From: Burkholderiaceae bacterium
GTDB lineage: Bacteria; Pseudomonadota; Gammaproteobacteria; Burkholderiales; Burkholderiaceae_C
DNA length: 64,000 nt
NCBI GenBank assembly: GCA_018780645.1
Contig: JADMJJ010000047.1
Location: forward strand, 62,001-126,000
Reading direction: 5' to 3'
Below, one piece after another: positions 1-64,000 of this stretch. Position 1 is the first letter of the stretch, and every line of letters starts with the position of its first letter. Under the pieces are notes generated by a model. It saw only the letters and a program-made list of their open reading frames with translations. It was not told where the DNA came from and searched no databases. Position numbers and translations under genes: made by a program.

Positions 1-549
1 GGCCAGACGAAAGCTCAGGCGTGCCTGGGCCCGGTCGGCCTGCGGATGCGCCTCCATGAAGGGCGCGAGCAGCATGTCGGTGACGAAGTCATGCGAGCCA
101 TTGCGCACGTGCTGCAGCGAGGGCACGGCACGCAGCGCCCGCGTCACCCAGACACCGGCGGGCATCTGCTCGGTCAGCGCCAGCGTGCCCAGAAACAGCT
201 CGGCCACGCTGCGGGCAAACTCGGCTTCCGGCAGGCGCATGGTCGCGGGCACGGCCCAGGGCGCCAGCAATTCGTTCTGCACCTGCATCAGCCGCGTGCC
301 CAGCTCATGAAGGATGGCGTACTTGTTCGGAAAGTACTGGTACAGCGCCGGGGGTGATATGCCCGCCCGCTGGCAGATCAGGTTGGTGGACAGGCGCTCG
401 ATGCCCACCTCGCCCAGCAACTCGGCGCAAGCGCCGAGGATGCGCTCGTAGGTCTCGACCGCCCGCGGCTGCGTGGGCGCTTTCTTCAGCTCCAGGTCGG
501 GTGGAAGCGCGCCGCTGTCGGCTGCGGGTATGGATTTCACGCGTGTCAT
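1..549 (-). CDS. TetR/AcrR family transcriptional regulator (partial, runs off the left edge)
   Basis: Reverse-strand translation from ATG at 549: MTRVKSIPAADSG...AVETYERILGACAELLGEVGIERLSTNLICQRAGISPPALYQYFPNKYAILHELG, a typical TetR HTH; open to position 1. Confidence 0.88.
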   Translation of the reverse strand, partial: MTRVKSIPAADSGALPPDLELKKAPTQPRAVETYERILGACAELLGEVGIERLSTNLICQRAGISPPALYQYFPNKYAILHELGTRLMQVQNELLAPWAVPATMRLPEAEFARSVAELFLGTLALTEQMPAGVWVTRALRAVPSLQHVRNGSHDFVTDMLLAPFMEAHPQADRAQARLSFRLA

Positions 550-612
550 TACGGTCGAGTCTAGGGCAAGGCCCGATGCGGGTTTGTCCGGGTCGCGGCC
601 TGTGGCTAGATG

Positions 613-632
613 AATATAGTCATCGCTATATT
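613..632. promoter_or_regulatory. Perfect inverted repeat AATATAG-N6-CTATATT, candidate TetR operator
   Basis: AATATAGTCATCGCTATATT lies between the divergent TetR gene and the TonB receptor gene. Confidence 0.6.
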
Positions 633-668
633 TACACAAATGGCCTCCAAGGCCAATAGGAGACCCGC

Positions 669-3074
669 ATGGACCCACGTCAATACCCAGGTGTTCGCAG
701 CGCGAGTTGCTGTGCGGTGCTGGCCCTGATCGGCGCCAGCGCGGCGCTGGCCCAACCCAGCCAGCTGGAGGCGGTGGTCGTGACCGGCCAGGGCCGGGTG
801 CAGCAGCTGCAGTCGGTGCCGATTGCCATCCAGGTGATGGGGGCGGACCAGGTGCGCAAACTGGGTGCGTCGAATATGGGTGATCTGGCCAGCCATGTGC
901 CGGGCCTGACGATAGACGCGACACAGGCCACACAGCCGACGATCTCGCTGCGCGGCATAGGCACCAGCGACTTCGGCATCGGCACCGATTCGCCGGTGGG
1001 CATCTATGTCGATGGTGTCTACACCGGCAAGACCGGCGGCGCGCTGCTGAATTTCAATGACGTCAAGCGCATCGAGGTGCTGAAGGGCCCGCAGGGCACG
1101 CTATTCGGCCGCAACAGCGCCGGCGGCGCGATTTCGGTGGTGACCAACGATCCCGAGTTCACCAGCCGTGCCATCGGCCTGCTGCGCCTGGGCAACCGTG
1201 GCCAGCGCCATGTCGAGCTGCTGGCCAATCAGCCGCTGGGTGAGAACCTGGCGCTGCGCGCCAGCCTGGTGGCGCAGCGCAGCGATGGCTTTCTGACCGA
1301 CGCGACGACCGGCCAGAAGGCGGGCGGCGAGAACGCCTGGGGCCTGCGCGCCGCGCTGCTGTGGCGGGCCGGCGAGGACACCAAGGCCATCCTGAGCCTG
1401 GAGCACGAGAAGCTGGACCAGCGCGCCCGCCCGGCCATAGGCGTGGTGCCCATCGCCACCGGCATGGCGCCGGTCTTCCCGTCGGACCCGGCCACCTACC
1501 TCGATCCGCGCAAGGCGCCGCTGCGCAACGATGTGGCCGGCGATGTCGAGGCGCGGGACTTCAACGGTGTGACCCTGCGCCTGACCCACGCACTGGCCTG
1601 GGCCGACTTCAGCTCGACCACCGCCTACCGCCATTTCACCTCGAAGAACCGGCAGGACAACGACGGCAGCAACAGCCCGCTGATCTATCTGTCGACCACC
1701 AATGACGAGGCCAACACCAGCTGGCAGCAGGAGTTCCGCCTCAGCGGCAAGCGCGGCACGACCGACTGGCTGGCCGGCCTGAGCTTCTACCGCGAGACCG
1801 CAAGGCAGACGGCTTTTGTGGACAGCACGACCACCGCGCTGGACACCATGGCCGGCAATCTGACCGGCCTGCCGCTGTTCCAGACCGTCAATGTGCTGGC
1901 CGAGGCCGCCGGCGTGCCCGGCATCAATCTGCTGGGCCAGACCTGGGGCGAGGCAATGACCAACCAGGGCCGCTTCAGCGCCGTGGCCGCCTATGGCGAT
2001 GTGATCTGGGAGCTGCAGCCCAGCACCCATCTGACCACCGGCCTGCGCCTGACCCGCGACCGCAAGCGCTTCAGCTGGTTCAATCCGAACCGTGCGGCGC
2101 CCGGTCTTGACGAGCAGTTGGCGGTGCTGGACGCAGTTGACCTGTTCAACGGCATGGTGGCGGCAGGCGTGCTGACGCAGGAGCAGGCGGTGATGATCCA
2201 GGGTGCGCTGCGCAGCAATGCGCTGATTGCCAGCAGCGGCGCCTCGACCGCGCCGCTGCAGCTGTCGCGCTCGTGGAACGATGTCAGCCCGCGCCTGGTG
2301 CTGGACCACCGCATCGATCGCGAACTGATGGTCTATGGCTCCATCACCCGCGGCTACCAGGCCGGTGGCTTCAATACGCTACAGGTCAACTCGGCCTATG
2401 CGCCGGAGCGCGTCACCAGCCTGGAGGTGGGCGCCAAGGGACAGCTCGCCGGCCTGGGCCTGAGCTACAGCGCCTCGCTGTTCCACTACGCCTTCAACAA
2501 TCTGCAGACCCTGCAGCTGGTGCCGTCCAGCGCCGGCGGCATACCGGCGTATCAGGTCAGCATCAGCGACCAGAAGGCCACCGGTGTGGATCTCGATGCG
2601 CGCTGGCACGTCAGCCGCCAGCTGAACCTGTTCGGCAACGTGGAGCTTCTGGACCAGACCTACAAACGCGGCACCAGCAGCCTGGGCAGCAACTTGGCCG
2701 GCCAGCCGGTGGGCGCACCACGCCTGCATGCCAGCGTCGGCTTCGAGGTGCTGTGGCAGGCGCTGGGCGGCCAGGCCCAGGCCAGCCTGCAGGCCAGCTA
2801 CAGCGGCGCGACGCGCTGCAACGAAGAATCCTATGTGCAGGGCCTGTGCCTGAACACGCCCACCTTCCAGGTCGGCGGCGCGCGGCAAAAGCTCGACGGC
2901 CGCATCGGTTGGGAGAGCGACAGCAAGCGCTGGGGCGCCTCGCTCCTGGTCAACAACCTGCTCGACAAGCGCTATATCAACCGCCTCTGGTACGAGTCGG
3001 CGCCGCTCGGTTCGGCCTACGCGACGCTGGCCAAGCCGCGCACCGTCGCGGTGGAGTTGCGGGCGAGCTTTTGA
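669..3074 (+). CDS. TonB-dependent outer membrane receptor
   Basis: Signal peptide, plug domain (VVVTGQGRVQQLQSVPIAIQVM, VEVLKGPQGTLFGRNSAGGAISVVT), C-terminal aromatic ending VELRASF. Confidence 0.93.
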   Translation: MDPRQYPGVRSASCCAVLALIGASAALAQPSQLEAVVVTGQGRVQQLQSVPIAIQVMGADQVRKLGASNMGDLASHVPGLTIDATQATQPTISLRGIGTSDFGIGTDSPVGIYVDGVYTGKTGGALLNFNDVKRIEVLKGPQGTLFGRNSAGGAISVVTNDPEFTSRAIGLLRLGNRGQRHVELLANQPLGENLALRASLVAQRSDGFLTDATTGQKAGGENAWGLRAALLWRAGEDTKAILSLEHEKLDQRARPAIGVVPIATGMAPVFPSDPATYLDPRKAPLRNDVAGDVEARDFNGVTLRLTHALAWADFSSTTAYRHFTSKNRQDNDGSNSPLIYLSTTNDEANTSWQQEFRLSGKRGTTDWLAGLSFYRETARQTAFVDSTTTALDTMAGNLTGLPLFQTVNVLAEAAGVPGINLLGQTWGEAMTNQGRFSAVAAYGDVIWELQPSTHLTTGLRLTRDRKRFSWFNPNRAAPGLDEQLAVLDAVDLFNGMVAAGVLTQEQAVMIQGALRSNALIASSGASTAPLQLSRSWNDVSPRLVLDHRIDRELMVYGSITRGYQAGGFNTLQVNSAYAPERVTSLEVGAKGQLAGLGLSYSASLFHYAFNNLQTLQLVPSSAGGIPAYQVSISDQKATGVDLDARWHVSRQLNLFGNVELLDQTYKRGTSSLGSNLAGQPVGAPRLHASVGFEVLWQALGGQAQASLQASYSGATRCNEESYVQGLCLNTPTFQVGGARQKLDGRIGWESDSKRWGASLLVNNLLDKRYINRLWYESAPLGSAYATLAKPRTVAVELRASF

Positions 3075-3089
3075 GCGAGTGTCTGAGCG

Positions 3090-3431
3090 ATGCGCCACTC
3101 GCTGCTGATTGCCCTACTGCTGCTGACCGCCTGCAGCAGGGATGACAAACCCACGCCAACCGAGGCTGAAGGCTTGCGTCCCGGTGATGCCCGCCTGGCC
3201 GCCGTCTATGAGCGCTCCTGCCTGAACTGCCATGGCCGCAGCGACGGAGTTGCGCCGTTGACCGGCCATGCCAGCGCCTGGGCGCAACGGCTGGCCAAGG
3301 GCATGCCGGCGCTGCTGCACAGCGTGCGCCAGGGCCGGAACAGCATGCCGCCCATGGGTCTGTGCCCGGACTGCAGCGACGGCGACCTCGAACATTTGAT
3401 CAACTTCATGAGCCGAGCCCCCACACCATGA
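3090..3431 (+). CDS. Cytochrome c5-like c-type cytochrome, putative lipoprotein
   Basis: Lipobox-like LLLLTAC, heme motif CLNCH, later MPPMGLCPDCSDGDL. Confidence 0.85.
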   Translation: MRHSLLIALLLLTACSRDDKPTPTEAEGLRPGDARLAAVYERSCLNCHGRSDGVAPLTGHASAWAQRLAKGMPALLHSVRQGRNSMPPMGLCPDCSDGDLEHLINFMSRAPTP

Positions 3432-4825
3432 GCGAACGCAGAGACTGGCTGAAACAGACGGCAGCATTGAGCGTGGGCTTAGGGTCCGGTCTGGCCCTGG
3501 GCGGCGAGGCACTCGCCCAGGCGGCCGCGCCCAAACCTGCCGGCCCCAAGCCCTGGCAGAACTGGTCCGGCATTCAGCAATGCCAGGCCAGGCAATGGCT
3601 GATGCCTAAGGATGAAGCACAGCTGGCCGCGGCCATTGGCAGCGCGCCGGGCCCGCTGCGCTGCGTCGGCGCCGGCCACTCGTTCAGCGCCCTGGTGCCC
3701 ACCGACGGCACCCTGATCTCGCTGGACCGGCTCAGCGGCATCATCGCCATCGACAAGGCCACCAGCACCGTGCGCGTGCGCGCCGGCACCCGCCTGGCCC
3801 AGCTGGCCCGCGAGCTGCACAGTCAAGGCCTGGCCCTGCACAACCAGCCCGATATCGATGTGCAGACCCTGGCCGGCGCGCTGGCCACCGGCACCCATGG
3901 CACGGGTCTGACCCTGCCGGCCCTGCACGACGAGGTGCAGGCACTGCGCCTGGTCACCCCGGCCGGCGAGATCAAGGACTGCTCGCGGCTGCTCAACCCC
4001 GAGCTGTTCGACGCCGCGCGGGTGTCGCTGGGCGCGCTGGGTGTGATCACCGAGTACACGCTGCGCGTGCGGCCCCGCTATATGCTGGCCCGCCGCGTCT
4101 GGTTGGAGCGCACCGAGGGCCTGCTGGAGAAGGCCCCCGAGCTGGCCCGCCAGCACCTCCACTTCGAGATGTATGTGCTGCCCTTCACAGGTTACAGCGC
4201 CGGCATCACCCACAGCGAGGTGGCCGAGGGCCCGGCCCAGCACCCCGCCTCGGCCGACGAGAACGTGCTGCGCGACCTGCAGCGCCTGCGCGATTGGCTG
4301 GGCCGCTGGCCCGATCTGCGGCGCTGGACCGCCGCCAAGCTGATAGACCCGGCCCAGACCGAGTTCGCGCAGGACTGGTCCTGGCGCCTGCTCAGCACCG
4401 TGCGGCCGACCCGCTTCAACGAGAGCGAGTACCACCTGCCGCGCGAGGCCGGCATCGCCTGCCTGAAGGACATACTGGCCACGCTGGAAAAGCGCAACGA
4501 CATCTTCTTCCCCATTGAGTTCCGCTTCATCCGCGGCGACTCGGCCTGGCTGAGCCCCTTCCATGGCCGAGACAGCTGCTCGATTGCCACCCATGCACTG
4601 CAGGGCGAGGCCTACCAGTACCTGATCGCCGAGCTAGGCCCGGTGTTCAAGAAGCACGGCGGCCGTCCGCATTGGGGCAAGCTGCATGACCTTCAACTGA
4701 AAGACCTGCGGGCCATGTACCCGCGCTTTGCCGACTTCCAGCGGGTGCGCGAGGGCGTCGATCCGCAGGGCCGCATGCTCAATGCGCATCTGCGCCAACT
4801 GTTCGTAGGAGCCGCCAATGCATAA
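3428..4825 (+). CDS. FAD-binding protein, D-arabinono-1,4-lactone oxidase family, putative Tat substrate
   Basis: N-terminal RRDWLK Tat-like signal; FAD-binding GAGHSFSALVPTDGTLISLDRL; ALO C-terminal HWGKLHDL; ATGA overlap with upstream gene. Confidence 0.87.
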   Translation: MSERRDWLKQTAALSVGLGSGLALGGEALAQAAAPKPAGPKPWQNWSGIQQCQARQWLMPKDEAQLAAAIGSAPGPLRCVGAGHSFSALVPTDGTLISLDRLSGIIAIDKATSTVRVRAGTRLAQLARELHSQGLALHNQPDIDVQTLAGALATGTHGTGLTLPALHDEVQALRLVTPAGEIKDCSRLLNPELFDAARVSLGALGVITEYTLRVRPRYMLARRVWLERTEGLLEKAPELARQHLHFEMYVLPFTGYSAGITHSEVAEGPAQHPASADENVLRDLQRLRDWLGRWPDLRRWTAAKLIDPAQTEFAQDWSWRLLSTVRPTRFNESEYHLPREAGIACLKDILATLEKRNDIFFPIEFRFIRGDSAWLSPFHGRDSCSIATHALQGEAYQYLIAELGPVFKKHGGRPHWGKLHDLQLKDLRAMYPRFADFQRVREGVDPQGRMLNAHLRQLFVGAANA

Positions 4826-6080
4826 GCGTCGTGTATTGCTGGGCGCCGCCCTTGCGATGCCGGTGGTCGCCTGGCTGGCCCGCCCGGCCGAGATCGGCGG
4901 GCCGCATGCGCCGTACTTTTCCACCCTGAGCCAGGCGCTGAAGGCCGCCGGCGTGGCCCAGGCCAGCATGGTCATCGATCTGCCGCGGCTGCGTGCCAAT
5001 CTCGCCGCCATCGGAGCCCATGCCAAGACCGGCATGAACCTGCGCGCGGTGCTCAAGTCCCTGCCCTGCCTGGAACTGATGGACGAGGTGGCCAAGGCCT
5101 GGGCCAGCCCGCGGGTGATGGCCTTCAATGCGGCGCAGACCGGGCAGCTGCTGAGCGCCCGGCCCGATCGCCAGGTGCTGCTGGGCAAGCCCTTCCCTGT
5201 GGCCGCCGCCGCGGCCTTGCTGCAGGCCCTCCCGCCCGAGATCGGCAGCGGCATCGAGTGGCTGATCGACACACCCCAGCGCCTGGCCCAGTACCGCCAG
5301 CTGGCCGAGCAGCGCAGCCAGCCCCTGCGCGTCAATCTGGAGATTGACGTCGGCCTGCACCGCGGCGGTTTCGAAGATCCGGCCGAGCTGGGGACGGCGC
5401 TGCAAAGCCTGAGGACCGGCAGCCTCAAATGGCAGGGCTTCATGGGCTACGACGCCCATGTGGCCGCCCTGCCCGACGCTCTGGGCATGCGCACCCAGGC
5501 CTGGGACGAGTCGCAAAAGCGTTACCAGACCGCCTGGCGCCTGGCCAACGAACTGCTGGGCCCGCAGCGCCGCGAGGGCCTGACCTTGAACACCGCCGGT
5601 TCGCCGACCTTCCGTCTTCACGACGGCAAGGGCGTGGCCAATGAGGTCTCGGTCGGCTCGGCAGCTCTCCTGCCGCTGGACTTCGAGAAGCCGCTCTTGG
5701 CCGATCTGCAGCCGGCCGCCTTCATCGCCACACCGGTGCTCAAGACATGGCCCCGGTTCCGCCTGCCCGAGGGGGCCACGTGGTTGAGCCGCCTGGCCCA
5801 GACCTGGGACCGCAACCAGACCCGCGGCCTGGCCATTCACGGCGGCCACTGGCTGGCCGAGGTGGCCTCGCCCGAGGGGGTGGCGGCGAGCGGCCTCTAC
5901 GGCCCTTCGTCAAACCAGCAGGTCATGGTGGCTTCCAGTCGGGTCGATCTGCAGCCCGACGACCATGTCTTCCTGCGCCCGCGCCAGAGCGAGGCGGTGC
6001 TGCTGCAGTTTGGTGATCTGCTGGTGTTCGACGGGCAGCGCATCAGCGCCCGCTGGCCGGTGCTGCCGGCCTCGGCCTGA
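4818..6080 (+). CDS. Alanine racemase N-terminal / D-serine dehydratase-like (DSD1-type) PLP enzyme, exported
   Basis: VIDLPRLRANLAAIGAHAKTGMNLRAVLKSLPCLEL fold-III PLP pattern, C-terminal DHVFLRPRQSEAVLLQFGDLLVFDG; RR-containing N-terminal hydrophobic signal; overlaps upstream gene. Confidence 0.8.
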   Translation: MHKRRVLLGAALAMPVVAWLARPAEIGGPHAPYFSTLSQALKAAGVAQASMVIDLPRLRANLAAIGAHAKTGMNLRAVLKSLPCLELMDEVAKAWASPRVMAFNAAQTGQLLSARPDRQVLLGKPFPVAAAAALLQALPPEIGSGIEWLIDTPQRLAQYRQLAEQRSQPLRVNLEIDVGLHRGGFEDPAELGTALQSLRTGSLKWQGFMGYDAHVAALPDALGMRTQAWDESQKRYQTAWRLANELLGPQRREGLTLNTAGSPTFRLHDGKGVANEVSVGSAALLPLDFEKPLLADLQPAAFIATPVLKTWPRFRLPEGATWLSRLAQTWDRNQTRGLAIHGGHWLAEVASPEGVAASGLYGPSSNQQVMVASSRVDLQPDDHVFLRPRQSEAVLLQFGDLLVFDGQRISARWPVLPASA

Positions 6081-6081
6081 G

Positions 6082-6522
6082 CTATTTGACGACCAGCACC
6101 GGCACCTTGGCCAAGGTCAGCACCTTGTGCGCCACGCTGCCCAGCAGCAAGGAGTCCAGGCCACGCCGGCCGTGTGAACCCATCACGATCAGGTCCACGC
6201 CGTCCTTGGCCGCAAAGTCCACCACCGACTGGGCCGGGCCATGCTCGCGCAAGACCTGGCTTTCGAAGCTGACGCCGGCAGCCGTCGCGCGCGCGCCGGC
6301 CTGGGCAATGCCCTGGGCGGCCGCTTCCTCGGCGGCGTCCAGGTAATAGGCCAGCGCCTCGCCCCCGCCCTCGGGGAAGCTGATGAAGGGCACCGGATCG
6401 ATCACGCTGACGATGCTCAGCCGCGCGCCGTAGCGCTTGGCCAGATCGACCGCCGTTTCGGCGGCCTTATCGGCGCTGGTCGAGCCATCGGTGGGCAGCA
6501 GGATGTGCTTGTAGTCGGCCAT
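6082..6522 (-). CDS. Universal stress protein UspA family
   Basis: MADYKHILLPTDGSTSADKA ... DLIVMGSHGRRGLDSLLLGSVAHKVLTLAKVPVLVVK. Confidence 0.93.
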   Translation of the reverse strand: MADYKHILLPTDGSTSADKAAETAVDLAKRYGARLSIVSVIDPVPFISFPEGGGEALAYYLDAAEEAAAQGIAQAGARATAAGVSFESQVLREHGPAQSVVDFAAKDGVDLIVMGSHGRRGLDSLLLGSVAHKVLTLAKVPVLVVK

Positions 6523-6698
6523 GGTAGGAACTCCTATCTGCTATCGGCAGGGTGGCTGCATGCTGGCATCAATGCCCGGGGCCGACAAGGCGGAGTGTCA
6601 CCGGCGCTTGAGCTGCGTCAAATCTCATCCTGAGGCGGGAACCGAAACCGGCCGCCGCGCTCCAACGCGCCGCCTATCTCCACATTCAAGAGGCGTTC

Positions 6699-7367
6699 AT
6701 GAAGCTTTGGCTCAAAGAGAATCGCGGATTCATCGTGTTCCTGATCTGCTTCGGCTTCTTCCGAACCGCCATCGCCGACTGGAACCCCATACCCTCCGGC
6801 TCGATGCGCCCCACGCTGCTGGAAGGCGATGTGGTGTTGGTCAACCGCCTGGCCTATGACTTCAAGCTGCCGCTGACCGACATCTCGCTGCGCACCCTGG
6901 GCAACCCGCAGCGCGGCGACGTCGTCACCTTCAGCTCGCCGACCACCGGCACAAGGCTGATCAAGCGCATCGTCGGCCTGCCGGGCGATGTGGTCGAGAT
7001 GCGCAACGAGGTGCTCTACCTCAACGGCCAGGCGGCCGAATACGCCGAACAGTCGCTGCACACCGAGCCCCTGGCCCCCGGCATCGAGCTGGGCGCCGTC
7101 CGCGCCACCGAACGCCTGGCCGGCGCCGACCGCCGCGTCCAGTTCATCCCCGACAAACCGGCTCTGCGCAGCTTCGCCCCGCTCACCGTGCCCGCCGGCC
7201 ACTACTTCATGCTCGGCGACAGCCGCGACAACAGCGAAGACTCCCGCTTCATCGGCGCCGTGCCCAGGCACCTGTTGATCGGCCGCGCGCACCGGGTGCT
7301 GGTGTCGGCCGACATCCTCGGAAGCTGGGTGCCGCGGTTTGAGCGAACCGTCGAAGCAATTCGCTAG
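6699..7367 (+). CDS. lepB: Signal peptidase I
   Basis: IPSGSMRPTLLEGDVVLVNRLAYDF, RGDVVTFSSP...RLIKRIVGLPGD, GHYFMLGDSRDNSEDSRFIGAVP. Confidence 0.93.
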   Translation: MKLWLKENRGFIVFLICFGFFRTAIADWNPIPSGSMRPTLLEGDVVLVNRLAYDFKLPLTDISLRTLGNPQRGDVVTFSSPTTGTRLIKRIVGLPGDVVEMRNEVLYLNGQAAEYAEQSLHTEPLAPGIELGAVRATERLAGADRRVQFIPDKPALRSFAPLTVPAGHYFMLGDSRDNSEDSRFIGAVPRHLLIGRAHRVLVSADILGSWVPRFERTVEAIR

Positions 7368-8461
7368 GCGGCATCAAACTCCACCCGATTGCGCCCGCCG
7401 GCCTTCGCCCGGTACAGCGCGCGGTCAGCGGCCGCCATCAGCTCGGCCGCCACCACGGCCGGCTCCTGGCCGGCCGGCACGGCGCCCAGCATCGCCAGGC
7501 CGATCGAGATCGTCACCTCCAGCGGCTGGCCGCTGTCGGCGGCGCAGGGCATGGCGGCAATGCGGGCGCGGATGCGCTCGGCAATCTCGCGGGCATGCTG
7601 GGCGGCAGTCTGCGGCAGCAGCACGACGAACTCTTCGCCGCCATAGCGGGCAATCGTGTCACCGGCGCGAAGCTGCGACTGGATGCTGTGGCCCACCGCG
7701 CGCAGCACGGCATCGCCGGCCGGGTGGCCGTGGGCATCATTGATCTGCTTGAACTTGTCGATGTCCAGGAACAGGCAGGCCAGCGCATGCTTGTAGCGCC
7801 GCGCCTGGGCGATCTCGACGCCGCAGCGGTGCTCCAGATAGCGGCGGTTGTGCACGCCGGTAAGCAGATCGGTCAGGCCGGCGAGCTTGACGCGCTCCTG
7901 GTTCAGCACGCTCTCCAGGCAGACGGCGACGATGCTGGCCAGGCGCTCCAGCAGATTCGTGCCGGCCGCCGGGTCATAGCGCTCGGCGTCGCAGCTGCCG
8001 AAATGCAGGCTGCCGATCAGCTCGCCGTGGCGGCTCAGCGGCAGCAGCGCCACCGAGCGGGGCGGCCGCGGCGGGGCGTTGAAAAAGCGGGCATGGGAGG
8101 GCGCCTCGAACCGGCCCAGCCAGGGTTTGCGCGCTGTGCCATAGAGGGCTTCCAGCGGCGCGGCCGAGGGCAGGAGCACCAGGTCGTTCAGCACCGCACC
8201 ATCGCGCAGCTCGCTGTCCAGGATGCGGCCGGTCTCGCCATCGGCGTCCACCAGGGCCAGGGTCACACTCTCGATGCCGAAGGCCTGGCCATAGTCGCGG
8301 AGCAGCAGACGCAGCAGATCCAGCACCGAGCGGGCACCGATCAGCCGGTGCTCCAGCTCATCGAAGCGGCGCATCTTCTCCTCATTGGCCCGCGCCTCGC
8401 GCAGCAGCGCTTCGAGCTGCGTGCGCAGTTGCAGGTTCTCTGCTTCCAGTTGACTTTGCAT
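7364..8461 (-). CDS. Diguanylate cyclase, DUF484/GAF-like sensory region plus GGDEF domain
   Basis: DLLTGVHNRRYLE ... IARYGGEEFVVLLPQ; N-terminal coiled coil and GAF-like region. Confidence 0.88.
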   Translation of the reverse strand: MQSQLEAENLQLRTQLEALLREARANEEKMRRFDELEHRLIGARSVLDLLRLLLRDYGQAFGIESVTLALVDADGETGRILDSELRDGAVLNDLVLLPSAAPLEALYGTARKPWLGRFEAPSHARFFNAPPRPPRSVALLPLSRHGELIGSLHFGSCDAERYDPAAGTNLLERLASIVAVCLESVLNQERVKLAGLTDLLTGVHNRRYLEHRCGVEIAQARRYKHALACLFLDIDKFKQINDAHGHPAGDAVLRAVGHSIQSQLRAGDTIARYGGEEFVVLLPQTAAQHAREIAERIRARIAAMPCAADSGQPLEVTISIGLAMLGAVPAGQEPAVVAAELMAAADRALYRAKAGGRNRVEFDAA

Positions 8462-8659
8462 GCTTGGCGGGGGATGGACGTCCGGGCTCCTGGTTCCTGA
8501 GGGCGGCGACAGCTTACTTCAAGCCGGTGGCATGCCGCCCCGGCCCGGTCTTTGCGACGTCTTGATGCCTGACGGCCGCAGTTCTACACACCCTTGATCC
8601 ACCACTGCCTAGACTGGATCGCATCGCAACAGCCGGCAGACGCAACACCTGCCCCTTGT

Positions 8660-9385
8660 ATGAAACCGGTGGCCATCTTCCAGCATGACCGCACCCAGCG
8701 CCCTGGGTATCTTCTGAGATTTCTCGAACAGCGCGGCATCCCGTCGCAGCTGTTCTTCCCCGCAGAGGGCGACCGCCTGCCCCCGGGCGCCGCTGACTTC
8801 AGCGGCCTGGTCTTCCTGGGCAGCAATGCCAGCGTCAATGACCCGCTGCCCTGGGTGGAGCGCGAAATCGGTCTGATGCATGACGCGATCGCCCTCGACC
8901 GCCCCATCCTCGGCCACTGCTTCGGTGGCCAGTTGCTGGCTCGAACACTGGGCGCCGAGGTGACGCGCAACGCCACGCCCTGCATTGGCTGGGAGACGCT
9001 GCGCGTGACGCCCGGCGCCAGGCACTGGTTCGGTGGCGCCTGCGAGGTGCCGGCCTTCAACTGGCATTACGAGACCTTCGGCATTCCGCGCGGCGCGCAG
9101 CGCACGCTGTTCGGCACCCGCTGCCTGAACAAGGGCTTCGCGTTCGGCAAGCACCTGGGCTTTCAATGCCACCTCGAAGTGACCGAGGAGATCGTGCGCG
9201 AATGGTGCGCCAGCGGCCAGGCCGAGCTGGAGGCTGCCGGCGGCGGCATCCAGACGCAGGACCAGATCCTGGCCAATCTGCCCGAGAAGCTGGCCCGGCT
9301 GCACAAGACGGCCCACACCGTTTACGTGATGTGGATCTCCGGCCTGCCCTGGCCGAAGATCGCGCATGTGCATGGCGGCTGGTGA
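8660..9385 (+). CDS. Type 1 glutamine amidotransferase (GMP synthase-like)
   Basis: PILGHCFGGQLLARTLGAEV nucleophile elbow, FNWHYETFGIPRGAQ, FGKHLGFQCHLEVTEE. Confidence 0.87.
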   Translation: MKPVAIFQHDRTQRPGYLLRFLEQRGIPSQLFFPAEGDRLPPGAADFSGLVFLGSNASVNDPLPWVEREIGLMHDAIALDRPILGHCFGGQLLARTLGAEVTRNATPCIGWETLRVTPGARHWFGGACEVPAFNWHYETFGIPRGAQRTLFGTRCLNKGFAFGKHLGFQCHLEVTEEIVREWCASGQAELEAAGGGIQTQDQILANLPEKLARLHKTAHTVYVMWISGLPWPKIAHVHGGW

Positions 9386-10087
9386 CTAGATCACCAGCCT
9401 GTAGCCCACCCCGGTTTCGGTCAGCAGATGCCGAGGCTGGGCCGGCTGAGCCTCCAGCTTCTGGCGCAGATTGCCCATATAGACGCGCAGATAGTGGTTG
9501 TCGTCGCCATGGCTCGGACCCCAGACGGCCTTCAGCAGCTGCCGGTGCGTCAGCACCTTGCCGGCGTTGGCGACCAGATGGGTCAGGAGCCGGTACTCGA
9601 TCGGGGTCAGGTGCACCTCTGCGCCGGCGCGCCTGACCAGGCGCGCGGCAAGGTCGAGCTCCACCTCGCCGAAGCGGAACAGGCTGGAGGCGGCCTCACC
9701 CGGGGCACTCTGCGACTGGCTGCGGCGCTGCGCCGCGCGCACCCGCGCCATCAGTTCGCCCACGCCAAAGGGCTTGGTCAGGTAGTCGTCTGCGCCGGCA
9801 TCGAGCGCGGCAATCTTGTCGGCCTCGTCGGTCCGGGCCGACAGCACGATCACCGTGACCCCCGACCAGCTGCGCAGGTCGCGCAGATAGTTCAGGCCGT
9901 CGTCGTCGGGCAGGCCCAGGTCCAGTATCACCAGCTCGGGGCGGCGCGTGCCGGCATCGACCAGGCCCTGGCGCACCGTGCCGGCCTCGAACACCTGCCA
10001 GCCCTCGGCTTCCAGGGCCAGCCGCACGAAGCGGCGGATGCTGGGTTCGTCTTCGACGATCAGGGCGGTGGGACGGGGGTCACTCAT
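9386..10087 (-). CDS. kdpE: Two-component response regulator KdpE
   Basis: OmpR-type REC-wHTH; VEDEPSIRRFVRLALEAEG, LTPIEYRLLTHLVANAGKVLTHRQLLKAVWGPSH; downstream of kdpD. Confidence 0.93.
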   Translation of the reverse strand: MSDPRPTALIVEDEPSIRRFVRLALEAEGWQVFEAGTVRQGLVDAGTRRPELVILDLGLPDDDGLNYLRDLRSWSGVTVIVLSARTDEADKIAALDAGADDYLTKPFGVGELMARVRAAQRRSQSQSAPGEAASSLFRFGEVELDLAARLVRRAGAEVHLTPIEYRLLTHLVANAGKVLTHRQLLKAVWGPSHGDDNHYLRVYMGNLRQKLEAQPAQPRHLLTETGVGYRLVI

Positions 10088-10103
10088 GTCGGGGCCATCG
10101 CTT

Positions 10104-10124
10104 CCCGGATTGCATCCGGGCTAC
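10104..10124 (-). repeat. GTAG-type REP element
   Basis: CCCGGATTGCATCCGGGCTAC, reverse complement of GTAGCCCGGATGCAATCCGGG. Confidence 0.85.
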
Positions 10125-10168
10125 GGGACGAGGTCGCTCTCCGCGTGCCATCCGGGCCACGGGGCCGG

Positions 10169-10189
10169 GTAGCCCGGATGCAATCCGGG
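10169..10189 (+). repeat. GTAG-type REP element, inverted relative to 10104..10124
   Basis: GTAGCCCGGATGCAATCCGGG; the two copies form a BIME-like inverted pair in the kdpD-kdpE gap. Confidence 0.85.
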
Positions 10190-10207
10190 GTCAGCAGACC
10201 ACAATAC

Positions 10208-12928
10208 TCAAGCACTCTTCTCCTCCAGATCGGGCAGCAAGGGCGGCGTACCCAAGGGCAGGCTCAGCACGAACCGGGCACCGCCGCCGACCGCAGTCTC
10301 GGCCCAGATGCGCCCCTGGTGGGCCTGCATGATGGCACGGCAGATCGCCAGGCCCAGGCCGACGCCGGGCGTGGAGCTCTCCTTCTCGCCGCGGGTGAAT
10401 TTGTCGAACAGCTGCTCCTCGCGGCCGGCCGGCAGGCCGGGGCCGTGGTCGGCCACGCTGAGCAGCAGTTCGCTATTGCGAGCCTCGGCGGCGATGTCGA
10501 TCGCGGTGCCGGCCGGCGTGTACTTGGCCGCGTTCTCGAGCAGATTGCACAGCACGCGCTCGATCAGCACCGCATCGAGCTGCACCAGCGGCAGCTCGGG
10601 CGCCAGCGCGATGGCGATCTTGCGCCCGGCCAGTACCGGCTGCATCGCCTGCAGGGCGCTGCCCACGACCTCCTCGATCGGCTGCCATTCCAGGCGCAGC
10701 TGCACGGCGCCGCTCTGCAGGCGCGCCATGTCCAGCAGCTTGTTGACCATCGCGTTGATGCGTTGCGCCTCCTGCCTCAGGGCCTGGGCCATGTCCTGCC
10801 CGGCGGCCGGCAGCTCGGGCAGGGCCGCCAAGGTGTCGGCCAGGCCATAGACCACAGCCAACGGAGTGCGCAGATCGTGTGACAGCGCCGACAGCAGCGA
10901 GTTGCGCAGCCGCTCGGACTCGATATGTACCAGGGCGTCCTGGGCCACCTCGACGTAGTGCACCCGCTCCAGTGCCTGGCCGATGATGCTGGCATAGGTG
11001 TCGAGCTGGGCACGGCGCTCGGGCTGCATCACGCTGGCCAGGTCGCGCGGACGCACGGCCAGCACGCCCCGCGCCCGCATCGGCGCCTGCAGAGGCAAGT
11101 AGAACCAGGGGCTGCCAGGCAGGGTATCGGTGGCCAGGCCGGCGGCCTGGCCATGATCCAGCGCCCAGCGGGCGGTGCCCAGATCGGGCGGGTCCGGCTG
11201 TTCATCAACGCCCGGCGGCAGCTGCAGACGGTCCTGCAAATCGAGCACCAGCACCAAGGCACGGCCGTGCAGTTCGCGCGACAGGCTGTCTTGGGCACTC
11301 AGCACCACCTGCTCGGTCTGCAGCGCCCCCGACAGTTCGCGGGTCAACTCGAACAGCGCGCGCGAGCGGGCCTCGCGCTCGGCCGCCACCTGGGCCTGGT
11401 AGCGCAGGCCGGCGGTCAGCTGGCCTGTGACCAGGCCCACTGCCAGCATGACGATGAAGGTCAAGAGGTACTGCACGTCGGAGACCGCAAAACTCAGGTG
11501 CGGCGCAACGAAGAAGAAGTCGAACAGGCCGACGCTGACGAAGCTGGCCAGCACCGAGGGCCCGCGCCCCCAGCGCAGCGAGACGCCGACCACCGTGAGC
11601 AGGAACAGCATGACGATATTGGCCTCGTCGAACCAGGCCTGCAGCGGCCGGGCCAGCGCCGTGGTGGCCACGCAGGCCAGCAGGGCCAGACCGTAGCGTT
11701 GCCACTGGCCGACCCAGCGCGACCAGCCGACGGCCGCAGCATCGGCGGGCGCCTTGACAACCGGTGTGGCCATCGGGCGACCGACCTCGATCAAGTCCAC
11801 ATCGGGTGCACTCTCGGCCAGGCGCTGGTGCAGGCTCGGGCCCGAGAACCATTTTCGCCAGGCCGACTGCGCCGGCGCGCGCCCCAGCATCAGCTGCGAC
11901 AGATTGTGCTCACGCGCATGGGCAATCAAGGCCGGGGCCATGTCTTGCGCCTGCAGCACGGCGGTGGCCGCACCGAGGTCATGGGCCAGGCGCACGACGC
12001 GCAGGATGCGCTCGCGCTGCGCGTCCGGCAGGCGCTGCAGCTGCGGTGTTTCCACATAGACCGCATGCCAGCTGACATTGAGCTGCTGGGCCAGCCGCGC
12101 GGCGCTGCGCACCACATGCTCGGCCCCCGGCGTCGGGCCGATCGCGCAGAGAATCGCGGCCTCGGTCTTCCAGACCTGGCTGATGGCCTTGTTGCTGCGC
12201 CAGGCCTGCACATCGTCTTCCACCCGGTCGGCGGTGCGGCGCAGCGCCAGCTCGCGCAGGGCCATCAGATTGCCCTTGCGGAAGAAGTTGCGCGCGGCGC
12301 GCTCGGCCTGGCCGGGCATGTAGACCTTGCCGGCCTTCAGCCGCGCCAGCAGCTCGTCGGCAGGTGTGTCCACCATCACGACTTCATCGGCGCGGTCGAA
12401 GAAGGTGTCGGGCAGGGTCTCGTGCACGCGTATGCCGGTGATGCCGCCAACTACGTCGTTGAGGCTTTCCAGATGCTGGACGTTCAAGGTGGTATAGACG
12501 TCGATGCCGTTGGCCAGCAGCTCTTCCACATCCTGCCAACGCTTGGGGTGGCGCGAGCCTGCGACATTGGAGTGGGCCAGCTCATCGACGAGTATCAACG
12601 CGGGATGGCGCAGCAGGGCCGCATCCAGATCGAACTCCGGCAGGCTGCGGCCGCGATAGTCGATCTGCCGTGCCGGCAAGACCTCCAAGCCCTCGGTCAG
12701 TGCCAGCGTCTCGCTGCGGCCATGGGTCTCGACCACACCCACCAGCACCTCGCGGCCCTCGCTCAAGAGCTTGCGCGCGGCCTGCAACATCGCATAGGTC
12801 TTGCCCACGCCTGCAGAGGAGCCGAAGTAGATGCGCAGCTTGCCGCGCGTGGCCTGCTCTTCCTCCTGACGCAGCTGCTCCAGCAGCGCGTCGGGGTCGG
12901 GGCGTTGGTCGTCACTTGTCATCGTCAT
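10208..12928 (-). CDS. kdpD: Osmosensitive K+ channel histidine kinase KdpD
   Basis: GKLRIYFGSSAGVGKTYAML Walker motif, Usp domain, DUF4118 TM region, HisKA/HATPase (ALSHDLRTPLAVVYG). Confidence 0.96.
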   Translation of the reverse strand: MTMTSDDQRPDPDALLEQLRQEEEQATRGKLRIYFGSSAGVGKTYAMLQAARKLLSEGREVLVGVVETHGRSETLALTEGLEVLPARQIDYRGRSLPEFDLDAALLRHPALILVDELAHSNVAGSRHPKRWQDVEELLANGIDVYTTLNVQHLESLNDVVGGITGIRVHETLPDTFFDRADEVVMVDTPADELLARLKAGKVYMPGQAERAARNFFRKGNLMALRELALRRTADRVEDDVQAWRSNKAISQVWKTEAAILCAIGPTPGAEHVVRSAARLAQQLNVSWHAVYVETPQLQRLPDAQRERILRVVRLAHDLGAATAVLQAQDMAPALIAHAREHNLSQLMLGRAPAQSAWRKWFSGPSLHQRLAESAPDVDLIEVGRPMATPVVKAPADAAAVGWSRWVGQWQRYGLALLACVATTALARPLQAWFDEANIVMLFLLTVVGVSLRWGRGPSVLASFVSVGLFDFFFVAPHLSFAVSDVQYLLTFIVMLAVGLVTGQLTAGLRYQAQVAAEREARSRALFELTRELSGALQTEQVVLSAQDSLSRELHGRALVLVLDLQDRLQLPPGVDEQPDPPDLGTARWALDHGQAAGLATDTLPGSPWFYLPLQAPMRARGVLAVRPRDLASVMQPERRAQLDTYASIIGQALERVHYVEVAQDALVHIESERLRNSLLSALSHDLRTPLAVVYGLADTLAALPELPAAGQDMAQALRQEAQRINAMVNKLLDMARLQSGAVQLRLEWQPIEEVVGSALQAMQPVLAGRKIAIALAPELPLVQLDAVLIERVLCNLLENAAKYTPAGTAIDIAAEARNSELLLSVADHGPGLPAGREEQLFDKFTRGEKESSTPGVGLGLAICRAIMQAHQGRIWAETAVGGGARFVLSLPLGTPPLLPDLEEKSA

Positions 12929-12929
12929 C

Positions 12930-13895
12930 TCAGAGCCAACCCGCCCGCTTGAAGCGCCACCACAGGCCGAGGCAGACGGTGGTGATCAGGCCCAGCGCCG
13001 CCGGGTAGCCCCACTGCCATTTCAGCTCGGGCATGCCCTCGAAGTTCATGCCCCAGATGCCGGCAAAGGCGGTGGCGGCGGCAAAGATGCCGGCCCAGGC
13101 CGCCAGCCGTTTGGTGACATTGCTGTCCTCGATCGCAACCATCGACAGATTGGCCTGTATCGCCGTGCCTATGGTTTCACGCACCGACTCGATCGCGCCA
13201 TGGATGCGCGCCAGATGGTCTGCCACGTCACGGAAATAGTCTTCCGAGCGGGCGCAGATCGGCGGCGTGCGCCCACCATGCAGCTTGGACAGCATCTCCA
13301 GCATCGGCGCCACCGCGCGGCGCAGCAGCATCAGCCGGCGCTTCAGGCCGTACAGGCGTTGGATATTGTCGCTGGCCGCGCCGGGGGTGAAGATGCTTTG
13401 CTCGACCTCCTCCAGCTCCGATTCCAGGATGTCGAGTATCGGAAAGTAGCGGTCCACCACCGCGTCCATCAGCGCATACAGCACGAAGCTGGGGCCATGG
13501 CGCAGCAGCTCGGGCTCGCGCTCGCAGCGCTCGCGCACACCGAGGAAGTGCAGCTTGCTGCCATTGCGCACCGACAGCACATAGTGCGGCCCGACGAACA
13601 CCGCCACCTCGCCCAGGCTCAGTTCGCCATTCACCCAGTCGATCAGGTGCATGACGACGAACAGCTCCTCGCCGTACTCGTCAACCTTGGGGCGCTGGTG
13701 GCCGTGGCTGGCATCTTCCACCGCCAGCGAGTGCAGATTGAACAGGCGCCGGTACGGCTCCAGCTCCGTGGCGCCGGCATCACGCAGCGCGACCCAGACA
13801 AAGGTGTCGGGCTGATCGAGATGGGCACCCAAGTCCTCGGGCGCCACATCGGCCAGCTTCTCACCGTGTTGATAGACCGCGCAGTTGATCAGCAT
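12930..13895 (-). CDS. corA: CorA family magnesium transporter
   Basis: C-terminal YGMN-type signature in GIWGMNFEGMPELKWQWGYPAALGLI plus typical CorA N-terminal domain. Confidence 0.93.
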   Translation of the reverse strand: MLINCAVYQHGEKLADVAPEDLGAHLDQPDTFVWVALRDAGATELEPYRRLFNLHSLAVEDASHGHQRPKVDEYGEELFVVMHLIDWVNGELSLGEVAVFVGPHYVLSVRNGSKLHFLGVRERCEREPELLRHGPSFVLYALMDAVVDRYFPILDILESELEEVEQSIFTPGAASDNIQRLYGLKRRLMLLRRAVAPMLEMLSKLHGGRTPPICARSEDYFRDVADHLARIHGAIESVRETIGTAIQANLSMVAIEDSNVTKRLAAWAGIFAAATAFAGIWGMNFEGMPELKWQWGYPAALGLITTVCLGLWWRFKRAGWL

Positions 13896-13910
13896 GGGAG
13901 CATTGTCTCG

Positions 13911-14486
13911 CTAGGGCCGGGTCTTATCCAACGCCAGATTCAGCTTCAGCACATGGACGCGCGGCTCGCCCAGCAGGCCCAGGTCGCGGCCCTCGGTGTG
14001 CTCGTCGATCAGGCGCAGCACTTCAGACACCGGCAGCTGGCGCTCGCGCGCCACCCGGCCGGCCTGATAGCGGGCGGCAGCTACTGTGATATGCGGATCC
14101 AGGCCGCTGGCCGAGGCCGTCACCAGATCGGCGGGCACCGGCAGCGTGTTGTCCGGATCGGCCGCACGCAGCGCCTCGACCCGCCCCTTGACGGCATCGA
14201 CCAGGGCCGGATTCAGCGGGCCCTGGTTCGAGCCGCCAGAGCCGGCCGCGTTATTGGCCATGGGCCCGGTGGCCGAGGGGCGGCCCCAGAAGTATTTGGG
14301 GGAGGTGAAGCTCTGGCCTATCAACTCGGAGCCGACGGACTTGCCGCCTTCGGTGATCAGGCTGCCCGCCGCCTGCTGCGGGAACAGCAGCTTGCCGACA
14401 CCGGTGACGGCCACGGGGTAGAGCAGCCCGGTGATGGCACTGAGCAGTACCAGCGAGACCAGGGCCGGACGCAGGATTTTGGACAT
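13911..14486 (-). CDS. kdpC: K+-transporting ATPase subunit C
   Basis: [27 protein letters not shown] ... [22 protein letters not shown]. Confidence 0.96.
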
Positions 14487-14498
14487 GGGGGTTACTCC

Positions 14499-16589
14499 TT
14501 AAACGAGGTGGCCGGCGACCAGAATCAGGTCGATGGCCTTGATGCCGATGAAGGGCACGATCAGGCCACCCAGGCCGTAGATCAGCAGATTCCGGCGCAG
14601 CAGCGCAGCCGCACCGATGGCGCGGTATTGCACGCCCTTCAGCGCCAGCGGAATCAGCGCAACGATGATCAGCGCATTGAAGATCACCGCCGACAGAATC
14701 GCCGAGCTGGGGCTGTGCAGGGCCATCACGTTCAGCGCCGACAGCTGCGGATAGACGCCGACGAACATCGCCGGGATGATGGCGAAGTACTTGGCCACGT
14801 CATTGGCGATCGAGAAGGTCGTGAGGGACCCGCGCGTCATCAGCAACTGCTTGCCGGTCTCGACGATCTCCAGCAGCTTGGTCGGGTTGGAGTCCAGGTC
14901 CACCATATTGCCGGCCTCCTTGGCCGCCTGGGTGCCGGTATTCATGGCCACGGCCACGTCGGCCTGGGCCAGCGCCGGGGCGTCGTTGGTGCCGTCGCCG
15001 GTCATCGCCACCAGCCGGCCCTCGCCCTGGTACTCGCGTATCAGCTTCAGCTTGGCCTCGGGCGTGGCCTCGGCCAGGAAGTCATCGACGCCGGCTTCGG
15101 CGGCGATGGCGGCAGCCGTCAGCCGGTTGTCGCCGGTGATCATCACCGTCTTGATGCCCATGCGGCGCAGCTCGGCAAAGCGCTCCTTGATGCCGCCCTT
15201 GACGATGTCCTTGAGCTCGACCACGCCCAGCGCGCGGGCGCCGTCCGACACGACCAGCGGCGTGCTGCCGCGGCGTGCCACGTCGTCGATCAGATGGCTC
15301 AGCTCGACTGGGAAGCTGCCGCCCAGCGCCTGCACATGCTGGCGCACGGCATCGCCTGCGCCCTTGCGAATGACGCGTCCGCCGGCCAGATCGACGCCGC
15401 TCATCCGCGTCTGTGCGGTGAAGGGCACAAACTGGGCCTGCAGCGATGTCATGTCGCGCTCGCGCAGGTTGAATCGGGTCTTGGCCAGCACGACGATGCT
15501 GCGGCCCTCCGGCGTCTCATCGGCCAGCGACGACAGCTGGGCCGCATCGGCCAGTTGCTGCTCGGTCACGCCGGGCACCGGCATGAAGGCGCTGGCCTGG
15601 CGATTGCCCAGCGTGATCGTGCCGGTCTTGTCCAGCATCAGCACGTCCACATCACCGGCGGCCTCGACCGCGCGGCCCGAGGTGGCGATCACATTGGCCT
15701 GCATCATGCGGCTCATGCCGGCAACGCCGATGGCCGACAGCAGGCCGCCGATGGTGGTCGGGATCAGGCAGACCAGCAGGGCAATCAGCGCGGTGATGGA
15801 CACCACGGTGCCTGCCCCGGCCGCCTCGACACTGAACATCGAGAACGGCAGCAGGGTCACGGTGACGACCAGGAACACCAGGGTCAGGGCCACCAGCAGA
15901 ATCGTCAACGCCACCTCGTTGGGGGTCTTCTGGCGCTTGGCGCCTTCGACCATGGCAATCATGCGATCGAGGAACGATTCACCCGGATTGACGGTGATGC
16001 GTACCACCAGCCAGTCGGACAGCACGCGGGTGCCGCCGGTGACCGAGCCGAAATCGCCGCCCGATTCGCGTATCACGGGGGCTGACTCGCCGGTGATGGC
16101 GCTCTCATCGACGGAGGCCACGCCTTCGATGACCTCGCCGTCCAGCGGAATCATGTCGCCGGCCTCGACCAGCACGACATGGCCCTTGCGCAGCTCGTCC
16201 GACTGGGCCGGATGCCATTGCGAGCCATGCTTGGGCTCGTGCAGCTTCTTGGCCCAGGTGCGGGTCTTGAGGCCGCGCAGCGAGGCCGCCTGGGCCTTGC
16301 TGCGCCCCTCGGCCATGGCCTCGGCGAAGTTGGCGAACAGCACGGTAAACCACAGCCACAGCGCGATCGCCAGCATGAACATCGAGCCCTCGGTGCCGGC
16401 CACGGCCGGCACGCGCAGGCTGAGAAGCCACAGCAGGCTGGTCAGCAGCGAGCCGATATAGACGACGAACATCACCGGGTTGCGCCACTGCAAGCGCGGG
16501 TCCAGCTTGACGAAGGACTCGCGCAGGGCGGGGCCCACCAGCTTGGGATCGAAAAGCGAGAAAGCGGTTTGCGTATTCATGGTGGTCAT
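14499..16589 (-). CDS. kdpB: K+-transporting ATPase subunit B
   Basis: P-type ATPase motifs [40 protein letters not shown]. Confidence 0.98.
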
Positions 16590-16592
16590 GAT

Positions 16593-18299
16593 TCAGACCT
16601 TCATCAGAAGCAGGTGCTCGACGACAGGCCCCAGGGCCAGCGCAGGCACGAAGTTGAGCAGGCCGACCAGCAGCACGGTGCCGACCAGCAGTGCGACAAA
16701 CAGCGGTCCATGGGTGCCCAGCGTGCCGGCGCCGACGGGGACGCGCTTCTTCGCCGCCATGCTGCCGGCCAGGGCCAGCACCGGCACGATCACGCCAAAG
16801 CGGCCCAGCCACATCACGACGCCCAGCAGCGTGTTGTAGAACGGTGTGTTGGCCGACAGGCCGGCGAAGGCGCTGCCGTTGTTGTTGCCGGCCGATGTCA
16901 AGGCGTAGAGGATCTCCGAGAAGCCGTGCGCGCCCGGGTTCGCAATGCCCGCCTTGCCGCCCGCCGCCAGCACAGCGATGGCCGTGCCAACCAGCACGAC
17001 GATGGGCGTAACGAGGATGGCGATGGATACCATCTTCATATCGTGGGCCTCGATCTTCTTGCCCAGGTACTCGGGCGTGCGGCCAATCATCAGACCGGCG
17101 ATGAAGACCGCCGTGACGGCAAAGACCAGCATGCCGTACAGGCCCGTGCCGACGCCGCCGAACACCACCTCGCCCAGCTGCATCATCACCAGGGGCACCA
17201 TGCCGCCCAGCGGCGTCATGGAGTCGTGCATGCTGTTCACCGCACCGCAGGAGGCGGACGTGGTGATGACGGCAAACAGGCTGCTGGCGGTGATGCCGAA
17301 GCGGGTTTCCTTGCCCTCCATATTGCCGCCGGCCTGGGTGGCGCTCAGGCTCTGGTCGACACCGAGCGTGGCAAGCGCAGGATTGCCCGCCTGCTCGGCC
17401 GCCGTGGCCGTGACCACGCCGGCGATGAACAGCACGCTCATCGCCGCCAGAATGGCCACGCCCTGACGCTTGTCGCCGACCAGCTGACCAAAGGCGAAGC
17501 ACAGCGCGGCCGGGATCAGGAAGATGGACAGCATCTGCGCGAAGTTGCTCAGCGGCGTCGGATTCTCGTAGGGGTGGGCCGAGTTGGCATTGAAGTAGCC
17601 GCCACCATTGGTGCCCAGCATCTTGATCGCCTCCTGCGAGGCCACCGGGCCCATGGCAATCTGCTGCCTCTGCTCGAGCCCGGGCAAATCAACATAGGCG
17701 CTGAAGTTCTGGATCACGCCCTGCCCCACCAGGAACAACGCGAACACGAAGGACAGCGGCAGCAGCACCCACAGCGTGACACGGGTCAGGTCAACCCAGA
17801 AGTTGCCTATGGTGCCCGAGAGCTTGGAGGCGAAGCCGCGTATCAGCGCGAACACCACGGCAATGCCGGTGGCGGCAGAGACGAAGTTCTGCACCGTCAG
17901 CGCCAGCATCTGCGTCAGATAACTCATGGTGGACTCGCCGCCATAGCCCTGCCAGTTGGTGTTGGTGACAAAGCTGATGGCGGTGTTGAAGGCCGAGTCG
18001 GGCGTGATCGACGCCATACCTTGCGGGTTCAGCGGCAGCAGGCCCTGCAGGCGTTGCAGCGCATAGGCCGCCAGCACGCCCAGAAAGCTGAACAGCAGCA
18101 GCGCGAAGGCGTACTGCTTCCAGTGCATGCCTTCATCGGGCCTGACGCCGGCCAGGCGATAGAAGCCGCCTTCGACGGCCCCCATCCAGCGCGGCAGGGT
18201 GCCCTCGGCCACCCGCGAGAGCCACTTCGACAGCGGCCAGGCCAGCAGCAGCAGAATGCCCATGAAGAGGGCAAGATTGAGCCAGGCAGAGGCGCCCAT
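16593..18299 (-). CDS. kdpA: K+-transporting ATPase subunit A
   Basis: [49 protein letters not shown]. Confidence 0.98.
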
Positions 18300-18389
18300 T
18301 CAGAACTCCTCGGCGCGCAGCAGCGCATACAGCAGGTAGATGAAGAGGGCCGCGGCGGTGAAGCCGCTCAGCCAGTAGAGGGCATTCAT
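18300..18389 (-). CDS. kdpF: K+-transporting ATPase subunit F (29 aa), absent from the ORF track because of size
   Basis: MNALYWLSGFTAAALFIYLLYALLRAEEF*, one TM helix, immediately upstream of kdpA. Confidence 0.85.
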   Translation of the reverse strand: MNALYWLSGFTAAALFIYLLYALLRAEEF

Positions 18390-18478
18390 TTGCGCGGCTC
18401 CAGTTTTTGGCTGGCCACGGCCAGCCCGATGGCCAGGCCGAACAGGCCCAGGCTCAGCAGCAAAAAGAAAGCATCCAT
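18386..18478 (-). CDS. 30-aa putative membrane micro-ORF upstream of kdpF
   Basis: MDAFFLLLSLGLFGLAIGLAVASQKLEPRK*, ATGA overlap with kdpF start. Confidence 0.6.
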   Translation of the reverse strand: MDAFFLLLSLGLFGLAIGLAVASQKLEPRK

Positions 18479-18602
18479 GCTCAGCTCGTGATCGAGTGGT
18501 GATGCATAAAGCTTATAGAGAGGGGTATCAACGTTGCATAGAAGCTGGATTGCGCCACATCAAGAATCTGTAAAGATGTGGGCCGCGGTTCTTGTCGCTC
18601 CC

Positions 18603-18623
18603 CCCGGATTCCATCCGGGCTAC
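18603..18623 (-). repeat. GTAG-type REP element
   Basis: CCCGGATTCCATCCGGGCTAC. Confidence 0.75.
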
Positions 18624-18659
18624 AGCGCTGAATCATGGTCTTGGCCGAAGGAGAAACAC

Positions 18660-18965
18660 ATGAGCAAGGGATACTGGATCGCGCGCGTCGACGTCGCCGA
18701 CTTCGAGGCCTACAAGGCCTATATCGCCGCCAATGCCGAGCCGTTCAGGCAGTTCGGCGCGCACTTTCTGGTGCGCAGCGGGCGCATGGAGAATCCCGAG
18801 GGCGGCAGCCGCAGCCGCAATGTCGTGATCGAGTTCCCGTCCTACCAGGCGGCGCTCGACTGCTGGCATTCGCCCGGCTACCAGGCCGCGATTCAGCTGC
18901 GCCTGCCGGTCTCGACCATTGACCTGATCATCATCGAGGGCTACGACGGCCCGCAACCGACCTGA
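18660..18965 (+). CDS. DUF1330 domain-containing protein
   Basis: MSKGYWIARVDVADFEAYKAYIAANAEPFRQFGAHFLVRSG ... RNVVIEFPSYQAALDCWHSPGYQAAIQLR. Confidence 0.9.
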   Translation: MSKGYWIARVDVADFEAYKAYIAANAEPFRQFGAHFLVRSGRMENPEGGSRSRNVVIEFPSYQAALDCWHSPGYQAAIQLRLPVSTIDLIIIEGYDGPQPT

Positions 18966-18975
18966 CCCCACAGCA

Positions 18976-19395
18976 ATGACCGAGAGCTACACCGTCCTTC
19001 CGGCCACGCCATCCGTTGACGACTACCGCCGCCTGCGCGCCGAATCCGGCCTCAGCCCCAAGACGGAGGCGGCCGCCCTGCGCGGCCTGCCCAACAGCCT
19101 GTTCGCGGTGCAGGTGCTGCACGAGGGCCGTGCCGTGGGCATGGGCCGTGTCATCGGCGACGGCGGCTGAGTCTATCAAGTGGTTGACATTGCCGTGCTG
19201 CCCGCACACCAGGGCCGGGGGCTGGGCAAGCGCATCATGGGCGAGATCATGCGCTATCTCGAGGCCGAGGCGCCGGAAAGTGCCTACGTCAGCCTGATCG
19301 CCGACGGCCCGGCCAAGGACCTCTACGCGCAATTCGGCTTTGTGCCCACCGCGCCGCTGTCCATAGGCATGGCCTGGAAGCGGCAGGGCTCCTGA
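18976..19395 (+). pseudogene. GNAT family N-acetyltransferase with in-frame TGA at codon 65 (nonsense mutation, sequence error or recoding)
   Basis: ORFs 18976..19170 and 19180..19395 are in the same frame; ...GMGRVIGDGG*VYQVVDIAVLPAHQGRGLGKRIMGEIM... Confidence 0.8.
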
Positions 19396-19422
19396 CTGAT
19401 TCACGACAAGGCAGATCCAAAC

Positions 19423-20442
19423 GTGTCCCCATACGAGCTAGAGCATTATCTGAGCGCCCACATCCCGCTGTCCAAGGCGATGGAAGTGGAGGTGCTGCAG
19501 GTCGGGCCCGACCATGTGCTGCTTGGTGCGCCACTGGCGCCCAATATCAATCACCGCGAGACGGTGTTCGGCGGCAGCGCTTCTGCGGTGGCCATTCTGG
19601 CCGCCTGGTCGCTGCTGCACACCCGGCTGCTGAGCGAAGGCATCAGCACCCGGCTGGTGATACAGCGCAACACGATGGACTATGAGCTGGCCATCACCGG
19701 CGACTTCCGCGCCGAGTCGGCCCTGGCCGACCCGGCCGGCTGGAGCCATTTCTTGCGCATGCTCAGGCGCAAGGGCAAGGCGCGCATCGCCGTCAACTCG
19801 GTGCTGAGCTGCAAGGGCGAGGTCGTCGGCCGGCTGCAGGGCGAGTTCGTGGCCCTGGGGTCCGATCCACTGCCCGTGGCCGCGCCCGAGGTCGAGCTGC
19901 CCGACCTTACGCCACCTGAGCGGCTGCTGTTCGAGACCGAGCGGCTGCGCGCCCGCCTGCTGACACCGGCCGATGCCGATGCCTTGCACGCCGTCTATGG
20001 CGATGCCGAGGCGATGCGCTGGGTCGGCGACGGCCAGCCGCTGGACCATGCCACCTGCGTGCGCTGGATAGGCGTGACGCAGCGCAACTATGCCAAGCGC
20101 GGCTATGGCATGTCGGCGCTGGAGTTGCGGGCCACGGGCGAGGTGATCGGCTTCTGCGGCATCGTCCACCCGGGTGACCAGCCCCATGCCGAGCTGAAGT
20201 ACGCCTTCCTGCGCAGGCTCTGGGGCCAGGGCCTGGCCAGCGAGATGGCACAGGCGATGCTGGCCTATGGCGCCCGGCAGCACCAGCTGTACGAGATCAT
20301 CGCCACGGCGGCCCCGGCCAACGCCGCCTCGCGGCGGGTACTGAGCAAGGCCGGCATGCAGCATGTGGACAGCCATCAGTACGACGATGGCAGCACGACC
20401 GAGCTCTACCTCTGGCGCGATGGCGTGACACCGGCCCCTTAG
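19423..20442 (+). CDS. Two-domain protein: YiiD_C-like thioesterase domain plus RimJ/RimL-type GNAT acetyltransferase
   Basis: GTG start; N-terminal MEVEVLQVGPDHVLLGAPLAPNINHRETVFGGSASAVAILAAWSLLH; C-terminal ERLRARLLTPADADALHAVYGDAEAMRWVG...LASEMAQAMLAYGARQ. Confidence 0.82.
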   Translation: MSPYELEHYLSAHIPLSKAMEVEVLQVGPDHVLLGAPLAPNINHRETVFGGSASAVAILAAWSLLHTRLLSEGISTRLVIQRNTMDYELAITGDFRAESALADPAGWSHFLRMLRRKGKARIAVNSVLSCKGEVVGRLQGEFVALGSDPLPVAAPEVELPDLTPPERLLFETERLRARLLTPADADALHAVYGDAEAMRWVGDGQPLDHATCVRWIGVTQRNYAKRGYGMSALELRATGEVIGFCGIVHPGDQPHAELKYAFLRRLWGQGLASEMAQAMLAYGARQHQLYEIIATAAPANAASRRVLSKAGMQHVDSHQYDDGSTTELYLWRDGVTPAP

Positions 20443-20472
20443 AATGCCCCCGCCAGCCCTCACCGGCTGGCA

Positions 20473-20632
20473 GCGTTCTCAGGGCGGGGTGAAATTCCCC
20501 ACCGGCGGTAGCTGCGGGATTCGTCCCGCGGGAGCCCGCGAGCGCCCGGCGGCCGCGTCAAACCGGCCATCGGGGTCAGCAGATCTGGTGCGATTCCAGG
20601 GCCGACGGTCACAGTCCGGATGAAAGAGAAAC
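20473..20632 (+). promoter_or_regulatory. FMN (RFN) riboswitch
   Basis: TTCTCAGGGCGGGGTGAAATTCCCCACCGGCGGTA ... GGTCAGCAGATCTGGTGCGATTCCAGGGCCGACGGTCACAGTCCGGATGAAAGAGAA, all hallmark RFN segments. Confidence 0.96.
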
Positions 20633-20738
20633 GCGAGTACCTCGGCTGCTGCATGCCTGGCTCAAATTCGAGTCAGGTGTGTGGCGGCTGCGTTGTCGCG
20701 CGCCCTGATTCTGACAATCCTGACCTTCAAGGAATCTC

Positions 20739-21242
20739 ATGAATCAGATCCTCAGCAAGACCTCCTCCTCTTCCCCCACTTCCCCGGTGGCCCGCGTCGC
20801 CATCATCTGCGCCAGCTGGCATGGCGACATCGTCGGCCAGGCCCGCACGTCGATGCTGGCCGAGTTCGAGCGAAGTCGGTGGCCGCTCAGCCAGATCGAC
20901 CAGTTCGAGGTGCCCGGCGCCTTCGAGATACCGCTGCTGGCCAAGAAGCTGGCGCTGACCGGCCGCTATGAGGCGATCATCGCCTGCGCCTTTGTCGTCA
21001 ACGGTGGCATCTACCGGCACGAGTTCGTGTCCAGCGCGGTGATAGACGGGCTGATGCGGGTGCAACTCGACACCGAGGTGCCGGTGATGTCGGCGGTGCT
21101 GACGCCGCGCGACTTCCATGACCATGGCGACCACCAGCAATTCTTCGCCGAGCACTTCGTCAAGAAGGGGGTCGAGGTGGCCAAGGCCTGCCTGGTGACG
21201 ATGGCGGGCCTGAGGGCGCTGTCGGAGACCCTGACGCACTGA
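20739..21242 (+). CDS. ribH: 6,7-dimethyl-8-ribityllumazine synthase (RibH2-like)
   Basis: VARVAIICASWHGDIV, VPGAFEIPLLAKKLA, FVVNGGIYRHEFVSSAVIDGLM, HDHGDHQQFFAEHFVKKG. Confidence 0.93.
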   Translation: MNQILSKTSSSSPTSPVARVAIICASWHGDIVGQARTSMLAEFERSRWPLSQIDQFEVPGAFEIPLLAKKLALTGRYEAIIACAFVVNGGIYRHEFVSSAVIDGLMRVQLDTEVPVMSAVLTPRDFHDHGDHQQFFAEHFVKKGVEVAKACLVTMAGLRALSETLTH

Positions 21243-21493
21243 GGGTCAACGGCAGGGTGTGGTGCCGTCACACTGGTGCCACACCCAGTTCCGCGACCGG
21301 CGACTTCCGTGCGCTCGGTCACGGCCGACCCGGTATCCCCCAGATCAACGATGATCGCCGGGGTCAAACTTGACACCGATCAAGCCCGCAACTTCACTCC
21401 AGGCGGTAGCCTGTCAGCGCAACTCTCCGTCGGAAGCCGCGGGGAAGCCCTTCAGCCAAGGTCGACACATCACCAGCAACAGGAGCGCTGCCG

Positions 21494-24475
21494 ATGCCGC
21501 CCAGCAGTTTTCAGAGCAAGGTGCTCGGCGCCTTCGCCGCCGCGCTGCTGGTGGTGGCCGCACTGTGCATCACCACCTGGAAGCTGGCCAATGACGCCAG
21601 CGAAGCGGCAAGCTGGGTGGCACACACCCACGAGGTGCTGGGCGACCTGTCCAGGGTGCGTGGCAACACCTTGCAGATCGAACTCAATACCCAGGGTTTC
21701 CGCGTCTCAGGCGATAGCCGGCACCTGGACGAACGCGAACTCGCGATGGGCTCGCGCGAGACGGCGATGCAGCATCTGCAGCAACTGGTTGCCGACCATC
21801 CGGACCAGTTGCGCCGATGGCTGCAGCTGCGCGAGGTCATCGATCAGCGCATTGCCCTGTCGCGCCAGATTGAATTGCTGCGCAAGACCCAGGGCATGGC
21901 GGCGGCCACCGACTTCGTCAACAAGGCCCCGCTGAAGGAGACGCGGGAGCGCGTGCGCACGCTGCTGCGCGAGATGGAAGCCGAGGAGCGCCGCCTGCTT
22001 GACGAGCGCAGCGCCGCGCAACGCCGGGCCCACCAGGTATGGATGTGGGTCGGTGCGCTCGCCGCGGGCTCGCTGCTCGCCCTGCTGGCCGTCAACTACG
22101 GGGTGATACGCCGACAGTTGCGCGAGGCGGCGACCAGCCGGCGCATCATCAATGAACAGAATCAGGACCTGGAGCGCCGCGTGCTCGAGCGCACAGCCGA
22201 GTTGCGTGAGAGCAAGGACCACCTGCGCAGCATCATCGCCAATGTGCCGGCGCTGATCGCCTACGTCAACGCCGACCAGCGCTATGTCTATGTGAACCAG
22301 CAGTACCACGACCGCTTCGCGCCACACCGTGAAAGCATCGCCGGCTGCAGCGTCCTTGAGATCCTGGGCGAGGAACGCTATGCCATTGCCGAGCCGCTGA
22401 TCACCAAGGTCCTGCAGGGGCAGCATCAGAGTTACGACTGGCAGCCGTTTCCAGATGTCTGGCAGGTGATCAACTATGTGCCCAAGTTCGATGCCGGGCA
22501 TCGGGTGCAGGGCTACTACGTCATGGGCGTGGACATCACCGAGCGCAAGCATGCCGAGGAGAGGATTCGCTCCCTCAATGCTGAGCTCGGCCAGCGGGTG
22601 CACGATCTGGAGCATGTCAGCCGCGGGCTGAGGACGCTCAGCGCCGGCAACCGCACCATGCTGCGCTCGGCCGACGAGACGACCCTGCTCCAGGGCATGT
22701 GCGAAGCCATCGTCGGCGCAGGTGGCTACGATGTTGCCGTGGTCTGGTACTGCAACAACGACGCCGACAAGACGCTTCGCGCGGTCGCCGAGCATGGCTA
22801 TGCCGAGGGCCTGGAAGCACTGGACCGCTTGAACATCAGCTGGGCCGACACCCCGCATGGCCAGGGCGCCGTGGGCACGGCCATCCGGACCGGCGTGTCC
22901 ACGGCCATCCGCGACATGGGCAGCGACCCGCGCTATGCACCCTGGACCTCGGCGCAGCTGCAAGCCAGGGCCTCGGCCCTGGCCTGCCCGCTGCGTGTGC
23001 ACGGCGAGATCATCGGCGCCCTGGCCATCTACGACACCGAGCCGGGCACCTTCGAACAGGACGAGCTGACCTTGCTGACCGAGTCTGCCGACGATCTGGC
23101 CTTTGGCATCGCCACCCTGCGTGCACGCGCAGAGCAGGAGGAGAACCAGCGCGCGATCACGCGCCTGACTCATTTCGATCCGCTGACCGGACTGCCCAAC
23201 GAAGTCCGGTTCTCCGAGCATCTCGACGCGGCCATCGAGTCCGCCGGCAAGGGGCGCAGCAGCTTCTTCGCCCTGCAATGCAATATCGAGCGGCTGACCG
23301 AGATCAATGACGCACTTGGCTTCAGCCAAGGCGACAAGATGCTTTGCGAATTCGGCAGACGGCTGCGCGCTGCGGCGCCCGAGAGCGCCGTCGTCGCACG
23401 CCTGCGAGGTGACGAATTCGCGGTGCTGCTGAACGACGGTGACATCGACAGGCTGACAGCCACGCTGCAAGGCCTGGAGGCCGCCCTGTCGGCCCCCTTT
23501 GCCGTGGCCGATATTCCGCTCGATCTTTCGGCCACCACCGGCGTGGTGCTGTACCCGGAACATGGCAGGACCCCGCACGACCTGTTCCGCCACATGGACA
23601 TTGCCGTGCACCAGGCACAGAGGAAGGGGCTGCAGCACGCCATCTTCGACCCGACGCTGAACCAGAGTCAGCCGGGCCAGCTGAACATGGCGGGCGAGCT
23701 GCGGCGGGCCATCGTGAACGGCGATCTGAGGATCTATCTGCAGCCCAAGGTCGGGTTCGCCAGCGGTCGCATCTGCGGCGCCGAGGCGCTGGTGCGTTGG
23801 CAGCATGCCGAACGCGGACTGATCCCGCCGGGCGAGTTCATCACCCTGGCCGAGAACACGGGCCTGATCAAGCCGCTGACCGAATGGGTGATCGACGCCG
23901 TGTTGCGCCTCAATCACCAATGGCAGGAGCAGGGCCGCGCCCTGCCCATCGCCGTCAACCTCTCGGCCCGCAATCTGCGTGACGAGGAGTTGCTGAACCG
24001 AATCCGTCGGCAGCAGCACAGCCTGGGCCTGCGTGCCGGACTGCTCGAACTGGAAATCACCGAGAGCACCGTGATGGAGGATGCAGACTTCTCGCTGCGC
24101 GCACTGAACCTGTTGCGCGACGAGGGCATCCCGCTCTATATCGACGACTTCGGCACCGGCTACTCCTCGCTCAGCTATCTGCAGAAACTGCCGGTGGAGT
24201 ACATCAAGATCGACCAATCGTTTGTGCGCGGCATGTCATTCAGCAAGGATTCGGCCGTGATCGTGCGTTCGACCATCGATCTGGTCCACGACCTCGGGCG
24301 CAAGACGGTGGCCGAGGGCGTCGAAACCCAGGCGCACTGGGACCAGCTCGCCGCGCTGGGTTGCGACATCGCCCAGGGCTACTTCATCGCCAAGCCGATG
24401 CCGGCGGCGGAGTTTCAGGTCTGGGCCGACGGCTTCCGGGCGCCGGCCAGCGCGGCTGCGGCATCCTCCGCCTGA
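21494..24475 (+). CDS. Membrane-anchored PAS-GAF-GGDEF-EAL protein (probable c-di-GMP phosphodiesterase)
   Basis: N-terminal TM/periplasmic region, PAS, GAF, degenerate RGDEF motif, intact EAL motifs AEALVRW, DDFGTGYSSLSYLQ, AEGVET. Confidence 0.9.
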   Translation: MPPSSFQSKVLGAFAAALLVVAALCITTWKLANDASEAASWVAHTHEVLGDLSRVRGNTLQIELNTQGFRVSGDSRHLDERELAMGSRETAMQHLQQLVADHPDQLRRWLQLREVIDQRIALSRQIELLRKTQGMAAATDFVNKAPLKETRERVRTLLREMEAEERRLLDERSAAQRRAHQVWMWVGALAAGSLLALLAVNYGVIRRQLREAATSRRIINEQNQDLERRVLERTAELRESKDHLRSIIANVPALIAYVNADQRYVYVNQQYHDRFAPHRESIAGCSVLEILGEERYAIAEPLITKVLQGQHQSYDWQPFPDVWQVINYVPKFDAGHRVQGYYVMGVDITERKHAEERIRSLNAELGQRVHDLEHVSRGLRTLSAGNRTMLRSADETTLLQGMCEAIVGAGGYDVAVVWYCNNDADKTLRAVAEHGYAEGLEALDRLNISWADTPHGQGAVGTAIRTGVSTAIRDMGSDPRYAPWTSAQLQARASALACPLRVHGEIIGALAIYDTEPGTFEQDELTLLTESADDLAFGIATLRARAEQEENQRAITRLTHFDPLTGLPNEVRFSEHLDAAIESAGKGRSSFFALQCNIERLTEINDALGFSQGDKMLCEFGRRLRAAAPESAVVARLRGDEFAVLLNDGDIDRLTATLQGLEAALSAPFAVADIPLDLSATTGVVLYPEHGRTPHDLFRHMDIAVHQAQRKGLQHAIFDPTLNQSQPGQLNMAGELRRAIVNGDLRIYLQPKVGFASGRICGAEALVRWQHAERGLIPPGEFITLAENTGLIKPLTEWVIDAVLRLNHQWQEQGRALPIAVNLSARNLRDEELLNRIRRQQHSLGLRAGLLELEITESTVMEDADFSLRALNLLRDEGIPLYIDDFGTGYSSLSYLQKLPVEYIKIDQSFVRGMSFSKDSAVIVRSTIDLVHDLGRKTVAEGVETQAHWDQLAALGCDIAQGYFIAKPMPAAEFQVWADGFRAPASAAAASSA

Positions 24476-26124
24476 GGCTTGGTCCAGGGGCCCGGAGGCA
24501 CAACCTGCGGCTCGGCCGGGTCGGCCCGGTAGTGAGGCGACATGATCTGCACGCCGTTCTCGTTGAACACATCGAGCACATGGCCGTGCAGTTGGTTCAT
24601 CGCCTCGACCCGCCGCTGCGGCGCCTGCTTGTTGCTTTGCGCGCAAAGCCGGTACTCGATGTAGAAGTCCGACAGGGCCGTCTGCACCACATAGGGGGCC
24701 GGGTCTGGGGCCACGCCGGCCGTGCGCCGCGCGGCCTCGAGCAGCATGGCGTGCACCTGGCGCCAGGGCGTGGCATAGCCGATGGTGACCGAGGTGTGCA
24801 GCACGAAGTGGCCATCGGCTACCAGGCGCGAGAAGTTGCGCACCGGCTGGCTGGAGACCAGGGTGTTGGGCAGGCTCACCTCCTCGCCCATGCCGGTGTG
24901 GATGCGGGTGGCGAACATGCCCAGGGCGACCACCGAGCCCTCGGTGTCACCGATCTTGACGTATTCGCCGACGCGCAGCACGCGGGTGTACATCAGGCTG
25001 AAGCCCGACAAGACCTGACCCACGATGCTCGACGCCCCCAGCGACAGCATCACCCCGGCCAGCACCGACACCCCCTTGAAGGCATCGCTGTTGGCCCCGG
25101 GCAGATAGGGATAGGCCATGGCCAGTGCGAACAGCCAGATCACCACCGTGCCCAGGCTGCGCGTCGGGCCGGCGGTGTCGGCGTCGAGCCAGCCGATGTG
25201 CAGATCGTCGCGCTCCACGCGCTGCAGAAACAGACCCACGGCCCTGGTCACCAGCCGGGCCAGCACAAAGATCAGGGCCGCGGTGATCAGCCCCGGCACT
25301 GCCCCGGCGATGGCCAGCGCGAAGCGCTCCAGTACCTCCAGCAGCCAGGCCGTCGAGCGCTCGCCCCAGGGCCGCGTATAGGCGAACTGGCGCAGCACAT
25401 AGGTGAGCCAGAAGTCCAGCAGCAGCAAGCCCAGGCCCCAGCTCAGCGCCACGGCCATGAAGCGCGCCACCGGCCGCGCGTGCTCGGCATAGGTGGCAAC
25501 CAGGGCGCGCGCCTGGGTCGCATCACGCCAGCCCTGGACCTGCGCGTCCAGCCGCGCCAGCAGCCTGCCGCGCAACATCAGTACCAGACGCATCAGCAGG
25601 TAGGCAACCACCGTGGCCGCAACGGTATAGGCAGCGCCCTCGGCCAGGCGGCGTGGGTCCGCAAACTCCCGGGTCTCGTGCACGGCCAGTTGCAGGCGGC
25701 GCATGACATCCATCGACGCGGCCTCGAGCAGTGCGCCGGGGCGTGACCCTGTCAGATCGCCGGCAACGAGAAAGAACAGTGTCTGGCCATCGAGCTCGAA
25801 GCGCACCGCGTCGCCCACAACAGAACGGCTCACCAACCCTGGCCCGCGCTTGGCCAGGCCGGTGAGCAAGGCTTGGCGGGCCATCTCCGCCCGCTCGGCT
25901 GCGCTGTCGCCCAACAGGCTGGCGCGAAAGGTGACGACGCGTCTGTTGTTGAGCGATACCGTGGTCGATGCAAGGTCAGTGGGTGGCGTCGACGCCGCCA
26001 TGGCGGGGGACGTTGGCTCAAGGGTCTGGGCAGGCGCGTCGAGTGACAGCAGCAGCATCACGACCGAGAAGGCAGCCGTGACGAGTCGACACAATTTCGA
26101 CCATTCCGGGGAGCGAGTGTGCAA
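24415..26124 (-). CDS. MscS-family mechanosensitive ion channel
   Basis: GVMLSLGASSIVGQVLSGFSLMYTRVLRVGEYVKIGDTEGSVVALGMFATRI. Confidence 0.9.
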   Translation of the reverse strand: MHTRSPEWSKLCRLVTAAFSVVMLLLSLDAPAQTLEPTSPAMAASTPPTDLASTTVSLNNRRVVTFRASLLGDSAAERAEMARQALLTGLAKRGPGLVSRSVVGDAVRFELDGQTLFFLVAGDLTGSRPGALLEAASMDVMRRLQLAVHETREFADPRRLAEGAAYTVAATVVAYLLMRLVLMLRGRLLARLDAQVQGWRDATQARALVATYAEHARPVARFMAVALSWGLGLLLLDFWLTYVLRQFAYTRPWGERSTAWLLEVLERFALAIAGAVPGLITAALIFVLARLVTRAVGLFLQRVERDDLHIGWLDADTAGPTRSLGTVVIWLFALAMAYPYLPGANSDAFKGVSVLAGVMLSLGASSIVGQVLSGFSLMYTRVLRVGEYVKIGDTEGSVVALGMFATRIHTGMGEEVSLPNTLVSSQPVRNFSRLVADGHFVLHTSVTIGYATPWRQVHAMLLEAARRTAGVAPDPAPYVVQTALSDFYIEYRLCAQSNKQAPQRRVEAMNQLHGHVLDVFNENGVQIMSPHYRADPAEPQVVPPGPWTKPQAEDAAAALAGARKPSAQT

Positions 26125-26294
26125 GTCGGTTCTCCATCACGAAGCCAGGCGCCCGGAGCTTGCCATAGGGCGCCGCCGCCGTCATCCAAACTGCCGGACC
26201 GACGTTGTTGCTAAAGCCGAGGAAGCTTGGTACAAGCCCCTCGTGGGCGCCTGGAACGCTCACCCCCTATTCAGAAACCCTGCTGGACCCTTCT

Positions 26295-27278
26295 ATGCAA
26301 ATCCCTCACCTGATGCGCCAGACCTGGGCCGCCTTCATGCTGTTGTTGCTCATGGTGGCGTCGGCCGCTGCCCAGCGCGGCGGTGATGATGGCGAATACC
26401 AGATCCTGCAGGCCCGCTACGGCACGGCCAACCGCAATATTGACGTCACCCAGCGGCTGAAGGAACTGGCCAGCCAGGACCAGACCTTTCGCATCGACAA
26501 CAACACCTTCGGCACCGACCCGGACTACGGCCACGTCAAGACGCTGCGCATCTTCGCCCGCGGCAAGAACGGCCAGACCCGCACCTTCGAATACGGCGAA
26601 GGCAGCTATGTCGATGGCAACCAGTTCACCGGCTGGCGGGGCGGCAACTGGGGCCATGGCGGTTGGGCTGGCGGCTGGGGTGATGGACCCGGCAGGCCTG
26701 GCGGCGGCCAACAGGGCAATGCCGGTGACGACGGCGACTACCAGATCCTGCATGCCCGTTACGGCACCGCCAACCGCAATATCGATGTGACGCAGCGTCT
26801 CAAGGAGCTGGCCAGCCAGGACCGGCGCTTCCGCATGGGCAATGACTCGTTCGGCACCGATCCCGACCCGGGCCAGGTCAAGACGCTGCGCATCTTCGCC
26901 CGCGGCAAGAACGGCCAGACCCGCACCTTCGAATACACCGAGGGCAGTTACGTCGATGGCAATCAGTTCACCGGCTGGGGCGGCGGCAACTGGGGCCATG
27001 GCGGCTGGAGCGGTGGTTGGGGTGGCGGCAGTGGCAATGGCTACGGCGGACTGGAGATTCTCAGCGCCAGCTACGGCACCGGTGGCCGCAGCATCGACGT
27101 CACCGCGCGGCTGCGCTCGCTGATACGCAATGACCGGCTGGACGTCAAGGTCGACAACCGCATGGCCGGCTCCGACCCCGCACCGAACCGGCCCAAGACG
27201 CTGAGCGTCAGCTACAGCGTTGGCGGCCGCAGCTACCAGACCCGCATCGACGAGAACGATCACCTGCGCATTCCCTGA
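26295..27278 (+). CDS. Secreted protein with three DUF3395/DNAJC11_C-like repeats
   Basis: Signal peptide ending ASAAAQ, then three units of the form YxILxAxYGTxxRxIDVTxRLxxL...DPxxxxxKTLxxxxxxxG separated by Gly/Trp-rich linkers. Confidence 0.65.
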   Translation: MQIPHLMRQTWAAFMLLLLMVASAAAQRGGDDGEYQILQARYGTANRNIDVTQRLKELASQDQTFRIDNNTFGTDPDYGHVKTLRIFARGKNGQTRTFEYGEGSYVDGNQFTGWRGGNWGHGGWAGGWGDGPGRPGGGQQGNAGDDGDYQILHARYGTANRNIDVTQRLKELASQDRRFRMGNDSFGTDPDPGQVKTLRIFARGKNGQTRTFEYTEGSYVDGNQFTGWGGGNWGHGGWSGGWGGGSGNGYGGLEILSASYGTGGRSIDVTARLRSLIRNDRLDVKVDNRMAGSDPAPNRPKTLSVSYSVGGRSYQTRIDENDHLRIP

Positions 27279-27293
27279 GAGCCACCAGCGCCC

Positions 27294-27860
27294 TCATTCA
27301 ACTGCACGCACCAGACGCACCACCAACCGGGTGGACTTGGGCACATCGGCCCGGGACTCGCCGGCACCCAGATAAACGGCCCAGCCCAGCAGAAAGGCCG
27401 TGTTGCCGGCGTTCTCGGTGCTGCGGCCTCGCATCACATTGCCGTAGTTGTAGGGGTTGACCGACTCCTGATTGACGTTGAGCGTGCCCGACCAGTGCCA
27501 GTCGCGCGGCGCGGCCGGAAACAGCAGGGCGTCGGGGCCGGCCGGCTTGGCCCCCTTGTCCACCAGACGACGCAACTCGTTGACCCGCGGCAGCCGCCAG
27601 CGCAGCCCCTCGGCCTTGCTGCGGCTGGCAGCCAGGGCGCTGGCCTGGGCATGTGACATCAGCTGCGGTGTGCCGGTGCAGGTCTTGCCGTCCCACTGCA
27701 TGCCCTCGACACAGCGCGCCCAGACCAGCTTGGCCCGCCCGTCGATCACATGGGCGCCGTCCTCCGATGGCTGCATCGCATGGGGGGCGGCCGTCGCGGC
27801 GGCGCCGGCAAGAGTCAGCAGCACGCAGCAGCAGGCCGCCTTTCTTGAAAAGGTGTTCAT
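27294..27860 (-). CDS. DUF1566 domain-containing exported protein
   Basis: Signal peptide; GLRWRLPRVNELRRLVDKG ... HWSGTLNVNQ...YNYGNV. Confidence 0.75.
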   Translation of the reverse strand: MNTFSRKAACCCVLLTLAGAAATAAPHAMQPSEDGAHVIDGRAKLVWARCVEGMQWDGKTCTGTPQLMSHAQASALAASRSKAEGLRWRLPRVNELRRLVDKGAKPAGPDALLFPAAPRDWHWSGTLNVNQESVNPYNYGNVMRGRSTENAGNTAFLLGWAVYLGAGESRADVPKSTRLVVRLVRAVE

Positions 27861-27903
27861 CGGACCATGCTACGTGAAAGCGTCAGAGCCTGGCCGGCGC
27901 GGT

Positions 27904-28698
27904 TCAGCCCTTGCCCAGCGCAGGCCGGCCGAACAGGCTGGAGGCATTGCTGATAGGCCCGAGTTCGGCGGCGGCGGCGAGCAGCGCGGGCGCCAGTTCG
28001 CGTGCGCGCGCGCCGCTCAGGCGCGTGCTGGGGCCGGCGATGCTGATCACGCCGATCGCCTCCTGGCGGCGAAACACCGGCGCCGCGATGGCCGCCATGC
28101 CGGGCGCGAAGACCTCATCGATCACCGCGTAGCCGCGCACCCGCGCCGCGTGCAGAAAGCCCACCAGCGCCTTGATGGTGGTCGGCGCCTTGGGTCCGTA
28201 CTCCGCCGGCTTGCCGAAACCCTGGCGCGACACCAGCTCGAACGCCCGCTCATCGCTCAAGGTCATCAGCCAGGCATGGCCGGAGGCCGTGCAGGACAGC
28301 CGCGCGTCCATGCCCATATCGGGGTCGTAGCGCAGCCCGGTCTGCCGCATGCCCTGCGACTTGGCGACCCAGGTGAGGCGGTCCTCATCGACGATGGACA
28401 AGCGCACCAGTTCGCCCGAGGTCTGCGCCAGCCGCTCCAGCAGGGGCTCGGCGATATCGACGATGCCCGCGCTGCTCAGGAAGCCCAGGCCCATGGACAC
28501 CACCTTGGTCGTCAGCACATAGTCGCCCTGCTTGCGGGCCTGGCGCACATAGCCGTAGCGCTGCAGATCCGCCAACAGGCGGTGGCAGGCGCTGAGCGGA
28601 ATGTCCAGCTCCGCGGCGATGAGGCTCAGGGGCAGACCCTGAGGGTGCTGGATCAGATGCTCCAGGACCGCGAGTCCCCGTTCAAGTGCTATTCCCAT
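27904..28698 (-). CDS. IclR family transcriptional regulator
   Basis: ALERGLAVLEHLIQHPQGLPLSLIAAELDIPLSACHRLLADLQRYGYV; IclR effector domain; ATG at 28698 preferred over the longer ORF. Confidence 0.92.
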   Translation of the reverse strand: MGIALERGLAVLEHLIQHPQGLPLSLIAAELDIPLSACHRLLADLQRYGYVRQARKQGDYVLTTKVVSMGLGFLSSAGIVDIAEPLLERLAQTSGELVRLSIVDEDRLTWVAKSQGMRQTGLRYDPDMGMDARLSCTASGHAWLMTLSDERAFELVSRQGFGKPAEYGPKAPTTIKALVGFLHAARVRGYAVIDEVFAPGMAAIAAPVFRRQEAIGVISIAGPSTRLSGARARELAPALLAAAAELGPISNASSLFGRPALGKG

Positions 28699-28710
28699 TT
28701 CTCGTATTGT

Positions 28711-28743
28711 GAAACAAGTTTCCAGAACGGAAAGACTTTCTGG
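28711..28743. promoter_or_regulatory. Nested inverted repeats, candidate IclR operator
   Basis: GAAACAAGTTTC (28711-28722); CCAGAA-N10-TTCTGG (28722-28743); GAAAGACTTTC (28730-28740). Confidence 0.55.
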
Positions 28744-28765
28744 GCACGAGCCAACAATCGATGGC

Positions 28766-29215
28766 ATGAGCGCAATCATCTACGTCCTCAACGGTCCCAA
28801 CCTGAACCTGCTGGGCGTGCGCGAGCCGCATCTGTATGGCAGCACGGCGCTGCCCCAGGTCGAGCAGCTTTGCCACCGCGTGGCCGCCGAGCTGGGGCTG
28901 GTCTGTGAGTTCCGCCAGACCAATCACGAGGGCGTGCTGGTGGACTGGGTTCAGGAAGCCCGCGAGCGGGCGGCGGCGCTGGTCATCAATCCGGCCGGCC
29001 TGTCGTTCAGGTCCATCCCGCTGCTGGACGCGCTGAAGACCCTGGATCAGCCTATCGCCGAGGTCCACCTGACCAATATTCACCGGCGCGATCCGCTCTA
29101 CCAGCACTCGCTGGTGTCGCTTGCCGCCACCGGCGTGATCTGCGGCTTTGGCGTCTTCGGCTACGAGCTCGCGATCCGGGCGCTGGCCCATCGCCTCGCG
29201 GCTCTCCCGGCCTGA
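28766..29215 (+). CDS. aroQ: Type II 3-dehydroquinate dehydratase
   Basis: IIYVLNGPNLNLLGVREPHLYG, NHEGVLVDWVQEA, VHLTNIHRRDPLYQHSLVSLAATGVICGFGVFGYELAI. Confidence 0.95.
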   Translation: MSAIIYVLNGPNLNLLGVREPHLYGSTALPQVEQLCHRVAAELGLVCEFRQTNHEGVLVDWVQEARERAAALVINPAGLSFRSIPLLDALKTLDQPIAEVHLTNIHRRDPLYQHSLVSLAATGVICGFGVFGYELAIRALAHRLAALPA

Positions 29216-29258
29216 AGCATCCACGCTCGCCCTCATCACAATTCCAAAGGAGACGACC

Positions 29259-30248
29259 ATGAACCGTTCCATCGATCGCCGCACGCTGCTGGGCGCGGGG
29301 GCCACGCTCGCCGCTGGCGCCATCCTGCCGGCCTGGGCACAGACCCCGCCCACCCTGCGTTTCGCCGCCGTGTTCTCCGACAAGGACATCCGCGCCGAGA
29401 TGATGAAGATGTTCGCCAAGGACATCGAGGCCGACTTCAAGCTCGAGATGCACCTGAACTCGACCTTGTTTCGCCAGGGCACCGAGCTGGTGGCCCTGCA
29501 GCGCGACAACCTGGAGATGGGCAATATCTCGCCCCAGGACATCTCCAAGCAGGTGCCCGCCTGGTCGCTGCTGACCTCGGCCTATCTGTTCCGCGATGCC
29601 AACCATCTCACCAGCTTCTTCGCCAGCGAGGCGGGCGGGCAGATGAAGAAGCTGGTGGAGGACCAGGTCAAGGTGAAGATACTGGGCCCGACCTTCTTCG
29701 GCACGCGCCATCTGGGACTGAAGGCGAAGAAGCGCATCGGCGTGCCAGCCGATCTGGCCGGCGTGAAGCTGCGCATGCCGCCCGGCGACACCTGGCAGAT
29801 GCTGGGCCGCTCGGTCGGCGCCAACCCGACGCCGATGGCCTATGCCGAGACCTACACCGGCCTGCAGACCGGCGCCATCGACGGCCAGGACAATCCGCTG
29901 CCCAATGTGCAGAACATGAAGTTCTACGAGGTGATGTCGCAGATCGTGCTGACCTCGCACCTGGTGGCCTTCGACCTGCTGACCGTGAACATGAAGACCT
30001 GGCAGGGCATGACGCCGGCCCGGCAGCGCGCCTTCCAGGCCGCCGCCGACAAGGCCATCGCCTGGAGCACGGCCGAACACCAGAAGCGCGAGGCCGAGCT
30101 TGCCGAGACCTTCCGCAAGCAGGGGCTGGAGGTCTATGTGCCCAATATCGCGGCCTTCCGCGAGCACGCCCAGATGGTCTATCTGGGCTCGGACGAGGCC
30201 AAGACCTGGCCGGCCGGCATGCTCGACAAGATCAACGCGATGAAGTGA
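29259..30248 (+). CDS. dctP: TRAP transporter substrate-binding protein (DctP family)
   Basis: Tat-type signal RRTLLGAG; LRMPPGDTWQMLGRSVGANPTPMAYAETYTGLQTGAIDGQDNPLPN. Confidence 0.94.
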   Translation: MNRSIDRRTLLGAGATLAAGAILPAWAQTPPTLRFAAVFSDKDIRAEMMKMFAKDIEADFKLEMHLNSTLFRQGTELVALQRDNLEMGNISPQDISKQVPAWSLLTSAYLFRDANHLTSFFASEAGGQMKKLVEDQVKVKILGPTFFGTRHLGLKAKKRIGVPADLAGVKLRMPPGDTWQMLGRSVGANPTPMAYAETYTGLQTGAIDGQDNPLPNVQNMKFYEVMSQIVLTSHLVAFDLLTVNMKTWQGMTPARQRAFQAAADKAIAWSTAEHQKREAELAETFRKQGLEVYVPNIAAFREHAQMVYLGSDEAKTWPAGMLDKINAMK

Positions 30249-30249
30249 G

Positions 30250-30756
30250 GTGGGCATGCTGCGCCGGCTCGTGAGCTTGCTGCACCGATTCGCGGAAGCG
30301 GTTGCGGTGGCCCTGCTCGCGGTGATCTTCGTCGCCTTCATCGTGCAGATCGCGCTGCGCTATGTGTTCAACTGGCCGGTGGGCTGGACCACCGAGTTGT
30401 CGCTGGCGGCCTGGCTGTGGCTGGTGCTGTGGGGCGCGGCCTTTGTGCTGAAGGATGAGGACGAGATCCGCATCGATCTCCTTGCCGAGCGGGCGAGCCG
30501 GCGCACGCGCCGGGTGATCGGTGCCATCGGCGCGCTGAGCCTGATCGTGCTGTTCGGCATGTCGCTGCCGGCGTCCTGGGCCTATGTGAGTTTCATGAAG
30601 GTCGAAAAGAGTTCCTACCTCGGTATCCGCATGGACGTGATGTACTCGATCTACCTGGTGTTTGCCGTCGCCGTCATTGCCCGCAGCCTGCGCCAGCTGG
30701 TCTGCGGCCCCGCAGCGTCGGGCGGCGAAGCACCCACCCCGCCGTCCGCCCTGTGA
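30250..30756 (+). CDS. dctQ: TRAP transporter small permease (DctQ)
   Basis: Four TM helices; RYVFNWPVGWTTELSLAAWLWLVLWGAAF. Confidence 0.9.
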   Translation: MGMLRRLVSLLHRFAEAVAVALLAVIFVAFIVQIALRYVFNWPVGWTTELSLAAWLWLVLWGAAFVLKDEDEIRIDLLAERASRRTRRVIGAIGALSLIVLFGMSLPASWAYVSFMKVEKSSYLGIRMDVMYSIYLVFAVAVIARSLRQLVCGPAASGGEAPTPPSAL

Positions 30757-32054
30757 ACCTCACCAGCCCCTTCTCGCTGGCGCTGGCCGTCATCGTGGCG
30801 CTCAGCCTGCTCGGCGTGCCGGTCGGCCACGCGATGATCGGCGGCTCGGTGCTGTACCTGTATCTCAAGGGCATGGACATGGGCGCGGCAGCGGAGCAAC
30901 TGCTCAACGGCACCTACTCCAGCTTCCTGCTGCTGGCGATTCCGTTGTTCATCCTCGCGGCCAGCATCATGAGCACCGGCAGCATCCTGGACCGCCTGCT
31001 GCGCTTCTGCAATGCCATCGTGGGCCGCTTCCCCGGCGGGCTGGCACAGGTCAACGTGCTGCAAAGTATTGTGTTCGCCACCATGTCGGGCTCCGCGCTG
31101 GCCGACGCCGCCGGCTCGGGCAAGCTGATGCAGGCGATGATGACCAAGGACGGCAAGTACACGCCGGGCTTCGCCGCCGCGCTGAGCGCCGTGTCCTCGG
31201 TGATCGGGCCCATCCTGCCGCCCTCCATACCGCTGGTGTTGTATGCCCTGGTGTCCGGCAGCTCGATCGGCTATCTGTTCATCGCCGGCGTGCTGCCGGG
31301 GCTGCTGCTGGGTGCCGTGCAGATGGGGCTGATCTATGTGCTGGCGCGGCGTCGCGGCTTCCCGGTGGAGCCGAAGACGCCGCTGCGCGAGATGCCCCGC
31401 ATCACGCGCGAGGCCTTCCCCGCGCTGATGCTGCCGGTCATCCTGCTGGGATGCATGTACAGCGGCGTCACCACGCCCACCGAGGCGGCCGGCATTGCTG
31501 CCGCCTACGCGCTGCTGATTTCGGCCGGGCTGTACCGCAGCATGGCGTGGCGCGACCTGTACGACGCGCTGCTGTCCAGCGCGCGCATGAGCATCTCCAT
31601 CGGCATGCTGATCGCCGGCGCGCTGGTGTTCAACTACGTCATCACCTCGGAGAACATACCCGCCACCCTCAGCACCTCGATGCGGGGCATGGACCTGTCT
31701 CCGCTGGGCTTTCTGATGCTGGTCAACCTGATCCTGTTGCTGCTGGGCATGTTTCTGGAAGGCTCCACCATCATCCTGGTGATCCTGCCGGTGCTGCTGC
31801 CCACCGCGACCGCGCTGGGCATAGACCCGCTGCACTTCGGCGTGATGGCGGTGCTGAACATCATGATCGGCCTGGTGACGCCGCCCTATGGCCTGCTGCT
31901 GTTCATGATGATGCGCATTGCCAATGTGTCGCTGACTGTGCTGATGCGTGATGTGTTCCCTTTCCTGATGGTCATGCTCGGTGCCCTCGCGCTGGTGGTG
32001 GTGTGGCCGGACATGGTGCTTTGGCTGCCGCGCCTGGCGGGGTACCGGGGGTGA
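30753..32054 (+). CDS. dctM: TRAP transporter large permease (DctM)
   Basis: IPLFILAASIMSTGSILDRLL, MSGSALADAAGSGKLM, IGPILPPSIPLVLYA, VTTPTEAAGIAAAYAL. Confidence 0.95.
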   Translation: MNLTSPFSLALAVIVALSLLGVPVGHAMIGGSVLYLYLKGMDMGAAAEQLLNGTYSSFLLLAIPLFILAASIMSTGSILDRLLRFCNAIVGRFPGGLAQVNVLQSIVFATMSGSALADAAGSGKLMQAMMTKDGKYTPGFAAALSAVSSVIGPILPPSIPLVLYALVSGSSIGYLFIAGVLPGLLLGAVQMGLIYVLARRRGFPVEPKTPLREMPRITREAFPALMLPVILLGCMYSGVTTPTEAAGIAAAYALLISAGLYRSMAWRDLYDALLSSARMSISIGMLIAGALVFNYVITSENIPATLSTSMRGMDLSPLGFLMLVNLILLLLGMFLEGSTIILVILPVLLPTATALGIDPLHFGVMAVLNIMIGLVTPPYGLLLFMMMRIANVSLTVLMRDVFPFLMVMLGALALVVVWPDMVLWLPRLAGYRG

Positions 32055-32917
32055 GCGCGGCGGGCAACAAGCTGCTCGTCGGCCTGATCGGCGCCGGCAT
32101 CCAGCGCTCGCTCAGCCCTGCCATGCATGAAGAGGAAGCGCGCCACCATGGGCTGCGCCTGCACTACCAGCTGATAGACCTGGACCTCAACGGAGCGACG
32201 CCCGAGCACCTGCAGCCCCTGCTCGCCGCTGCCCGCGTGATGGGCTTTGCGGGCCTGAACATCACCTATCCGTGCAAGCAGGCCGTGATCCCGCTGCTCG
32301 ACGAACTCTCGCCGCAGGCGCAGGCCATGGGGGCGGTGAACACGGTGGTGATTGATGGCGGGCGGCTGGTCGGCCACAACACCGATGGCTCGGGCTGGGC
32401 TTGGGGCTTCCAGCGAGCACTGCCCGATGCCGACCTGGGCTGCGTGGTGTTGCTGGGTGCGGGCGGCGCCGGTTCGGCCATTGTCGACGCGGTGCTGGGC
32501 CTGGGCGCGGCGCAGCTGCGCCTGGTGGACACCGACCCCGCGCGCGCCCAGGTGCTGGCCGACGAGCTGAACCGGCGCTTCCCGTTCCGCGTCAGCGCGC
32601 AGGGCGATGCCGACCAGGCCCTGCAAGGCGCGACCGGCCTGATACACGCCACGCCCACCGGCATGGCCAAGCTGCCCGGTCTGCCGCTCGCCGCCGAGCT
32701 GCTGCGGCCCTCGCTATGGGTGTCGGAAGTCGTCTACGTTCCGATCGAGACCGAGCTGCTGAAGGCAGCCCGTGCCCTGGGCTGCCCGACGATGGATGGC
32801 GGCACTATGGCCGTGGGCCAGGCGGTGGGCGCGTTCGAACTGTTCACCGGGCTGAAGGCCGATGCCGTGCGCATGGAACAGCACTTTCGGCAGCTGCTGG
32901 AACACCGGAGAACCTGA
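32051..32917 (+). CDS. aroE: Shikimate dehydrogenase family protein
   Basis: GTG start; LIGAGIQRSLSPAMHEEEA, NITYPCKQAVIPLLDELS, NTDGSGWAWGFQ, LLGAGGAGSAI. Confidence 0.93.
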   Translation: MSAAGNKLLVGLIGAGIQRSLSPAMHEEEARHHGLRLHYQLIDLDLNGATPEHLQPLLAAARVMGFAGLNITYPCKQAVIPLLDELSPQAQAMGAVNTVVIDGGRLVGHNTDGSGWAWGFQRALPDADLGCVVLLGAGGAGSAIVDAVLGLGAAQLRLVDTDPARAQVLADELNRRFPFRVSAQGDADQALQGATGLIHATPTGMAKLPGLPLAAELLRPSLWVSEVVYVPIETELLKAARALGCPTMDGGTMAVGQAVGAFELFTGLKADAVRMEQHFRQLLEHRRT

Positions 32918-33624
32918 TGCCCGGACAAGCTGCACTGGCCATGTGGTGGGACATCGATGCCGACGTACGCGATGAGTTCGAGCACTGGCACTCTCACGAG
33001 CACTTCCCGGAGCGGCTGGCGCTGCCCGGCTTCCTGCGGGCTTCGCGCTGGGCCGATGCCGGAGGCGGCCCGGGCTTCTTCGTGCTTTACGAATTGGCGA
33101 GCTATGAGGCGTTGGTTTCGCCCGAGTACCAGGCACGCCTGAATGCCCCCAGCGAATGGTCGCGCAAGATGATGCCGCAGCACCGCCGTATGGTGCGCAG
33201 CCCATGCCGCGTACTGGAGAGCTGCGGCAGCGCCGTGGCCGGCCACGCCATCACGGTGCGCCTCTCGCCGGCGGCCGGCGGGCCGGAGCGCCTGCGCAGG
33301 CACCTGCGCGCACTGGTGCAGGCGCTTCCGGTGCAGCCGGGTCTGGCCGGGGCGCAACTGCTGCAGACCGACACCCCGGCCATCGCGCCGACCACCGAGC
33401 AGCGCATACGCGGCCTTGCCGACCGCGCGGCGGACTGGATCTTCATCGCGACCGGCTACGAAGCCCTGGCGCTGCGGCGGCTGGCCGAAGCCGAACTGTC
33501 AGCGCCGGCGCTGCAAGCTGCCGGTGCGGCGGCCGGAGCCATCACGGCAACTTACACGCTCAGGCTCTCATCGGCTGCCGCGGAATCGCTGCCGCTGGAC
33601 GGTGTATCGTCCGCGGCATCGTAA
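32917..33624 (+). CDS. Hypothetical protein (EthD/dimeric alpha-beta barrel-like)
   Basis: MPGQAALAMWWDIDADVRDEFEHWHSHEHFPERLALPGFLRASRW; overlaps the aroE stop. Confidence 0.65.
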   Translation: MPGQAALAMWWDIDADVRDEFEHWHSHEHFPERLALPGFLRASRWADAGGGPGFFVLYELASYEALVSPEYQARLNAPSEWSRKMMPQHRRMVRSPCRVLESCGSAVAGHAITVRLSPAAGGPERLRRHLRALVQALPVQPGLAGAQLLQTDTPAIAPTTEQRIRGLADRAADWIFIATGYEALALRRLAEAELSAPALQAAGAAAGAITATYTLRLSSAAAESLPLDGVSSAAS

Positions 33625-33643
33625 GCAGCAACGGAAGACATTT

Positions 33644-34582
33644 GTGAGCCCACAGCATGCAAGCAAGCCGTATCCGATCGGCACCCAGGGCACGCCCTGG
33701 GGCGCGGCTGAAAAGGCCGCCTGGCTGAGCCGCCAGCGGCTGAAGCGCAGCTATGCCGAGGAGGTGGCGGCGCCGCTCAGGGCCAGGCTGCCAGCGCGGG
33801 CCGAGCTGATCCAGTACGGGGCGCTCGACTATGGGCGCCTGGGGCTGGGCAGTTATCCGCTGTATGCAGTGCGCAGCCGCAGCTGGAGTCCGGAGCTGCC
33901 CGTGGTGCTGGTCACCGGCGGCGTGCACGGTTACGAGACCAGTGGCGTGCAGGGGGCGCTGCAGTGGCTTGAGCATGAGTTCGATCGCCATGCCGTGGCC
34001 GTCAATCTGCTGGTCCTGCCCTGCATCAGCCCCTGGGGCTACGAGACCATCAACCGCTGGAACCCCGATGCACTGGACCCGAACCGGCAGTTCAAGCCGA
34101 ACAGCCCGGCCGCCGAAGCGGCGCTGGCAATGGCCTGCGTGGCCGCCCACGGCGCGCGGATCGATCTGCATGTGGACCTGCACGAGACCACCGACACCGA
34201 CAACAGCGAGTTCGGCCCCGCCAAGGCCGCTCGCGACGGCGTGGCGTTCGACAGGCATGACATCCCCGATGGCTTCTACCTGGTGGGCGACACCGAGCGG
34301 CCGGTGCCCGAGTTCCAGCGTGCGCTGATCGCCGCCGTGCGCCGCGTGACCCACATCGCCGAGGCCGACGAGCGGGGCCGCCTCATCGGCGAGACGCTGC
34401 AGCAGCCGGGCGTGATCAACTACCCGCAGCGTTCGCTGGGCCTGTGCGGCGCCATGACCGCCGCGCGCTTCGTGACGACCACCGAGGTCTATCCGGACAG
34501 CCCGACGGCCAGCCCGGCCCAGTGCAACGAGGCCCAGGCGGTGACGGTGACCGCCGCGATAGAGTTTCTGCAGCGGGGCTGA
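33644..34582 (+). CDS. M14-family carboxypeptidase / succinylglutamate desuccinylase-like protein
   Basis: GTG start; VVLVTGGVHGYETSGVQGALQWLE, HVDLHETTDTDNSEF zinc-ligand-like motifs. Confidence 0.85.
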   Translation: MSPQHASKPYPIGTQGTPWGAAEKAAWLSRQRLKRSYAEEVAAPLRARLPARAELIQYGALDYGRLGLGSYPLYAVRSRSWSPELPVVLVTGGVHGYETSGVQGALQWLEHEFDRHAVAVNLLVLPCISPWGYETINRWNPDALDPNRQFKPNSPAAEAALAMACVAAHGARIDLHVDLHETTDTDNSEFGPAKAARDGVAFDRHDIPDGFYLVGDTERPVPEFQRALIAAVRRVTHIAEADERGRLIGETLQQPGVINYPQRSLGLCGAMTAARFVTTTEVYPDSPTASPAQCNEAQAVTVTAAIEFLQRG

Positions 34583-34615
34583 GGGCGCGGACTCGACAGG
34601 GCGCGAAGCCCGCGC

Positions 34616-34957
34616 TCAGGACTGCGGGTCGAACTGAAAGACGCGCAACTCCTGGTCACAGCGGCAGGCCTTCGCGATGCGCGCGGCCCACGCGATGGCC
34701 TCCTCGCGGGAGGGCAGTTCCAGCACGGTGAATCCGCCGTCGAGCGGGGGCGCCCATGGATAGCCGCCCTCGGCGACGGTGCCATCGGCGCTGACGAGCG
34801 CGGGCGGCACGGCTTCGTCGATGCCGCCGCCGAAGACATAGACGCCGGCGGCCTTCGCCTGGTCGATCACGGCGTGCGCATCGCGGCCCACCGCCTCCCA
34901 CTCGCCGTCGGGTACGACCATCGCGGCGCTGGGGAAGGAAATCAGGTACTTGGCCAT
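34616..34957 (-). CDS. YciI-related (YCII domain) protein
   Basis: MAKYLISFPSAAMVVPDGEWEAVGRDAHAVIDQAKAAGVYVFGGGID...GGFTVLELPSREEAIAWAARIAKACRC. Confidence 0.85.
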   Translation of the reverse strand: MAKYLISFPSAAMVVPDGEWEAVGRDAHAVIDQAKAAGVYVFGGGIDEAVPPALVSADGTVAEGGYPWAPPLDGGFTVLELPSREEAIAWAARIAKACRCDQELRVFQFDPQS

Positions 34958-34981
34958 GGTCTCACTTTCGAAGCCCGTCAC

Positions 34982-37900
34982 TCACCCGCACTGCCCCACA
35001 TACCCGCAGGCGGTGCAGAACTCGCAGCCGTCCTTGTGGATGACGGTGTGGTTGCCGCACTCCGGGCAGGGCGAGCCGGCCATGGGTGCGGGTTGGGCGC
35101 CGGGTTTGGCGCTGCGGTGGGACGGGTTCTCCAGCACGCCCATTTCGCGCAGCGGGAAGCCCTGCTCGTCGAGCACGCCCAGCATGGCGTAGCGGTGGAT
35201 GATCAGCCGCGCGACATAGGCCACGGTCGAGGGCCAGACCTGCTGGCGGCGCTCGCCTGGCACCGGGGCCATGAAGTGGCCCAGCGGTTCGCCGACATTG
35301 AGCATCTTGCGCAGCTTCATGCCGATCCAGCCCGGATCGACGACACGCATGTCCAGTGACAGCAGCCGCGCCAGCCCGTCGTAGGCGCGCGGGTAGTTGC
35401 CGGAGAAGCCCAGGGCGCAGGGCCGGGTGTTGCCCCCCACCTCCTGGCCCGGCAGGCTGACCTCCTTCAGGGTCAGGGTGAAGGCCTCGCTGGTGGCCGG
35501 GTTCTCGATATCGACCGCCCAGGCCAGCGTGCCCGAGGGGCCGGTGCGCGGCTCATCGCGGCTGAACATCGCGTCCAGCACCGGCGTCGGGCCGGTCTGC
35601 GCCCACACCCCCAGCTGCTCGCAGCGCCAGCGGATCACTGCCGCCGTGGCGGCCACCACGCCGGGGAACAGGCGGCGCTCGCCGTGCGGCGGGAAGGGCA
35701 TGTCGAACGAGCGCTCCTCGGCCACGGTGGTCAGGGCGTCGAGCTTGAGCTTGAGCCATTGCGCGTCATTGGCGCGCATGTCCATCGACAGGGTTTTGGC
35801 CAGGGCCGCCAGGCCGCGCGGCTGCTCCGCGCCATTGACCCAGACCTCGAACGGCAGGGTCGCGCCGAACAGGCCCATGCCCGGGCCCTCGGCCGGCAAC
35901 TCGCCGACGAACAGCGCGAACTCGCCATGCGGGTGCTGGATCATGAAGCTCCAGGCCGGATTGCCGCCCGACAGATCGGGCCGGCTGGGCCAGCGCAGCG
36001 AGGCCAGCACCGGTGCGGCGGGCAGGCGCTCCAGGCGCAGACGCTGGTTGGTGCCATCGGTGGGCAGCAGCGGTTGCGGTGTGACCTTGGGCGCGCTGTC
36101 CACGCTCAGCACCGAACCGAGGATGCTGTTAGGCCGGTAGGTGGCCAGCCCCTTCAGGCCGGAGCGCCAGGCGTGCAGGTACAGGTCCTGGAAGTCTTCG
36201 TAGGGGTAGTCGGCCGGCACATTGACGGTCTTGGAGATCGAGGTGTCGACGCAGGGCGCAACCGCGGCAACCATGCTCTCGTGCGCGTGGGCGCTGAGCT
36301 CCAGCGCGGTGACGAAGGCCGGCGTCAGCGGCGTGTCCTTGCCCTTCAGATGACGATACAGCCGCCAGGCATGGTCCTCGACCGCGTACTCCTTGTAGCT
36401 GCCATCGGCCATGCGCTTCTTGCGCGTATAGCTCCAGCTGAACGGCGGCTCGATGCCATTGCTGGCATTGTCGGCAAAGGCCAGGCTGATGGTGCCGGTG
36501 GGTGCGATCGACAGCAGATGCGAGTTGCGCAGGCCGCCGGTGCGGATGCGCTCCTTCAGCGCGCCGGGCAGGCGCGAGGCGAAGTTGCCGCGGCTCATAT
36601 ACATGTCGGCATTGAACAGCGGGAAGGGGCCACGCTCCTTGGCCAGATCGACCGAGGCGCCATAGGCGGCGTCGCGCATCACCTCGCTGATGTGGCGGGC
36701 CATCGCGCGGGCAGCGTCGCTGTCGTAGTGCAGATTGAGCATGATCAGCGCGTCACCGAGGCCGGTGAAGCCCAGGCCAACGCGGCGCTTGTTGGCCGCC
36801 TCCTGCTGCTGCTGCGGCAGCGGCCAGACGGTGACGTCGAGCACGTTGTCCAGCATCCGCGTGGCCACGGCGCAGACCTCGGCAAAGGCGGCGTCGTTGA
36901 AGCGGGCATCGGCCTCGAAGGCCCGTTCCACGAAGAAGGTGAGATCGACGCTGCCGAGGCAGCAGCAGCCGTAGGGCGGCAAGGGTTGCTCGGCGCAATT
37001 GTGTACGTACAGACCGTTGGCATCGAAGGCATGCACATGCTCGACGGTCACGTCATACACCGCCTCCACGGCCTCGGCCTGCAGGCTTTGAACGGTGGCC
37101 ACAAAGCGCTCGCGGTTGAGTTCGCGTCGATAGTTGGACAGCACCTCGCTAAGCCGCGTCTGCTTGCTACTGTCCTCGAAGCCCACCCCGTCGGCAAAGC
37201 GCTGCAGGTTCTCGCCGCTGATCACCAGTTCATGCGTGGCCTGCTGCGGATACTCGCGCTGGCTGCCGTGGCCATCGGACAGCAGGCTCAGCCCGGCTGG
37301 GCGGCGCTGCTGGTAGATCGTCGAGGCAATGCCCAGGCGCAGCAGCATGCGCTGGGCCGAGCGCAGGGTGTCGAGGTCGGCCTGGGAAAGGCGCACGCTG
37401 ACGCCCTTGTCCTGGCTGCCCTGCACCGAGCCATCGGCATCGAACAAGCCACGCAGCAGGCCACGGCTGAAGTCCGACGAGGCGCGCTCCATCAACGGTG
37501 TGATCTTCTTGTGGCCTGGCGCTGCGCCCAATGACAAGGCCAGGTCGCGCAAGGGTGCTGAGGCCAGCCGGTACTCGCCACGCGAGGCGATCGGCCGTTG
37601 CCAGCCCTTGAAATCGGCGCGATGCGTCAAGGTCTGAGCGGCACTTTCTGCCGCAGCCATGATGGCGCTGACGCTGGCCGGGCGCAGGCCCAGATCACTG
37701 CCCACGGCCTTGAGCTCCGGCGCCCAGACCGACAGAACGGCCTTGTCGGCCTTGAGCGTGCCATCGCCGATCAGCAGGCCCATCAGATAGCCCTCGGCCT
37801 CGGTGTGCGCGCCTTCCCATCCCGGCAGCGCGCGATGATCGTGCAGCAGCAACTCATCGCCGGGCTGCAACTCGCCGGCCTTGACCCAGGCGCTCTCCAC

Positions 37901-39031
37901 CAGATAGCGGGTCTTGCGCGTGACCTTGCGCACCGGATGATCGGCCGTCAGGCGCAGGGTCTGGCCCTGCTCCAGAGTGAGCTTGAAGACGGGCTTGTGA
38001 CCGGTGAAGAAGAACCCCTCGGACTCGGTGGCATAGGCCTTGCCATCGACCACCGCCGTGAAACGATGGCCGATCAGCTCATGCACCTGACGCGCACCAT
38101 CGGCGGTCATCACCCAGGTATCGGCCGTCACACAGGGATTCGTCGCCGTGATCGTCTCGCAATAGCTGAGGTTGTTGTCCTTGTTGATGCGGTCCAGGAA
38201 CAGCACACCGGGTTCGGCATGGTCATAGGTGGAGCGCATGATCTGGTCCCACAGCTCGCGGGCCTGCAGCTTGCGGTAGACCCACTGGCCGTCGCCGCGC
38301 TGGTAGGCGCCGTCGGCCTTGGCCTTGACGCCGGGCTCGGCGCGGTGCAGCAGTTCGAAGTCGGCGTCGGCCTGCACGGCCTGCATGAAGTCGTCGGTCA
38401 CGCCGACCGAGATGTTGAAATTCTTCAGGTCGCCCTGGTCCTTGGCGTGGATGAATTCCTCGATGTCCGGATGGTCGCAGCGCAGCACGCCCATCTGTGC
38501 GCCGCGGCGCGAGCCGGCCGACTCCACCGTCTCGCAGGAGCGATCGAATACCCGCATATAGCTGACCGGGCCCGAGGCGCTGCTCTGGGTGCTGCCCACC
38601 CAGGCGCCGCGCGGGCGGATGCGAGAGAAGTCGTAGCCGACACCACCGCCGCGGCGCATCGTCTCGGCGGCCTCGGTCAGGGCGGTGTAGATGCCGGGGT
38701 GGCCGTCCTCGAACTGGGCGATCGAGTCGCCCACCGGCTGCACAAAGCAGTTGATCAGGGTGGCCGACAGATCGGTGCCGGCGGCGGAGTTGATGCGTCC
38801 GGCCGGGATGAAGCCACGGCGCTGGGCGTCCAGGAACTTCGCCTCCCACAGCGCACGCTGCTCGGGCGCCTCGGCCACGGCCAGGGCACGGGCCACGCGC
38901 AGGCGCACGGCATCCAGATGCTGCTCATCGCCCTTGGCGTACTTTTCCAGCAACACCTCGCCGCTGATGGTCTGCGGCGGCAGGCTGGAGGCGTCGACGG
39001 CGAGGCCGGGACGGGTGGCGGATTCACTCAT
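34982..39031 (-). CDS. nrdJ: Adenosylcobalamin-dependent (class II) ribonucleoside-diphosphate reductase, intein-containing precursor
   Basis: [25 protein letters not shown]...[39 protein letters not shown]-terminal zinc-ribbon-like [28 protein letters not shown]. Confidence 0.95.
36998..38134 (-). other. In-frame intein (379 aa) with LAGLIDADG homing endonuclease domain
   Basis: Starts [22 protein letters not shown] (block A), [11 protein letters not shown] (block B), [13 protein letters not shown] and [13 protein letters not shown] (LAGLIDADG motifs), ends [20 protein letters not shown] followed by Cys+1. Confidence 0.95.
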
Positions 39032-39238
39032 GGGAGCTTCTCTTTCTTGTCATGTTTTCGCGTCGCCACACTGTGGACCAGAGGTCGGTGCAGCGCAAGT
39101 GACGGGGGTCAAAGCCATGACGGATACATGCGGAAACAACTGAAACCCAGTCGTCTCGAAACTGACACGGGATTGATACAGAGCGCAGGCACAGTGGCTG
39201 CACACATCGCCGTCATCACGCCACCCCCTGGAGCCGCC

Positions 39239-39460
39239 ATGCCTAGCCAACACACATTGACTGCCACCCTGAAGCGCCTGCTGGGTCGTCCGGCGGGCAC
39301 CAATGCCGTGCGCGGGACCTGGCGTGATGTGCGACCAGCGCCCAGCTACCGCCCTTACACCGGGTCGCTGAGCGCGTTCCAGGGGGACGCGCTGCCAGGC
39401 TTCTACCGCAGCGAGGCCTTTGCCGAAGACCTCTTTGACAGCCACGCCACCCCGCGCTGA
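39239..39460 (+). CDS. Hypothetical 73-aa protein
   Basis: MPSQHTLTATLKRLLGRPAGTNAVRGTWRDVRPAPSYRPYTGSLSAFQGDALPGFYRSEAFAEDLFDSHATPR*; GGAG-like RBS; followed by an intrinsic terminator. Confidence 0.55.
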   Translation: MPSQHTLTATLKRLLGRPAGTNAVRGTWRDVRPAPSYRPYTGSLSAFQGDALPGFYRSEAFAEDLFDSHATPR

Positions 39461-39483
39461 CCCCTCCGATTCGCAGACGAGCA

Positions 39484-39505
39484 GCCCGCCACTGGCGGGC
39501 TTTTT
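39484..39505 (+). terminator. Intrinsic terminator after the 73-aa ORF
   Basis: GCCCGCCACTGGCGGGC followed by TTTTT. Confidence 0.85.
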
Positions 39506-39633
39506 CGCATCTGGCCGAAACACCGGCAGCGCGGCGCTGAAACAATTGAAACAAGGGCCGCCCGCAGGGAAATGCCGGTGATACACGGGCGCGGCACAGT
39601 GGCATCAACCCCGCCAACCGCCACGGAGCGCCT

Positions 39634-39702
39634 ATGCCGAACTCGAATGCCCTGAATGCCGTCGCCGCGCGCCGCTCCATGCCGCCTCGTGACCCCTCAT
39701 GA
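39634..39702 (+). CDS. Possible 22-aa micro-ORF, candidate truncated paralog of the 73-aa ORF
   Basis: MPNSNALNAVAARRSMPPRDPS*; preceded by ACGGAGCG and by a duplicate of the upstream module of the 73-aa ORF. Confidence 0.3.
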   Translation: MPNSNALNAVAARRSMPPRDPS

Positions 39703-39788
39703 GCACCGCCGCCCTGCCCCTGTTCGGCGCCGCGGCTCTGCCCCGATATGATCCGCAGCACAGCAAGAACAAGATTGGAGCCACGCCC

Positions 39789-40547
39789 ATGACCGAGCCT
39801 CTCAGCCCGGCAACCCTGCTGGTGGTGGATGACGAACCCGAGCTGCGCGAGCTGCTCAGCGAGTACTTCACCCGCCATGGCTTCGTGGTGCAAACCGCCG
39901 CCGACGCCGCCCAGGCCCGCAGCCTGGTGGCGATGGGCCGCCCCGACCTGGCCCTGCTCGACGTCAATATGCCCGGCGAAAACGGCCTGTCGCTGGCACG
40001 CTGGCTGCGCGAGGCCCACCCGGGCACCGGCCTGGTGATGCTGACCACGGCCGGTGAGTCGGTGGACCGCATCGTCGGCCTGGAGCTGGGCGCGGACGAC
40101 TACATGCCCAAGCCCTTCGAGATGCGCGAGTTGCTGGCGCGGGTGCGGGCGGTGCTGCGCCGCCTGCAGACGGCACGCCCGGTGGTCGCCGCACCGGCCG
40201 CCGAGCCCGTGGCCCAGGGTGGCAATGCCAAGCGCATTCAGTTCGGCGCCTGCTGGCTGGACCTGGACGAGCGCCGCCTGACCGGTGCCGATGGCGAGGT
40301 GATCGACATCACCGCCGCCGAGTTCGACCTGCTGGCCCTGTTCGCCCGCCACCCCAACCGCCCGCTCAACCGCGACCAGATCATGGAGCAGGCGCACAAC
40401 CGCGGCTGGGACGTGTTCGACCGCTCGATCGATCTGCGCATCATGCGTTTGCGCCGCAAGATCGAACGCAACCCCGACAAGCCCGAGCTGATCAAGACCG
40501 TGCGCAATGTGGGCTATGTATTCGTGCCGGGCGGCGGCGCGATCTGA
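39789..40547 (+). CDS. OmpR-family response regulator
   Basis: LLVVDDEPELRELLSEYFTRHGF, GADDYMPKPFEMRELLARVRAVLRR, Trans_reg_C domain. Confidence 0.94.
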   Translation: MTEPLSPATLLVVDDEPELRELLSEYFTRHGFVVQTAADAAQARSLVAMGRPDLALLDVNMPGENGLSLARWLREAHPGTGLVMLTTAGESVDRIVGLELGADDYMPKPFEMRELLARVRAVLRRLQTARPVVAAPAAEPVAQGGNAKRIQFGACWLDLDERRLTGADGEVIDITAAEFDLLALFARHPNRPLNRDQIMEQAHNRGWDVFDRSIDLRIMRLRRKIERNPDKPELIKTVRNVGYVFVPGGGAI

Positions 40548-40560
40548 GCAAGGCCAGGGC

Positions 40561-43406
<2,846 letters not shown>

Positions 43407-43410
<4 letters not shown>

Positions 43411-46286
43411 GGTCAGATCCGGCGCTGCAGACCCTCAACACCACGCGCAGGCTGATCTGGCTGCTGCTGGTGCCGGTGTTGCTGCTGCTGCTGGTGCTGA
43501 CGGCGCTGCAGTACCGCGAGCGCGTCGCCGATGCCGAGCAGGCCATCGCCCGCCAGCTCGACGAACGTGCCCAGGAGCTGGCCGCCCTGGCACAGCCGGC
43601 CCGCGCCCATGTGCATGACATGCGGGTGCTGATGGAGTCGGTCTGGAACGAGCCGCCCGATGCCGGCCCCGGCCTGGCAAGGGCGCTGCAGCCACGCCAG
43701 ATCACCGGCGTGGCCGATGGCTACAGCCTCGACGGCGCCAGCCCGCAGCAGCAGGCACGCCATGGCCAGATCTGGTGGGCCGAGCCGGGCGGCGGCGCCT
43801 TCCCCGAGGCCTGGCAGCGCCGCGCCCAGGCCTTCACCGACCATGTTCGCAGGGTCCATGCGCGAGAGCCAGGCTTCGTCGCCTCCTGGTTCGCCGGCAT
43901 GGACGTCAACACCTCGTTCGGCTACCCCTTTGTGTCCACTGCATCGATACTGCAGTCGCTGGAGCTGCCCTCCCTGCAGGCGATTGCCGCGCTGCGGGTG
44001 CAGGCGGCGCAGCGCACCCGCGCCCGCCTGGCGGGCGGCCCCGCCGATGCCGCCCGCCAGGGCCGCTGGGGCCCGCCCTACGTCAGCCAGCTGGACGGTG
44101 AACTGGTGGTCTCGCACATGGCCGAGGTGGTGGTCGAGGGCCAGATGCTGGGCGAGGTCAGCCTGGACCTGCGCATTGCCGAGCTGCAGCGCCGCATGGA
44201 CGGCTGGCGGCCGGCGGCCGGCCGCGGCTGGATCGTCGACGATCAGCGGCATGTGCTGGCCGACTCCAGCCTGCCGCTGCGGCCCTCGCTGCGGGACGGA
44301 GGCCGTGCAGTCGCCGACACCCATGTCAAGAGCGCCTTGGCCAGCCGCCTGCCCGAGGGCCTGGCGATGGCCGATCTGGCCCTGGCGCTGGAACGGCCGG
44401 GCCGGCCCCTCCATGCCGGCGGCTGGGTGCTAGCGGCGGCGCAGCGCCCAGGCTCGCCTTGGACCGTCGTGCACGCGCAGACCGAAGCCTCGCTGCGCCA
44501 GGCCGTGCTGCCCAGCCTGCTTCCGAACGCGCTGATCGCGCTGATGCTGCTGGCGATGTTTGTCGCCGGGCAATGGCTGCTCAGTCGCAATTTCGTCAAC
44601 CCGGCGATGCAGGTGCTGGCCTATCTGCGCGCGCTCACCGAGCAGCGCGATGCGCCCGCGCCGCAGCTGGGGCGGCGCTGGCAGCTGTGGGTCGATGCGG
44701 TGACGCAGACCTTCCGTACCCAGCACGAGCTGCAGCGCCGCGAGCGCCAGCGCGAGGCCTTCAAGTCGGCCATTGTCGACAAGGCGCTGGCGGCCATCGT
44801 CGCCACCGACGAGCAGGGATTCATCCGCGAGTTCAACCCTGCCGCCGAGGCCATGTTCGGCTGCAGCCATGAGGCGGCGCTGGGCCGCTCGGTGGCCGAG
44901 GTCATCATTCCGCCGCGCTTTCGCGGCCCGCACGAGGCCGGCATGCGGCGCATGCGCGAGGGGGGAGCGGCCCGCGTGCTGGGCAAGCGCATGGAGCTGC
45001 AGGCGCTGCGCGCCGATGGCAGCGAGTTCCCGGTCGAGATGGTGCTGTGGCGCACCGAGGTCGATGGCGAGTCGCATTACACCGCCTCGATCACCGACCT
45101 GTCCGAGCGCCGCGCCGCCGCGCAGGAGATCGAGCGCCAGCGCGAGGCCCTGCGCCAGAGCGAGAAGCTCAGCGCCATGGGCAGCCTGTTGGCCGGCGTG
45201 GCCCATGAGCTGAACAACCCGCTGGCCATCGTCATGGGCCGCGCCAATCTGCTCGAAGAGAAGTGCGAGGACCAGCCCGCGCTGCGCAGCGACGCGATGC
45301 GCATCCGCGAGGCCGCCGAGCGCTGCGGCCGCATCGTGCGCACCTTTCTGAACATGGCGCGCAGCCGGCCGGCCCAGCGCGGCCCGATGTGCCTGAACAC
45401 CGCCGCCCGCGCCGCCGCCGACCTGCTGGCCTACAGCTACCGCAGCCACGGCATCGAGCTGCAGCTGCGGCTGCAGGAACCGCTGCCCGAGGTGCTGGCC
45501 GACGCAGACCAGATCGGCCAGGTGGTGCTGAACCTGCTGGTCAATGCCCAGCAGGCGCTGGCCGCGGGCAGCGGCGAGTCGCGCCGTGTCAGCGTGAGCA
45601 CAGGTGTCGATGACAGGGGCGGCGCGGTCTGGCTGCGCGTCAGCGACAACGGGCCCGGCATCGCCGCGGCCGTGCGTGCCCAGCTGTTCCAGCCCTTCTT
45701 CACGACCAAACCCGAGGGCCTGGGCACCGGCCTGGGCCTGGTGGTGTCACGCTCGCTGGCCCGCGAGCATGGCGGCGAGCTGAGCCTGGAGCCTGCCAGC
45801 CCCGACGGCGGCACACGCTTCCTGCTCAGCCTGCCCCTGGGCGGCAGCCTGGGATCGGTGCCGCTGCCCACCCAGCCCGGCGAGCTGGAGTTCCAAAGCC
45901 AGGGCCAAATCCTGGTCGTCGATGACGAGGCCGAGATCGCCGAGCTGATGCGCGCCATGCTGGAGAGCGCCGGCTACGAGGTGGCCTGCGCCGAGTCGGG
46001 GGCGGTTGCGCTGGAGCTGACGGATGCGGCCCGCTTCGACGCCATCGTTTGCGATCTGCGCATGCCCGATATGGATGGCGCGGCGCTGTGGCGTGCCGTG
46101 CGTGCGCGCCAGCCGGCGCTGGCCCGGCGCATGCTGTTCGTCACCGGTGACACCCTGTCGGCCGGCGCCAGCCAGTTTCTGCAGAGCTCGGGCTGCGCCA
46201 GCCTGGACAAGCCCTTCACCAAGGCAGATCTGCTCAGCCAAGTGGCGGCGCTGATGGCGGGCCCCGGCGATGGGGCGATCCGGTAA
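43407..46286 (+). CDS. Hybrid sensor histidine kinase, paralog of the preceding gene
   Basis: Same architecture; LSAMGSLLAGVAHELNNPLAIVMGRANLLEEK; C-terminal REC ILVVDDEAEIAELMRAMLESAGYEVACAESG; ATGA overlap. Confidence 0.93.
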
Positions 46287-46454
46287 GCCCCACAGGCGCT
46301 CGCCGAGTCAGCCACTCGCCTGCAGATTTTGTCAATTACCGCACTCTTCCGCCCGCCATCGAGGCATGGGCCGGGGCAGATCCACCGCCTGGCGACCTAG
46401 GATTGTCGATGCTGTGCCCATTTTGCAGGCATGGCAGCAACCGAGGCTAGAGCC

Positions 46455-47258
46455 ATGCGCACCCTGAAAATGTTGTTGAGCCTGGCCGCCCTGAGCGGCA
46501 CTTTCGGCCTCAGTGGTCTGGCCCATGCCCAGGCCCCCGCGAATCCGGACAAGGTCAGCATCTGCCACGAGAACGAGGATGCCTTCCCCTGGCTGCTCAA
46601 GACCAAACCCGGCTACAGCCAGATCATGATCCAGCACCTGGAGAAGCAGTTGGGCGTGCCGGTCAAGCTGGTCGCCATGCCCTGGAAGCAATGCCTGGCC
46701 GAGCTGAAGAGCGGCGCGGTCGACGGCGCCATGAACGCCAGCTTCAGCAAGGACCGCGCCGAGTTTGCTCACTACCCGATGAAGATGGACGGCGATGCCG
46801 ATGCCACCAAGCGCATGTACCGTACCAGCTACGCCCTGTACAGAGCCAAGGGGGCTGCCGTCAGCTGGGACGGCCAGAAGCTCGTCACCGCGGGCACCGT
46901 CGGCGCGCAGACCGGTTTCTCCATCGTCAACCAGCTCAAGGAGCTGGGTGTCAAGGTGGAGGACAGCTCACCGACCGCCGACGAGCTGCTGGGTCGCGTG
47001 GCCTCGGGCCGCTATGTCGCCGCCGCCCTGCAGACCACCGAGGCCGAGAACACCCTGGCCAGCAATGCGGCGCTGGGCCCGAAGCTGGAACGGCTGAACC
47101 CGGCCCTGGTCGAGAAGGCCTACTACACGATCTTCTCCAAGCCCTTCTTCGCCAAGCACGGGCAGACCGCGCGCGACGTCTGGCGCATCGAGGCCAAGAT
47201 CCGCGAGTCCGCCGAGTTCAAAACCAGCGTCTCGCACTTGATGAAGTCGGTCGATTGA
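46455..47258 (+). CDS. Periplasmic solute-binding protein (SBP_bac_3 family)
   Basis: Signal peptide ending LAHAQ; KPGYSQIMIQHLEKQLGVPVKLVAMPWKQCLAELKSGAVDGAMNASFSKDRAEFAHYP. Confidence 0.85.
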   Translation: MRTLKMLLSLAALSGTFGLSGLAHAQAPANPDKVSICHENEDAFPWLLKTKPGYSQIMIQHLEKQLGVPVKLVAMPWKQCLAELKSGAVDGAMNASFSKDRAEFAHYPMKMDGDADATKRMYRTSYALYRAKGAAVSWDGQKLVTAGTVGAQTGFSIVNQLKELGVKVEDSSPTADELLGRVASGRYVAAALQTTEAENTLASNAALGPKLERLNPALVEKAYYTIFSKPFFAKHGQTARDVWRIEAKIRESAEFKTSVSHLMKSVD

Positions 47259-47270
47259 TACACGCACCAC

Positions 47271-47699
47271 TCAGGCCGCCATCGGCAGCGAGGCGTCCTT
47301 GGCAGCAGCCATCATCGTGCTGCTGACCACGCCATACAGCGCCAGCCAGGCAGCGCGCAGCTCGTCGGTGAAGCGCTCGCCCAGGCCATCGGCCAAGGTC
47401 TGTATCAGCGCCGCGCCTACGGTGGCGTAGTGGGCGTCCTGCACGCCGTAGTGAGCGTGCCGGGCACCTAGCGAGCGCAGCACCGGCAGCAGGCTGTCGG
47501 GCCGGTCCAGGATGCGGACGGCGGCGCCGAGCATCGTCATCAGCAGCGCGCCCTGCTGCTGCATATCGCCCTTGAACATGGGGCGCAGGCTGGCATCGGC
47601 AGCGAACAGATGGTGGTAGAACAGCGCGGCCACCTCCTCGGCCATGGGCTGCACAAGGGCAAAGCTGTCGCGGATCTGGGTGATTTGCTGCGGGGTCAT
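47271..47699 (-). CDS. Single-domain bacterial globin
   Basis: MTPQQITQIRDSFALVQPMAEEVAALFYHHLFAADASLRPMFKGDMQQQGALLMTML...LGARHAHYGVQDAHYATVGAALIQTL. Confidence 0.9.
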   Translation of the reverse strand: MTPQQITQIRDSFALVQPMAEEVAALFYHHLFAADASLRPMFKGDMQQQGALLMTMLGAAVRILDRPDSLLPVLRSLGARHAHYGVQDAHYATVGAALIQTLADGLGERFTDELRAAWLALYGVVSSTMMAAAKDASLPMAA

Positions 47700-47935
47700 G
47701 ACGGGCTCCTGAGTTGAAGCCTGGACATTGCGCGGCCCGTGATTCAGGCCCGTTGCGCGTCGGCTCCGGCCCTGTTTCATTGGTTGCAAACCCCGCCAAA
47801 ACGCCGCCAAACTGCCCCCCTAGCTTGAGGGTTGCAGCGCAAGCATCAGCTTCTAATGTTTCAAGGCGCACCTGATTCGCGCGAATTGCGAACAAAACAG
47901 TATCGAGGGCGGGCAACCACCAACGGAGAAGCAAT

Positions 47936-48535
47936 ATGCATGCACTGTCTCATTCCTTCGGTCGAATCGCGCTTGTTGTCGGGGCGGGTCTGGTGTTCAG
48001 CTTGGGCGTCAGCACAGCGGCGGCCCAGACGCAATCGGTCACCTTCGAGGAGTCGACCCAATCGCTCGATCCGATCTACACGCGGCCGGTCGTGGGCATG
48101 ACAGGCGACTGGACGGTCAACAAGTTCATCTACAACGGCACACCACACAAGTGGACCGACTTCCATGTGACGCTGCAGACGCTCAACGCCGCCGGCGCCT
48201 GGGTCGATTCCCCCGACGGCGATGGCATCTCCTTCGGCCAGCCCACACCGTTCGACGAATGGTTGAAGTCGGTCAGGGTGGACATCAATGGCGTCTACCT
48301 AAATGGCTGGCATGTCAACCGCACCAACCAACCGTTCGACAAGCTGGACTTCTTCTTCGACACCTTTGTCATCCAGCCCGGCCAGACCCTGTCCCTGCAC
48401 TTCGACATGAAGGACTTCGGCAGCAACACCTGGCGTCTGGTGCAGGTACCGACCATCCCCGAGCCGCAGACCTATGCCCTGCTGCTGCTGGGCCTGGCCG
48501 GCGTGGGCCTGGTGGCACGGCGCAGGAAGACCTGA
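47936..48535 (+). CDS. PEP-CTERM sorting domain-containing protein
   Basis: Signal peptide; C-terminal IPEPQTYALLLLGLAGVGLVARRRKT. Confidence 0.9.
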   Translation: MHALSHSFGRIALVVGAGLVFSLGVSTAAAQTQSVTFEESTQSLDPIYTRPVVGMTGDWTVNKFIYNGTPHKWTDFHVTLQTLNAAGAWVDSPDGDGISFGQPTPFDEWLKSVRVDINGVYLNGWHVNRTNQPFDKLDFFFDTFVIQPGQTLSLHFDMKDFGSNTWRLVQVPTIPEPQTYALLLLGLAGVGLVARRRKT

Positions 48536-48581
48536 CGCCGCTGTGGCATGCTGACGCCTCCTGAAGCGGGAGGCATCACCC

Positions 48582-49217
48582 ATGTACACCTTGTTCGGAT
48601 CGGCGGGTTCGGGTTCCGCGATGGTCGAAGCTGCGTTGGTGTTGACCGGCGCGGCCTACGAGCTGGAGCGGGCCTCCAGCTGGGAGCCCGATTCTGCGCT
48701 GGAGCGGTTGCGGGCCGTCAACCCGCTGCTGCAGATCCCGACCCTGGTCTTGCCCGATGGCTCGGTGCTGACCGAGAGCGCCGCCATCCTGATCCATCTG
48801 GGCCTGCAGTTCCCGGATTCGCCACTGCTGCCACAAGACCCGGCACGGCGGGCGCAGGCCCTGCGTGGCATGGTCTTCATTGCCGCCAACTGCTATGCGG
48901 CAATTGGCGTGATCGACTACCCGGAACGCTGGTGTGCCGACATCGACGAGTCCGCGCGTAAGCGCTTATTGAGTGGCGCGCGGGCCAGGCTGCATGCTTA
49001 TTGGGACCTGTTCGCCGACACCTTTGCCGCAGCGCCCTTCCTGAGCGGCGACGCGCCAGGCGGTCTCGATCTGATGGCCGCCGTGGTCTCAAAATGGTCG
49101 GGCACGCGCAAGCATCTGGCGCGCGCGCGGCCACAGTTCCTGGCCACGCTGGTGCGCATCGAGCGCCACCCGCAGATCGCGCCGGTCTGGGCCCGGCATT
49201 GGCCCGATGCAAGGTGA
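48582..49217 (+). CDS. Glutathione S-transferase family protein
   Basis: YTLFGSAGSGSAMVEAALVLTGAAYELER ... NPLLQIPTLVLPDGSVLTESAAILIHL. Confidence 0.88.
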   Translation: MYTLFGSAGSGSAMVEAALVLTGAAYELERASSWEPDSALERLRAVNPLLQIPTLVLPDGSVLTESAAILIHLGLQFPDSPLLPQDPARRAQALRGMVFIAANCYAAIGVIDYPERWCADIDESARKRLLSGARARLHAYWDLFADTFAAAPFLSGDAPGGLDLMAAVVSKWSGTRKHLARARPQFLATLVRIERHPQIAPVWARHWPDAR

Positions 49218-49255
49218 ATCAAGCTGAAGCAGCCTGAACAAGGCCGAGCGGCGTC

Positions 49256-49561
49256 TCAGCCGGCTCGCATGAAACCGCGCAGCCGGACCACCCAGCGCCA
49301 GACCTTGAGCCCGCGGCCCGTCCAGCGCAGCAGGCGCCGGGGCTTGAGCCCGGTCACCAGGGCCAGCAGCCCCGCCGCACCACCCACCGTCCAGGCTGGC
49401 CGGGCGCGCAGCCATTGCAGCAGCTGACGCCCCTGATCGGCCAGTGCCAGCGGCGCCCGCAGCGCCTGGGTTTCCTGGCTCAGCTGCATGCGCAATTCGG
49501 CGCTGCGAAGGCGCAGGGCCATCTGGCGCAGTTGCAGCAAGCGTTCTTGTTCTGAGGCCAT
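49256..49561 (-). CDS. YqjK-like family protein
   Basis: Small basic protein downstream of yqjD/yqjE-like genes; RLRSAELRMQLSQETQALRAPL. Confidence 0.6.
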   Translation of the reverse strand: MASEQERLLQLRQMALRLRSAELRMQLSQETQALRAPLALADQGRQLLQWLRARPAWTVGGAAGLLALVTGLKPRRLLRWTGRGLKVWRWVVRLRGFMRAG

Positions 49562-49567
49562 GGCAGT

Positions 49568-49960
49568 TCAGCCCGGCGGTTGCAGGGTGTCGCGATCGCG
49601 GGCCAGCTCGGCCAGGCTGGCCGCGAACGGCCCGCCGGTCTGCTTCAGGCGCTCGCAGGAGCGGCGCCACAGCCACACGCCCGTCCCCAGATAGATCAGG
49701 GTCAGGGCAGCCAGGGCCCAGAGCCGGTAGGCCTCGCCGGCCAGCATCACGATCAGCAGGCTCAGTGTCACCACACCGGCGCCGAGCAACATCAGCGCCA
49801 GCAAGGCGCCCATCGCCGACTGCAGCAGGCGCAGCTTCTCCTGCTCAAGCTCATTGCCTATCAGGGCCAGCCGCACCTGCACGATCTCGATCAAGGCCGC
49901 GCTGATGCGGCGCAACGCCGCCAGCAGGCCGGGCTCGGGGCCTGCAGACTGTGGCATCAA
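49568..49960 (-). CDS. Phage holin family / YqjE-like membrane protein
   Basis: LAALRRISAALIEIVQVRLALIGNELEQEKLRLLQSAMGALLALMLLGAGVVTLSLLIVMLAG. Confidence 0.8.
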   Translation of the reverse strand: MMPQSAGPEPGLLAALRRISAALIEIVQVRLALIGNELEQEKLRLLQSAMGALLALMLLGAGVVTLSLLIVMLAGEAYRLWALAALTLIYLGTGVWLWRRSCERLKQTGGPFAASLAELARDRDTLQPPG

Positions 49961-50268
49961 CGACGGCCTATCAGCAAGCCGACGATCAGACCCACACCGG
50001 CAGCCGCACCGATGGCGCGCCAGGGATTGTCATGCACATACTCGTCGGCGGCATGGCCGGCGGCCTTGGCGCGCTCGATCGCGGCGTCCTGGACATGGCT
50101 CAGGCTGTCTCGCGCATTGCTGAGCTTGGCCTGCAGCTTGGCGCGCATATCGGCCACGCCCTCACCGGTCTGGCCGGCGGTGACCCGCAGCAGTTCTTCG
50201 GCCTGGGCCACCACCATATGGAGGTCGGCCATCAGGCGTTCTTTCTGGGCCTTGCTTGCTTCGGACAT
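49957..50268 (-). CDS. DUF883 (ElaB/YqjD) family protein
   Basis: DLHMVVAQAEELLRVTAGQTGEGVADMRAKLQAKL...AADEYVHDNPWRAIGAAAGVGLIVGLLIGRR. Confidence 0.92.
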   Translation of the reverse strand: MSEASKAQKERLMADLHMVVAQAEELLRVTAGQTGEGVADMRAKLQAKLSNARDSLSHVQDAAIERAKAAGHAADEYVHDNPWRAIGAAAGVGLIVGLLIGRR

Positions 50269-50414
50269 GGTTCACTCCTTGAACAACGGGAACAGGATCG
50301 ATACTGACCATGATCATTGAAACCCCGAACCCTAGGGCCGGGTGTGACAAAACTCAAGCTGCCCGCCAATTGTGCGCCATGCCGACACCTCCCGGCGTCA
50401 AGACCCGGCACGCC

Positions 50415-50579
50415 TCATTGCGATGCTGCCGAGGCGGCAGCTGCCGGGGCCGAGGCGGCAGGCTCGTGGGCCACGTCAATGCCATGCTTTTCGCCGCCCA
50501 TGTCGACGTCACCCCCCTTGGACAGGATGAACAGGGCAAGGGCAGCAAACACGGCAAAGGCCAACGCGATTTTCCACAT
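50415..50579 (-). CDS. Small (54 aa) single-TM hypothetical protein
   Basis: [54 protein letters not shown]. Confidence 0.55.
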   Translation of the reverse strand: MWKIALAFAVFAALALFILSKGGDVDMGGEKHGIDVAHEPAASAPAAAASAASQ

Positions 50580-50679
50580 GATTCGATCTCCAGATTGATT
50601 CCGATGGCCCGAAGGGCCGCTCAGCCCTGATTGTCGGCACCGGGCTTGCGCGGGGCTTGCAAGCGGGGACGGAAATGAA

Positions 50680-50703
50680 AAAAGGCTGCCGACGCAGCCT
50701 TTT
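50680..50703. terminator. Bidirectional-type intrinsic terminator
   Basis: AAAAGGCTGC-CGAC-GCAGCCTTTT. Confidence 0.75.
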
Positions 50704-50792
50704 GCTCTTTCCGCAATCAGCCAACGGACTTGCATGCCCGTTGGCCTGATCGAGCCGAGAAACAGTCCGCAGGGACTGCTTCTCGCGCACGA

Positions 50793-52478
50793 TCAGTCTT
50801 TCGCGTAGATATCCACGTCCTTGGTTTCGCGCACGAACAGCATGCCGATGACAAAGCTCATCGCTGCGATCGTGATCGGGTACCACAGGCCGTGGTAGAT
50901 GTTGCCGTTCTGCGCGACCATCGCGAAGGTGATCGAGGGCAGCATGCCGCCGAACCAGCCGTTGCCGATGTGGTACGGCAGGCTCATCGAGGTGTAGCGG
51001 ATGCGGGTCGGGAACAGCTCCACCAGCATCGCCGCGATCGGGCCGTAGACCATGGTCACGTAGAGCACCAGAATCGTCAGGATCGCGATCACCAGCGGCT
51101 TGTTGACCTTGTCCGGGTCGGCCTTGGTGGGATAGCCCGCAGCCTTGAGCGAATCAACCAGGTCCTTCTTGAAGGCGGCAACCTTCTTGCCGCTCTCTTC
51201 GTCGAACTTGTGGCCGCCAGCCGCCACGGTGGCGTTCAGCGAATTGACGACCTTCTCGCCGATCTTGATCGATGTGATGGTGCCCGCCGGGCCGGCCACC
51301 GTCTCGTAGCTGGCCGAGTTCTGCGCCAGCGCGCGCTTGGCGATGTCGCAGGAGCTGGTGAAGTCCACCTCACGCGCAATCGGGCTGCCCTGGAAGGAGC
51401 AGGTCGACTGGTCGACGGTCACCACGATCTGTGCCGAGGCCTGAGCCTTGGCAAGATCCGGGTTGGCCGCGGCGGTCAGCGCCTTGAACAGCGGGAAATA
51501 GGTCAGGCAGGCGAGCAGCAGACCGGCCATGATGATGGGCTTGCGGCCGATCTTGTCGGACAGGGTACCAAACACGACGAAGAACGGTGTGCCGATGATC
51601 AGCGATGCCGCCACCAGGATGTTGGCCGTGGCCGAGTCCACCTTCAGCACGCTGGTCATGAAGAACAGCGCGTAGAACTGACCCGAGTACCAGACCACGC
51701 CCTGACCGGCGACCAGGCCGAACAGGGCCAGCAGCACGATCTTCAGGTTCTTCCACTGGCCAAAGGACTCGGACAGAGGTGCCTTGGAGGTCTTGCCCTC
51801 GGACTTCATCTTCTGGAAGGCCGGCGATTCGTTCATCGACAGGCGGATCCAGACGCTGATGCCCAGCAGCAGGATGGACACGATGAACGGCACGCGCCAG
51901 CCCCAGTCTGCAAAGGCCGCTTCACCGAGCGCGGTACGCGTGCCCAGGATGACCATCAGCGACAGGAACAGGCCCAGGGTCGCCGTGGTCTGAATCCACG
52001 ACGTGTAGGCCCCCCGTTTGCCCTGCGGCGAATGCTCGGCCACATAGGTGGCGGCCCCCCCGTACTCACCACCGAGGGCCAGGCCCTGCAGCATGCGCAG
52101 GCCTATCAGTATCACAGGTGCTGCCGCGCCGATCGCTGCATAGCTTGGCAGTATCCCGACGATGAACGTCGACAGACCCATGATCAGGATCGTCACCAGG
52201 AAGGTGTACTTGCGGCCGATCATGTCGCCCAGGCGGCCGAACACCAGCGCGCCGAACGGGCGCACGATGAAGCCTGCGGCAAAGGCCAGCAGCGAGGCAA
52301 TGAAGGCCGCCTGCGGGTCGAGTGCCGAGAAGAATTGCTTGGCGATGATGGGCGCCAGCGATCCGTAGAGATAAAAGTCGTACCACTCGAACACGGTGCC
52401 GAGCGAGGAAGCGAAGATGACCTTCTTTTCCGTCGTCGTCATGCCTGTGCTGGTGGAGACTGCGCTTGCAGTGGCCAT
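50793..52478 (-). CDS. MHS-family MFS transporter with a large extra-membrane insertion
   Basis: FEWYDFYLYGSLAPIIAKQFF, FGALVFGRLGDMIGRKYTFLVTI, GLALGGEYGGAATYVAEHSP; extra segment of about 125 aa at 51100..51480. Confidence 0.92.
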   Translation of the reverse strand: MATASAVSTSTGMTTTEKKVIFASSLGTVFEWYDFYLYGSLAPIIAKQFFSALDPQAAFIASLLAFAAGFIVRPFGALVFGRLGDMIGRKYTFLVTILIMGLSTFIVGILPSYAAIGAAAPVILIGLRMLQGLALGGEYGGAATYVAEHSPQGKRGAYTSWIQTTATLGLFLSLMVILGTRTALGEAAFADWGWRVPFIVSILLLGISVWIRLSMNESPAFQKMKSEGKTSKAPLSESFGQWKNLKIVLLALFGLVAGQGVVWYSGQFYALFFMTSVLKVDSATANILVAASLIIGTPFFVVFGTLSDKIGRKPIIMAGLLLACLTYFPLFKALTAAANPDLAKAQASAQIVVTVDQSTCSFQGSPIAREVDFTSSCDIAKRALAQNSASYETVAGPAGTITSIKIGEKVVNSLNATVAAGGHKFDEESGKKVAAFKKDLVDSLKAAGYPTKADPDKVNKPLVIAILTILVLYVTMVYGPIAAMLVELFPTRIRYTSMSLPYHIGNGWFGGMLPSITFAMVAQNGNIYHGLWYPITIAAMSFVIGMLFVRETKDVDIYAKD

Positions 52479-52547
52479 GGTGGGTGTCTCCTATTGCTTG
52501 AGGGACCACCGCCCGGTGGCCCTTGGGCCGGACTATGGAAGCCTGCT

Positions 52548-52584
52548 CTGACCCCTGTCTGACGCGGAACTGATGCCAAACTGA
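52548..52584. promoter_or_regulatory. Four CTGA repeats at exact 11-bp spacing upstream of the MHS transporter
   Basis: CTGA at 52548, 52559, 52570 and 52581. Confidence 0.55.
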
Positions 52585-52656
52585 CAAACCCCAGGGCAAC
52601 CCTTGGATTTCATTTCTCATCATGAGAGTGCGCCGAGTCCGCGGGTAATCACTGCA

Positions 52657-52679
52657 CGAAACTGACCCGGGGCTGACAA
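52657..52679. promoter_or_regulatory. CGAAACTGACCCGGGGCTGACAA element shared with 39157..39179
   Basis: Near-identical to CGAAACTGACACGGGATTGATAC; the two TGA half-sites are 11 bp apart in both. Confidence 0.5.
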
Positions 52680-52717
52680 GCAAGACCTGACCCTGAGGGG
52701 CGAAGGCCCGGCATCAC

Positions 52718-53353
52718 TCAGCCGTCGCGCCGCACCACCCCGGCACGCGGCCGACCGGCGTCATCCCAGGCGTCCCCCTGGAACCAGGGGTCGCCGCGCA
52801 GATAGGCCGCCGCCATGTCCAGCGAATCCAGGCCCCAGAACTGCCGGCCGTCCACCTCCAGCGTCGGGACGCCGAACACGCCGGCCGCGATCGCGTCCTC
52901 GGTGGCCTGGCGCAGGGCCTGCTTGACCTCCTCGCTGGCCGGATCCCGCGCCGGCGCCAGGTCTTGCTGCAGACGCTCCAGCCGGCCTGGATGATTCGCA
53001 TCCTGCCCCTCGGCTCGCCAGACATGGTGGAACAGCCTCTCCACAACCCTGCGGTTCGGCCCGCAGGCCCAGGCCAGGCGCTGCAGGGCCAGTGGGTTGA
53101 AGGGGTGCTGTGCGGGCGTCTGCAGGGTGATGCCCAGGCGCTGCGCCGTCCAGGCAACCTGACGGAAGGTCCATTGGCGCTTGGGTTCCATCTCTGCCGG
53201 GCCCTTCTGACCCCAGACCTTGAGCAGGCCTGCGAACAGGATGGGCCGATAGTCCACCACCACGTTCAGGCCTTCGAGCGCCTCGGGCAGGCGCTCGAAG
53301 GCCAGCGCCGCATAGGGCGAGATCACATCGAAGTAGAAGGTGATCGCTTTCAT
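52718..53353 (-). CDS. 2-hydroxychromene-2-carboxylate isomerase / DsbA-like oxidoreductase
   Basis: MKAITFYFDVISPYAALAFERLPEAL ... AGVFGVPTLEVDGRQFWGLDSLDMAAAYL. Confidence 0.88.
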   Translation of the reverse strand: MKAITFYFDVISPYAALAFERLPEALEGLNVVVDYRPILFAGLLKVWGQKGPAEMEPKRQWTFRQVAWTAQRLGITLQTPAQHPFNPLALQRLAWACGPNRRVVERLFHHVWRAEGQDANHPGRLERLQQDLAPARDPASEEVKQALRQATEDAIAAGVFGVPTLEVDGRQFWGLDSLDMAAAYLRGDPWFQGDAWDDAGRPRAGVVRRDG

Positions 53354-53369
53354 GCGGGCGCTTGTCGCA

Positions 53370-53618
53370 TCATGGCAGGTTGCCGGCCGGCTCGGCCGCG
53401 CTGAACACACCATGCTGCTCGACCAGCAGCTCGCGCCGCGGCGGCAACAGGGCAAGCACCGCCAGCTTGCCCGCATCGTCGAGCTTGGACCAGGCCGCTA
53501 TCTCGGGGATCGTTCGCGCACAGCCCTCGCACCAGCCCGTCGGCGCGTGCATGCGGCAGACATTGGTACAGGGCGAGGGCACGGCACTGACCGGCCTAGG
53601 CGCAGGCAGGGCGCCCAT
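53370..53618 (-). CDS. DUF1289 domain-containing protein
   Basis: VPSPCTNVCRMHAPTGWCEGCARTIPEIAAWSKLDDAGKLAVLALLPPRR. Confidence 0.9.
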   Translation of the reverse strand: MGALPAPRPVSAVPSPCTNVCRMHAPTGWCEGCARTIPEIAAWSKLDDAGKLAVLALLPPRRELLVEQHGVFSAAEPAGNLP

Positions 53619-54130
53619 CAGAGCTGCACCACGTCGATGACCGGCGCGCCGGTCAGGCGCTCCAAGTCCAGCGGGCTGAGCTTGAACACACCATTCGGAT
53701 GACCTGCCGCCGCCCAGATATGGTCGAAGCGGAACAGCTCCCGGTCGATGTAGAGCAGCGGCCTGCTGCCATCCGCCGCGGCATGACCGACCGGCGACAC
53801 GCCACCAATCGAGAATCCGGTGCGCGCCTTCACATAGTCGGCGTCGGCCCGGCCCAGCGCGCCGGTGTGGGGCACCAGCTTCTTTTCATCGACACGCTTG
53901 TCACCCGAGGTGATGACCAGCACGGCGGCCTCGTCGCTCTTGCGCCGGAACACCACGCTCTTGGCGATCTGGCCCAGGCTGACGCCCAAAGCGTCGGCGG
54001 CCTCCTGCGCGGTGCGCGCAGAGACCTCCAGCCACAGCGGGGCGTGCGGATGCTGCTGGCTGACCAGCACATCAGCGACGCGGCGAAAGCCCTCGGGGCG
54101 CAGGGTGTAGTTGTCTGCTGCTTCACTCAT
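53618..54130 (-). CDS. YbaK/EbsC-type aminoacyl-tRNA deacylase
   Basis: ALGVSLGQIAKSVVFRRKSDEAAVLVITSGDKRVDEKKL ... TGFSIGGVSPVGH. Confidence 0.9.
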   Translation of the reverse strand: MSEAADNYTLRPEGFRRVADVLVSQQHPHAPLWLEVSARTAQEAADALGVSLGQIAKSVVFRRKSDEAAVLVITSGDKRVDEKKLVPHTGALGRADADYVKARTGFSIGGVSPVGHAAADGSRPLLYIDRELFRFDHIWAAAGHPNGVFKLSPLDLERLTGAPVIDVVQL

Positions 54131-54168
54131 GCGCCTATTGTCGGGCAAAGGCCGGCCTGCGCATTTCG

Positions 54169-54969
54169 TCAAAAGGCGCGGCTCACCATCAAGGCCAGAC
54201 CGGGCTGCAGTTTCTTCTTCACGATCGGGCTGCTGGCCGCGGCACCACGCAGGCTGGCCAGGTCCAGCTTGGCCTGCAGGCTCCAGTCGCTGTCAATCCG
54301 ATAGTGGGCCTTGGCAAACAGGCCCAGGCTCGTCAGGCCCGCATCGGCTTGATGAGCCGCCAGACCGGAGGCCGCGGCCTGCGCCGGTGTCACCCCGAAC
54401 AGGGCGCTCGCCAGCTTGCTGTCCATCAGCTGGGCGGAGGCGCCCACGATCAGGCCCACACCGGGCATCGCTTGCAGCGCATAGCCGGCATCGAGTTCCA
54501 CACGGGTGCCCCGCCCGCCCAGCTCCTTGCTCTTGCCCAGGCGGGTGCTGGTGCCGGCGCTCAGCAGCAGCGGCCCGGCATTCAGCTCGGCGCCCAAGCG
54601 CAGCGCCGGGGCCCACTTGACGTCGCCCAGGCCGGTCAGCCGCTTGTCGTCCTTGGCGCGGCGTCGCTCCATATCGGGCGCCAGCGCGGCGCTGAAGCGA
54701 ATTTGCTCATTGATCCTGACCTCGTAGCCGGCGCCACGCAGGGTGCTCATGAAGAACTGCTCGCGGTAGCGGGCCTCGAAGACCGGCAGCAGGCCCGGCT
54801 GGCGCTTGTCGCTGCCCGGGAACTTCGGCGCCACCGCCACGCCAACGCCGCCGCGCAGCGTCCAGGCCGAGCCCGGCATGCCGACCGTCGCCGGGGCCTG
54901 CTGGGCTGCGGCATTGCAGAGGGTGCCCAGCAACAACAGTGGGGCGCCAAGAGTGTGAAGGGAAAACAT
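54169..54969 (-). CDS. MipA/OmpV family outer membrane protein
   Basis: GVGVAVAPKFPGSDKRQPGLLPVFEARYREQFFMSTLRGAGYEV ... SDWSLQAKLDLASLRG. Confidence 0.88.
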   Translation of the reverse strand: MFSLHTLGAPLLLLGTLCNAAAQQAPATVGMPGSAWTLRGGVGVAVAPKFPGSDKRQPGLLPVFEARYREQFFMSTLRGAGYEVRINEQIRFSAALAPDMERRRAKDDKRLTGLGDVKWAPALRLGAELNAGPLLLSAGTSTRLGKSKELGGRGTRVELDAGYALQAMPGVGLIVGASAQLMDSKLASALFGVTPAQAAASGLAAHQADAGLTSLGLFAKAHYRIDSDWSLQAKLDLASLRGAAASSPIVKKKLQPGLALMVSRAF

Positions 54970-55018
54970 CGGATATCCGGGTCGGGTTGAAGACGAAGCG
55001 CAGTGTCGGGCCTGCCGC

Positions 55019-55068
55019 ATGAAGCGCGGATGAAGCGAGCGGCCGCCGAAGATGAAGGGCTGATGAAG
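55019..55068. promoter_or_regulatory. Helically phased ATGAAG direct repeats, candidate QseB-like regulator binding site
   Basis: ATGAAG at 55019, 55030, 55052 and 55063 (11, 22, 11 bp apart) between mipA and the response regulator. Confidence 0.6.
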
Positions 55069-55145
55069 CCCCCCGGTGCCGGTACTCGCCGCTGCTGCCA
55101 TGACTTCTAGAATCCGCAGCCTGACAAGCAGCCCCAAGTGCAACG

Positions 55146-55826
55146 ATGGCCAATATTCTTCTCGTCGAGGATGATCTTCCGCTGGGCAATTCGCTGCAGC
55201 GGGTGCTGACCATGGCAGGCCATCATGTGGTGTGGCTGCGCAGTGCCGGCGACGCGCGACGATTCCTCGATGAGATGGACTTCGCGCTGCTGCTGCTGGA
55301 CATCGGCCTGCCCGACGAAACCGGTCTGTCGCTGCTGAGCTGGTGGCGCGGCCTGGGCCGTGCCACGCCGGTGATGATGATCACCGCGCGCGACAGCATC
55401 AGCGAACGGGTGCAGGGCCTGGATGCAGGCGCCGACGACTATCTGGCCAAGCCCTTCGCGATGGAGGAACTGCTGTCGCGGGTGCGCGCCCTGCTGCGAC
55501 GGCATAGCGGCCAGATCAGCAATACCTGGCAACTCGGCGGGCTGAGCATAGACACGGCGCGCCGGCGCGTCCTGCTCGATAGCGAGGAGGTGGCCCTGTC
55601 ATCGCGCGAGTACGACATCCTGCTGACCCTGGCCGCCGAGCCCGGCCGAGTCATGACCCGCACCCAGATCGAACGATCTCGCAGCGCCGCCGATGCGCTG
55701 GACAGCAATGCCATCGATGTGCATGTCTACAAGCTGCGCAAGAAGCTGGGCAATGGCTGGATAGGCACGGTGCGCGGTGTCGGCTATGTGCTGGACCTGC
55801 CGACTAGCTCCCCTCCGGCGCCATGA
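55146..55826 (+). CDS. OmpR/QseB-type response regulator
   Basis: ILLVEDDLPLGNSLQRVLTMAGH, GADDYLAKPFAMEELLSRVRALLRR, winged-helix C-terminus. Confidence 0.94.
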   Translation: MANILLVEDDLPLGNSLQRVLTMAGHHVVWLRSAGDARRFLDEMDFALLLLDIGLPDETGLSLLSWWRGLGRATPVMMITARDSISERVQGLDAGADDYLAKPFAMEELLSRVRALLRRHSGQISNTWQLGGLSIDTARRRVLLDSEEVALSSREYDILLTLAAEPGRVMTRTQIERSRSAADALDSNAIDVHVYKLRKKLGNGWIGTVRGVGYVLDLPTSSPPAP

Positions 55827-57196
55827 ACCACCCCTCGCTGATACGCCGGCTGATCGCCTGGCAGGCGCTGGCCCTGGTGATTGCCTGGCTGGTGCTGGCC
55901 AGCCTGATGACCTGGCAGGCGCTGCAGCTCGGCGAAAGCCAGCTCGATGCGCGCCTGCAGCAGTTCGGCAGCGTCTTGGCCGAGGCGGCCGGCGGCGAGA
56001 CGGCACCGCAGGCCCTGGCGCTGCGACTGCAGGCCATCGAGACCGCGCTGCTGCAGGCCAGTGGCCGAGACGTGCTGGGCGCCGTGGCCCAGCCGCTGTA
56101 CCAGGTCTGGCAGGCCGACGGGCGCTTGCTGTACCGCAGCGCCGGGGTGCCCATCGAGGCCCTGGCGCCGCTGCGGCCCGGCTATGTCGAGACGGCGTTC
56201 GCCGGTCAGCCCTATCGGCTGTTGACCGTGGCGTCCAGCGGCGGCGCACAGCTGGTGCAGATCGCCGAACCGATGCAGCTGCGCCTGAGCAGCGTGCTGC
56301 CCCTGCTGTGGGTGGTGCTGCAATCGCAGCTGGGCGTGTTCCTGTGGCATGGGCTGGTGATCTGGGTCACCGTGCGCAGCGGCCTGGCACCCCTGCGCCA
56401 GCTGGCCCAGCGCATCTCGCAGCGGCGGGCCGGCGAGGTGGCCCCGGTGCAGGTGGACAGGCTCTATGCCGAGACCGCCCCGGTGGTGCAGGAGTTGAAT
56501 GCCCTGCTGGCCCACGAGGCCCAGCGCCTGGACAGCGAGCGCCGCTTTCTGGCCGATGCCGCCCATGAACTGCGCACGCCGCTGGCGGCCGTCAATGCAC
56601 AGGCCCATCTGCTGCTGACCGAGCATGAGGCGCCGGCACGGGCCGAGGCGGCGGGCGCGCTGAAGCAGGGCATTGCCCGCGTGTCGCACCTGCTGGGCCA
56701 GTTGCTGACCCTGGCCCGTGCCGAGGGCTCGGCCGCGCCCCACAGACCCGAGCGCCTGGACGCCGCCGGCCTGCTGCGCGAGCGCATCGCCCTGCTGGCG
56801 GCGCTGGCCCGGCCACGCGCCATCGAGCTCTCGCTGCAGGCCCCCGACCGCCTGGAATGGGCACTGGACCGCTCCGGCTTTTGCTCCATCATCGACAACC
56901 TGGTGGACAACGCCATCCGCTACACCCCGGCGGGCGGCCGCGTCGAGGTGCTGCTGCAGGCCACGGCCTCTGGCCTGGAATTGAGCGTGCGCGACAACGG
57001 CCGCGGCATCGCCCCGGCGCAACGCGAGCGCGTGTTCGAGCGCTTCTACCGCGTGCCCGGCAGCAGCGAGCAGGGCACCGGCCTGGGCCTGGCCATCGTC
57101 AAGCGCATCGCCGAGCGCGAGGGCGCGGCACTGAAATTCGTTGAGGGGCTCGATGGGTGCGGGGTGGGGCTGAGGCTCAGCTACCCGACCGCCTGA
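55823..57196 (+). CDS. QseC-like sensor histidine kinase
   Basis: ADAAHELRTPLAAVNAQAHLLL, NLVDNAIRYTPAGGRVEV, GTGLGLAIVKRIAEREGA; ATGA overlap with regulator. Confidence 0.94.
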   Translation: MNHPSLIRRLIAWQALALVIAWLVLASLMTWQALQLGESQLDARLQQFGSVLAEAAGGETAPQALALRLQAIETALLQASGRDVLGAVAQPLYQVWQADGRLLYRSAGVPIEALAPLRPGYVETAFAGQPYRLLTVASSGGAQLVQIAEPMQLRLSSVLPLLWVVLQSQLGVFLWHGLVIWVTVRSGLAPLRQLAQRISQRRAGEVAPVQVDRLYAETAPVVQELNALLAHEAQRLDSERRFLADAAHELRTPLAAVNAQAHLLLTEHEAPARAEAAGALKQGIARVSHLLGQLLTLARAEGSAAPHRPERLDAAGLLRERIALLAALARPRAIELSLQAPDRLEWALDRSGFCSIIDNLVDNAIRYTPAGGRVEVLLQATASGLELSVRDNGRGIAPAQRERVFERFYRVPGSSEQGTGLGLAIVKRIAEREGAALKFVEGLDGCGVGLRLSYPTA

Positions 57197-57340
57197 GGGT
57201 TTGGTCGCCTGGTACGCCAAATCTGACGGTCAAAAGGCTCATGCTGCCGCCCCCGGGGGTCGGGGATTCACGCCATCGGACCAGCAATCCTAGACTGCAA
57301 TCCGCACGCAGCCATCGCGCGCTTTGCAGGAGACCCAGCC

Positions 57341-58096
57341 ATGTCCTACCGCCGCCTCATCGCCACCGCCACGCTCGCTGCGCTGACCTCATCCGCCCAG
57401 GCCCTGGTAAGCACCTGGGACGGTTCGTCCGACCTGCTGCCGGAGCAGGTCGACCCCAGCTGGACGCTTATCGACGAGGGCGCTGGCTCGCCGAGCTTTG
57501 CCGGTGGCGTGCTGACCATCCAGACCACCAGCACCCACGGTGCCCGGCAGTACTACACCATGGGCGGCACCGACCTGGACTTCACCGGCGGCGCTCCCTA
57601 TTGGCTGGAGGCCGAGATGAAGTACATCTCCGGCAGCCAGACCTCGGGCTGGTGGCGCGCCCCCGGGCACATGAGCTTTCGCTTTGAGAGCGGGCGCATC
57701 GCCGTGCTGGAGATACGCAAGGACCTGATCTACATACGCAACGGTGACAACTCGGCAGGCGACTCCGCCGTCGTCGACACCGACGAAGCATTCCACACCT
57801 ATCGCATGGAGGCGCTGGGCACGGCTGCCGGGACCACCGTCAATGTCTACCAGGACGGCTTGCTGGTGCTCAGCGACAACGCGCTGTATGCGGCCGGCGG
57901 CGGGGCCTCGGTGTCATGGGGCGAGGCATCGACCCTGGCGACCGGCACCACGCAGTGGAAGCGCGTCAGCCACAATATGGCCGCCGTGGCGGTGACACCG
58001 GTGCCCGAACCCGGCACCTGGGCGCTGTGGGCCGCAGGCCTGGCGGCCGTGGGCTTCTCGGCCCGCAGAAATTTCAGGCAGCAGATCCGGGCATAG
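57341..58096 (+). CDS. PEP-CTERM sorting domain-containing protein
   Basis: Signal peptide; C-terminal VPEPGTWALWAAGLAAVGFSARRNFRQ. Confidence 0.88.
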   Translation: MSYRRLIATATLAALTSSAQALVSTWDGSSDLLPEQVDPSWTLIDEGAGSPSFAGGVLTIQTTSTHGARQYYTMGGTDLDFTGGAPYWLEAEMKYISGSQTSGWWRAPGHMSFRFESGRIAVLEIRKDLIYIRNGDNSAGDSAVVDTDEAFHTYRMEALGTAAGTTVNVYQDGLLVLSDNALYAAGGGASVSWGEASTLATGTTQWKRVSHNMAAVAVTPVPEPGTWALWAAGLAAVGFSARRNFRQQIRA

Positions 58097-58101
58097 CCCG
58101 A

Positions 58102-59007
58102 TCAAGCGGCCCGCTTGGCCAGCAAGGCACGGCCGACCCGTGATACCGGCGGCCGGCCCAGCACGCCGGAGATGAAGGCGCCTGCGTCCACCAGCTTGTC
58201 GATGTCGATGCCGGTGTCGATACCGAGACCGTTGAGCAGAAAGACCACATCCTCGGTGGCGACATTGCCGGTCGCGCCCTTGGCATAGGGGCAGCCGCCC
58301 AGGCCGGCGACGCTGGCATCGAAGTGGTGGATGCCCAGTTCCAGGCAGGCGTAGATATTGCTCAAGGCCTGGCCGTAGGTGTCATGGAAATGGCCGCTGA
58401 CCTCGACCATCGGATAGTGCTTCAGCGCCCGCTCCATCGCCGCCCGGACCTTGCGCGGCGTGCCCACGCCAATCGTGTCGGCCACGCCCATATGGTCAAC
58501 GCCGATGTCCTTCATCAGACGAACGACGCGCTCGACCTGGTCGGCGCTGATCTCACCCTCATAGGGGCAGCCGAGCGCGCAGGACAGCGCACCGCGCACC
58601 TTGATGCCGGCGGCATGGGCGAACTCGACCACCGGAGCGAAGCGCTCGATGCTCTCGGCGATCGAGCAATTGATGTTCTTCTGGCTGAAGGCCTCGCTGG
58701 CGGCGGCGAAGACGACGATCTCGTCGGGCTTGGTTGGCAGCGCGGCCTCCAGGCCCTTCATGTTCGGCGTCAACACCGAATAGCGCACACCAGGCTGGCG
58801 CTCGATCGCGGCCATCACCGCCAGGTTGTCGGCCATCTGCGGCACCCACTTCGGGCTGACGAAGCTGGTGACCTCGATCTCCTTCAGGCCGGCCGCCTGC
58901 AGCATGGCCACGAGCTGGGCCTTGTGCTCGGTGGCGACCGGTTGCTTTTCGTTCTGCAGGCCGTCGCGGGGGCCGACATCGACGAGGGTGACGTGGGTGG
59001 GCAGCAT
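58102..59007 (-). CDS. Hydroxymethylglutaryl-CoA lyase
   Basis: VTLVDVGPRDGLQNEKQPV ... ASVAGLGGCPYAKGATGNVATEDVVFLLNGLG. Confidence 0.96.
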   Translation of the reverse strand: MLPTHVTLVDVGPRDGLQNEKQPVATEHKAQLVAMLQAAGLKEIEVTSFVSPKWVPQMADNLAVMAAIERQPGVRYSVLTPNMKGLEAALPTKPDEIVVFAAASEAFSQKNINCSIAESIERFAPVVEFAHAAGIKVRGALSCALGCPYEGEISADQVERVVRLMKDIGVDHMGVADTIGVGTPRKVRAAMERALKHYPMVEVSGHFHDTYGQALSNIYACLELGIHHFDASVAGLGGCPYAKGATGNVATEDVVFLLNGLGIDTGIDIDKLVDAGAFISGVLGRPPVSRVGRALLAKRAA

Positions 59008-59020
59008 GGTGATTCCTCAG

Positions 59021-59041
59021 GTAGCCCGGATGCAATCCGGG
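59021..59041 (+). repeat. GTAG-type REP element
   Basis: GTAGCCCGGATGCAATCCGGG. Confidence 0.85.
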
Positions 59042-59047
59042 GTGGGT

Positions 59048-61039
59048 TCATTGCAGACTCAAGAGCGCGGCACCATCGCCGACCTGGTCGCCGACGCCGA
59101 ACATCAGCTCGGCGACAACGCCATCACGCGGCGCGGTGATGGTGTGCTCCATCTTCATTGCCTCCATCACTGCCAGCGGCTGGCCCCTGGTGACGGCATC
59201 GCCCACCTTGGCCAGGAAGGCGATCAGCTTGCCGGGCATGGGCGCGGTCAGGCGCCCGCCCTCGGCTGCGCCATCGCCGGCATGGGCGATCAAGTCCACC
59301 TCGGTAACCACGGCCGAACCGTGGGGCGCGAACACGCTGACCTTCTCGCCATGGGCATAGACCTGCAGCAGGGTGCGCTGTGACGCCAGGCCCTCGCCCA
59401 GCACCACCTGATGGCGCTCCAGGCCGGTGCTGTCAACGGCCAGGGCGATCTCACGCCCCGCTACCGTCAGCACCATGCCGCCACCGTGGCGGCGCGCCAG
59501 CAGCACCTCGTGGTGTGTGCCCTGCACCTCGAGGTCGAAGCGGCGGTTGGCCGCACCGAACATGCGCCAGCCATCGGGCTTGGACCAGGGGTCCTTGTCC
59601 TGTTTGCTGGCCTCCAGTGCCAGCGCATGGGCCACGACACCAGCGGCCACCAGCTCCAGCGCCAGCGGTGCCGACTCGAACAGCGCCTTGTGCTCGCGCG
59701 GGATCAGCGCCGTGTCCAGGTCGGCGCTGGCAAACGAGTGGCTGTTCACCACGCGGCGCAGAAAGGCCACATTGGTGTGCAGGCCGGCGATATGCGTGTC
59801 ACGCAGCGCAGCATCGAGCCGGGCCAGCGCCTGGGCACGGTCTTCACCCCAGACGATCAGCTTGGCAATCATCGAGTCGTAGTTGGGGCTGATCGCATCG
59901 CCCTCACCCACGCCGGAGTCGATGCGCACATCACCGCGCTCGAAGCTGACATGCGCCGGCCAGCGCGCCACATGCAGGGTGCCGGTGGCGGGTAGGAAGT
60001 TGGCGTCGGGGTTCTCGGCGCAGATGCGCGCCTCGATCGCATGGCCCCGCATCGGAATGTCGGCCTGGGCCAGCGGCAGGCGCTCGCCGGCAGCAACCCG
60101 AAGCTGCCACTCGACCAGATCCTGGCCGGTGATCGCCTCGGTGACCGGATGCTCAACCTGCAGCCGCGTGTTCATCTCCATGAAATAGAAGCGTCCATCC
60201 TGCTCGGCGATGAACTCGACCGTGCCGGCGCCCACATAGCCCACGGCCTTCGCCGCGGCCACGGCCGCATCACCCATCTGCTTGCGGCGCTCGACCGTCA
60301 TGCCCGGGGCCGGCGCTTCTTCCAGCACCTTCTGGTGGCGGCGCTGCACCGAGCAATCGCGCTCGTGCAAGTAGACGCAATCGCCGTGCGAGTCGCCGAA
60401 CACCTGGATCTCGATGTGACGGGGCTTCTGCACATAGCGCTCGACCAGCACCGCGTCGTCGCCAAAGCTGTTGATCGCCTCGCGCTTGCAGGAGGCCAGC
60501 GCGGCCTCGAAGTCCTCGGCCTTGTCCACCGCGCGCATGCCCTTGCCGCCACCGCCGGCGCTGGCCTTGATCAGCACCGGGTAGCCGATGCGGTCGGCCT
60601 CGGCCTTCAGCAGCGCCAGGTCTTGACTGGCCCCGTGATAGCCCGGCACCAGTGGCACGCCGGCCTGCTCCATCAGCCGCTTCGACTCGGCCTTCAGGCC
60701 CATCGCCTTGATGGCCGACGGCGGCGGGCCGATGAAGGCAATGCCGGCATCGGCACAGGCCTGGGCGAACTCCTCGTTCTCGCTGAGGAAGCCATAGCCC
60801 GGGTGCACGGCCTGGGCCCCGGTGGCCTTGGCGGCCTCGATGATGCGCTCCCAGCGCAGATAGGAGTCGCGCGGCGCGGCGCCACCGATCAGCACCGCCT
60901 CGTCGCAGGCGCGTACATGGCGGGCCTGGGCATCGGCCTCGGAGTACACGGCCACGGTCTTCACGCCCAGGCGGCGCGCGGTCGCGGCCACACGGCAGGC
61001 GATCTCACCGCGGTTTGCAATCAGGATCTTGTTGAACAT
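59048..61039 (-). CDS. Biotin-carboxylase/BCCP subunit, probably 3-methylcrotonyl-CoA carboxylase alpha
   Basis: MFNKILIANRGEIACRVAATARRLGVKTVAVYSEAD; FYFMEMNTRLQVEHPVTEAITGQDLVEWQL; biotinyl motif VMEAMKMEHTI; next to HMG-CoA lyase. Confidence 0.93.
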   Translation of the reverse strand: MFNKILIANRGEIACRVAATARRLGVKTVAVYSEADAQARHVRACDEAVLIGGAAPRDSYLRWERIIEAAKATGAQAVHPGYGFLSENEEFAQACADAGIAFIGPPPSAIKAMGLKAESKRLMEQAGVPLVPGYHGASQDLALLKAEADRIGYPVLIKASAGGGGKGMRAVDKAEDFEAALASCKREAINSFGDDAVLVERYVQKPRHIEIQVFGDSHGDCVYLHERDCSVQRRHQKVLEEAPAPGMTVERRKQMGDAAVAAAKAVGYVGAGTVEFIAEQDGRFYFMEMNTRLQVEHPVTEAITGQDLVEWQLRVAAGERLPLAQADIPMRGHAIEARICAENPDANFLPATGTLHVARWPAHVSFERGDVRIDSGVGEGDAISPNYDSMIAKLIVWGEDRAQALARLDAALRDTHIAGLHTNVAFLRRVVNSHSFASADLDTALIPREHKALFESAPLALELVAAGVVAHALALEASKQDKDPWSKPDGWRMFGAANRRFDLEVQGTHHEVLLARRHGGGMVLTVAGREIALAVDSTGLERHQVVLGEGLASQRTLLQVYAHGEKVSVFAPHGSAVVTEVDLIAHAGDGAAEGGRLTAPMPGKLIAFLAKVGDAVTRGQPLAVMEAMKMEHTITAPRDGVVAELMFGVGDQVGDGAALLSLQ

Positions 61040-61060
61040 CTCTGTCTCCAGTTCAGCTTG

Positions 61061-61083
61061 GTAGCCCGGATGCCAATCCGGGG
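61061..61083 (+). repeat. GTAG-type REP element
   Basis: GTAGCCCGGATGCCAATCCGGGG. Confidence 0.8.
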
Positions 61084-61102
61084 TGGCTCATCGGCGATTC
61101 GT

Positions 61103-61133
61103 CCCGGATTGCGCTGCGCTTCATCCGGGCTAC
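61103..61133 (-). repeat. GTAG-type REP element (long-loop variant), inverted relative to 61061..61083
   Basis: CCCGGATTGCGCTGCGCTTCATCCGGGCTAC. Confidence 0.85.
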
Positions 61134-61141
61134 GGGGTTCA

Positions 61142-62152
61142 TCAATGCGTCGAGGCAAGCCCGGCCTCGGTCGAGCAGCGCATGCCCAGGCGCTTGAGCA
61201 GCGCGCGATCGGCCTCGGCCTGCGGGTTGCTGGTGGTCAGCAATTTGTCGCCGTAGAACATGCTGTTGGCGCCGGCCAGGAAGCACAGCGTCTGCATGGT
61301 CTCTGGCATCTGTTCGCGGCCGGCCGACAGGCGCACCATCGCGCGGGGCATGGCGATGCGGGCCACGGCGATCGTGCGGATGAACTCCAGCGGGTCCAGT
61401 TCGGCCGTGCCGGCCAGCGGCGTGCCTTCGACCTGGACCAGGTTGTTGATAGGCACCGACTCGGGGTAGGGGTCCAGATTGGCCAGCTGCACGATCAGGC
61501 CGGCCCGCTGGCGGCGCGTCTCGCCCATGCCGACGATGCCGCCCGAGCAGACCTTGAGCCCGACAGTGCGCACGCGGTCCAAGGTGTCCAGCCGGTCCTG
61601 GTAGGTGCGGGTGGTGATGATCTGGCCGTAGAACTCGGGCGCGGTGTCGAGGTTGTGGTTGTAGTAGTCCAGGCCCGCGTCGCGCAAGCGTTCGGCCTGG
61701 CCGTCGGCCAGCATGCCGGCGGTCAGGCAGGTCTCCAGGCCCATCGCCTTCACTTCCCTGACCATCTCGCCGATGGCTTCCAGATGCCGGTCTTTGGGCG
61801 AACGCCAGGCCGCACCCATGCAGAAGCGCGTCGCGCCATTGGCCTTGGCTGCGCGGGCGGCCTCGACCACCTCCTGCAGCGGAATCAGCTTGTCGGCCTT
61901 CAGACCCGTGTCGAAGTGGGCCGACTGCGGGCAGTAGGCGCAGTCTTCCTCGCAGCCGCCGGTCTTGATCGACAGCAGCGTGGACAGCTGCACCGCGTTG
62001 GCATCGAAATGCTCACGATGCACCTGCTGGGCGCGGAACATCAGGTCGTTGAACGGCAGCTCGAACAGGGCCGCCGCCTCGTCGACCGTCCAGGCCCTGC
62101 TGTTGCGGCGATGTTCGTCGGTGGTCGGTGTCAGGGTCTGGATTTGGTTCAT
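61142..62152 (-). CDS. bioB: Biotin synthase
   Basis: [21 protein letters not shown] radical-SAM CxxxCxxC motif; [11 protein letters not shown]. Confidence 0.97.
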
Positions 62153-62856
62153 GCGGATTCAGTCGTCAAGGTCTCGGCCAGGAACAGGCCGATGTGGTGA
62201 TTCAGTGCGGCGGCCACGGCGGCCGGCGTGGGAGATTCGAGGCGGGGCACGAGGCCCCAGCAGGGGGCGTTCAGATGCCGCTCCAACGCCTGCAAATTGT
62301 CTTGCAGATGGGGCATGCCGGGGTCCACCGTGTTGGCGACCCAGCCGGCCAGACTCAGGCCCCGCGAGCGAATCGCTTCGGCGGTCAGCAGCGCGTGGTT
62401 GATGCAACCCAGGCGCAGACCGACGACCAGCACGACGGGCAACCGCAGATCGAGGGCGAGGTCGGCGGTGTCCCATTCAGAGGTCAGCGGCACGCGGAAG
62501 CCACCGACGCCTTCGATGACGGCGACATCGGCCCGCTCGGCCACGCGACGCACGGCCGCCAGCAACGGCCCGCGCTCGATCTCGCGGCCTTCCAGCCGGG
62601 CAGCGATATGCGGCGCGCAGGCGGCGCGGAACTGCAGCGGGCCGACCTCGGCGTCGCTCAAGCCCAGATTGCCGGCCTCGCGCAGCCGCTGCACGTCCTC
62701 GTTGATCCAGCGGCCATCGATGAAATCCTGGCCCGCGGCAATCGGTTTGATCGCGGCGACTTTCAGGCCCGCCTGCGCAAAGCGGTGCGTCAGGCCGGCG
62801 CTGACGCAGGTCTTGCCGATCTCGGTGTCGGTGCCGGTGATGAACAGGCCCCTCAT
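62149..62856 (-). CDS. bioD: Dethiobiotin synthase
   Basis: [42 protein letters not shown]. Confidence 0.95.
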
Positions 62857-64000
62857 GCTGAAGCCTCCGCGGCGGCCTGGGCCAGTGCGTCGAGCAGGCG
62901 CTGGATGTGGGCTTCGGTGTGCGTGGCGCACAGCGTGATGCGCAGACGCGCCGTGCCCGCCGGCACCGTTGGCGGGCGGATCGCGGGCACGCGCAGGCCC
63001 TCGCGCTCCAGGCGCGCGGCAAGCGCCAGCGCGGCGGCGTTGTCGCCGATGATCAGCGGCTGCACCGGTGTGTCGGACTCGGCCAGGCGCCAGCTCAGGC
63101 TTGGGTGTGAGGACAGGATTCGCGCGATGCCCTCCCGCAGCTGCGCCTGGCGCAGCCGCAGATTCTGGCGGCGCTGCTCGCCCTCGGTCGAGGCGATCAG
63201 CTCCAGGCTGGTCAGCAAGGCATGGGCCACTGCCGGCGGCGCAGCGGTGGTGAAGATGTACGGCCTTGCGGCTTGCAGCAGGTACTGCGTGATCGTCGGG
63301 TGCGCGACGACAAAGGCACCGGCCACGCCGGCCGCCTTGCCCAGCGTGCCGACCAGTATCAGCCGCTCGCTGCGCAGGCCGAAATGCGCCATGGTGCCGC
63401 GGCCCTGCGGGCCGAGCACGCCAAAACCATGGGCGTCATCGACGATCAGCCAGGCGTCATGCTGTTCGGCCAGAGCCAGCAGCTCGTCCAGCGGCGCCAG
63501 GTCGCCGTCCATGCTGAACACCGCGTCGGTGACGATCAGCTTGATGCGGGCGGTGTTGGCTTGCAGCAGCGCGGCCAGCTGGGCCATGTCGCGGTGCGCG
63601 TAGCGCTGCACCTCGGCCTTGGCCAGGCGAGCGCCGTCGATCAGCGAGGCATGGTTCAGCTCCTCGGAGAAAATCACCGCGCCGGCATCGCCCAGCGCCG
63701 TCAGCACGGCCAGATTGGCCATATAGCCGGTGCAGAAGAACAAGGCCTGGGCCTGCGGAATCTCGCCGGACACGACCTCGGCCAACGCGCGCTCCAAAGC
63801 CGCATGGGCCGCCGAGTGGCCGCTGATCAGATGCGAGGCGCCCGAGCCTACGCCGTAGCGGCGCGCGCCGGCGATCAAGGCCTCGGCCAGTGCCGGGTGC
63901 GCGGCCAGGCCCAGATAGTCATTGCTGCAGAACATAAGCAGCTCGCGCGCCCGGCCATCGGAAGCGCGCACCGTTTGCACCGGCGCGGTGGCGCTCTCGG
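62853..64000 (-). CDS. bioF: 8-amino-7-oxononanoate synthase (5' end beyond the window)
   Basis: [36 protein letters not shown], reading frame open to the right edge. Confidence 0.94.

Follow-up and report, generated by a model that had tools for sequence, protein, structure and literature searches.

A putatively mobile LAGLIDADG intein directly before the predicted catalytic cysteine of a class II ribonucleotide reductase: a new bacterial host for a known intein allele

The nrdJ gene of a Burkholderiaceae bacterium, on the minus strand of the 64,000-nucleotide stretch of DNA analysed here (the window), encodes a class II ribonucleotide reductase (RNR) that is interrupted immediately before its predicted catalytic cysteine. 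From its sequence and a structural model we read the interrupting element as a full-length LAGLIDADG intein of class 1 (Cys1, Asn-terminal, Cys+1) that is mobile, and we give this reading a probability of about 0.93. The intein is ordinary of its kind, being a new host record for a known and widespread RNR intein allele. The gene and its parts are as follows.

34982 to 39031, minus strand: nrdJ precursor gene, 1,349 aa, class II (adenosylcobalamin-dependent) RNR with intein; TIGR02504 NrdJ_Z, 6.7e-170
38135 to 39031, minus strand: N-extein, 299 aa; Cys95 aligned to Cys134 of Thermotoga maritima NrdJ (1xje)
36998 to 38134, minus strand: intein, 379 aa, Cys1 to His378-Asn379
38096 to 38134, minus strand: splicing block with nucleophile Cys1; C1, W7, T10 and G13 invariant in 42 sequences
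37937 to 37948, minus strand: splicing block B, T63-A-D-H66; T63 and H66 invariant
37760 to 37789, minus strand: first LAGLIDADG motif, residues 116-125, with Asp124; G123, D124 and G125 nearly invariant; model helix 112-124
37430 to 37459, minus strand: second LAGLIDADG motif, residues 226-235; LAGLIDADG_3 match over residues 221-318; model helix 220-234
36998 to 37060, minus strand: splicing blocks F and G, residues 359-379; His378 penultimate, Asn379 terminal; TIGR01443
36995 to 36997, minus strand: +1 Cys of the C-extein, predicted thiyl-radical Cys, equivalent to Cys322 of T. maritima NrdJ
34985 to 36994, minus strand: rest of the C-extein, with barrel remainder, duplicated module of about 120 aa and Cys-rich C-terminal end

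The intein occupies residues 300-678 of the precursor (1,137 bases), and NrdJ without it is 970 aa long. The splice junctions read TNP|C1...HN379|C+1, the N-extein ending TITATNP. In both Pfam and NCBIfam the class II barrel is split by two domains, one LAGLIDADG and one for intein splicing, with Pfam matches to Ribonuc_red_lgC (3.4e-124), LAGLIDADG_3 (1.2e-22) and Intein_splicing (3.5e-12) and with NCBIfam intein_Cterm (TIGR01443) and TIGR02504 both above cut-off. An assembly artefact or chimeric contig has a negligible probability and was ruled out, as the frame is open throughout all 1,349 codons and an independent, complete single-contig assembly from the same genus has the same nrdJ-intein arrangement at 96% identity. 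That genome, G001, is one of three in our same-genus comparison; G000 and G001 carry the intein and G002 does not.

In alignment to the solved structure of T. maritima NrdJ (1xje), the +1 Cys pairs with Cys322, and the 12th C-extein residue, also a Cys, pairs with Cys333. Cys322 is the established thiyl-radical Cys of that enzyme, and Cys134 and Cys333 are its redox pair. The marks of class II membership are therefore all present: the barrel, a thiyl Cys within N-x-C-x-E (C322 equivalent) and two redox Cys (C134 and C333 equivalents). The initial annotation had placed an intein at 36998-38134 before the catalytic Cys of a class II RNR; its coordinates were exact to the base, the strand, which it had left unstated, is minus, and its equation of the +1 Cys with the Cys of the N-x-C-x-E motif agrees with the alignment. 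The intein interrupts the NrdJ finger loop immediately before what is predicted to be the catalytic Cys. Because of that position, the unspliced precursor would lack an intact active-site loop and could hardly be an active RNR. Beyond the barrel, at about 34985-36079 of the window (minus strand), a module of about 120 aa is duplicated, the copies being 32% identical, and is followed by the Cys-rich C terminus. The module has no Pfam match and is apparently missing from some relatives in the family, whose alignments stop near query residue 990.

The residues expected of a class 1 intein (C1, T63, H66, H378, N379 and C+1) are all present, and C1, W7, T63, H66, D361 and N379 are invariant in an alignment of 42 relatives. 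Both LAGLIDADG motifs have nearly invariant columns in those relatives, are helical in the model and carry acidic catalytic residues, so that the earlier description of a full-size endonuclease with both motifs intact stands. Pfam scores the second repeat only. An AlphaFold2 model built from the 42-relative alignment had a mean pLDDT of 92.3 and a pTM of 0.91. When the model was compared with the PDB by Foldseek, the best 16 matches were TliVMA, PI-SceI, PhoVMA, PI-PfuI and another intein endonuclease, the four named scoring E values of 3.5e-18 to 2e-14 at a probability of 1.00. The fold search was decisive, as a sequence-only search for Hint-domain relatives in the PDB gave weak matches. The confident model thus predicts a Hint splicing domain joined to a LAGLIDADG endonuclease. 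The solved PI-SceI, TliVMA and PI-PfuI share that architecture but reside in other host proteins at other sites and are only 14-16% identical to the window intein. The Pfam splicing model found no other intein in the genome.

How the intein would leave NrdJ can be proposed from these residues. After translation it would excise itself, starting with an N-S shift at Cys1 and passing through transesterification to Cys+1, cyclisation of Asn379 with the help of His378, and an S-N shift. Splicing would restore N-P-C-A-E and with it the catalytic Cys, the RNR being inactive until then. Alternatively, the intein might be dead for splicing and nrdJ non-functional in the window strain, a state tolerated since NrdAB supplies dNTPs. 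Indeed, nrdA in this genome is intact and free of inteins (active site SSNLCTE uninterrupted), with nrdB adjoining, and NrdJ is therefore unlikely to be essential in air. The splicing residues are all in place, however, and dN/dS of the C-extein was very low for G000 (0.011/0.2626 with G001 and 0.0072/0.2049 with G002), and thus selection still acts on the enzyme beyond the intein. Moreover, a search of the genome for a class III nrdD found none. NrdJ therefore is probably the only RNR of the cell that is usable without oxygen, as class biochemistry would have it. We consider a splicing-dead intein very improbable. The initial annotation had warned that a second intact RNR would make the allele dispensable; the intact nrdA and nrdB bear this out in part, although no nrdD was detected.

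Perhaps the intein is instead a regulator, and conditional splicing (redox-controlled, for example, as Cys1 and Cys+1 are both thiols) gates the sole oxygen-independent RNR. The insertion position should leave the enzyme dead before splicing, which along with the lack of a detected nrdD would suit such a gate, and in Aquifex an intein that separates the metal ligands of R2 improves the loading of that host RNR subunit with iron (PMC8772380). Close relatives, within the genus and elsewhere, manage without the intein, however, and no sequence feature marks a switch. Regulation is thus improbable, and marginally more so is the particular version in which oxidation of Cys1 or Cys+1 restrains splicing as long as air is present and NrdAB is sufficient, and a reducing environment lifts the restraint.

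How the intein may spread is suggested by its distribution. The endonuclease domain of the proposed mobile intein would cut, at the NP|C codons, those nrdJ alleles that lack the element, and repair of the cut allele would copy the intein in. The insertion site may persist because the stretch is among the most conserved in the gene and only precise loss is tolerated. The initial annotation had suggested comparison with intein-minus alleles, and the nrdJ of G002 proved to be the same gene exactly 379 codons (1,137 bases) shorter, a precise and scar-free empty site. Twenty further empty alleles were compared. Among 401 family genomes, 64 match the intein, about 40 of them with close copies and ten with full-length copies only about 30% identical to that in the window (both counted from the table). 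Occupied and empty nrdJ alleles occur together in ten Burkholderiaceae-type genera, and one such pair is 95-96% identical in flanking DNA. Whereas the window intein is a single case that adds one more host to a well-populated allele, these genera could allow close relatives to be used to measure homing and loss, and what an intein at a catalytic residue costs in fitness.

Presence and absence of the intein require 15 changes on a 65-tip extein tree, a count that alone does not separate gain from loss and that is not a rate, as the sample was picked to include genus-matched empty alleles. Relatedness judged by nrdA did not separate gain from loss either, at about 95% in both pairs that include G000 and 94% between G001 and G002. 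Intein and extein trees of 41 betaproteobacterial-group loci reject each other (AU p values of 9e-5 and 1e-78). Among near relatives the extein is better conserved than the intein (identity of about 0.80 versus 0.70). Between phyla the order is reversed, the intein being better conserved than the host protein, at 0.56 versus 0.37 in an Anaerolineae metagenome-assembled genome (MAG), 0.57 versus 0.37 and 0.56 versus 0.34 in Methanophagales archaea, and 0.47 versus 0.24 in a Vogelbacteria MAG, which fits transfer of the intein between hosts that had already diverged. The empty site of G002, the 15 changes, the tree conflict and the long-range conservation together argue that the intein is a mobile element. 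Five close pairs, compared in 100-base windows, showed no co-conversion tract next to the site, and for the window strain itself we therefore only infer homing, with no sign that it was recent. As for sources, a viral origin close by was rejected, with no relative in viral contigs and phage copies only about 25% identical, and a plasmid source was rejected likewise, with plasmid relatives of the intein only distant.

A search for NrdJ inteins at the same site, also suggested at the outset, found more than 70 loci with the insertion at exactly the NP|C codon boundary, in hosts as far apart as Burkholderiales and Methanophagales archaea, along with a published allele. Every complete locus examined inserts at NP|C, with inteins of 137 aa (L058) to 401 aa (L069). 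The shorter forms include L085 (318 aa), L057 (280 aa) and L058, a mini-intein without endonuclease. The last (L058:4488-4898) comes from one Methanophagales archaeon, and another has a form of 307 aa at that site (L056:4925-5845); both are about 57% identical to the window copy, and together they form a series of endonuclease loss in close relatives. In a Roseateles MAG (L030:5001-6140) both LAGLIDADG motifs are damaged (LLIGSGTL and GIFDAYGS) and the splicing residues kept; cutting activity is therefore not universal among the relatives. We note a second intein lineage, about 30% identical, at the same NP|C site in nrdJ of the same family (L080, L081, L082 and L083). It ends VTGQ|C, with a terminal Gln and penultimate Gly rather than His-Asn, conserved in four genera, and in genus g32 some members carry the one lineage and some the other. 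Thus one site is used by two inteins.

These damaged or shortened endonucleases (L030, L085, L057 and L058), along with the lack of a co-conversion tract, might mean that the window intein still splices and is no longer active in homing, being inherited vertically with nrdJ, its endonuclease retained by chance or because folding needs it. The window copy has both LAGLIDADG motifs intact, however, and dN was low relative to dS between G000 and G001, both for the intein (0.0263/0.3741) and for its endonuclease part (0.0217/0.3725), which indicates strong purifying selection on each. Moreover, the incongruent trees and the patchy distribution inside ten genera are at odds with vertical inheritance. 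An inactive endonuclease is thus unlikely, and the mobile intein remains our preferred reading.

The published allele is rir1-b, in the nomenclature of the Gogarten group. A 2014 survey gives rir1-b members in Halobacteria (15), Bacteria (55) and other Euryarchaeota (5), with hosts including Acidovorax, Delftia, Polaromonas sp. JS666, Desulfovibrio magneticus and Bacillus subtilis (PMC4071816). Like the window intein, rir1-b resides in the RNR large chain, and the host groups overlap, but the window's host species is probably absent from the list. We tentatively assign the window intein to the rir1-b type, a name that rests on shared hosts and not on comparison of junction residues with those in the survey. 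Among the listed hosts that could be read here (Solidesulfovibrio magneticus, Polaromonas and SPbeta), the insertion site is the same as in the window. S. magneticus, Polaromonas, Paracidovorax and the SPbeta copies have the site as NP|C or NL|C. The initial annotation had counted host range and active-site position among its reasons for characterising the intein, but the data do not support either as unusual, since the site is the usual one of a very widespread catalogued allele, probably rir1-b, already listed from Acidovorax, Delftia and Polaromonas. Inteins inserted at catalytic sites are a common pattern in general (PMC5874633).

Two individual inteins invite comparison. That of Azotobacter chroococcum NrdJ (Achr_580, residues 321-690, LAGLIDADG_3) is absent from the A. 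vinelandii orthologue, and its describers also place it in a few beta- and gammaproteobacteria (PMC4465626). By description it resembles the window intein in class II host, position and size, but it belongs to a different genus. The bnrdE intein of SPbeta/phi3T phage likewise lies directly before the homologous active-site Cys (KVKFSNL|CVTGET...TGN|CSEV), but its host is a class Ib NrdE, it is about 25% identical to the window intein, and its penultimate residue is Gly, not His.

GC3 is slightly lower in the intein than in the extein (0.82 versus 0.91) and dS is higher; both separate arrival and relaxed codon choice would account for this. An Rfam search of the window found no cobalamin riboswitch upstream of nrdJ; its only match was an FMN riboswitch at 20471-20636 (plus strand, 99.9 bits). 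Divergent from nrdJ, at 39699-43410 on the plus strand, lie genes for an OmpR-type response regulator and then a large PAS/histidine kinase that itself includes a receiver domain.
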